Source: a virus. Taken from it: a stretch of 31,716 bases of DNA. How positions within the stretch are numbered: the stretch's first letter is position 1; each line of letters opens with the position of its first letter. The position numbers were made by a program, and so were the translations under genes. Of this stretch, positions 1 to 31,716 are shown one piece after another. Location: IMG/VR virus record IMGVR_UViG_3300030102_000979, positions 1 through 31,716 of that record. One strand, 5' to 3'. The notes beneath the pieces were generated by a model, which ran no database searches, was not told where the DNA came from, and saw nothing but the letters and a program-made list of their open reading frames with translations.

Positions 1-221
1 GACCATTGTCCGGGATTACCCCCTTTTGATCCTGCTTTTATTCTATTAAATAAGTTTTTTCGCATGGTGGGCTTGGTATAGTTACCTGCTTTATTAACAG
101 TACTACCACCTTTGTTTAATTTAATAGCTGCTAAAGCTTTTGCTTGACCTGCATGGGTCTTACTAGCCTTTTTTAGCCCTTTTGTTACCTTTTTTATTGT
201 TGCTTTTGCTTTCGCTACCAT
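1..221 (-). CDS. Small basic phage protein, DUF5872-like (C-terminus cut by window edge)
   Basis: An open frame starts at an ATG at 221 on the minus strand, preceded by GAGGATAATC (a Shine-Dalgarno-like AGGA), and runs off the window after 73 codons. The product is rich in Lys, Ala and Gly. It has the stretches ASKTHAGQAKAL and IKAGSKGGNPGQW, which resemble a small domain (I believe DUF5872) found in marine phages and large algal viruses; that match is from memory. The function is unknown. Its first 59 nt overlap the end of the upstream gene in another frame, and both frames are lysine-rich there. The strong ribosome-binding site and family-like sequence support it as real. Confidence 0.72.
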   Translation of the reverse strand, partial: MVAKAKATIKKVTKGLKKASKTHAGQAKALAAIKLNKGGSTVNKAGNYTKPTMRKNLFNRIKAGSKGGNPGQW

Positions 222-894
222 GATTATCCTCATATAAATTATTGAACACCCTTTGGGTATCCCATACATACTCAGTTTCTTGTTTTGAATGAAAGATTCT
301 TTGGGAAGGTCTAAAGTCAGGTGCGCCTTCTCCTGTCTCAAACCATGCAGGGTGGGTCACTCTGACTCTATTATTAGGTAATGCCACAATATTTCCTGTA
401 TATTTACCTGCATCCATTAGTTCTAACACATGTGACTGCTTGTGCTGTGCAGGATCGTCAGCTATCTCACTGTTTGTATAGTCTACAGTAAAATAATATT
501 TAGCAGGGTAAAACTCACCGTCAACTTTTGCTATCCAAGGAGCAGGAGTAGCTCTGTTCAGTACGTATACGCTGTGATCGTGGGACATACAATCCCAAGG
601 TTGGGCGATATAAGGTGGCATCTCTTCAGCCCACTCGTCTACAGGAGTGTCTCCTACTAGGGCTGTTATGGGCATTCTTGCCCACATTGCACCACCGTGT
701 ACATTAGGCTCGTCAGTATCGTCTGTCTCGCAACCAGTGAAAATTACTTGAAAACTTAGTGATCTATTGGGCATTGATGTTACAGCTATAACCATACAAT
801 GCAAAAACTCACCATGATACTGACTAAAATTACAGGTATACTCTCGTCTTACCCATGCTTTAAAATACGGAATGTTACTTTGAAGAAATGACAT
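163..894 (-). CDS. Hypothetical protein, late operon, basic C-terminus
   Basis: A 243-residue protein that I do not recognise. It starts MSFLQSNIPYFKAW, has a mixed globular body with many aromatic residues (for example PAWFETGEG and QTEYVWDTQ), and ends in a Lys/Asn/Ser-rich tail of about 20 residues. There is no signal peptide or membrane segment. The start has GGAG about 10 nt upstream, and that GGAG lies in one arm of a 6-bp hairpin (904-922), which could modulate initiation. It follows the decapeptide-repeat gene and precedes the DUF5872-like gene, so it belongs to the minus-strand late operon. A virion or morphogenesis role is inferred only from position. Confidence 0.8.
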   Translation of the reverse strand: MSFLQSNIPYFKAWVRREYTCNFSQYHGEFLHCMVIAVTSMPNRSLSFQVIFTGCETDDTDEPNVHGGAMWARMPITALVGDTPVDEWAEEMPPYIAQPWDCMSHDHSVYVLNRATPAPWIAKVDGEFYPAKYYFTVDYTNSEIADDPAQHKQSHVLELMDAGKYTGNIVALPNNRVRVTHPAWFETGEGAPDFRPSQRIFHSKQETEYVWDTQRVFNNLYEDNHGSESKSNNKKGNKRAKKG

Positions 895-929
895 AATATA
901 TATACTCCATCGTTTGTGGAGTAATTATA

Positions 930-1466
930 CTATTTCTTTTTCTTTTTGTCAACCATACCGTACATTTTTCCTTTAGCCATGCCACCTACTTTATATTTAA
1001 CTGACATGCCACCCATTGCATAGCCCTTCTTCTTCATACCACCACGAGCCATACCTTTTTTCTTCATCATACCACCGTTCTTGGCATAACCCATTTTATT
1101 TCGCACAGAGGTGGGTAACTTCTTGAGTCCAGTTTGATTAGCTGCAGGTTTTTTTAGTCCCCCCATAGCCATACCCTTTTTCTTCATTCCTCCCATAGCC
1201 ATGCCTTTTTTCTTCATACCACCTTTAGCCATGCCTTTTTTCTTCATGCCGCCTTTAGCCATGCCCTTCTTTTTCATTTTACTAGCCATACCACCTTTAG
1301 CCATAAAGTCTGACATTTTTATATAGCCAGTTCGTAATCCTATTTCAGCAAGCTTAGCATTTGATATGTGTCCTACCTTACCTGCTCGTATTAATTTTTC
1401 AAGTTGTGATTTAGTTTTAATAAGTTCGGGTTTGATCTTATCGCTGCCACTCTTTTTTTCGCCCAT
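930..1466 (-). CDS. Basic Lys/Met/Gly decapeptide-repeat protein
   Basis: 178 residues, very basic. Residues 1-60 look like a small helical domain (QLEKLIRAGKVGHISNAKLA, then IGLRTGYIKMSDF). The rest is built from a decapeptide of the form KKKGMAxGGM: four tandem units at residues 65-104, two more at 135-154, and degenerate units around them, ending in VDKKKKK. Similar KKKGMA/GGM proteins occur in many marine phages without known function. Nucleic-acid binding is plausible from charge but is inference. The start has AAAGGAG upstream. It lies 5 nt after the 79-residue ORF and 35 nt before the 243-residue gene, in the same operon. Confidence 0.85.
   Translation of the reverse strand: MGEKKSGSDKIKPELIKTKSQLEKLIRAGKVGHISNAKLAEIGLRTGYIKMSDFMAKGGMASKMKKKGMAKGGMKKKGMAKGGMKKKGMAMGGMKKKGMAMGGLKKPAANQTGLKKLPTSVRNKMGYAKNGGMMKKKGMARGGMKKKGYAMGGMSVKYKVGGMAKGKMYGMVDKKKKK
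1005..1274 (-). repeat. Tandem 30-bp coding repeats (KKKGMAxGGM)
   Basis: Four head-to-tail 30-bp units at 1155-1274 and two at 1005-1064 encode the decapeptide array. The intervening segment (1065-1154) encodes non-repeat sequence with a degenerate MGYAKNGGM. The units are nearly identical in DNA, so copy number could change by slippage or unequal recombination. Confidence 0.85.
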
Positions 1467-1471
1467 AGCTG

Positions 1472-1705
1472 TTACTCCTTTTGTTGTAAGCTCTGCTCGC
1501 TACCGTCTGTCCATCCCTCTGCTCTCATGGCTCTTTCCACATGTTCCAATGAAAAAGGTCGCCCATAGTGGGCTTGAACTGCAGCCCTTACATAAAATAC
1601 ATCACTGTGGGGGATATGTAGCTTTTCTAAATTGTTACTGATTACGGCATCATAGAATGCTTCAATAACATTGTCTGTGTATAGTTTTACGGATTTTTTG
1701 CCCAT
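1472..1705 (-). CDS. Small hypothetical protein, first gene of minus-strand operon
   Basis: The product is 77 residues from the ATG at 1705 (MGKKSVKLYTDNV...). An in-frame TTG two codons upstream (1711) is possible but less likely. No clear Shine-Dalgarno precedes either start. It is mostly helical in appearance (EAFYDAVISNNLEKL, SLEHVERAMRAEGW), with no recognised family. It is the first gene after a strong minus-strand promoter (-10 at 1836-1841), with a leader of roughly 120 nt that contains a small A/T hairpin (1792-1806). The next gene starts 5 nt after its stop. Confidence 0.7.
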   Translation of the reverse strand: MGKKSVKLYTDNVIEAFYDAVISNNLEKLHIPHSDVFYVRAAVQAHYGRPFSLEHVERAMRAEGWTDGSEQSLQQKE

Positions 1706-1835
1706 TGTCAACGAATAAATTAAATAAATGTACGGAGGGGATACTATTACTATTAGTATATCTTAATTTTAGTAAACTGTTTTTTTAAAGAAAACTACTA
1801 TAGTTTAACTATGTCCCAGTTTTTGTTATACCATA

Positions 1836-1864
1836 ATTATAACATGCCCCACTGCAGCGGTCAA
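1836..1864 (-). promoter_or_regulatory. Sigma-70-type promoter for the minus-strand operon
   Basis: Read on the minus strand: TTGACC (1864-1859), exactly 17 bp, then a perfect TATAAT (1841-1836). Transcription would start near 1829 and run into the genes at 1705, 1466, 894 and 221. This is one of the two best promoter matches in the window. Confidence 0.8.
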
Positions 1865-1874
1865 TACTAATTAT

Positions 1875-1905
1875 TTGACACTCTTTATATACAATTACCT
1901 ATTGT
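1875..1905 (+). promoter_or_regulatory. Candidate plus-strand early promoter
   Basis: A perfect -35 TTGACA (1875-1880) is followed after 19 bp by TATTGT (4 of 6 matches). The spacing and -10 are suboptimal, so an activator or a phage factor may be needed. The -35 lies only 10 bp from the -35 of the minus promoter, forming the inverted repeat GTCAA-N10-TTGAC (1860-1879). Confidence 0.4.
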
Positions 1906-1970
1906 GGTTAACATCTAATTTTCCTGATCTGTGTATTTCTTCATGCATATATACGCCATACCCCCCACTG

Positions 1971-2035
1971 GCGCATGCCCACACACACCTGCCCTGCGTA
2001 TGTGCCTATCTGTGGCATGGTGTGAGTGTCTGCGC
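1971..2035 (+). other. GC-rich structured segment, possible leader RNA or ncRNA
   Basis: In an otherwise AT-rich region, 1960-2050 is GC-rich with CACACACA and GTGTG runs. It can fold: GCGCA (1971-1975) with TGCGC (2031-2035), ACACACACC (1981-1989) with GGTGTGAGT (2019-2027, one mismatch), and TGCC (1990-1993) with GGCA (2014-2017). The plus strand would be transcribed from the candidate promoter at 1875. The pairing is seen in the sequence; an RNA function is inference. The DNA could instead be a protein-binding or replication site. Confidence 0.4.
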
Positions 2036-2227
2036 TGTGTATCTGCACCATGATGCGAGCATAACCCATGAAATAAGGGATATCAGAAGGTCTAGAAACT
2101 GTTACTACATCAGTTGCACTCTAAAGAGAGTTTCAGAAGGTGGGTTTTTTGAAAATGAGTAGCAAAATGTCAAGCCTATGCATCATTTTTGCAACAGTTC
2201 TGCAATACCATATCCCCTCCAAAATCA

Positions 2228-2242
2228 TCCCGATGTCGGGGA
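2228..2242. repeat. Palindrome copy 1 (leader)
   Basis: TCCCGATGTCGGGGA followed by AAGTTCA. It lies in the untranslated leader, 148 nt before the first early start codon. It shares 22 identical bases with copy 2. Confidence 0.9.
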
Positions 2243-2293
2243 AAGTTCACCTCTAAAGAATAGACTTCAAAGAGGTGGCAAATCTTTCTCTCC

Positions 2294-2322
2294 TAGAGAG
2301 AGAAGCACTGTCAGGCTATACT
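2294..2322 (+). promoter_or_regulatory. Weak candidate promoter close to the first early gene
   Basis: TAGAGA (2294-2299), 17 bp, TATACT (2317-2322). The -10 is good (5 of 6) and the -35 moderate (4 of 6). A transcript from it would begin near 2330, just before the perfect hairpin at 2333. Confidence 0.3.
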
Positions 2323-2332
2323 TCTCCCTTTA

Positions 2333-2374
2333 TTTTTTTTTGAAGTTGATCTTTTGTGAAACTTCAAAAAAAAA
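2333..2374 (+). promoter_or_regulatory. Perfect 15-bp hairpin abutting the ribosome-binding site
   Basis: Nine T plus GAAGTT (2333-2347) pairs without mismatch with AACTTC plus nine A (2360-2374) across a 12-nt loop. The 3' foot is directly followed by GAAAGG (2375-2380), the Shine-Dalgarno of the gene at 2391. It is not a terminator in this orientation, because the hairpin is followed by GAAAGG and not a U-run. It could set mRNA stability or translation, or be an RNase III-type processing site. The function is inference. Confidence 0.75.
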
Positions 2375-2390
2375 GAAAGGTAGAAGTAAA

Positions 2391-3041
2391 ATGGAAAATT
2401 CAACTCAAACATCAACAACAGCAATCGTTCCCTTCATCTCATACGAACAGACAGCACATGCTGAGTTCGTGGAACTTCAAGCCATTGACCGTAAGGTCAA
2501 GTCAGCACAAAGGAAAGCGTTCAACCTAGAGGTTGTCATGGTCTACAACAAGGAGACTAAGCGTCAGTCTTTTGCTCACACTGGCTTGGCAATGCGAGGT
2601 GCAAAGCTGTACGAAGATGCCAAAGCATCTGGCGATAAAGAGATGACCAAAGCCATGAACGATAAGTTCAAGTCTCAGCGAATAGCTGAGTGGAGAGCTT
2701 ACAGAAACCTAGTTCTCTCAGGAGAACTTGAGGAGCTTTTCAACACAGAGATTCGCAAGACCAAGCAAGGCAAGGCTATCACTAGTGTAGGCTACTTGCT
2801 CAAGCTTGTGAAGAAAGCACAAGCATCACTATCTGCTAAAGCAGAGCAGTCAGCTACTGACGATACTGCTAAAGCAGAAACTCCCGATGTCGGGGAAAGT
2901 TCATCTGAGCCACAAACAGAAGTGGTATCAGTCCCACAGACTGAAGAGGACTTTGTAGCTCTTATGATCGAGAGAGGTCTTGATCTGAACAAAGTAGTCG
3001 AGATCATCTTTGATCTTGACAAGCAATCAAAGGTAGCTTAA
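2391..3041 (+). CDS. First early gene, hypothetical, palindrome inserted in frame
   Basis: 216 residues from the ATG at 2391 with GAAAGG 11 nt upstream. The frame is open back to 2178, but that extension runs through the leader hairpins and lacks a good ribosome site. The N-terminal 145 residues are helical and charged (LQAIDRKVKSAQRKAF, WRAYRNLVLSGELEELF). Then comes a linker rich in Ala, Glu and Ser that contains TPDVGESS, encoded by palindrome copy 2, and a short acidic helix (FVALMIERGLDLNKVVEIIF) follows. No family recognised. As the first gene after the control region it may be an early host-takeover protein, by position only. Confidence 0.85.
   Translation: MENSTQTSTTAIVPFISYEQTAHAEFVELQAIDRKVKSAQRKAFNLEVVMVYNKETKRQSFAHTGLAMRGAKLYEDAKASGDKEMTKAMNDKFKSQRIAEWRAYRNLVLSGELEELFNTEIRKTKQGKAITSVGYLLKLVKKAQASLSAKAEQSATDDTAKAETPDVGESSSEPQTEVVSVPQTEEDFVALMIERGLDLNKVVEIIFDLDKQSKVA
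2882..2896. repeat. Palindrome copy 2 (inside first early gene)
   Basis: TCCCGATGTCGGGGA read in frame as PDVG within the linker of the 216-residue protein. Just upstream is the self-complementary TCTGCTAAAGCAGA, repeated in part at about 2868. Confidence 0.9.
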
Positions 3042-3051
3042 GTCTACCTTT
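3029..3051 (+). promoter_or_regulatory. Stop-codon hairpin before palindrome copy 3
   Basis: AAAGGTAG (3029-3036) pairs perfectly with CTACCTTT (3044-3051), with the TAA stop of the preceding gene in the 7-nt loop. It ends 5 nt before the palindrome. No U-run follows. Confidence 0.6.
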
Positions 3052-3056
3052 ACATC

Positions 3057-3071
3057 TCCCGATGTCGGGGA
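3057..3071. repeat. Palindrome copy 3 (gap 3042-3107)
   Basis: TCCCGATGTCGGGGA followed by AA, located 36 nt before the next start codon, in the first of four early intergenic gaps. Confidence 0.9.
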
Positions 3072-3107
3072 AACTTGGCATCGGGTAAAACAGAAAGGAT
3101 TTACACA

Positions 3108-3185
3108 ATGGAAATACTAATCGTACTCACATTATTCGCAGTATCAACTGCGTATTGCTACTGGCTAAGTGGAGGTTTTAAATGA
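3108..3185 (+). CDS. 25-residue membrane micropeptide
   Basis: MEILIVLTLFAVSTAY then CYWLSGGFK: one hydrophobic helix with a short polar tail. The ATG at 3108 has AGAAAGGA about 8 nt upstream, and the TGA overlaps the ATG of the next gene (ATGA), implying translational coupling. The ribosome site, coupling and clean membrane-helix composition argue that it is translated. Function unknown. Confidence 0.65.
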   Translation: MEILIVLTLFAVSTAYCYWLSGGFK

Positions 3186-3388
3186 GAATATTTTTTTACA
3201 GATTGTCACAGCTAGGCTTATCAATACTAGCGTACACTTGCATGATGATATGCTACTGGTCTATGGAAAGCACCAAGATTGCAGACTTTGGTCACAACAC
3301 GACTGACGTGGTTATGTTTGTCTGGATGTGCATCTTTGGAGTGATTATGCTCTTCTTCTTGTTGGCTGTAGCCGTCAGCCAAGATTAA
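3182..3388 (+). CDS. Small two-helix membrane protein
   Basis: 68 residues with two hydrophobic segments (about 10-27, LGLSILAYTCMMICYW; about 43-65, VVMFVWMCIFGVIMLFFLLAV) separated by a polar loop with an NTT. GGAGG lies 7 nt upstream and the start overlaps the stop of the 25-residue ORF. The two membrane peptides form one short transcription unit bounded by hairpin-plus-palindrome gaps on both sides. A holin-like or superinfection-exclusion role is possible but unsupported. Confidence 0.8.
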   Translation: MRIFFYRLSQLGLSILAYTCMMICYWSMESTKIADFGHNTTDVVMFVWMCIFGVIMLFFLLAVAVSQD

Positions 3389-3391
3389 GCT

Positions 3392-3449
3392 ATCTATATA
3401 TTTTAAACCCTTGAGTTCTTACGAAAGGGTATTAAAATAATATATAGAT
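3392..3449 (+). promoter_or_regulatory. Long A/T hairpin before palindrome copy 4
   Basis: Three helices stack: ATCTATATA (3392-3400) with TATATAGAT (3441-3449), TTTTAA (3401-3406) with TTAAAA (3432-3437), and ACCCTT (3407-3412) with AAGGGT (3425-3430). There is a 3-nt bulge and a 1-nt bulge. It begins 3 nt after the upstream stop and ends 9 nt before the palindrome. Confidence 0.7.
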
Positions 3450-3458
3450 TAACTAAAG

Positions 3459-3473
3459 CCCCGATGTCGGGGA
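3459..3473. repeat. Palindrome copy 4 (gap 3389-3492)
   Basis: CCCCGATGTCGGGGA followed by AAA, 19 nt before the next ATG and just ahead of its Shine-Dalgarno. Confidence 0.9.
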
Positions 3474-3492
3474 AAACTTGAAAGGTAAAAAC

Positions 3493-3678
3493 ATGGAAAA
3501 ATTTTCTTTTGATGAGGTCACACACCTCTCTGATGCTGTATGTGACAAGCTTGACTGGATGGTGCAGAATGATAAACAGCACACAACAAGGTACAAAGCT
3601 TTCATAGACTTGAGGGACAAACTTGCGTTTATTTCTATGGCTATGTACGAAAGCGAAGAAGAAACTAAAGGAGAATAA
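3493..3678 (+). CDS. Small hypothetical early protein
   Basis: 61 residues from the ATG at 3493 (MEKFSFDEVTHLSDAV...), with AAAGG 7 nt upstream. An in-frame TTG at 3478 is less likely. It is mostly helical and acidic at the C-terminus (ESEEETKGE). No recognised domain. First gene of the 3493-5287 subcluster. Confidence 0.75.
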   Translation: MEKFSFDEVTHLSDAVCDKLDWMVQNDKQHTTRYKAFIDLRDKLAFISMAMYESEEETKGE

Positions 3679-3681
3679 CTA

Positions 3682-3819
3682 ATGCAAAGCAATGGAAACT
3701 TTGAGAAGTTTAGAAAAAGTCCCGATGTCGGGAAAAAAGATAGACGCAGAAACAACCCAGTTCTCATGGAACGTAGGGTAACACGTAGACAAAAGCTCAA
3801 GCAGAAAGGTGTAGCATAA
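3682..3819 (+). CDS. 45-residue basic protein containing palindrome copy 5
   Basis: MQSNGNFEKFRK, then SPDVGKK encoded by the palindrome, then a very basic tail (DRRRNN, ERRVTRRQKLKQ). AAAGGAG lies 8 nt before the ATG, and the stop overlaps the next start (TAATG). The charge suggests nucleic-acid binding; that is inference. The in-frame palindrome splits an otherwise continuous basic peptide. Confidence 0.7.
   Translation: MQSNGNFEKFRKSPDVGKKDRRRNNPVLMERRVTRRQKLKQKGVA
3720..3733. repeat. Palindrome copy 5 (inside 45-residue ORF)
   Basis: TCCCGATGTCGGGA followed by AAAAA. It has three G on the right rather than four, and is read in frame as PDVG. Confidence 0.9.
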
Positions 3820-3974
3820 TGAAAGTTGCAGACTTACTTGAATTATTACAAGGTTTAAATGAAGATGACCATGTCTTTGTAAAGACTAGGCATGGCATAG
3901 AGGAAGTTGTAAATGTATCGTCTTCAGATGATGCAGACTACAGAGAAACATACATAGAAACATATGAGGAGTAG
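3819..3974 (+). CDS. 51-residue acidic hypothetical protein
   Basis: MKVADLLELLQGLNEDDHVF followed by VKTRHGIEEVVNV and an acidic tail (SSDDADYRETYIETYEE). It starts within TAATG after the basic 45-residue ORF, with AAGG upstream. The LLELLQ...DDHVFV pattern resembles small single-domain phage proteins with a helix followed by a beta hairpin. Function unknown. Confidence 0.7.
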   Translation: MKVADLLELLQGLNEDDHVFVKTRHGIEEVVNVSSSDDADYRETYIETYEE

Positions 3975-3978
3975 CATA

Positions 3979-4152
3979 ATGCAAGTAGGTGACAGAATAA
4001 AAGTTATTGATCAGGAGATCTATGGCAAGATAGTAGAGTTGCACTCAACAGAGGTTGTCATAGCTGACGAAGATGCACAGACATGGGACGAAGTAGCAGG
4101 TGTATGGGACAACAGACTGTGCTTTAAACTAACAGAAGTAGAGAGAATATAA
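3979..4152 (+). CDS. 57-residue small beta-rich protein
   Basis: The preferred start is the ATG at 3979 (MQVGDRIKVIDQEIYGKIVEL), with AGGAG 7 nt upstream; the ATG at 3964 lies inside the previous gene. The pattern VGDRIKVID...YGKIVELHSTEVVIADED suggests an SH3-like small barrel (KOW-like), as in many phage regulators; this is inference. It ends in TAATG with the next gene. Confidence 0.7.
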   Translation: MQVGDRIKVIDQEIYGKIVELHSTEVVIADEDAQTWDEVAGVWDNRLCFKLTEVERI

Positions 4153-4895
4153 TGGCTAAACAAGGTGTAATACTATTCGAAGGTGCTAGTGGACTTGATG
4201 GCAAACCTACAGTTGTGATCGCTATCAAAGACACAAGCAATCGTAAGACTGGTGGCATGGTGCAGACGTTCATCATGAGGTCGGACATTGACCCGATCAC
4301 AGCAAGTCGTACAGGTGAGGACTACTCTGTCTGTGGTGACTGTATCCACAGAGGTAAGGCTAACCCTAACAAGAAGTCGGGTGGTGCAGATGACAGGACA
4401 TGCTACGTAATGTTGCTCATGCTTCTGTCCATATACAAGGCATACAACAGAGGAGCTTATGTCAAGCTACAAGCTGACCAGATACCAGACTGGTTCGAAG
4501 ATGAGCTTGTCAGACTTGGCTCTTATGGTGACCCGATGGCTGTTCCGTCTTGGCTATGGGACGATGTACTTTCCAAAGCAAGAGGTCATACTGGCTATGG
4601 ACATCAGTTTGGTGTCAAGGGTGCAGACGTTAGACCTGACCTGTGCATGATATCTGTGGACAACGTGGCTCAAGCCAAGCATCAATGGTCGCTAGGCAAC
4701 AGGACTTTCAGAGTGGGTAACTCTGTCGATGACATGGTGCAAGGCAAAGAGATACTCTGTCCTGCATCAGACGAAGCAGGTAAGCGTACAACCTGTGACA
4801 AGTGTAAGCTATGTTCAGGCAATCAGATACAGGCGAAGTCTGTCTTCATTCCTGTTCATGGCAATGGCAAAAACAACTATAGAAAGGTAGCATAA
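4152..4895 (+). CDS. Conserved cysteine-rich phage protein, unknown function
   Basis: 247 residues. I recognise the overall pattern as a conserved family found in phages and bacterial mobile elements: TGGMVQTFIMRSDIDP near the N-terminus, CGDC (about 61-64), RTCYV, RGAYV, RLGSYGDP, TGYGHQF, then LCPASDEAG with CDKCKLC near the C-terminus, ending IPVHGNGKNN. The conserved Cys clusters suggest bound zinc or an Fe-S cluster, but no activity is known to me. Start and stop are both TAATG overlaps, so it is coupled to its neighbours. Confidence 0.85.
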   Translation: MAKQGVILFEGASGLDGKPTVVIAIKDTSNRKTGGMVQTFIMRSDIDPITASRTGEDYSVCGDCIHRGKANPNKKSGGADDRTCYVMLLMLLSIYKAYNRGAYVKLQADQIPDWFEDELVRLGSYGDPMAVPSWLWDDVLSKARGHTGYGHQFGVKGADVRPDLCMISVDNVAQAKHQWSLGNRTFRVGNSVDDMVQGKEILCPASDEAGKRTTCDKCKLCSGNQIQAKSVFIPVHGNGKNNYRKVA

Positions 4896-5287
4896 TGTTT
4901 GACCAATTCGTAAGAGCATATTGGAATATTCACAAGGGTATGTATTCCGTACAGGACTACAAGACTAGCCGTGTGATTGACCGAACCAATGACGTGTTTC
5001 TTATCAACCCTAACTTTGTCGTAAGACAGGGTGGACGTAAGCGTGTCATTGAAGAGGGCAAAAAGAATGTCCATGCCTTTGCCGTAGGGTATAGACCTAG
5101 CAAGTTTACGGCTGAAGAGTATGATGTGTATTACATCTCAGGTAAGACGTGGAGAGATGTGACATACAATCCATACAAATACACCACCTTTGTCTGGACG
5201 GACACTGGTGAGCCTGTGGGAAATGACATGACTATGGTCAAGCTCACAACCAAAGAGGGCAGACCTCTTATTAAAGCATACAGTTAA
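4895..5287 (+). CDS. Hypothetical early protein
   Basis: 130 residues (MFDQFVRAYWNIHKG...). The middle has a VIEEGKKNVHAFAVGYR stretch, and the C-terminus is beta-like with many Tyr and Thr. No recognised family. It is the last gene of the 3493-5287 subcluster, and its TAA lies inside the 5' arm of the hairpin at 5281-5326. Confidence 0.8.
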   Translation: MFDQFVRAYWNIHKGMYSVQDYKTSRVIDRTNDVFLINPNFVVRQGGRKRVIEEGKKNVHAFAVGYRPSKFTAEEYDVYYISGKTWRDVTYNPYKYTTFVWTDTGEPVGNDMTMVKLTTKEGRPLIKAYS

Positions 5288-5326
5288 TATTATACTTGAA
5301 ATACTTATGAAAGTATAATATAACTG
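5281..5326 (+). promoter_or_regulatory. Stop-codon hairpin before palindrome copy 6
   Basis: CAGTTA (5281-5286) pairs with TAACTG (5321-5326), and TATTATACTT (5288-5297) with AAGTATAATA (5311-5320). There is one bulged A and a 13-nt loop: 16 bp in all. It includes the upstream stop codon and has no U-run. Confidence 0.7.
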
Positions 5327-5347
5327 TACTACATAAACCAACAGAGT

Positions 5348-5362
5348 TCCCGATGTCGGGGA
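5348..5362. repeat. Palindrome copy 6 (gap 5288-5389)
   Basis: TCCCGATGTCGGGGA followed by TTCGC, the only copy without an A-tract. It lies 27 nt before the next ATG. Confidence 0.9.
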
Positions 5363-5389
5363 TTCGCTAACACAGAAAGGAGCATTCAC

Positions 5390-5704
5390 ATGCTTACATT
5401 TAACTTTGACAACTTGCCAAAAGGCACAAAAATATCAGGTGGTTTCACCTTCTTAAAAATAATCGCTACGGCTATCAAGCTGAAGCTACAGGGTCACAAG
5501 CCTGTGATCTACAGGGATGACAACATCCAAGAGACTGGGTGGTTCATCCGTAAGGGTACTGGTGGCATATCAGGTGAGCCTTTGGTTCGCTTGAACTTTG
5601 GCAAGTCTTACTCTTCCTTCCATGCCTATGACAGGAAAGGCAAGCGAAGAGTGGCAAGCTATGTGCCTATCAAGTCCTTCCTCATCCAGAAGAAGGTAGC
5701 CTAA
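5390..5704 (+). CDS. Hypothetical early protein
   Basis: 104 residues, basic (MLTFNFDNLPKGTK..., IKLKLQGHKPVIY, ending KSFLIQKKVA). The ATG at 5390 has AGAAAGGAG upstream. No known domain. It opens the longest early subcluster (5390-9329). Confidence 0.8.
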   Translation: MLTFNFDNLPKGTKISGGFTFLKIIATAIKLKLQGHKPVIYRDDNIQETGWFIRKGTGGISGEPLVRLNFGKSYSSFHAYDRKGKRRVASYVPIKSFLIQKKVA

Positions 5705-5706
5705 CC

Positions 5707-5946
5707 ATGATGCACTACGAGATCTTTGTATCCGTAGATGGTCAGCAAGGTGTGGTGAGGGTCGGTGGCTCTCACCCACTTGCAAAAGGCACAGCATCTG
5801 CGATTGAATACGCTATGAACCTTACACAAATGTGTTATCCCGAATCTGTGGTAGAGTTTGACTTCATCAAGGAATATAAATTAGATGACGAGCCTGACGT
5901 AGGCTATGTCTATGAACCCTATGGTGCAGTTCAGACGTACCACTAG
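5707..5946 (+). CDS. Hypothetical early protein
   Basis: 79 residues, acidic: MMHYEIFVSVDGQQGVVRV, AIEYAMNLTQMCYPESVV, then a polar tail with many Tyr. It looks like a small alpha/beta fold. The start has GAAGG overlapping the end of the previous gene. Function not recognised. Confidence 0.8.
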   Translation: MMHYEIFVSVDGQQGVVRVGGSHPLAKGTASAIEYAMNLTQMCYPESVVEFDFIKEYKLDDEPDVGYVYEPYGAVQTYH

Positions 5947-5960
5947 AGAAAGGATACGGT

Positions 5961-6131
5961 ATGGATATTAATAAAAAAAATATGCACTTCTTACTTTGTG
6001 CCTTGCTACTAAAAAGCACAGACCCGAAGTTAAAAGAAGAAGCAAACAAAAGTTTACAAACTCTAACCGATGATTATTACGAAAGGAATAAGAAAGATGG
6101 CAAAGATAATCTACAAAAAGGTGATGCGTAA
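5961..6131 (+). CDS. 56-residue hypothetical protein
   Basis: MDINKKNMHFLLCALLLKST followed by a charged helix (KLKEEANKSLQTLTDDYYERN). AAAGGA lies about 8 nt before the ATG. Its last 35 nt overlap the next gene in another frame. The mildly hydrophobic N-terminal segment could be a weak membrane anchor. Confidence 0.6.
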   Translation: MDINKKNMHFLLCALLLKSTDPKLKEEANKSLQTLTDDYYERNKKDGKDNLQKGDA

Positions 6132-6288
6132 AAGACCACGCAATGTTTTACATGCAGAAGCTATGGCTTCAGGTGTGTTGAAGTCTAAGGTCATTGCAGA
6201 CAAGCGTCACAAGAACGCAGAGAACTTAGCCAAGAAAAGAGCGATAGCATTTAAACAAATGAACAAGGAGAACTATGATGACATTTGA
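6097..6288 (+). CDS. Small basic helical protein
   Basis: 63 residues from the ATG at 6097 (MAKIIYKKVMRKRPRN...), with GAAAGGA upstream. It is rich in Lys, Arg and Ala (KSKVIADKRHKNAENLAKKR), probably a single helical domain that binds nucleic acid (inference). An upstream in-frame ATG at 6070 is less likely. It overlaps the start of the methyltransferase by 14 nt. Confidence 0.7.
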   Translation: MAKIIYKKVMRKRPRNVLHAEAMASGVLKSKVIADKRHKNAENLAKKRAIAFKQMNKENYDDI

Positions 6289-7351
6289 TCACGATTGGAA
6301 CGACACTTCAATTATCCCGACATCGGGGAAAAAGATTGTAGTCAGCTTGTGTGGTGGTACAGATAGTGCCTACCTCTCATGCCTAGACGCAGGGATTGAC
6401 GTATCCCCGACTGGTGACTACGAGTACCACACATTTGAGACAGACAAGTATGCTAGTGCTGTGTCCAAACATAACATACCTCATGCCATACATCATGGCG
6501 ATGCTAATGGTTGGCGAGAACTGTTGGGCAGAGATGTCTTTCTTCTGATCGCAGGTTTCCCTTGTCAGCCTTACAGCGTGGCAGGTAAACAGCTTGGCAC
6601 TTCAGATAGTCGTGACTTGTCTGAGGTTATGTATCAGGCATTGGAAGGTCTGAACCCTGAGTTCTATCTGTTTGAGAATGTCGAGTCCAAAGCCAAGCAT
6701 GAGTGGTACAAGCGTATTAGTGCCATACGTCCAGATGCACAGATGCGATCTCACAATAGTGGCAAGGTGTCAGGACAGGAGAGAAAGCGTGTCTACATAA
6801 CTAACTCACAACATGACGAGTTGGCTGACATGGGTATTGTACTCAATGATGTACTAGAAGATGGTGCTATGGCAGATAGAGACAAGTCCTACTGCATTGA
6901 TGCCAACTACTTCAAAGGTGGTAGCATGAAGATGTACTACGAGAAAGCACGTAGGCAGATAGTCTATGTGCAGGACGAGAAGATTGCTATCAAGTCTAAG
7001 AAGTGTAGACAAGTTGGTGAAGCTGATCTCAAAGGCTACGACATCATCAAGCGTGTGTATAGTAGGTGGGGCAAGAGTCCTACCCTGACTACCATGCAGG
7101 GTGGATGGCGAATGCCTAAGGTAGAGACAGACGAGCTACATTGGAGAGCATTGACACCTTTAGAATGTGAACGTCTTCAGACTTTGCCCGATGGGTGGAC
7201 TGAGTATGGACAGTTTGTTGAGCAGGATAAACACATGGGGTTTCGGGTACACAAACTCAAGCCTATATCAAACAGCCAACGCTACAAGATGATCGGCAAT
7301 GGCTTCACTCGTGCAGTGATCTCGCACATATTAGAAGGAGTATATTCATGA
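6275..7351 (+). CDS. DNA (cytosine-5-)-methyltransferase
   Basis: 358 residues. Transfers methyl from S-adenosylmethionine to C5 of cytosine in DNA. Motifs in order: a divergent SAM-binding motif I (VVSLCGGTDSA, about 22-32), motif IV GFPCQP with catalytic Cys97, motif VI ENV (134-136), motif VIII QERKR (168-172), RALTPLECERLQ (motif IX region) and the C-terminal IGNGF (motif X). The set is complete, so it is probably active. The target specificity cannot be read, and no restriction enzyme is adjacent, so it probably protects phage DNA from host enzymes. Residues 13-20 (IIPTSGKK) are encoded by palindrome copy 7, between the start and motif I. AAGGAG precedes the ATG; the end is coupled (ATGA) to the next gene. 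Confidence 0.93.
   Translation: MMTFDHDWNDTSIIPTSGKKIVVSLCGGTDSAYLSCLDAGIDVSPTGDYEYHTFETDKYASAVSKHNIPHAIHHGDANGWRELLGRDVFLLIAGFPCQPYSVAGKQLGTSDSRDLSEVMYQALEGLNPEFYLFENVESKAKHEWYKRISAIRPDAQMRSHNSGKVSGQERKRVYITNSQHDELADMGIVLNDVLEDGAMADRDKSYCIDANYFKGGSMKMYYEKARRQIVYVQDEKIAIKSKKCRQVGEADLKGYDIIKRVYSRWGKSPTLTTMQGGWRMPKVETDELHWRALTPLECERLQTLPDGWTEYGQFVEQDKHMGFRVHKLKPISNSQRYKMIGNGFTRAVISHILEGVYS
6315..6329. repeat. Palindrome copy 7 (inside methyltransferase)
   Basis: TCCCGACATCGGGGA followed by AAAA. The centre is CA instead of TG, that is, the core is inverted relative to copies 1-6, but the A-tract is still on the right. It is read in frame as PTSG. Confidence 0.9.
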
Positions 7352-7611
7352 AGATAGATATAGGAAGTAAAAACTTTATAGTGAGTCCAAAAGACAGAAT
7401 AGAATTACTCAAGTATGTTAATGTCTTGAGGGAGTTTAGCTGTAATACAGCAGAGAAAGTGCCTATCTACTATGAACACGTTTGTGATATAGAATCTCTT
7501 ATGTACAAACTAGCAAACTTACTACAGTTTGAACAGCCTAGCGAAGGTGGTTGGTATAGAGATTATCAACTTAAAGAACACTTAACGAAGGAGAAAGATA
7601 ATGACAACTAA
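7348..7611 (+). CDS. Hypothetical early protein
   Basis: 87 residues (MKIDIGSKNFIVSPKDR...), alpha/beta in appearance, with a Lys/Glu/Asp-rich end. GAAGGAG precedes it, and the start overlaps the methyltransferase stop (ATGA). No recognised domain. Confidence 0.75.
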   Translation: MKIDIGSKNFIVSPKDRIELLKYVNVLREFSCNTAEKVPIYYEHVCDIESLMYKLANLLQFEQPSEGGWYRDYQLKEHLTKEKDNDN

Positions 7612-7789
7612 ACTTATACAATATGCAGTAGTCTTTGAGCCTTTTGAAACAGAAGGCTTGGAGTATGTAAAGCAAGGGTGTGGTGCTATGTGGGATGACA
7701 AGAGTCCTATCAAACTGTTCGACACCCAAGAGGACGCACAGAAGGAAGCAGACAAGTGGAACACAGGACAGGTGGTGCAGTATGGATGA
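7601..7789 (+). CDS. Small hypothetical early protein
   Basis: 62 residues (MTTKLIQYAVVFEPFETEG..., SPIKLFDTQEDAQKEADKWN). It looks like a small single-domain fold in which one helix follows beta strands. AAGGAG upstream; it overlaps its neighbours by 11 and 8 nt. Function unknown. Confidence 0.75.
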   Translation: MTTKLIQYAVVFEPFETEGLEYVKQGCGAMWDDKSPIKLFDTQEDAQKEADKWNTGQVVQYG

Positions 7790-8003
7790 TGAAGATGTAA
7801 AAGCAGAAGCCTTAAAACAGGCGCAAGAAGCCTACATAATATTCCATAAGTTCCTCAAATACTTTGGATACACTATGTTGTTTCTGATATTCTTGCTGTA
7901 CCTAAACGATTTCTTCAATGACCCTACAGCCAGTAGGCATTTACCTGAAGAGATAGCAGATCAATATGACCCAAAGGGTCTTAACAAAAGGAAAGGAATA
8001 TAA
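7782..8003 (+). CDS. Single-pass membrane protein
   Basis: 73 residues from the ATG at 7782 (MDDEDVKAEALKQAQEAY...). A charged amphipathic N-terminal helix precedes one membrane segment (about 26-41, YFGYTMLFLIFLLYLN), and a polar C-terminus of about 30 residues ends KGLNKRKGI. It overlaps the previous stop by 8 nt. It is one of four small membrane proteins upstream of the cell-wall hydrolase, so it is a candidate holin or spanin component by context. Confidence 0.7.
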   Translation: MDDEDVKAEALKQAQEAYIIFHKFLKYFGYTMLFLIFLLYLNDFFNDPTASRHLPEEIADQYDPKGLNKRKGI

Positions 8004-8005
8004 AG

Positions 8006-8239
8006 ATGAAACCATATCACAATAAAGGCTTTGGCATGGCATTCTTTGTAGTGTTCTTGCTGTTGATACCTCTGCCCATACTAGGACTGTGGGCAGTGGA
8101 CGGACAGGATTGGGTGGACAGATTTACTACAAAGTATTTCTCACCTTGGCAGTCTGAATGTTGGGAAACAGCCAAGCATGAACGAGTGTGCAAGGGTGAC
8201 AACCAATGCAAATGGTTCAGGAACTTCTGCCATGACTGA
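8006..8239 (+). CDS. Membrane-anchored protein with cysteine-rich periplasmic tail
   Basis: 77 residues. One N-terminal hydrophobic segment (about 10-30, GMAFFVVFLLLIPLPILGLW) is followed by a roughly 45-residue polar domain with four Cys (ECWET, RVCKGD, QCKWF, FCHD). This suggests a signal anchor with an oxidised periplasmic domain. It lacks the lipobox of an outer-membrane spanin. Location before the hydrolase suggests a lysis or envelope role (inference). Confidence 0.75.
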   Translation: MKPYHNKGFGMAFFVVFLLLIPLPILGLWAVDGQDWVDRFTTKYFSPWQSECWETAKHERVCKGDNQCKWFRNFCHD

Positions 8240-8324
8240 GGGACAAGCATTAATTTTAACAATGGTAATCATGGTAGTGGGTACACTGCTACTGAATGCC
8301 GTAGTACAAGGAGTTATAGGATGA
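8232..8324 (+). CDS. 30-residue membrane micropeptide
   Basis: MTEGQALILTMVIMVVGTLL then LNAVVQGVIG: almost entirely one hydrophobic helix. AGGAA lies about 9 nt before the ATG. The start overlaps the previous gene by 8 nt, and the stop overlaps the next start (ATGA). The double coupling suggests real translation. Confidence 0.6.
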   Translation: MTEGQALILTMVIMVVGTLLLNAVVQGVIG

Positions 8325-8815
8325 ATAGATTTATTATTGAAGATGAAGAGCATAAGATTGCACGATCATTATGTGATCAGCACATAGTGAAGATGCCACT
8401 TGAAGAAGCACAGATGCTATGTACTGCTGTATGGCATCATGCGCCTTATTATGCAGAAGAGCATGACCTGTACAAACCTGTGCATCAAAAGCATCCCTGC
8501 ACATTGTGGGCGATGGAGACTAGATCTAATTTTGTGTATGCCTTTTCTTTGTACATCTGTATGTTACGTGAGTACACAAATAGATACGGCAAGGTACATG
8601 GTGCTAGTAAACACAAGAAAGCATTAGGCAATGCATTTGGACTGATCCCTGAGGGTGTTCTTACTAAGCACCCACAATGCTTCAGTGGTCTTGATCACTT
8701 GAAGACTGACGAGTTCTATCCTATCAAGGCATATCGTGAGTTCTACAAGGCAGACAAGCTCAAGTTTGCACGATATAGCAAGGGCAGATCCATGCCTGAG
8801 TGGATGGCTGCATGA
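8321..8815 (+). CDS. Conserved phage protein, unknown function
   Basis: 164 residues. I recognise the pattern as a widespread phage family: CDQHIVKMPLEEAQMLCTA, then YKPVHQKHPCTLWAMET, LREYTNRYGKVH and a C-terminal YPIKAYREFY...FARYSKGRSMPEWM. Conserved His, Lys and Glu in the first motif look catalytic, but no reaction is established to my knowledge. It starts in an ATGA overlap with the 30-residue peptide, with AAGGAG upstream. Confidence 0.85.
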   Translation: MNRFIIEDEEHKIARSLCDQHIVKMPLEEAQMLCTAVWHHAPYYAEEHDLYKPVHQKHPCTLWAMETRSNFVYAFSLYICMLREYTNRYGKVHGASKHKKALGNAFGLIPEGVLTKHPQCFSGLDHLKTDEFYPIKAYREFYKADKLKFARYSKGRSMPEWMAA

Positions 8816-8892
8816 GTAATGAATTTTATACAACATTGTGGATAGTGATCATAGTTTGGGCATTGTCTTACATAACAGGAGAACTATTATGA
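8812..8892 (+). CDS. 26-residue membrane micropeptide before the hydrolase
   Basis: MSNEFYTTLWIVIIVWALSY then ITGELL: one hydrophobic helix of about 17 residues. Start and stop are both ATGA overlaps, so it is locked between the upstream gene and the hydrolase. Its position immediately before a cell-wall hydrolase makes it a candidate pinholin-like or regulatory peptide. That is inference; it is shorter than known holins. Confidence 0.6.
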   Translation: MSNEFYTTLWIVIIVWALSYITGELL

Positions 8893-9329
8893 TACTAGAA
8901 GTAGCATTTACCATACCATTATACTGTATGGCACTTAACATATACCACGAAGCCAAGAATCAATCTATGCTTGGACAGGTAGCTGTGGGACAAGTGGTGA
9001 TGAACAGAGTAAACGATGATAGATTCCCTGACAATGTGTGTGACGTGGTGACCGAAGCTGTCACGTACAAGGGTACAAATAAACCTGTACTGCACAAGTG
9101 CCAGTTCAGTTGGTATTGCGATGGGCAAAGAGATGAGCCTAAAGTGGATAGTAAAGAGTGGTGGTACGCAAAAGAGTACGCATCTATTGTTTTATCGGGT
9201 AAGATTGCTCTTGATATGACCGAAGGAGCTACCCACTACCATGCAACCTATGTGCGTCCTGCATGGGCAAAGACCAAGACACGCACAACCAGAATTGACC
9301 GACATATTTTTTATCGTTGGGAAAAATAA
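8889..9329 (+). CDS. SleB-type cell-wall hydrolase (Hydrolase_2), probable endolysin
   Basis: 146 residues from the ATG at 8889, with AGGAG upstream and an ATGA overlap with the preceding peptide. Family features: ALNIYHEAKNQ (the conserved Glu, residue 21, is the expected catalytic acid), GQVAVGQVVMNRVNDDRFP, VCDVV, CQFSWYCDG, and ATHYHATYVRPAWA. The family cleaves peptidoglycan glycan strands. The N-terminus is hydrophobic (MILEVAFTIPLYCMAL) and could act as a signal-anchor-release segment, though it overlaps the domain start. It is compact, with no cell-wall-binding domain, as expected for a Gram-negative host. It lies at the end of the early cluster rather than in the late operon. Confidence 0.9.
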   Translation: MILEVAFTIPLYCMALNIYHEAKNQSMLGQVAVGQVVMNRVNDDRFPDNVCDVVTEAVTYKGTNKPVLHKCQFSWYCDGQRDEPKVDSKEWWYAKEYASIVLSGKIALDMTEGATHYHATYVRPAWAKTKTRTTRIDRHIFYRWEK

Positions 9330-9333
9330 CTGT

Positions 9334-9391
9334 TACTATATAGAGAAACTCCCGACATCGGGAAAAAACCTATTGGTAATGGTATATAGTA
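9334..9391 (+). promoter_or_regulatory. Hairpin enclosing palindrome copy 8
   Basis: TACTATATA (9334-9342) pairs perfectly with TATATAGTA (9383-9391), and palindrome copy 8 sits in the 40-nt loop. It lies just after the hydrolase stop. The arms are A/T only, so this is the weakest of the four gap hairpins. Confidence 0.45.
9350..9363. repeat. Palindrome copy 8 (gap 9330-9463)
   Basis: TCCCGACATCGGGA followed by AAAAA: inverted core with CA centre, as in copy 7. It is the last copy; none is seen in the remaining 22 kb. It lies 40 nt upstream of a promoter-like sequence. Confidence 0.9.
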
Positions 9392-9403
9392 TTTAATTAG
9401 TAG

Positions 9404-9430
9404 TTGACATTAGATAACTAGTAGTATAGT
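9404..9430 (+). promoter_or_regulatory. Candidate promoter for the replication operon
   Basis: A perfect TTGACA (9404-9409) and TATAGT (9425-9430, 5 of 6) with a short 15-bp spacer, ending 33 nt before the gene at 9464. The spacing is below optimum, so strength may depend on a regulator; the palindrome just upstream could be an operator. Confidence 0.55.
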
Positions 9431-9463
9431 TTACATAGAACAATTAACATAAGGAGAATTAAC

Positions 9464-10315
9464 ATGGCTTTAGATTTTACAAATAACGGTTTAAATTTAC
9501 CTGAGTATTTAGATTTTACAACACGTACTGAACCTACACGTATGGCAGGTAAGAAGTACGTTATCAACAACGACACTGACGAGGTGATTGGTATTGTTGG
9601 TAGTAAGTTCAACTCTGTCACACACACAGAGTTTTACGACAGAGTGTGGGACACCATGTCTGAACAGCTAGGTGCAGAAGCAATGGAAGGTGTACAGGTT
9701 AAGTGGAACACTGCACGTAACAATGCATTCGCTATGCTTGATGCTACCATGCCTAGCACTAAGGCATTGATCACAACCGACAAGCAACAGACAGAAATAT
9801 CACAACGAGTGATAGCTTTGCATGGTGTAGATGGTATGTGTTCTAACCAAGTATTCTTTGGTGCTATAGATTTCTTTTGTACAAACGGTATGATCAGAGG
9901 TGAGCATGACAAGGTGCGAAGAAAGAATACTACAAACTTTAGTATGTCTACCTTTATTAAGGAGTTAGAGGACGCTAACAGCGACTTCTATTCACAGGCT
10001 GAACAGCTACAGGAGTGGGCAAGGACACCTCTTGAGTATAACAGTGTAAGAGATATGCTTCACTCTCTCATGGGATCTGAGAAGAAAGGTGATAAGATGC
10101 TCGGCTTGTATGCACAAGAGATACAGACACGAGGACACAATGCCTTTGCACTGTACTCTGCATTCACTAACTATGCATCATATGCAGATGAGCGTAACGG
10201 CTTCAAGCTACGTAACACAGGCAACGATACTAACTCAATCAGCATGTGGGGACGTGAGCAGGAAGTTACCAAGTGGGTATCATCAAAGCAGTTCAAAGAA
10301 CTGGTTGCTGCCTAA
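9464..10315 (+). CDS. DUF932-like phage/plasmid protein
   Basis: 283 residues. The pattern matches the DUF932 (phage/plasmid-like) family: VGSKFNSVTHTEFYDRV, QRVIALHGVDGMCSNQVFFGAIDFFCTNGMIRG, then a helical C-terminal half (MLHSLMGSEKKGDKMLGLY, TNYASYADERNGF). The family is common in phages and plasmids near replication genes, but its biochemical role is not known to me. AAGGAG precedes the ATG. It is the first gene after the promoter at 9404 and is coupled (TAATG) to the recombinase. Confidence 0.8.
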   Translation: MALDFTNNGLNLPEYLDFTTRTEPTRMAGKKYVINNDTDEVIGIVGSKFNSVTHTEFYDRVWDTMSEQLGAEAMEGVQVKWNTARNNAFAMLDATMPSTKALITTDKQQTEISQRVIALHGVDGMCSNQVFFGAIDFFCTNGMIRGEHDKVRRKNTTNFSMSTFIKELEDANSDFYSQAEQLQEWARTPLEYNSVRDMLHSLMGSEKKGDKMLGLYAQEIQTRGHNAFALYSAFTNYASYADERNGFKLRNTGNDTNSISMWGREQEVTKWVSSKQFKELVAA

Positions 10316-11400
10316 TGAAGTTACCTCGTTACGTACAACAGAGGTACACACCGAAGGGGGTGCGAACATTCAGGTTCAATCCCCCTCGTCAACTTATTGA
10401 CACTGGTATTGTATCTCGCAGAGAGTTAGGCAATAATTTTAACGAAGCAAAGAAGATCGCAGACTATCTCAACAAGCTTGTGGATGAACATCGTCAAAGT
10501 AAACTGACAGATTTATCAGTTACCAGATCTACTAAGTTGTCAGAGCTTTGTGACATATATCTTTTATCTAATGATTTCAATGCCTTACGTGAGTCTACTA
10601 AGGCAGATTACATATACTTCATACGAGTATTATGTGACAGTCTTGGTGAAAAGAAGTGGAACACTATATCTAGTAGGTTAGCCAAGCGAACTTATGAGGT
10701 TTGGGTAAAAAGAGGTGTGTCCTTTGCCAACCATGTGTGCAGTGTGGCATCTAGGATCTACAACTATGCAACAGAGATGGAGTATGGCAATCACAATCCT
10801 TTCTCGTCTATTAGACGTAAGTCTACACAGCCTAGACGTGTAGTGTGGGCGAAAGAACAGGTGCGTCAATTTCTTGACTTTGCCTATGACAAGTACGAGT
10901 ACAGAAGTATTGCTCTGATAGTGCATATGGCATACGAATGGTGTCAGAGAATAGGTGACATGAGACTGTTAACATGGGACACAGTTGACATGGACAAAGG
11001 ACAGCTAAACTTAGAGCAATCTAAACGTAGATCAAAGGTGTTCCTACCTATAGGTGACGAACTATACGAGATGCTTCTACAACAGAAGGCTGACTTTGGC
11101 TTTCAACACTACGTAGCACCAAATATAAAGCCTGTACAGGGCAAGTTCAAACCTTACAGCTTGGAAGGTGTATCGAAGATAGGAAGACGTGTCATGAAGC
11201 AATCTGGACTGCCTGACGAGTTACGCTTGATGGATCTAAGACGCACAGGAGTAACAGAAATGATTGACAGTGGAGTCCCGATGGGTCAGCTTATGTCAGT
11301 CACAGGTCATGCCAACGTGCAGTCGGTTAAACCTTACATGAAGCACACATTTGAGAGTGCAAAGAATGCTCTCATGACAAGGAGTAAATATAATGTATAA
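10315..11400 (+). CDS. int: Tyrosine recombinase / integrase with His-to-Met change
   Basis: 361 residues from the ATG at 10315 (TAATG overlap); the open frame upstream lies in the previous gene. An N-terminal arm-binding-like region (about 1-70) precedes a core-binding helical domain (about 75-165) and the catalytic domain (about 175-350). Catalytic residues: Arg212 (WCQRIGD), a Lys at 237 or 241 (QSKRRSK), Arg309 (MDLRR), His332 (TGHANVQ) and Tyr341 (KPYMKH). The usual box-II His of HxxR is Met306. Recombinases with other residues there exist, so activity may be retained. No att site or tRNA was recognised nearby. It may integrate the phage, resolve dimers, or be relic. Confidence 0.92.
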   Translation: MKLPRYVQQRYTPKGVRTFRFNPPRQLIDTGIVSRRELGNNFNEAKKIADYLNKLVDEHRQSKLTDLSVTRSTKLSELCDIYLLSNDFNALRESTKADYIYFIRVLCDSLGEKKWNTISSRLAKRTYEVWVKRGVSFANHVCSVASRIYNYATEMEYGNHNPFSSIRRKSTQPRRVVWAKEQVRQFLDFAYDKYEYRSIALIVHMAYEWCQRIGDMRLLTWDTVDMDKGQLNLEQSKRRSKVFLPIGDELYEMLLQQKADFGFQHYVAPNIKPVQGKFKPYSLEGVSKIGRRVMKQSGLPDELRLMDLRRTGVTEMIDSGVPMGQLMSVTGHANVQSVKPYMKHTFESAKNALMTRSKYNV

Positions 11401-12178
11401 CTTATATAGTATACTTAATAGTATAGAAGAACTATCTAATGGTGAGACTAAAAGGTTAGACTGTCCTGAGTGTGGTGGTTACAAGACGTTCACTGCTACC
11501 AATAACATGGGCAGACTATTGTGGAACTGTTACAAAGCGTCATGCAATATCTCAGGATCGAAGCCTGTGCATATGTCAGTAAACGATATACGTCAAGCTA
11601 TTGAGCGAAAGGAGAAAGCACAAGAAGGATTCGTTATGCCTGAGTACATCGTGCCATACAGGGGGCAGCCAGACCTTACTAGATTCATGGAAAGGTTTGA
11701 CTTGATGGGAGGACTGTATCATGACGTAAAAGATAATCGTGCCGTTTTTCCAATCATACAGGACGGTGTTGTTGTAGACGCAGTTGGGCGAAGTCTTAGA
11801 AATAGTTTGCCCAAATGGAAAAAATATGGGAATAGTGGCTTGCCATACACATCTGGATGTGGTACAGTCGCTGTAGTTGTTGAGGATTGTGTCAGTGCCG
11901 TAATTGTAGGCAGTGACGTGTATGTTGGGGTTGCTGTGTTAGGCACGTCACTGTCAGACATACACAAGAGGTATCTGGCACAGTTCTCTTCAGCTATCAT
12001 AGCTCTAGACCCTGACGCACTACCCAAAGCTATGGACTTCTTTAAGGATTTGAAGAGTATTGTAAAAGATGTACGAGTATTACGATTAACTGACGATCTG
12101 AAGTATAAACATCCTAACGACATTGAAAAACTAACAGCAATAGGAGAACAAATAAATGGAAACAGCATTAATTCGTAG
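11393..12178 (+). CDS. DNA primase (zinc finger plus TOPRIM), T7 gp4A-like
   Basis: 261 residues. The N-terminal zinc finger has Cys24, Cys27, Cys46 and Cys51 (CPECG ... CYKASC). A TOPRIM domain follows: Glu164 in VVVEDC, and the DxD pair Asp206/Asp208 in ALDPDA. It would make RNA primers for the phage polymerase. In T7, primase and helicase are fused; here they are separate overlapping genes (23 nt overlap with the helicase). The start overlaps the recombinase end by 8 nt. Confidence 0.9.
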   Translation: MYNLYSILNSIEELSNGETKRLDCPECGGYKTFTATNNMGRLLWNCYKASCNISGSKPVHMSVNDIRQAIERKEKAQEGFVMPEYIVPYRGQPDLTRFMERFDLMGGLYHDVKDNRAVFPIIQDGVVVDAVGRSLRNSLPKWKKYGNSGLPYTSGCGTVAVVVEDCVSAVIVGSDVYVGVAVLGTSLSDIHKRYLAQFSSAIIALDPDALPKAMDFFKDLKSIVKDVRVLRLTDDLKYKHPNDIEKLTAIGEQINGNSINS

Positions 12179-13379
12179 TTTAATGGACAAGGACTTCTAT
12201 GATGACCATAGAGGTATCAAATGTCCCGACAAGTTATTTGGTAAAGATCTGCGTAAGATTAAAACATCTGTAGATTATGCCATGCAGAGATACAACAGGA
12301 CTGTCACACCTGATGAGGTAGAAGCACTGTTCATGTCAGGTAATCCAACCATGACTACAGCACAGAAGCAAGCCTTTGGTGATCTGTTCTTACGTGTCAA
12401 GAAGGAGTCACCACTTGGCAAGGACGTAGCACAAGAGGTCTTGTCCAAACTATTTCAACAGGTGATTGGTGAAGAGATAGCTAACCTCGGCTTTGACTAT
12501 GTGAATGGTTCGCAGACTAGCCTTGAACCCTTGCGTAATCTGTTGGAGAGGTACAATGATGACTTCATACCTGCACTCAATGTAGAGTGGGCTGACATAT
12601 CTATTGACAATCTACTTGCCAAGAATGACTTGGAAGCACGTTGGACATTCAACATACCTAGTCTGACTCGTAAGATCGAAGGTGTCAACGAAGGACATCT
12701 GATTGAAGTAGGGGCTAGACCCAACACAGGTAAGACATCCTTCCATGCATCCATGATAGCAGGTGAGAATGGGTTTGCTCGACAGGGCGCTAGGTGTATT
12801 ATCTTGTGTAACGAGGAAGCAGTACACAGAGTTGGCATTCGTTATCTCACTGCCAGTTCCAACATGGATCAGTACCAGATCAAAGAGAACCCTAGATTAG
12901 CTGATGAGAAGTATGATGCAGTGAGAAAGAACATCAAGCTGTATGACTGCACAGGTCGTGATATGGCATGGGTCGAGAGTGTGGCTAAGTCATACAAGCC
13001 TGACGTGATGGTGCTAGACATGGGTGACAAGTTTGCCAAGACGGCAGGGTTTGCCCGACAGGATGAAGCTCTGAAAGCAAACGCTATCCATGCTCGCACT
13101 ATTGCAAAGCAGTATGGTTGTGCCGTGTTCTACATGTCACAGCTATCTGCTGAAGCAGAGGGCAAGGTTATACTTAACCAAGCCATGATGGAAGGTAGTA
13201 GAACAGGTAAGGCTGCCGAAGCTGATCTGATGCTACTACTTGCCAAGAACCCTGAAGTAGAAGGTGAAGATGAAGCTTCTCCACAGCGACACATTAACGT
13301 AGTGAAAAACAAACTGTCTGGTTGGCATGGCAAGATTGTCTGTGAGCTAGACTACAAGACAGCGAGGTACACAGCATGA
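12156..13379 (+). CDS. Replicative DNA helicase, DnaB/RecA-fold
   Basis: 407 residues. The N-terminal helical part (about 1-160) replaces the primase region of T7 gp4. The RecA core starts near 165 with Walker A GARPNTGKTS (186-195). Walker B is VMVLDMGD (Asp288). Downstream are FYMSQLSAEAEGK (the sensor-like SQLS motif) and EGSRTGKAAEADLML. It should unwind DNA ahead of the polymerase as a hexamer. AGGAG precedes the ATG, and the end is ATGA-coupled to the next gene. Confidence 0.9.
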   Translation: METALIRSLMDKDFYDDHRGIKCPDKLFGKDLRKIKTSVDYAMQRYNRTVTPDEVEALFMSGNPTMTTAQKQAFGDLFLRVKKESPLGKDVAQEVLSKLFQQVIGEEIANLGFDYVNGSQTSLEPLRNLLERYNDDFIPALNVEWADISIDNLLAKNDLEARWTFNIPSLTRKIEGVNEGHLIEVGARPNTGKTSFHASMIAGENGFARQGARCIILCNEEAVHRVGIRYLTASSNMDQYQIKENPRLADEKYDAVRKNIKLYDCTGRDMAWVESVAKSYKPDVMVLDMGDKFAKTAGFARQDEALKANAIHARTIAKQYGCAVFYMSQLSAEAEGKVILNQAMMEGSRTGKAAEADLMLLLAKNPEVEGEDEASPQRHINVVKNKLSGWHGKIVCELDYKTARYTA

Positions 13380-13861
13380 ATAAATTACAACCAGTAAAAG
13401 GTGCATACTACAGACGATTTCAACCTGATTCTTACAGGGAGAATGACGGTAAAGCAAAACAAATAGTAATGGACTACTTAGAAAGGAACGGACATACAGA
13501 CTTGTCAGCAGGAGAAAACTTTTCTTTTGATATTAGTTCAGAAAAGAATGGACACAAGTATTATTCTGAGGTAGAAATGAAGAATCAGTGGACAGGAGAT
13601 TGGAATCCAACATGGAAGGAGATACGTATACCACATCGTAAAATAAAATTAGTAAATAAATTTAGGGATATGAACGATGATTCATTCTTTAACTTTTATG
13701 TAATCCGTAGTGACTGTGAGTACGCTTGGAGAATCAAAGACTTTCAGATGACACAGGAATGTATAAAAGAGATCTGGCTATCTAATGCAAGACGTAAAGA
13801 ACATTTCTTTCATATACCCTATGAAGAAGCAGAACTAGTTAAACTAAGGGACACAGCATGA
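13376..13861 (+). CDS. Hypothetical replication-module protein, possible PD-(D/E)XK nuclease
   Basis: 161 residues. The segment FSFDISSEKNGHKYYSEVEMKNQW (about residues 48-71) has the Asp ... (Glu)-x-Glu-x-Lys spacing of PD-(D/E)XK nucleases. It is followed by IRIPHRKIKL and a strand FFNFYVIRSD. This is a motif-level guess with no confirmed family. It lies between helicase and polymerase with ATGA overlaps at both ends, so a role in DNA metabolism is likely. Confidence 0.75.
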   Translation: MNKLQPVKGAYYRRFQPDSYRENDGKAKQIVMDYLERNGHTDLSAGENFSFDISSEKNGHKYYSEVEMKNQWTGDWNPTWKEIRIPHRKIKLVNKFRDMNDDSFFNFYVIRSDCEYAWRIKDFQMTQECIKEIWLSNARRKEHFFHIPYEEAELVKLRDTA

Positions 13862-15894
13862 GATTAATATTAGATGTAGAAAATAATGTAACCAAGCGTG
13901 GTGACAAGCTACACCTTGACCCTTTTGAGCCTGACAACTGCCTAGTTATGGTAGGCATGAAGACGGACAACTGGGAAAGAGTGGTCACGTTTGAGCATTC
14001 TACTGAGCCACCAACTCCCAATGGTTTTAATATAGTACAGGAGCAACTAGATAAAACTACTGTGCTTGTGTGTCACAATGTTGCACACGATTTGATCTGG
14101 CTGTGGGAGTCAGGCTTCAAGTATGACGGTATTGTATTTGATACTATGCTAGGTGAGTATGTGCTACAGCGTGGGCAGAAACAACCTCTGTCATTAGAAC
14201 AGTGTGCAGAGCGATACAATCTAGATACAAAGAAGCAGGATACACTCAAAGAATATTTCAAGAGTGGTACACCTGTATCTGAGATACCACATGACGAGCT
14301 AAAAGAATATCTATTGCACGATTTACGAGCTACGTTCAGTCTTGCCGATCACATACACCATAGGTTCATGAATGGGGACAGCGATCTATTTGATACTGTT
14401 ACACATACCAACATGGTTGCTGTATGCCTATGTAAGATATATGCTCGTGGTTTTAAGGTTGACCTTGACAAGCTTGATGATGTTAGAAAAGAGTTTGAGA
14501 AAGAAAAGCAAGATATTATACGTGAGCTTGGACAGCAGGTACAGGATCTCATGGGTGATAGACCTATCAATCTCAACAGTCCAGAGCAGTTGTCTTGGGT
14601 TATCTACAGCCGTAAGCCAAAAGATAAATCTACATGGGGCAACTTCTTTGAACCATATATGAACAAGGCTGACTTCAACAGGTCAGTCAGCGAACACAGT
14701 GAGGTTCTGTATAAGGTATCAGCTAAGACCTGTCTTATGTGTAGAGGACGTGGATACATTACAAAGGTTAAGAAGAACGGCACACCGTTTAAGAAACCAA
14801 ACAAATGTCCTAACTGCAATGAGTCTGGTTGGCTGTACGAAGACAGACCGAATCAGATAGCAGGACTCAGGTTCAGTCCACCTACAGCTAAGTGGGTGAG
14901 TGCAAATGGGTTTAGTACAAATAAGATTAATCTTGAAGTGCTAGAACACTTTGCCAAACGTAGTAATAATACCAAAGCAGAGTTGTTTCTCAACCGTGTG
15001 CGTAGATTGTCTGCACTAGAGACATACTTGTCCTCGTTTGTTGAGGGTATATCTACATACACCAAGCCTGATGGCAAGCTACATGTTAGATTACTACAGC
15101 ATCGCACATCTACAGGACGATTCAGTGGTGCAGATCCTAATATGCAGAACATGCCCAGAGGTGGTACATTCCCTGTGAAGAAGATCTTTGTGTCCCGATG
15201 GGAAGGTGGTAAGATACTTGAAGCTGACTTTGCACAGCTAGAGTTTAGAACTGCTGCATATTTATCACAGGATGCCACAGCTATCAAGGAAATAGAAGAG
15301 GGCTTTGATGTACATAGTTATACAGCACAGGTCATCACAGATGCAGGACAGCCCACGTCTAGACAGGAAGCAAAGGCACACACGTTTGCTCCTCTGTATG
15401 GGGCAACAGGCTTTGGCAGATCGGAAGCAGAAGCATCATACTACGAGCAGTTTAGTTCAAAGTATGAAGGTGTAGCCAAATGGCATAAGACTCTAGCTAA
15501 AGAAGCATTGGAGACAGGACGCATAAAGATACCGTCAGGCAGATCGTTTGCGTTTCCTGATGTGGTAAGACGTGGCAACGGCACTGTGTCCCACTTCACA
15601 CAGATAAAGAATTATCCTGTACAAGCATTTGCTACGGCAGATATTGTACCACTAGTTCTCATGACTATAGATAATATGCTCATGAATATGGATAGTTGCA
15701 TAGTAAATACTGTGCATGATTCAATAGTAATAGATGTTCATCCTGACGAAGTGGATGACGTTCTAAACATAGTAAATAGTATAAATAGTGAGATGAAAAC
15801 ACTCATCAATACTCGTTGGAATATAGACTTTAATGTTCCCCTAAAATTAGATGCAAAAATAGGTGACAACTGGCTTGACACTAAAGATGTATGA
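13858..15894 (+). CDS. polA: Family-A DNA polymerase with internal DnaJ-type zinc finger
   Basis: 678 residues. The N-terminal 3'-5' exonuclease has DVE (Asp6, Glu8), CHNVAHDLIWL and YLLHD motifs, so proofreading looks intact. At residues 292-324 a zinc-finger segment (CLMCRGRGY ... CPNCNESGW; Cys292, 295, 317, 320) matches one repeat of the DnaJ Cys-rich domain. This insertion is characteristic of HMO-2011-type phages. The polymerase domain has motif A (ADFAQLEFR, Asp457), motif B (RQEAKAHTFAPLYG; Arg502, Lys506, Phe510, Tyr514) and motif C (HD at 620-621). Phe510 aligns with E. coli Pol I Phe762. The last codons contain the -35 of the next promoter. Confidence 0.96.
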   Translation: MRLILDVENNVTKRGDKLHLDPFEPDNCLVMVGMKTDNWERVVTFEHSTEPPTPNGFNIVQEQLDKTTVLVCHNVAHDLIWLWESGFKYDGIVFDTMLGEYVLQRGQKQPLSLEQCAERYNLDTKKQDTLKEYFKSGTPVSEIPHDELKEYLLHDLRATFSLADHIHHRFMNGDSDLFDTVTHTNMVAVCLCKIYARGFKVDLDKLDDVRKEFEKEKQDIIRELGQQVQDLMGDRPINLNSPEQLSWVIYSRKPKDKSTWGNFFEPYMNKADFNRSVSEHSEVLYKVSAKTCLMCRGRGYITKVKKNGTPFKKPNKCPNCNESGWLYEDRPNQIAGLRFSPPTAKWVSANGFSTNKINLEVLEHFAKRSNNTKAELFLNRVRRLSALETYLSSFVEGISTYTKPDGKLHVRLLQHRTSTGRFSGADPNMQNMPRGGTFPVKKIFVSRWEGGKILEADFAQLEFRTAAYLSQDATAIKEIEEGFDVHSYTAQVITDAGQPTSRQEAKAHTFAPLYGATGFGRSEAEASYYEQFSSKYEGVAKWHKTLAKEALETGRIKIPSGRSFAFPDVVRRGNGTVSHFTQIKNYPVQAFATADIVPLVLMTIDNMLMNMDSCIVNTVHDSIVIDVHPDEVDDVLNIVNSINSEMKTLINTRWNIDFNVPLKLDAKIGDNWLDTKDV

Positions 15895-15903
15895 TGGTAT
15901 AAC
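15875..15903 (+). promoter_or_regulatory. Internal promoter at the end of the polymerase gene
   Basis: A perfect TTGACA (15875-15880), exactly 17 bp, then TATAAC (15898-15903, 5 of 6). It overlaps the polymerase stop and reads into the gene at 15937, the only notable gap (42 nt) in the replication operon. It would allow extra expression of the putative ssDNA-binding protein and genes downstream. Confidence 0.7.
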
Positions 15904-15936
15904 TATAACACTTTTCAATTATAAGGAGATTAATAT

Positions 15937-16845
15937 ATGAATATAGTAACACTAAACGATAGCCCAGAAATGATAGCAAAAGCTATGGGAATGACGCAAC
16001 AATCAACAGAGAAGAAGTCCTCTGGAGTTACGTTGCCTAGACTAAAAGTACACAACAGTGCGATCATGGGTACTGAAGAGATCAAAGGTAAGAAAGTAAA
16101 TATCGAAAAGCTTTCTGGTGGATCTTTCAGGATAGACATGCCTGATGAAGGTGGTGTTTATTTCAAGGAGAACCTTGAGTATAGGCTTTTCTTCCAACGA
16201 TTTATGTACAAGAGATGGGACACATCTAAGAACAACTTTGTCAGGACTATAATGACAGACAGTCTGAAGGGTCTTAGAGACATGGATGTGAAGGATACCG
16301 ATGGTGGTTACAACTGTGGTAGAGCATCTGGTTTCATGGCGAAGGAAGACTTTGATGCTTTGCCTGACAACAGGAAAGCTTTGATCCGATCTGTTAAAGA
16401 GGTCAGAGTAGTGCTTGGTCTTGCTAACTTTGACGGTGCATTGAAGCAAGAGGGTAATGACCTTGTGGATGCTGATCTTGGTATTGTCCCTTTCGTTTGG
16501 GATGTACAGAACGTGGAGTCATCTAAGGATGTTGACGCTGTAGTGGCTAAAGCTTCACAGCTTGGTGTAAAACCTTTAGAGTTCTTCACTAAGGTGGACA
16601 CCAGTGAGAGAAAGTTACCAAATGGTAATAGCTTTTACGTAACAAAGTCCTCTCTAGATGTATCTAACAAGGTGGAGATTACTCCTGCTGACGAAGAGCA
16701 TTTTGTTAGCTTCCAATCTTGGATACAGGGTGTCAATCAATGGGTCATCGGTAAGCACAACGAGTTTGCACACAACAACGAGAGTGTAGACAAGGAACTC
16801 GTTGAGTCCTTCATTGACATAACGTCTGAAGATAAAGTTCAGTAA
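15937..16845 (+). CDS. Candidate single-stranded DNA-binding protein
   Basis: 302 residues, not clearly matched to a family. The N-terminal 30 residues look flexible; a beta-rich middle has many aromatic and Lys residues (YRLFFQRFMYKRWD). A Cys pair and the C-terminus are unremarkable except for an acidic-leaning end (KELVESFIDITSEDKVQ). Its place directly after the polymerase and before a recombination nuclease is where many phages keep their ssDNA-binding protein. A dedicated promoter suggests high expression. The function is inference from context. AAGGAG precedes the ATG. Confidence 0.8.
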   Translation: MNIVTLNDSPEMIAKAMGMTQQSTEKKSSGVTLPRLKVHNSAIMGTEEIKGKKVNIEKLSGGSFRIDMPDEGGVYFKENLEYRLFFQRFMYKRWDTSKNNFVRTIMTDSLKGLRDMDVKDTDGGYNCGRASGFMAKEDFDALPDNRKALIRSVKEVRVVLGLANFDGALKQEGNDLVDADLGIVPFVWDVQNVESSKDVDAVVAKASQLGVKPLEFFTKVDTSERKLPNGNSFYVTKSSLDVSNKVEITPADEEHFVSFQSWIQGVNQWVIGKHNEFAHNNESVDKELVESFIDITSEDKVQ

Positions 16846-16847
16846 TC

Positions 16848-17711
16848 ATGAACCATAGAGCAGAATTAGCACTGCATCGGTTCTTGGACAAAGCTACTGA
16901 CGGTGAGAGGGTATTGTCTGATGCAAACATTGATAAGATTGCAGAAGATATTAAAGAAGCCTTGCACCGTCAGTTTGGTTCACAGAACAACAGGAAAGAG
17001 TTTAGACTACGTATGTCTAACATAGGTAGACCTACCTGTCAGCTTTGGTTTGAAAAGAACCACCCTGAGAAAGCTCTACCACTTCCTAATAACTTTGTGA
17101 TGAATATGATGTTAGGAGATATCGTAGAAGCTGTATTTAAAGGTCTGCTTAGACAGGCAGGTGTTGCCTATGATGACTCCAAGAAAGTGAGTATGGAACT
17201 CAAGATTGATTCTAAGATTGAGGGTACGTATGACATAGTTATGGACGATGCTGTGGATGATATTAAGTCTGCATCAGATTGGTCTTATAAGAATAAGTTT
17301 CAATCGTTTGATACACTAGCTGACGGTGACGCATTTGGATATGTGGGACAGTTAGCAGGGTATGCACAGGCTCTTAACAAGAGAGCAGGTGGATGGTGGG
17401 TCATAAATAAAGCTAACGGTAACTTTAAATATGTACCTGCTGACGGTTTGGACTTGACAAAGGAGATAGATAAACTATCTTCTAACTTAGATGTAATTGA
17501 GAGTAACGAGTTTAAGAGATGTTTTGAACCAGTAGAAGAAACATTTAGAGGTAAGCCTACAGGCAATAAAGTTCTCACAAAGACATGTTCTTTTTGTAGA
17601 TACAAGCAAGCCTGTTGGTCAACCTTGCAAGAGATACCCTCGTTGGTATCACAGGCAAGAGAGCCAAAGATTGTTTCATATGTAGAAATAGGAAAGGAGA
17701 AACTTATATGA
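16848..17711 (+). CDS. Cas4/RecB-like PD-(D/E)XK exonuclease with Fe-S cysteines
   Basis: 287 residues. Nuclease motifs: LGDIVEAVFKGLL (Glu94), IEGTYDIVMDDAVDDIKSAS (Asp129, Asp138, Lys140) and YVGQLAGYA (the QxxxY-type motif). Four Cys are placed as in Cas4/AddB-type 4Fe-4S nucleases: Cys64 (RPTCQLWFE) and Cys247, Cys250, Cys256 (CSFCRYKQAC) near the C-terminus. It should degrade or resect DNA ends for recombination or host DNA breakdown. No CRISPR genes are nearby, so a CRISPR role is not indicated. It ends in an ATGA overlap. Confidence 0.87.
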   Translation: MNHRAELALHRFLDKATDGERVLSDANIDKIAEDIKEALHRQFGSQNNRKEFRLRMSNIGRPTCQLWFEKNHPEKALPLPNNFVMNMMLGDIVEAVFKGLLRQAGVAYDDSKKVSMELKIDSKIEGTYDIVMDDAVDDIKSASDWSYKNKFQSFDTLADGDAFGYVGQLAGYAQALNKRAGGWWVINKANGNFKYVPADGLDLTKEIDKLSSNLDVIESNEFKRCFEPVEETFRGKPTGNKVLTKTCSFCRYKQACWSTLQEIPSLVSQAREPKIVSYVEIGKEKLI

Positions 17712-17908
17712 CAAGTAAAGAACCTACATTAGAGGAGATGGCTGAACAAATTGAGATAACTCAAAAGAAGTTAGCCGAAATGAAAAAGGCATACCACGAA
17801 AAGAAGTATGCATCGTACAATGCTGCCAGAGAAGCATTCTTAATGGAGCATAAAGCTCTGTATGGGAAAGAACTAGAGAGTCCTTTTACTCTCTGGTACA
17901 AGTGGTAA
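17708..17908 (+). CDS. 66-residue coiled-coil-like protein
   Basis: From the ATG at 17708 (ATGA overlap), with AAAGGAG upstream. Residues 7-35 form a charged helix with heptad spacing (LEEMAEQIEITQKKLAEMKK), followed by a Tyr/Lys/Ala-rich helix and LWYKW. It may dimerise. Function unknown; it lies between two nuclease genes. Confidence 0.75.
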   Translation: MTSKEPTLEEMAEQIEITQKKLAEMKKAYHEKKYASYNAAREAFLMEHKALYGKELESPFTLWYKW

Positions 17909-18373
17909 GTGTTATACACCTCTAAACAGTATAAGGTAGCACGTAAGTTAGGCTATCGTAGTGGGCTAGAAGTAAAGCTCTCAGAGTTTCTTGATGAATT
18001 AAAAGTAAAATATATTTACGAGGGCATCAAGATAGAGTGGGAAGACTTAGCTTACAGACAGTACACACCTGACTTTGTGCTACCTAACGGCATAATAATA
18101 GAAACAAAAGGATTGTTTACCGTAGCAGACAGACGGAAGCACATATGTATACAACAACAGCACCCCAAGCTAGACATACGTTTTGTGTTTACAAGTAGTA
18201 GAAGAAAATTACAGAAAGGTTCTAAGACTACCTATGGTGTGTGGTGTGAGAAGAATAACTTTAAGTATCACGACAGGATTATACCAGAGGATTGGTTGAA
18301 AGAACGTAAAAAGAAATCACATCCTGAGTTAATAAAGTTCTCAGGTAAAAAAATAATAAGGAGATATAAATGA
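17909..18373 (+). CDS. Phage endonuclease I, Holliday-junction resolvase (T7 gp3-like)
   Basis: 154 residues with a GTG start directly after the previous TAA. The catalytic set of T7 endonuclease I is present at nearly the same numbering: Glu21 (YRSGLE), Asp55 (TPDFVL), Glu65 and Lys67 (IETKG). The C-terminal half is basic (KERKKKSHP, KKIIRRYK). It would cut branched DNA in replication and recombination and help degrade host DNA. The match in numbering supports the GTG start. Confidence 0.92.
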   Translation: MLYTSKQYKVARKLGYRSGLEVKLSEFLDELKVKYIYEGIKIEWEDLAYRQYTPDFVLPNGIIIETKGLFTVADRRKHICIQQQHPKLDIRFVFTSSRRKLQKGSKTTYGVWCEKNNFKYHDRIIPEDWLKERKKKSHPELIKFSGKKIIRRYK

Positions 18374-18729
18374 CACAGAACGGATTTAAAGATTTACATT
18401 TAAAACTAGATGATCAGGATATAATCATTCGTGTTAAACCTATACTTGACCATCAAAAAAACTGGACAGGGGATGTGCATCTACAAGTTATAGACTCAGT
18501 ACACAACCCTCTATCTGATAGAGACTTCAATGACATTATGTTCTTTGCAAGAGTGTGCCTTGTAGGTATTGACTTACTTAGGACAGATGAAGAGTGGTCA
18601 AGAAAAGTTTATCAGATGGTTAGAAAAGAAATGGAAGATGAAACAAAACCTAAAGTTGTTGCTAGACAAGACAATATAATTAGGGTAGACTTTAAATCAA
18701 TAAAAGAGAAACTAAATGGGAGTGCGTGA
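18370..18729 (+). CDS. Hypothetical replication-module protein
   Basis: 119 residues (MTQNGFKDLHLKLDDQDIII...). Beta strands with conserved-looking hydrophobics are followed by helices (FNDIMFFARVCLVGIDLL, EWSRKVYQMVRKEME) and a basic end. No recognised family. The start overlaps the endonuclease stop (ATGA), with AAGGAG upstream. Confidence 0.78.
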   Translation: MTQNGFKDLHLKLDDQDIIIRVKPILDHQKNWTGDVHLQVIDSVHNPLSDRDFNDIMFFARVCLVGIDLLRTDEEWSRKVYQMVRKEMEDETKPKVVARQDNIIRVDFKSIKEKLNGSA

Positions 18730-18730
18730 C

Positions 18731-19027
18731 ATGGCTAAATGGGATATAGATTGTAAAAATAAAGACATGGTAAATAGTCCACCACACTACAACAAGTATG
18801 GTGTAGAATGTATTGAAGCTATTCAGTCAGCTACAGGAGAAGGCTTTGAGTATTATTTGCAAGGAAATATAATTAAGTATCTTTGGAGATACAGATACAA
18901 GAATGGTGTGCAGGACTTGGAGAAGGCACAGTGGTATCTCAATAAGTTAATAGAAATAAAAAAGGATAGTAAAGATTCGACTGATGTCTTTACTAGCTTT
19001 GGTATAGAGTTGGACAATGGTTGTTAA
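18731..19027 (+). CDS. DUF3310-like protein
   Basis: 98 residues from the ATG at 18731, preceded by GGGAG at 18718; the in-frame ATG at 18716 lies inside the previous gene. Family pattern: NSPPHYNKYGVECIEAIQ near the N-terminus and YLQGNIIKYLWRYRYKNGVQDLEKAQWYLNKLIE (about 44-77). DUF3310 is a small phage family often annotated as a nucleotide-kinase-like or nucleotide-metabolism protein; its reaction is not certain. Position next to RNR fits nucleotide metabolism. Confidence 0.87.
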   Translation: MAKWDIDCKNKDMVNSPPHYNKYGVECIEAIQSATGEGFEYYLQGNIIKYLWRYRYKNGVQDLEKAQWYLNKLIEIKKDSKDSTDVFTSFGIELDNGC

Positions 19028-19178
19028 ATTATATCTCACTCTTGATCTAGATAAGGACGAGTATCCTGTGCCTGCAGATGGCGATCCTAGTGAAGAGATA
19101 CAACAGGCATTAGAAGAGTTTATCTATGATATTGATGGACTAAAAATTAAAAACATAAGAATAACATTGGAGGATTAA
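19017..19178 (+). CDS. 53-residue acidic protein
   Basis: MVVKLYLTLDLDKDEYPVPA then acidic DGDPSEEIQQALEEFIYDID and KIKNIRITLED. A beta-alpha-beta pattern is apparent. It overlaps the DUF3310-like gene by 11 nt and ends 1 nt before the RNR start; its last codons (TTGGAGGAT) supply the RNR Shine-Dalgarno GGAGG. Function unknown. Confidence 0.7.
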   Translation: MVVKLYLTLDLDKDEYPVPADGDPSEEIQQALEEFIYDIDGLKIKNIRITLED

Positions 19179-19179
19179 C

Positions 19180-21066
19180 ATGAACGACTATCAAAAATTT
19201 ATTGCAATATCTAGATATGCTAGATGGATTGACGAAGAGAACAGAAGAGAAACGTGGGATGAAACTGTTCAGAGATATGTGGACTATATTACTGAGAAAG
19301 TAAAAGGACACTTACCTAAACAGCAGATCTTTGAAGCTATAAAGAAACTAGAAGTTATGCCTTCCATGAGAGCATTGATGACTGCAGGTTCTGCACTAGA
19401 GAGGGACAACACAGCAGGTTACAACTGTAGCTATCTACCTGTAGATGATCCAAAGGCTTTTGATGAAGCTATGTATATATTACTATGTGGTACAGGTGTA
19501 GGATTCTCTGTTGAAAGAGATTATGTATCTCAGCTACCAGAGATTCCACAGACTTTAGATGAAGTTGATACTTGCATACATGTCCAAGACAGCAAAGAAG
19601 GTTGGGCAAGGGCATTACGTAAGCTAATAGGACACCTGTATATGGGGGAAGTTCCTATATGGGATATGTCAAAGGTAAGACCTGCAGGTGCTAGACTCAA
19701 AGTATTTGGTGGCAGAGCTAGTGGACCTGCCCCTCTCATAGACCTATTTAACTTTACAGTAGCTCTGTTCAAACAGAATGCAGGTCGCAAGCTGTCTAGT
19801 TATGATTGTCACAATCTTATGTGTAAGGTCGGGGAAGTTGTAGTCTCTGGTGGTGTACGTAGATCAGCTATGATTAGTTTATCCAACCTGTCTGATGGAC
19901 GCATGAGACATGCCAAGTCTGGCAAATGGTGGGAGACAGCACCACAGATGGCACTATCAAATAACTCTGTTGTGTATACAGATAAGCCAGATGGAGAAAC
20001 ATTTCTACGTGAGTGGACATCCCTTGTAGAATCTAAGTCAGGTGAACGTGGTATATTTAATAGAATATCTGCAAAGGAACAGGCAAAGAAGTTTGGCAGA
20101 AGAGATGCTGATCACGAGTTTGGTTGTAACCCTTGTAGTGAAATTATTCTTAGACCCTATCAGTTCTGCAATCTTACAGAGGTTGTGATACGAGAGAAAG
20201 ATAAGTTTGAAGATTTGAAGAGGAAGGTTATGCTTGCCACTATACTTGGCACAGCACAGGCTACACTCACTAAGTTTCCATACTTGAGAAAGATATGGCA
20301 GAAGAATACTGAAGAGGAAAGACTCTTGGGAGTTAGTCTTACAGGTATTATGGATAATGAATTAACGAATGGAAAGAAACATGGACTTGAAAAAACCCTT
20401 GAAGCACTCAGAGAAATCGCAGTTGAGACAAACAAAGAATGGGCAACAATCTTTGGAATCCCACAAAGTGCAGCAATCACCTGCGTCAAACCAAGTGGGA
20501 CAGTATCACAGCTTGTGGACTCAAGCAGTGGTATCCACCCTCGTCATAGCAGTTATTATATTCGTACCGTTAGGGGCGATAATAAAGATCCTCTCACTAA
20601 CTTCATGGTAGACAGTGGTATACCAAGTGAAGCTGACTTTATGAAGCCTGACACACAAACGGTGTTTAGCTTTCCTATGAAGTCACCCAAGAAGTCTGTA
20701 GTCAGAAACGACATGACAGCTATTGAACAGCTAGAGATGTGGCTTCTCTACCAGAGACATTGGTGTGAGCATAAACCTTCTGTGACTGTATCAGTGCGTG
20801 ATGAGGAGTGGATGGAAGTAGGTGCGTTTGTATTCAAACACTTTGACGAGATGTCAGGTGTATCGTTCCTACCACACTCCGATCATACTTATCAGCAAGC
20901 ACCCTATCAGGACTGTACAGAAGCTGTATACAATGATTTTAGCAGTAAGTTCACTCATATTGATTGGAATAAGTTTACGGATTATGAAAAAGAGGATAAC
21001 ACTAATTCTTCTCAGACCTTTGCCTGTTCTGGTGACAGTTGTGAGATAGTGGACATAGGAGCTTAG
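19180..21066 (+). CDS. nrdJ: Class II (adenosylcobalamin-dependent) ribonucleotide reductase
   Basis: 628 residues, the length of a monomeric Lactobacillus-type class II enzyme. It reduces ribonucleotides to deoxyribonucleotides with a B12 cofactor and works with or without oxygen. Key residues: Cys83 (YNCSYLP) and Cys330 (FCNLTE), the redox pair; Cys319 in GCNPCSEI as thiyl radical site with Asn317 and Glu321; CVKPSGTVSQLVDSSSGIHP, the phosphate-binding loop; and the C-terminal CSGDSC (Cys616, Cys621) that reduces the active site. No N-terminal ATP cone is apparent. GGAGG lies just upstream of the ATG. It should supply dNTPs for replication, with cobalamin taken from the host. Confidence 0.94.
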   Translation: MNDYQKFIAISRYARWIDEENRRETWDETVQRYVDYITEKVKGHLPKQQIFEAIKKLEVMPSMRALMTAGSALERDNTAGYNCSYLPVDDPKAFDEAMYILLCGTGVGFSVERDYVSQLPEIPQTLDEVDTCIHVQDSKEGWARALRKLIGHLYMGEVPIWDMSKVRPAGARLKVFGGRASGPAPLIDLFNFTVALFKQNAGRKLSSYDCHNLMCKVGEVVVSGGVRRSAMISLSNLSDGRMRHAKSGKWWETAPQMALSNNSVVYTDKPDGETFLREWTSLVESKSGERGIFNRISAKEQAKKFGRRDADHEFGCNPCSEIILRPYQFCNLTEVVIREKDKFEDLKRKVMLATILGTAQATLTKFPYLRKIWQKNTEEERLLGVSLTGIMDNELTNGKKHGLEKTLEALREIAVETNKEWATIFGIPQSAAITCVKPSGTVSQLVDSSSGIHPRHSSYYIRTVRGDNKDPLTNFMVDSGIPSEADFMKPDTQTVFSFPMKSPKKSVVRNDMTAIEQLEMWLLYQRHWCEHKPSVTVSVRDEEWMEVGAFVFKHFDEMSGVSFLPHSDHTYQQAPYQDCTEAVYNDFSSKFTHIDWNKFTDYEKEDNTNSSQTFACSGDSCEIVDIGA

Positions 21067-21067
21067 T

Positions 21068-21367
21068 ATGAGACACTTATCTAGAAAGGAAAGAGGATTA
21101 GGTAAACATGATGCACCACTGAAGATACAGTGGATGAAAGGTTACGATGCATTTGTTTATGGAAAGATTCGCAACCCCTATAGTTCCGACACTATGTTAT
21201 ATAGAGAGTGGGAACGTGGCTTTAATACAGCCTATTATGATAATATACATAGAGGACGAGATGGAATTAGAAAAAGAAGCAAAAGCTTTCATGGACAAGC
21301 GAAGCAGAGAACCAAGGACAATGTTCGAACTTCTTACAGAAATGAATCACAGACTAAGAGAATGTGA
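21068..21367 (+). CDS. RMF/CrpP-like small basic protein
   Basis: 99 residues. The segment KGYDAFVYGKIRNPYSSDTM followed by LYREWERGFNTAYYDN (about 24-58) matches the GYxA...G...NPY...W..G...AY pattern of ribosome modulation factor and CrpP-like proteins. In bacteria RMF binds and hibernates ribosomes; in a phage it may act on host ribosomes, but this is inference. The basic tail overlaps the next gene by 107 nt. GGAG precedes the ATG, 1 nt after the RNR stop. Confidence 0.75.
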   Translation: MRHLSRKERGLGKHDAPLKIQWMKGYDAFVYGKIRNPYSSDTMLYREWERGFNTAYYDNIHRGRDGIRKRSKSFHGQAKQRTKDNVRTSYRNESQTKRM

Positions 21368-21416
21368 GAAAAGTTTGAAAGAGATACGAGAGATAATAAG
21401 AAAGATTAATTCCTAA
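21261..21416 (+). CDS. 51-residue coiled-coil protein, last plus-strand gene
   Basis: MELEKEAKAFMDKRSREPRT then MFELLTEMNHRLRECEKSLK and EIREIIRKINS: two helices, the second with heptad pattern. AGAGGA lies 5 nt before the ATG at 21261. It overlaps the RMF-like gene heavily, and its last 11 nt overlap the end of the convergent minus-strand gene. Function unknown. Confidence 0.6.
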   Translation: MELEKEAKAFMDKRSREPRTMFELLTEMNHRLRECEKSLKEIREIIRKINS

Positions 21417-24400
21417 GACTACTTCTGAATTTAGCTTCTTCACTTTTTAATACTTCTCCAATACCACCTAAATCCTGTAGATCTTTTAGTCTCATATTAT
21501 ACTCAGCTACAACCTTCTCTTCATCGGAGAAGGTATCGTAGTCTCTGAACATGCTGTTCATTAGTTCTTCAGAATATTTAAAAGGCTGTCTTTGATTTTC
21601 ATCTATAAACTTATTAATGGCTCTGTCTCGTATGTTTTTAGGCAGTCTTCTGTACTTTGACATAGCCACCAGTTCTATAACTTTATCTTTCTCATCTAAT
21701 ATACCTATTGTCTCTTCATTATTTCTCTGTGAATCCACCATAGCTTCTATGAAAGATTTAATCTCTGTCTTAATAAAAGATTCTTTAGACTGTGGACTAA
21801 AGTCTGTAAATATATTCTCTGTCTGGGAATATGCTTCTCTATTCTCTTCATAATTTTGACCTAAGTCATCTATCATATCTCTAGCTTGCTCTACTACAAA
21901 CGGAAGAATCCTTCTTATAATTTTATTCTCAAAGTTTTTTACCTCTGGAATACGAGATCTACTACTTAGATCAAACTTAGTAAATCCTAGAGCATTCATA
22001 AACCTACCATTCTCACTATCCTCTGAGAACATATTTAGACCTAGACCTACCTTAAATCCCGGACCTATTCTTTCTCTTTTCTCTTGAAATATATCTTCTT
22101 TAACAGGTAGTGAATCTTCTACATGAGGTCTGAGATCATATCTCTTGAATGGTTTAACAAATCCTTTAATCGCTGCATCTTTGAAGCTAGGTATTAACTC
22201 TGGATTTGTACCTGATTCTTTATATACAGTCCCTCTTTCACCCAACGCTCTTTGTCCATCTAGTATTTGATTGAGAGGTACAAAGAAAGAAGAAAAGTAA
22301 TTACCTATACCCTCACCAAGTCTTCTTCCTAGATTTTCTTTTGAAGTTAGGTCTTCTGAAGAGAACATTCTTGCAAACTCATCAATTATTTCTCCCCCTA
22401 CACCAACTCTGAAGCCTGATCCTAAGAATGTTTCTGCCCATTCTCTTCTAGGAAATGTTTCTACGAATGCTTCTATAGCTGCATCCACTGAGTTAGTATC
22501 TTCTTTTGCTTTAGCCCACTGTTTTCCTATATATCCTAGCATGAAGAACTGTCTGAGTGGAAACAAAGGAGTAACATCTAGAACCTTACCATCTCCTAGT
22601 GGAACAAGCTTATAGTTCTCTCCAAACATATTTGTTTCTTCTAACATTTGTGATGCTGCATATATACCTGCCACACCTGTTATGTTTCTAGATATCATAC
22701 GGCTCTCTCTTTGAGTAAGAGGTTTTAGTTTTCCACCTTTACCTATACCTACCTTTCCAAGACCTATCTTACTGCCTTCTACTATTCTTCTTATTATTGG
22801 AACGGATGCGCCTGCTGAGTTTTCAGCCATAAGTTCTATACTTTTTGCCATAAATCGTGGAAAAGGGGCTATGACAGTCAGTCCATATTTAGTTACAAAG
22901 TTTGCAAAGCCCTTACCTAATGCTGTCTCAGGTGATCCTGCGTAAGTCACATCTAATGCTCTCTCCGTAGCTTCTGCAAAGATTTCCATAGCAGTAGACT
23001 CTGGCACAAGCTGTTCTACCTCGTATGTGTCTCCTATATTTTTACCTGTAGGGATCTTCATTCCCTTTTTATATTTGCGAACAAACTTTTTCTTTGTCAT
23101 ATTCTTATTTAGATCTGATGCATCTCGTAATATATCTTTGAGTCTGCCATTATCTAGTGCTTCCATCAAATCCATATCCCATCTCTGTCTAAATAATCTC
23201 TGTGCTTCTGACAAAAATGTTGCACGTCTTATCATGAAGTCTTGCATTCTGTTTGGAGTATTTAGTAACTGTGTGAAGTCCTCTATCTTAGTAAGAGCCT
23301 TGTCCATACCTGTGCCTGTACCCTTACCTTGATTTAATTGTATCTCGTTGATTGTGTTGAACATTTGATCATAAAATGTTTTTAGATCTTTGTTCTCTAG
23401 AACATAATCTGTATATTCTTGTGCTGTTTTTCTATCAGAGTATATATATCGTAGACCACTCAAGCTATCTTGCCAAGTTGCACGTTTAAATACTCTATTA
23501 CTTAACCCAAATTTTCCTCTTGATAAATCGTACATTGCAGTTTCCATAATATTGTTGACTGCTTCTACAGGTGTTCGTAGTAAACCCGACTGTAAGTTTC
23601 TAGCTGCGGTTGCTACCTGAGATACGAGTAACCCTCTTCTTATGTTCTCCACTCTTCTAAAATAATTCACCATGTTGTTCTCATTCTTCAGCATGGCATC
23701 TAGCTCTTCTTGCTGCTTAATAGATTTGGGTTTTACTCTCTTTGCTAGTTGTGAATACTTATTTAATATTCTTCCTGCTTCACTTGCCGATCCTAAATTA
23801 GATACAACAAAGTCTTCAAAAGACATACCTGCTTTATCTAATGCTTTCCATAAAGGATGCTCTCCGTTATTCACAGAAAGCTCATCAGCATTTTTAACAA
23901 CGAGGTCAAATAGGTTTTTAGTTACAGTCTTTTTATCATTCCAAAGATCGGGTCTTAGTTTCTTTAACTCTGCTGCTACTGTAGTTAGGGCTTCCACATT
24001 CTCTGTTGTTAGAACTCTTTGAGATAGTTCAGATACTTCTTCTGTTGTCATTTTAGCAACAGTATCTGAATCTAAAAATGTTACCTCATCTACAGACTCA
24101 TATCCATCCATAGTTATTTCTTTAGCAGCCCTGCCTATCATACTCTTTTCACTCTTCACAGATTCAGGCTGTAACGCTTCATCTTTTGCCTGTCTTATTT
24201 TGTCCATGTTGATAACCTTACGTCCACCCACCATGTCTGTTACTGTAAAGAATCCGTCATCTCCTGCTTTGAGCATATTGTTTCTGTTGACTAATAGTCC
24301 CTCCTCAAACTCATTAACTAGTTTGTTATACATCTCTTTATTCTCGTCAGCTATTTTAGCATTCTGAGCCTTTTTCTCTAGCTCTATACCTATCTCTTTA

Positions 24401-25548
24401 GCTCTAGCTCTTTTTATTCTCTCGCCTTTTTCTCCTGCCTTGATTAGAACACCGTTAACTAGCTCTATTTTGGGTGGCAGTTCTGTACCCATGAGAGCTT
24501 CTCTAGACTTATCCAAAGCTTCTCTAGTTGCTTCAGATACTGACCCCTCTTTTAATAGCTCTAGTTTGCCTTTACGTATATTATCTAAATGATCAAAAGT
24601 ATTTCCAAGTGCTTTTGTCAGAGCAGGTATCTGGAATGGAGCTATCAAAACTGCAGATTCCAAAGCCTTTGCTAATCTGTTCTCAAATACACCTTTATTC
24701 TCTGATGTTACTAAAATGTCAGGCACAAATGGGGCTACGGATTCAAACTCATTTAATGTATTAGCTAACCACTCCTCTTCTGGATCAAAAAATACAGCAG
24801 ACGTTATAGCACTGTTTACATATAGACCTTTAAGTCCCGATCCTAACTTAGTTACCTTGTCTACACCCTTTATACCAACAAAGAACTTTAATATTTCTTC
24901 TGATATTTGACCTGTTACAGTCTCAGGTTCAGGAAAGACATTTCTTGCCTGTTCTAACTTATCAGATATATTGTAGTAGACACCATTATACTGCTTAGTT
25001 TCTACTTCTTTTTTTACTTCACTTGGGGATACATATTCTGGAATTTGAAATAGATCAGAGATATTAAACTTCTGATCCTCTCCAAGATCAAACTTGAGAG
25101 TTCCTGTTATTTGTTGTCTTTTTAAGTCAAAGTCACCTAAAAACTGTGATAATTCTCCAAGCCCACCTGTTACGGCTCTTGGAACTGTAGACAGCATCTC
25201 TACAGGATCTGTAAAAAACCCTGTAACATCATCGTATGCTCTGCCTATTAAAGATCTATCTGATTGTTCTTCTTCTATGTCATCTCTTAGATGAGTATCA
25301 TTCTTTTGTCCACCTAATACTTCTACAACAGGTCGTTCCTGATCTTCAGGCACTGTAACTTCTGCACTTTCAAAGTCATCCTCTTCAGGCATAACAAAAG
25401 AACCATCGTCTTCTTCACTAGAAAACTGATTATTTTGTTGTGCTACTGGTGTTTCGGTGTCGTCTTCTTGAATAAATTGACTTTGTTGCTCTGTAGCTTC
25501 TGCAAAAGAACCATCGTCCTCTTCATTAGAAAAAGAAAGTTGTCCCAT
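21406..25548 (-). CDS. Giant virion protein, probable internal/ejection protein
   Basis: 1380 residues. The first 75 residues are acidic and low-complexity and carry a duplicated EEDDGSF motif (9-15 and 45-51). The rest is largely helical and charged, with no catalytic motif I can see; a moderately hydrophobic stretch (YGLTVIAPFPRFMAK) lies in the second half. Its size, helical content and position in the late operon resemble the large internal core proteins that T7-like and HMO-2011-type phages eject with their DNA. That role is inference. No lysozyme or protease motif was found by eye. TAATG-type coupling to the preceding 440-residue gene. Confidence 0.88.
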   Translation of the reverse strand: MGQLSFSNEEDDGSFAEATEQQSQFIQEDDTETPVAQQNNQFSSEEDDGSFVMPEEDDFESAEVTVPEDQERPVVEVLGGQKNDTHLRDDIEEEQSDRSLIGRAYDDVTGFFTDPVEMLSTVPRAVTGGLGELSQFLGDFDLKRQQITGTLKFDLGEDQKFNISDLFQIPEYVSPSEVKKEVETKQYNGVYYNISDKLEQARNVFPEPETVTGQISEEILKFFVGIKGVDKVTKLGSGLKGLYVNSAITSAVFFDPEEEWLANTLNEFESVAPFVPDILVTSENKGVFENRLAKALESAVLIAPFQIPALTKALGNTFDHLDNIRKGKLELLKEGSVSEATREALDKSREALMGTELPPKIELVNGVLIKAGEKGERIKRARAKEIGIELEKKAQNAKIADENKEMYNKLVNEFEEGLLVNRNNMLKAGDDGFFTVTDMVGGRKVINMDKIRQAKDEALQPESVKSEKSMIGRAAKEITMDGYESVDEVTFLDSDTVAKMTTEEVSELSQRVLTTENVEALTTVAAELKKLRPDLWNDKKTVTKNLFDLVVKNADELSVNNGEHPLWKALDKAGMSFEDFVVSNLGSASEAGRILNKYSQLAKRVKPKSIKQQEELDAMLKNENNMVNYFRRVENIRRGLLVSQVATAARNLQSGLLRTPVEAVNNIMETAMYDLSRGKFGLSNRVFKRATWQDSLSGLRYIYSDRKTAQEYTDYVLENKDLKTFYDQMFNTINEIQLNQGKGTGTGMDKALTKIEDFTQLLNTPNRMQDFMIRRATFLSEAQRLFRQRWDMDLMEALDNGRLKDILRDASDLNKNMTKKKFVRKYKKGMKIPTGKNIGDTYEVEQLVPESTAMEIFAEATERALDVTYAGSPETALGKGFANFVTKYGLTVIAPFPRFMAKSIELMAENSAGASVPIIRRIVEGSKIGLGKVGIGKGGKLKPLTQRESRMISRNITGVAGIYAASQMLEETNMFGENYKLVPLGDGKVLDVTPLFPLRQFFMLGYIGKQWAKAKEDTNSVDAAIEAFVETFPRREWAETFLGSGFRVGVGGEIIDEFARMFSSEDLTSKENLGRRLGEGIGNYFSSFFVPLNQILDGQRALGERGTVYKESGTNPELIPSFKDAAIKGFVKPFKRYDLRPHVEDSLPVKEDIFQEKRERIGPGFKVGLGLNMFSEDSENGRFMNALGFTKFDLSSRSRIPEVKNFENKIIRRILPFVVEQARDMIDDLGQNYEENREAYSQTENIFTDFSPQSKESFIKTEIKSFIEAMVDSQRNNEETIGILDEKDKVIELVAMSKYRRLPKNIRDRAINKFIDENQRQPFKYSEELMNSMFRDYDTFSDEEKVVAEYNMRLKDLQDLGGIGEVLKSEEAKFRSSLRN
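25395..25533 (-). repeat. Intragenic duplication encoding EEDDGSF
   Basis: Two 31-nt segments (25395-25425 and 25503-25533) share nearly all bases, including 15 identical in a row, and encode the repeated acidic motif at the N-terminus of the giant protein. A local duplication is likely. Confidence 0.75.
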
Positions 25549-26870
25549 TACTGACCTGTTCTTTGAATTAACAGTGTAGGTCTAAGATATGTTTTTAAAC
25601 CTAGCTCATTTGTAGGAGATGTTTTACTTAGCACAGATTTATGCATGTAATACATAGGTTCTTTTGATAAATCAACTCTACCATTCTCTTTATAGTGTGG
25701 CACTGCATAAAAATGATTCTCTTTTAGTGTGTTAAGTAGTTGAAGTCTGTAATCTTCTGCAGATAATCCATCATAAAGACCTGTTTCAGGATCTTTCCGT
25801 TTTATTAATACCAAGTTCTTTTTATTTTTTTTAAAATCATCTTTAGCTTTATTTAGTAGAGCATCATAAACTGTTTGTTGTGGTTTTAGTATACTATTAT
25901 CCATAGCATCTTTTGCTATTAGCAAATAGGTTGAGTTACCGTAAGTATTATCATCTGGTATACTATTTATTTTTCTTGTTCCCTGCTTTTCTGCTAGTCT
26001 TAAATTACCCATAAGTGTAGGTGTTATGTTTCCCTCTAAATTTAAAGTAATTCTATCACCCATTGCTTTTGTATATTGATCTCCTGCAGCAGAAGTTGCG
26101 TATGACTCAAAAGTGTCTACTAAATTATCTTCTAATGCAGCCTTTGTTTGATTTAGTTTATCGTTACTTTTAGCCTTGGCAAGATCTAGGGCATCTGATA
26201 CTTCTTTATTATATCTCGTTTCTGTCTTTTTAAAATAAGCTTCTGCTTGCTCTAACTGTTTTCCAGTAACTCCTTTATTTTTTAAAGTGGTTAAATATGC
26301 TTCAGCCATCATAAGAGATTGATTAGCATCACTTCCTACTAGTTCAGTAAAATCTTTTTGCTTTTGTGGTAAGGGTTTAAATTTAAATTGTATGCCTGAT
26401 AATGGAACTCTAGGATCTTCAGGATCAGCAAACCTATTCTGCTCCATGTTTTTAACTATCTTATTTAAATCTACATCGCCAAATGTTTGAGAGTCAACTC
26501 CATCGGGGTACATTACTTCGAATAAATCTTGAAACTCTGCTTTAGTAAACCCTCTATCATTAGATACTTTCTGATAGTTCTTAGCCATCTCGACACCATA
26601 CTTACCCATAGGCATTACAGCTGCAACCATCTGCAGTCCTTTTTGATCTGTTCCGAATATAGCTTTTAGTTCAGACTGATAATTCATAACCTCTTTCATA
26701 TAGTCATCTTTTTGTCTGCGAGTGTACATCTTTTCTTGAAATGCTTGATTTGCTGCACGAGCAAGTCTTGCTTCTGCACGAGCTTCTTCTCTAGCTTTCT
26801 TGTCTTGATACCTATCTTCTGCTCTTTGAAAAGCAGTTGCTAGACCTGATGCAAATCCACCTAAACTCAT
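25548..26870 (-). CDS. Hypothetical virion-region protein, helical
   Basis: 440 residues. The N-terminal 60 residues form a strongly charged Ala/Arg/Glu helix (RAEDRYQDKKAREEARAEAR). The rest is mainly helical with many Lys and Gln (QLEQAEAYFKKTETRYNKEV). No signal peptide or known domain. It lies directly upstream of the giant protein gene and overlaps it by 1 nt, so the two may be internal virion proteins. The start has GAGG upstream. Confidence 0.82.
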   Translation of the reverse strand: MSLGGFASGLATAFQRAEDRYQDKKAREEARAEARLARAANQAFQEKMYTRRQKDDYMKEVMNYQSELKAIFGTDQKGLQMVAAVMPMGKYGVEMAKNYQKVSNDRGFTKAEFQDLFEVMYPDGVDSQTFGDVDLNKIVKNMEQNRFADPEDPRVPLSGIQFKFKPLPQKQKDFTELVGSDANQSLMMAEAYLTTLKNKGVTGKQLEQAEAYFKKTETRYNKEVSDALDLAKAKSNDKLNQTKAALEDNLVDTFESYATSAAGDQYTKAMGDRITLNLEGNITPTLMGNLRLAEKQGTRKINSIPDDNTYGNSTYLLIAKDAMDNSILKPQQTVYDALLNKAKDDFKKNKKNLVLIKRKDPETGLYDGLSAEDYRLQLLNTLKENHFYAVPHYKENGRVDLSKEPMYYMHKSVLSKTSPTNELGLKTYLRPTLLIQRTGQ

Positions 26871-26871
26871 T

Positions 26872-27396
26872 TTACATTACCTCTCTTTTTGACATCAATC
26901 CCATAGTAGGGGCTTCCATTGGTTCTTCATCTTGTTGCTCTGGCATAGGCATTTCTTCTGGCTGTTCTTCTTCATCTTCCTCTATCTTGCCCAACAATCC
27001 CTTTTTCTTTGCAAGAGCTATCTGTGCGTTAGACAATTTGTCCTCTCTTTTTCTTTCCATCCCTGATACGTATTCTATTTCATTAGCTTCGGCTACTGTT
27101 ATCATTAGCTCAACTATCACAGGCAATACTAGAACACCTACATCAATGCTATGCTTACCCTCCATGACAGATGCTAGTTGAAATGAGTTGGCTATAGTTG
27201 TCAGAGGTACACCTAGTTCTATTATTGTTAGTAGTTCTGGTAAAAACTCTCTGTCCATAATCTTCGTTATATAATAGTCTATAGACTCTTCCACCGTAGC
27301 CATTTGTGGTGGCTGTTGCCAAGGTCTACCTCCAACAGGAGCAGTTAAGCTCATTCCCGGAATAGGTGCGTCTACTTGTACTTCTCTTTGTCTCAT
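26872..27396 (-). CDS. Hypothetical virion-region protein
   Basis: 174 residues. A globular helical part (about 25-120: VEESIDYYITKIMDREFLPE, GVLVLPVIVELMITVAEANE) is followed by an acidic, Met/Pro/Gln-rich tail (EDEEEQPEEMPMPEQQDEEP). The start overlaps the preceding stop (ATGA). Unknown function; it may be a small structural or chaperone-like protein. Confidence 0.8.
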   Translation of the reverse strand: MRQREVQVDAPIPGMSLTAPVGGRPWQQPPQMATVEESIDYYITKIMDREFLPELLTIIELGVPLTTIANSFQLASVMEGKHSIDVGVLVLPVIVELMITVAEANEIEYVSGMERKREDKLSNAQIALAKKKGLLGKIEEDEEEQPEEMPMPEQQDEEPMEAPTMGLMSKREVM

Positions 27397-27623
27397 GCTT
27401 TTTTATTTTCCTCTCTTATTTTTTTTAGGATTTCTATATACTTTACAATCTGTAGTCTGCCATCTTTTTTTGCTTCACTTACATTTATGTTAGCACTTCT
27501 TTTACTTACTAATCCTTTGGGCATAGACTCTGAATCTAACTCTTTAGGTTTCATCTTGCCTTTTATCATCTCTAAGTTTAACATTGCATCAAATGCAGGG
27601 TTTGTAGGGTTATAATCTGACAT
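27393..27623 (-). CDS. Small hypothetical virion-region protein
   Basis: 76 residues (MSDYNPTNPAFDAMLNLEMI..., ending IKKIREENKKA after a basic helix). AGGAGG lies about 9 nt before the ATG, a strong ribosome site. Coupled by ATGA to the 174-residue gene. No recognised family. Confidence 0.78.
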   Translation of the reverse strand: MSDYNPTNPAFDAMLNLEMIKGKMKPKELDSESMPKGLVSKRSANINVSEAKKDGRLQIVKYIEILKKIREENKKA

Positions 27624-29629
27624 TATAGTATTCCTCCTAGTAAGTTACCTATGACACTATCTTTACCTGCTGTTAAAAATGTGCCTATAAGTTGACCAAA
27701 TCCTACGGAAGAGTCATAGTCTGCCTTTAATGCACTTAATTCTTTATTTGTATCAGACTGTAGCTGTGCTATAGCCATTGATACTACACGCTGTCTTTCA
27801 TTTTCTGTACTCTCCCATGACATTTCCATAACATCATTGTAGTATTGCCATAGATTATTGTAAGCACTGTTAGACATATTCAGTAGAGCAGTAGCGTTTA
27901 GCTCATTTGCTCTGTTTATTGCTGCAGTGTCAGAGGTAGCTATTGTTCTTCTCCACTGTGCGTTGTTCTGATCTATGACCAATCTATTTTTTGAATTGAA
28001 CTGATCACGTTGATTCTGCATTTCAGCATTAAACTTTTCCATTGCATTTTTTTCACCTGCATTAAACTGTGCATGTGCGTTTTGTTGAGCAGCATTGAAC
28101 TGTGATACTTGAGTTTTAAGGTTTGCAAAAAATTGATCTGTCTGATTTTGACTAGTAGCATTAAACTGTTTTGCAGCATTTTCTGCAGCTTGATCATTAA
28201 ACAATGCTGTTTGCATGGACTGAGATTTAAACAATTCTGTTTGTTGTTTGTTAGATAGGTTGGTCATTTCTATCTGCAAAAAGTTTTTTGCATTCTCAAC
28301 TTGTGCTTGTTGCCTATTATTTAGATTAGCTATGTCTAGGTTAGCTAATGAACTTGCTTCTGCCATCACCAAAGCTTGTCTGTTACTAAGATTAGCTAGG
28401 TTCATGGTATTTACAGCCCTACTATTCTCTAGTATGACCTGTTGCTCTGCATTAAAGTTCATGTTGGCTATGTCACTAACTTTAGAAGCATTAATAACCT
28501 TGGCTTGAAATCCCTGATCGAACTCCATGCCTAAGAACTTGGCACGTTGTTCTGCAGCAAGCATAGCACGAGCCTGCCTGTTAGATAAGTTCTGTGCTTC
28601 AAAAGATGCTTGTGTTTGTGCGTCAGCAGATGCTATAGGTAGAGCAGATTCTAAGGCTGCCTGTACCATAGCCTGTCCTGCCATGCTTGATGCACCCATG
28701 CCCCTAGATTGCATCTGAGCCATGACACCTCTTAATGCCCCTGCAGCCCAAGCAGGTGGATTAGTAGCATCAAAGCCCTCTGTAAGTGTAGCCATTTGTC
28801 CTGCTACAGTGGCTTTCTCTGAAGGTGTAGCAGTGGCTGCCTGAACTTCTTCTGTAAACTTCTTTGCTTTTTCAGCGTTAGCTACAGGTTCTACTATTTC
28901 TCCTGCTTCAAGTTCTCTTTTTGCAGGACTGTCTATTACGTGAGCAACACCTTCGGCAGCTTTTAGATCTCCTACCATAGATTTAGTTGATGCTTGTGCT
29001 GTTACTTTTGCTCTTGGGTCGTTAGGATCTCCCTGTGCTGCCTGTGTAGAATCTAGAACAGCCCCAACTTCTTCTTGCTTTGTGGTGGCTTCCATTGTTT
29101 CTGCTGTTACATCTTTGTCCAACCTAGGCATACCTGCTTGTTCAGCATCAGCAGTTGTACTCTCTCTTGGATCACCTCCCTCTTCACCAAAAGCAATAGC
29201 TCCAAAGTCTCTTCCCGGAAGATCAGCTTTTGCTTGAAATGCAGGACCTGCTAGAGTTGTTACATCTCCTGTAGGAGCATCTCCTAGCATGACTGAATCT
29301 GCATCCATAAACTGATCACTGTCTGTAGGTATACCAAAAGGATCTACTTTAGCACCCTCTGGTAACTTTGGATCTGTAACTCTACTTGCAGCTACATCTG
29401 TTATTCCTTTTGTTCCCTCTGCTTCAGGTGCATCTCCACCTTCTTGCATTTTCTTTACATAGCCACCCTCTACCATCTTACGTGCCATGTCCTGATAACG
29501 CATCATCTCTGCCTGTCTATCAGGATTGTCCCTTAAAAACTGTTGAAACTGTTTTTGATCGCCTTGGAATCCCATAGCGTTAGCTATCTTTTCTAATCCT
29601 GACGGTTTAAATCCTTGAAATATATTCAT
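27623..29629 (-). CDS. Repetitive helical virion-region protein (Asn/Gln-rich)
   Basis: 668 residues. The N-terminus (1-66) has GGYVKKMQEGG, a motif seen in marine phage proteins. Residues 70-290 are acidic and low-complexity. Residues 346-560 consist of degenerate repeats, first NLSNRQA-type units (347, 413, 435, 457) and then QFNA-type units (488, 510, 521, 532, 543), predicted to form long helices. The C-terminus is Gly/Leu-rich (SVGFGQLIGTFLTAGKD). The arrangement suggests an elongated internal, tail or ejection protein; there is no known enzymatic motif. It starts in a TAATG overlap with the membrane protein gene. Confidence 0.85.
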   Translation of the reverse strand: MNIFQGFKPSGLEKIANAMGFQGDQKQFQQFLRDNPDRQAEMMRYQDMARKMVEGGYVKKMQEGGDAPEAEGTKGITDVAASRVTDPKLPEGAKVDPFGIPTDSDQFMDADSVMLGDAPTGDVTTLAGPAFQAKADLPGRDFGAIAFGEEGGDPRESTTADAEQAGMPRLDKDVTAETMEATTKQEEVGAVLDSTQAAQGDPNDPRAKVTAQASTKSMVGDLKAAEGVAHVIDSPAKRELEAGEIVEPVANAEKAKKFTEEVQAATATPSEKATVAGQMATLTEGFDATNPPAWAAGALRGVMAQMQSRGMGASSMAGQAMVQAALESALPIASADAQTQASFEAQNLSNRQARAMLAAEQRAKFLGMEFDQGFQAKVINASKVSDIANMNFNAEQQVILENSRAVNTMNLANLSNRQALVMAEASSLANLDIANLNNRQQAQVENAKNFLQIEMTNLSNKQQTELFKSQSMQTALFNDQAAENAAKQFNATSQNQTDQFFANLKTQVSQFNAAQQNAHAQFNAGEKNAMEKFNAEMQNQRDQFNSKNRLVIDQNNAQWRRTIATSDTAAINRANELNATALLNMSNSAYNNLWQYYNDVMEMSWESTENERQRVVSMAIAQLQSDTNKELSALKADYDSSVGFGQLIGTFLTAGKDSVIGNLLGGIL
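27950..28612 (-). repeat. Degenerate protein repeats in the 668-residue gene
   Basis: The region codes for about ten irregular units of roughly 11 to 25 residues, with NLxNRQ and QFNA as the anchors. DNA identity between units is low, so the array is old and kept at the protein level. Confidence 0.7.
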
Positions 29630-29862
29630 TATTTTTCTCTACTTAATACTCTATCTAGTTTGTCTTCTAGTCTGTGTAATGCTTCCATTACATGTTGCAT
29701 CTCATCTTTTACTTCTGCTCGTGATGCATAGTCTTCTCGTGTTCTGTTGAGCAGTATGTCTATGCGCTTTACCTCTGCCATCATGTTCCTAAATGCCCAC
29801 ACAGCAGGAGCTATGATAAGTGTTAGGACTACATTCCAAAATATTACTGGGTCTATTTCCAT
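29629..29862 (-). CDS. Membrane protein with coiled-coil tail
   Basis: 77 residues. A membrane segment near the N-terminus (about 8-27, FWNVVLTLIIAPAVWAFRNM) precedes a heptad-rich helix (about 28-75, ILLNRTREDYASRAEVKDEM, HRLEDKLDRVL). The layout fits a holin-like or inner-membrane spanin-like protein, or a virion membrane-contact protein. Late-operon position and size do not decide between them. TAATG overlaps at both ends. Confidence 0.82.
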   Translation of the reverse strand: MEIDPVIFWNVVLTLIIAPAVWAFRNMMAEVKRIDILLNRTREDYASRAEVKDEMQHVMEALHRLEDKLDRVLSREK

Positions 29863-31244
29863 TAGCTTGGTCCAATCATACGTCTACTAAATATAGATCC
29901 AAGGGATCTTGGAGATCTTGGTATATTTATATTTCTATTTTGTAGTTTTGCTTTTTCACGAGCAAAACCCTCTCTCATCCTACGCATACTTTCTCTAAAT
30001 GATCTTTGCATACGTAATAGGTCTTGCCTACTAGCACCCTGTCTAATCATTCTTCTATATTGTTCTTTATAATCACGATTTGCTTGGAATAGTCTTCTTT
30101 TAAGTATTGTGTCCAATTTAGCAGGACTCTCAGGTGTAAGAAACATTTTTCTATCAAACATAAGTTGATCTATAGATCTTGCAGGAATCCCTAGTTTTTT
30201 AAGAGCATCCACACCAATCATTCCTGCCCTAAATTTTTCTACTGTATCGCCTATTCTTACATTTCTATCTAATCTAGCTATTTCAGATTGTAGTCTAGCA
30301 GGGTCATTTTTAAACCTTTCCATAATCTGTTGTCTTGCTTGATCAATATTACGTTGCTGTCTTTGTTTATTAAACTTATACAATTCTTTTTGAAACCTAA
30401 TTTTATCTTTCCTATTTAATTCATCAGGTCTTCTTCCTGCTAGAAATTTTTCTACATTATTAGTAGGAGGTTTGATAGGTGGTCTGAGAGTTATAGGGTT
30501 ACCCTTGGGATCTGTTAATCCGGGTCTTATTGGTTGTTTGATAGGTCTACGATCAACTGGTCCACCTAGACTTCCACTTCTGATAAAACCTTTAGGGGGA
30601 GTATATCCTCCTGATGGTACTACAACAACTTCCTTCGTTTTAGGATTATAAAATCTTTCAAAAGCCTGAGTAGCTACTCCTGAAGGTGGTTTAAATCCTG
30701 CGTCTTGCCACTTAATTGATTTATAGCCCTCAGGAACAACCTTCATTCCTTTTGGTGCAGGTTTAGGAGTTGGTACACGAGGTCTTTTTGGTTTATCTTT
30801 CTGTCTTCTTCTAATCTCTTCTATAAAGGCTTGAATATTTTTTGGTGGTCTTGTAGTTCTAGGAGGTCTTTTAGGTGTTGGTGTAGTTGGAGGTATACGT
30901 CTATCAGGGAGTTTTGGAGTTGGTGTTCTGGGAGGTCTTTTAGGTCTTGGTGTACGTATAGTGGGAGCGTCAGGACCTTTTGTAACTTGCTTTGGGGTTG
31001 GTTTCTTTTTTATAGGTTGCCGTCTATCAGGATCTACTTTTGCTCTTACTTTTTGTGTAGGTGGTTTTTTTCCTATAACCGTAACTGGTGTTGGTTTAGT
31101 CGCAGGCTTTGATCTAGCTTTTGTTGGTGGCACTCTTAATCTGCCTGTCGTTGCAGGTCTACCAATTGTTCGTGGTGGTCTTTTACCTACTCTACGATCA
31201 TACTGTGCTTTACTCTCACCTATTTTTCTTGGTTGTAATGCCAT
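29862..31244 (-). CDS. Proline/arginine/lysine-rich basic virion-region protein
   Basis: 460 residues. Residues 1-175 are an extreme Pro/Arg/Lys/Thr-rich low-complexity region with repeats such as TPKRPPRTP and RPPRTTRPP. The middle keeps a small Gly/Pro-rich domain (PEGYKSIKWQDAGFKPPSG). The C-terminal 200 residues are helical and basic (RKDKIRFQKELYKFNKQRQQ, RRMIRQGASRQDLLRMQRSF). The net charge is very high. DNA binding or packing inside the capsid is plausible, but this is inference. AGGA precedes the ATG. Confidence 0.82.
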   Translation of the reverse strand: MALQPRKIGESKAQYDRRVGKRPPRTIGRPATTGRLRVPPTKARSKPATKPTPVTVIGKKPPTQKVRAKVDPDRRQPIKKKPTPKQVTKGPDAPTIRTPRPKRPPRTPTPKLPDRRIPPTTPTPKRPPRTTRPPKNIQAFIEEIRRRQKDKPKRPRVPTPKPAPKGMKVVPEGYKSIKWQDAGFKPPSGVATQAFERFYNPKTKEVVVVPSGGYTPPKGFIRSGSLGGPVDRRPIKQPIRPGLTDPKGNPITLRPPIKPPTNNVEKFLAGRRPDELNRKDKIRFQKELYKFNKQRQQRNIDQARQQIMERFKNDPARLQSEIARLDRNVRIGDTVEKFRAGMIGVDALKKLGIPARSIDQLMFDRKMFLTPESPAKLDTILKRRLFQANRDYKEQYRRMIRQGASRQDLLRMQRSFRESMRRMREGFAREKAKLQNRNINIPRSPRSLGSIFSRRMIGPS

Positions 31245-31253
31245 TGTTATTTC

Positions 31254-31716
31254 CTATTTAAAACTGTCATTTAGTGAGTCAACCACACTATCTATGTTAG
31301 GCTCTTTACCATGTGGATCATATTTACATCTATACTCTGTAGGACACTGACCCTCTACCACTAGTGTATATGTATCGTTTGCTCCCCTGTACAAACAGAC
31401 CTGCTGTCCATTCTTTGCTTGTACTCTTTTGTATCTACGGCAGGTGATATACTTTGGGTCTTCACGTTTGCCTAGTCTTTTCTCTTGCTCCCATGTCCAA
31501 TCACTGAACTTCTTGAGAAAGCAGGTGTAACAGTTCTTGATGTTGTCGGATTGTGCTAGGTGTATTATACCATGTTCGTTTACACAAAGCCATTCAAAAG
31601 TTTCTTGACCACCTTGTTTACGTACACATTTATCTCTTGTATGATACCCACCGTTACCACCACCCTCTGTCAAACCCCATAAGGGTAAGAACAAACATAC
31701 CCAAAGCACCAGTACC
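31254..31716 (-). CDS. Cysteine-rich exported protein (N-terminus cut by window edge)
   Basis: The frame is open to the window edge; a GTG at 31709 gives 151 residues, but the true start probably lies outside. The visible N-terminus is a hydrophobic run (VLVLWVCLFLPLWGLTEGG) that resembles the end of a signal peptide. The remainder has at least nine Cys, including NCYTC, YITCRRY, QVCLYRG, GQCPTE and YRCKYD, so disulfide bonding in the periplasm is likely. No family recognised. It lies 9 nt upstream of the Pro-rich gene in the late operon. Confidence 0.72.
   Translation of the reverse strand, partial: VLVLWVCLFLPLWGLTEGGGNGGYHTRDKCVRKQGGQETFEWLCVNEHGIIHLAQSDNIKNCYTCFLKKFSDWTWEQEKRLGKREDPKYITCRRYKRVQAKNGQQVCLYRGANDTYTLVVEGQCPTEYRCKYDPHGKEPNIDSVVDSLNDSFK

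Follow-up and report, generated by a model that had tools for sequence, protein, structure and literature searches.

What is the function of a short GC-rich segment in the divergent region of a phage genome? The stretch of DNA analysed here (the window, a 31.7-kb virus record of 31,716 nucleotides) encodes a DNA polymerase A with a weak match to a DnaJ central domain, a tyrosine integrase (10273-11400), a C5 methylase, and proteins matching ribonucleotide reductase and DnaB-like helicase, a gene set that, judged from its sequence matches, is that of HMO-2011-type phages. Early genes run rightward from an ATG at 2391 and late genes run leftward, and the segment (1971-2035) lies within the region where they diverge. 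A sequence-only reading had proposed that it could be a small regulatory RNA, a structured leader controlling early expression, or an origin-type DNA element.

The composition of the segment sets it apart. Its GC content is 0.615 (61.5%), compared with 0.401 for the whole window and 0.358 in the 300-bp flanks, and equally GC-rich 65-mers make up 0.05% of those in the window. Purine/pyrimidine alternation reaches 0.73 (window mean 0.485), a value equalled by 0.04% of 65-mers, and the dinucleotides CA, TG, AC and GT account for 45%, compared with 27%. The description of the segment as GC-rich and CA/TG-alternating is thus borne out, and the view that it contains no credible gene is supported: a 95-codon open reading frame with a TTG start (1875-2162) crosses it, yet in the alignment with other contigs no part of the leader is less conserved than 1971-2035, which is set between near-invariant flanks.

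The long interrupted stem that had been proposed exists as a set of pairs, consisting of an outer pairing of 1971-1975 with 2031-2035 (GCGCA/TGCGC) and an inner pairing of CACACACACC with GGTGTGAGTG that contains one mismatch, but its stability is no better than chance. The minimum free energy of the segment as RNA is -25.3 kcal/mol (z -0.95), a value matched by 28 of 200 shuffled sequences. Folding of a 131-nt context gives a z of -0.44 as RNA and +0.31 as DNA, with the RNA minimum in context built from pairs other than those of the proposed stem, and the equivalent 75 nt in 109 diverged relatives have a mean z of -0.36 ± 0.10. The fold is therefore not unusually stable relative to shuffled sequence. 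No Rfam family matches the window at gathering thresholds; weak matches near 2300-2400 were caused by an A/T-rich inverted repeat and were set aside, as were other weak ones in other leaders.

The alignment with relatives indicates a conserved, unannotated element to which the segment forms the variable 3' flank (Table 1). The surroundings had been correctly called an AT-rich control region, while the boundaries chosen for the segment miss the conserved part just upstream (1903-1979). The order from 5' to 3' starts with GTGGTTAACA and CCTGATCTGTGTATTT (as found in subgroup I), continues with the alternating tract and the GC-rich core, and closes with the TGGCNCNTGCC box and the variable stretch. 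Measured from GTGTA, the box ends at a distance of 44 in 88 of 96 relatives. TTCCTGATCTGTGTATTT is present as a single copy in the window, which likewise contains no second copy of TGTGGTTAACA with up to one mismatch.

Table 1. Coordinates of the element, its flanks and associated features in the window.
Feature	Position	Strand	Basis or remark
Conserved 5' block TGTGGTTAACA of the subgroup I form	1903-1913	+	Alignment
TTCCTGATCTGTGTATTT block, near-invariant in subgroup I relatives	1921-1938	+	68 exact IMG/VR matches
Whole element by sequence model R1	1940-1982	+	Best match in the window, 27.2 bits, E 1.4e-7; next 4.1
Alternating pyrimidine-purine tract CATGCATATATACGC	1942-1956	+	Purine/pyrimidine class invariant at six positions in relatives
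GC-rich core with C6	1956-1968	+	C-run (68) or G-run (27) at the same place in relatives
Box TGGCGCATGCC, consensus TGGCNCNTGCC	1969-1979	+	Spacing to the upstream block constant in 88 of 96 relatives
Hypervariable GC-rich 3' flank, most of the reported segment; terminase may make its initiating cut here	1980-2035	+	
Stem 5' arm CACACACACC	1980-1989	+	Pairs with 2019-2028
Stem 3' arm GGTGTGAGTG	2019-2028	+	GGTG common to the covarying stems of HMO-2011 and roseophages
Putative initiating pac cut	2034-2036	.	Placed, as in phiM6, 54 bp past model position 42
Dyad AACTGTTACTACATCAGTT (form AACTGTTATNNNATCAGTT)	2097-2115	.	Conserved in subgroup I

Within the tract, bases exchange while the purine/pyrimidine class is kept: step 6-7 is TG in 54 of 96 relatives and CA in 36 of 96. 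TG and CA are one and the same step of duplex DNA, seen from opposite strands. Because class rather than base is conserved, CA and TG replace each other, and the core may be a C-run or a G-run, we infer that duplex DNA is the recognised form. The retrieval patterns for the subgroup I form omit the tract, and its conservation is therefore not a search artefact. The earlier remark on purine-pyrimidine alternation was a good lead, the alternating tract next door to the segment being the part conserved in this way. The dyad further downstream mostly lies 171-178 bp from the element in relatives (161 in the window), with hypervariable sequence between them.

Pattern scans retrieved 68 and at least 120 contigs, plus 20 carrying a second form, from which 173 distinct sequences were kept. 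The conserved neighbour of the segment is present in more than 170 distinct viral sequences and in HMO-2011-type phages, while the segment itself varies. BLAST finds the element in HMO-2011, CRP-1, CRP-2, CRP-345 and CRP-603, and inspection of gaps together with the sequence model adds CRP-207, CRP-3, CRP-212, CRP-235, CRP-738 (weak by the model), CRP-9, CRP-13, ctYwJ313 and HTVC103P; in HTVC033P it was recognised by eye only. The model finds no match in HTVC115P, and no similar DNA was found in plasmids. The exact pattern has 14 matches in bacterial genomes of unrelated taxa, which were taken as chance. The tract, core and box are retained in CRP-2, CRP-207 and subgroup III, where the DnaA-like and 13-mer-like blocks are missing. 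In the subgroup III phages CRP-3, CRP-212, CRP-235 and CRP-738, the element occupies gaps of 750-860 bp between two leftward late genes and is therefore no early-gene 5' leader, since its neighbours are co-directional. HTVC033P and HTVC103P carry it in the gap that immediately precedes terS.

This distribution bears on the proposal that the segment is a structured early leader RNA or a small RNA, with the stem at 1971-2035 acting in the rightward transcript. In favour of such an RNA is covariation, which had been suggested as a check and which is seen in GC-rich relatives only. In these, an in-register stem is kept through compensatory changes, as CTAACC/GGTTAG in HMO-2011, CTTACC/GGTAAG in L023, CTTGCC/GGCAAG in L178 and CTGACT/AGTCAG in L113 and L157; compensatory stems in register are also present in L149 (TCAAC/GTTGA) and L027 (CTCACC/GGTGAG). 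The arms in the window fit this arrangement with a shift of about 8 bp. Arms of the same GC-rich relative pair better with each other than with the arms of closely related sequences (p 0.001-0.02). Shifted controls, however, come to p 0.04-0.05, and no signal is seen among AT-rich relatives (p 0.45). The long stems contain 81 G-T and 59 A-C combinations, an excess too weak for this test to distinguish RNA from DNA. With the ordinary folding energy, the lack of an Rfam family and a subgroup (III) that has no rightward gene downstream, so that the element is not a 5' leader in all relatives, an RNA function is distinctly unlikely: the oddity of the segment is real, and the RNA explanation is not supported.

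The proposal of a DNA element proved the better lead, given the conservation of the neighbouring tract at the purine/pyrimidine level, although initiation of packaging fits the data better than a replication origin. In CRP-9 and CRP-13, the replication genes are Cobavirus-like and the genes for morphogenesis and packaging are HMO-2011-like (PMC8528129). Both carry the element, while the cobaviruses CRP-4 and CRP-5 have no match above 5 bits, so the element goes with the packaging module rather than with the replication module. HTVC103P, which pairs HMO-like packaging genes with a different replication type, has a match just upstream of terS (E 0.0012-0.0015). Inheritance with the terminase and packaging genes is accordingly seen, in few cases (CRP-9, CRP-13 and HTVC103P positive; Rhizobium phage RHph_N3_19 without a match despite its close TerL), and inheritance with the replication genes, as expected of an origin, is not. 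Around the element in CRP-9 (L234, 8990-9520) and CRP-13 (L236, 1700-2360) there are also repeated GTTTAATATTAAAC-like dyads, joined in CRP-13 by TTGTGATCACAA dyads.

The element could alternatively be a phage replication origin placed where the two transcription units diverge, with the alternating tract as the unwinding region, TGTGGTTAAC as a DnaA-box-like part and GATCTGTGTATTT as a part like the 13-mers of oriC. A bacterial oriC consists of a DnaA box and AT-rich 13-mers. TGTGGTTAAC is one base off TGTGGATAAC, which we take to be the oriC DnaA-box reference, the element is single copy in the window, and in both CRP-345 and the window it coincides with the lowest point of the cumulative GC skew. 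The skew maximum, however, is located where the operons converge (19-20 kb) and not opposite the element, so the skew can be explained by transcription. The likeness to oriC is superficial, as the DnaA-like and 13-mer-like blocks are not in all members and the element tracks packaging genes. An origin is thus unlikely.

A direct comparison with a predicted packaging start is provided by a soil relative, Sinorhizobium phage phiM6 (MH700630), in whose record the initiating pac cleavage predicted by PhageTerm was set as position 1 (PMC6256558). A calibrated element model, built without phiM6, has its best match in the 68-kb genome at 55-93 on the minus strand (10.4 bits, next 4.8, E 0.067), and a weight matrix allowing one gap scores this site 25.2 (next 9.9). 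In at least one member, the element is thus found beside a published initiating cut, the cut itself being a PhageTerm prediction. The phiM6 site shares with those of the marine phages the HMO-2011-type TerL, portal and capsid, the tract-core-box sequence and the orientation relative to terS/terL, with the predicted cut 54 bp away; it differs in lacking GTGGTTAACA and CCTGATCTGTGTATTT and in its flank, which is dissimilar and has a lower GC content (48%). Homology would place the initiating cut of the window near 2034, where the segment ends, with packaging heading leftward into the late operon.

Taken together, 1940-1982 is probably the pac recognition element of HMO-2011-type phages, and 1971-2035 its box together with the variable stretch within which, or at whose end, the first headful cut would be made. 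The flexible alternating tract, the GC core and the TGGCNCNTGCC box would be recognised by the small terminase subunit together with TerL. Concatemeric DNA would then be cut by TerL about 55 bp to the right, and packaging would move left across the element and on into the late operon (terS, terL, portal, coat). The covarying stem may help to bind or position terminase in some lineages. A more specific suggestion, made tentatively and held to be doubtful, is that the packaging signal is read by duplex shape or flexibility, through the purine/pyrimidine tract, the GC run on either strand and, in part of the family, the stem.

Several observations count against a pac site. Contig ends gather 200-400 bp past the element, on its downstream side, and not at 55 bp, the element lies several kb from terS in some members (∼8 kb in HMO-2011) and not inside terS, and the searches found no match in RHph_N3_19 or, by the model, in HTVC115P. 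The case is further weakened by the phiM6 cut being a software prediction made from reads, by the modest E value of the phiM6 match, and by the faint model match in CRP-738 and the recognition in HTVC033P by eye alone. The clustered ends belong to short contigs (L061, L066, L074, L075, L082 and others) and number 18 downstream (3.9 expected) and 2 upstream; they may reflect an assembly break or scattered terminase cuts.

In P22-type headful packaging, a recognition sequence is likewise accompanied by a nearby cut and packaging towards terL and portal, and the HMO-2011 coat is annotated as P22-like. P22 pac lies within the small terminase gene, whereas the HMO-2011-type element is longer, lies between genes as much as several kb away from terS, and is conserved as purine/pyrimidine classes. 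The cos sites of lambda and HK97 resemble it in lying upstream of terS-terL-portal and in having a GC-rich core between conserved flanks. As a cos site, the 10-14 nt GC core would be the overhang, which would explain why it can be a C-run or a G-run, arbitrary in sequence yet GC-rich at a fixed position, and the gene order (element-terS-terL-portal) fits. Element-bearing genomes nevertheless seem to pass through the core without a break: the HMO-2011 record is circular, the CRP records begin at gp1 and hence include the core, and 157 of 203 contigs with the element extend more than 500 bp beyond the element, which is therefore probably not a fixed genome end. In addition, phiM6 was assigned a pac-type, terminally redundant genome, and the contig ends are found downstream and not at the core. 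A cos site is thus very unlikely. The integrase encoded in the window raises the further thought of an attP integration site, which we consider extremely improbable: CRP-3 integrates at tRNA-Met with a core overlapping the 3' end of the tRNA, the window has no tRNA gene, and the element is seen in HTVC033P, whose subgroup IX reportedly lacks integrase genes.

HMO-2011-type phages rank with the dominant phage groups of the sea, and many recombinant phages share their module for packaging and morphogenesis (PMC8528129, PMC9038755). The literature searched on this group mentions no packaging site or conserved intergenic element, and the packaging start of these phages appears to be previously undescribed. 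A pac site is a known kind of signal; what would be unusual here is its pattern-conserved anatomy. A pac element of known location would open the direction of packaging and the genome ends to testing, and would provide a DNA marker by which to recognise the packaging module in metagenomes. It is also a case of a DNA signal in which the purine/pyrimidine pattern is conserved more strictly than the bases. Shape-reading, if true, would be a mode of terminase recognition so far undescribed, common to one of the most abundant marine phage groups and its recombinants.

The surrounding leader contains several other features. The leaders of relatives hold 147 perfect short dyads 160-420 bp downstream of the element (28.6 in shuffled sequence), whose arms change in step and whose loops are AA or TT. 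These dyads have no bias of G-T over A-C (26 and 25), and being strand-symmetric they are possibly DNA sites rather than RNA hairpins. A 29-bp inverted repeat of A/T runs (2319-2388, 93% complementary) lies just before the first early gene and is missing in L009 and L016. No convincing sigma-70 promoter was found inside the element; the sole strong match is a leftward sigma-70-like promoter (TTGACC-17-TATAAT with TG, 1864-1836 on the minus strand, 11/12), which is kept in near relatives and likely drives the leftward gene block. Beside the element, subgroup I phages encode a 79-residue protein (1472-1711, minus strand in the window) that has no PHROG match; relatives of this protein are also present in CRP-9, CRP-13 and ctYwJ313. 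The protein encoded at 163-894 on the minus strand matches PHROG 3704, annotated as ferredoxin / auxiliary (E 1.7e-29). The early region of the window contains eight copies (0.2 expected) of the near-palindrome CCCGATGTCGGG, at 2229, 2883 (within coding sequence), 3058, 3460, 3721, 5349, 6316 and 9351; its equivalents in relatives have the form CCRAYRTYGG, and it is possibly the operator of a phage regulator.
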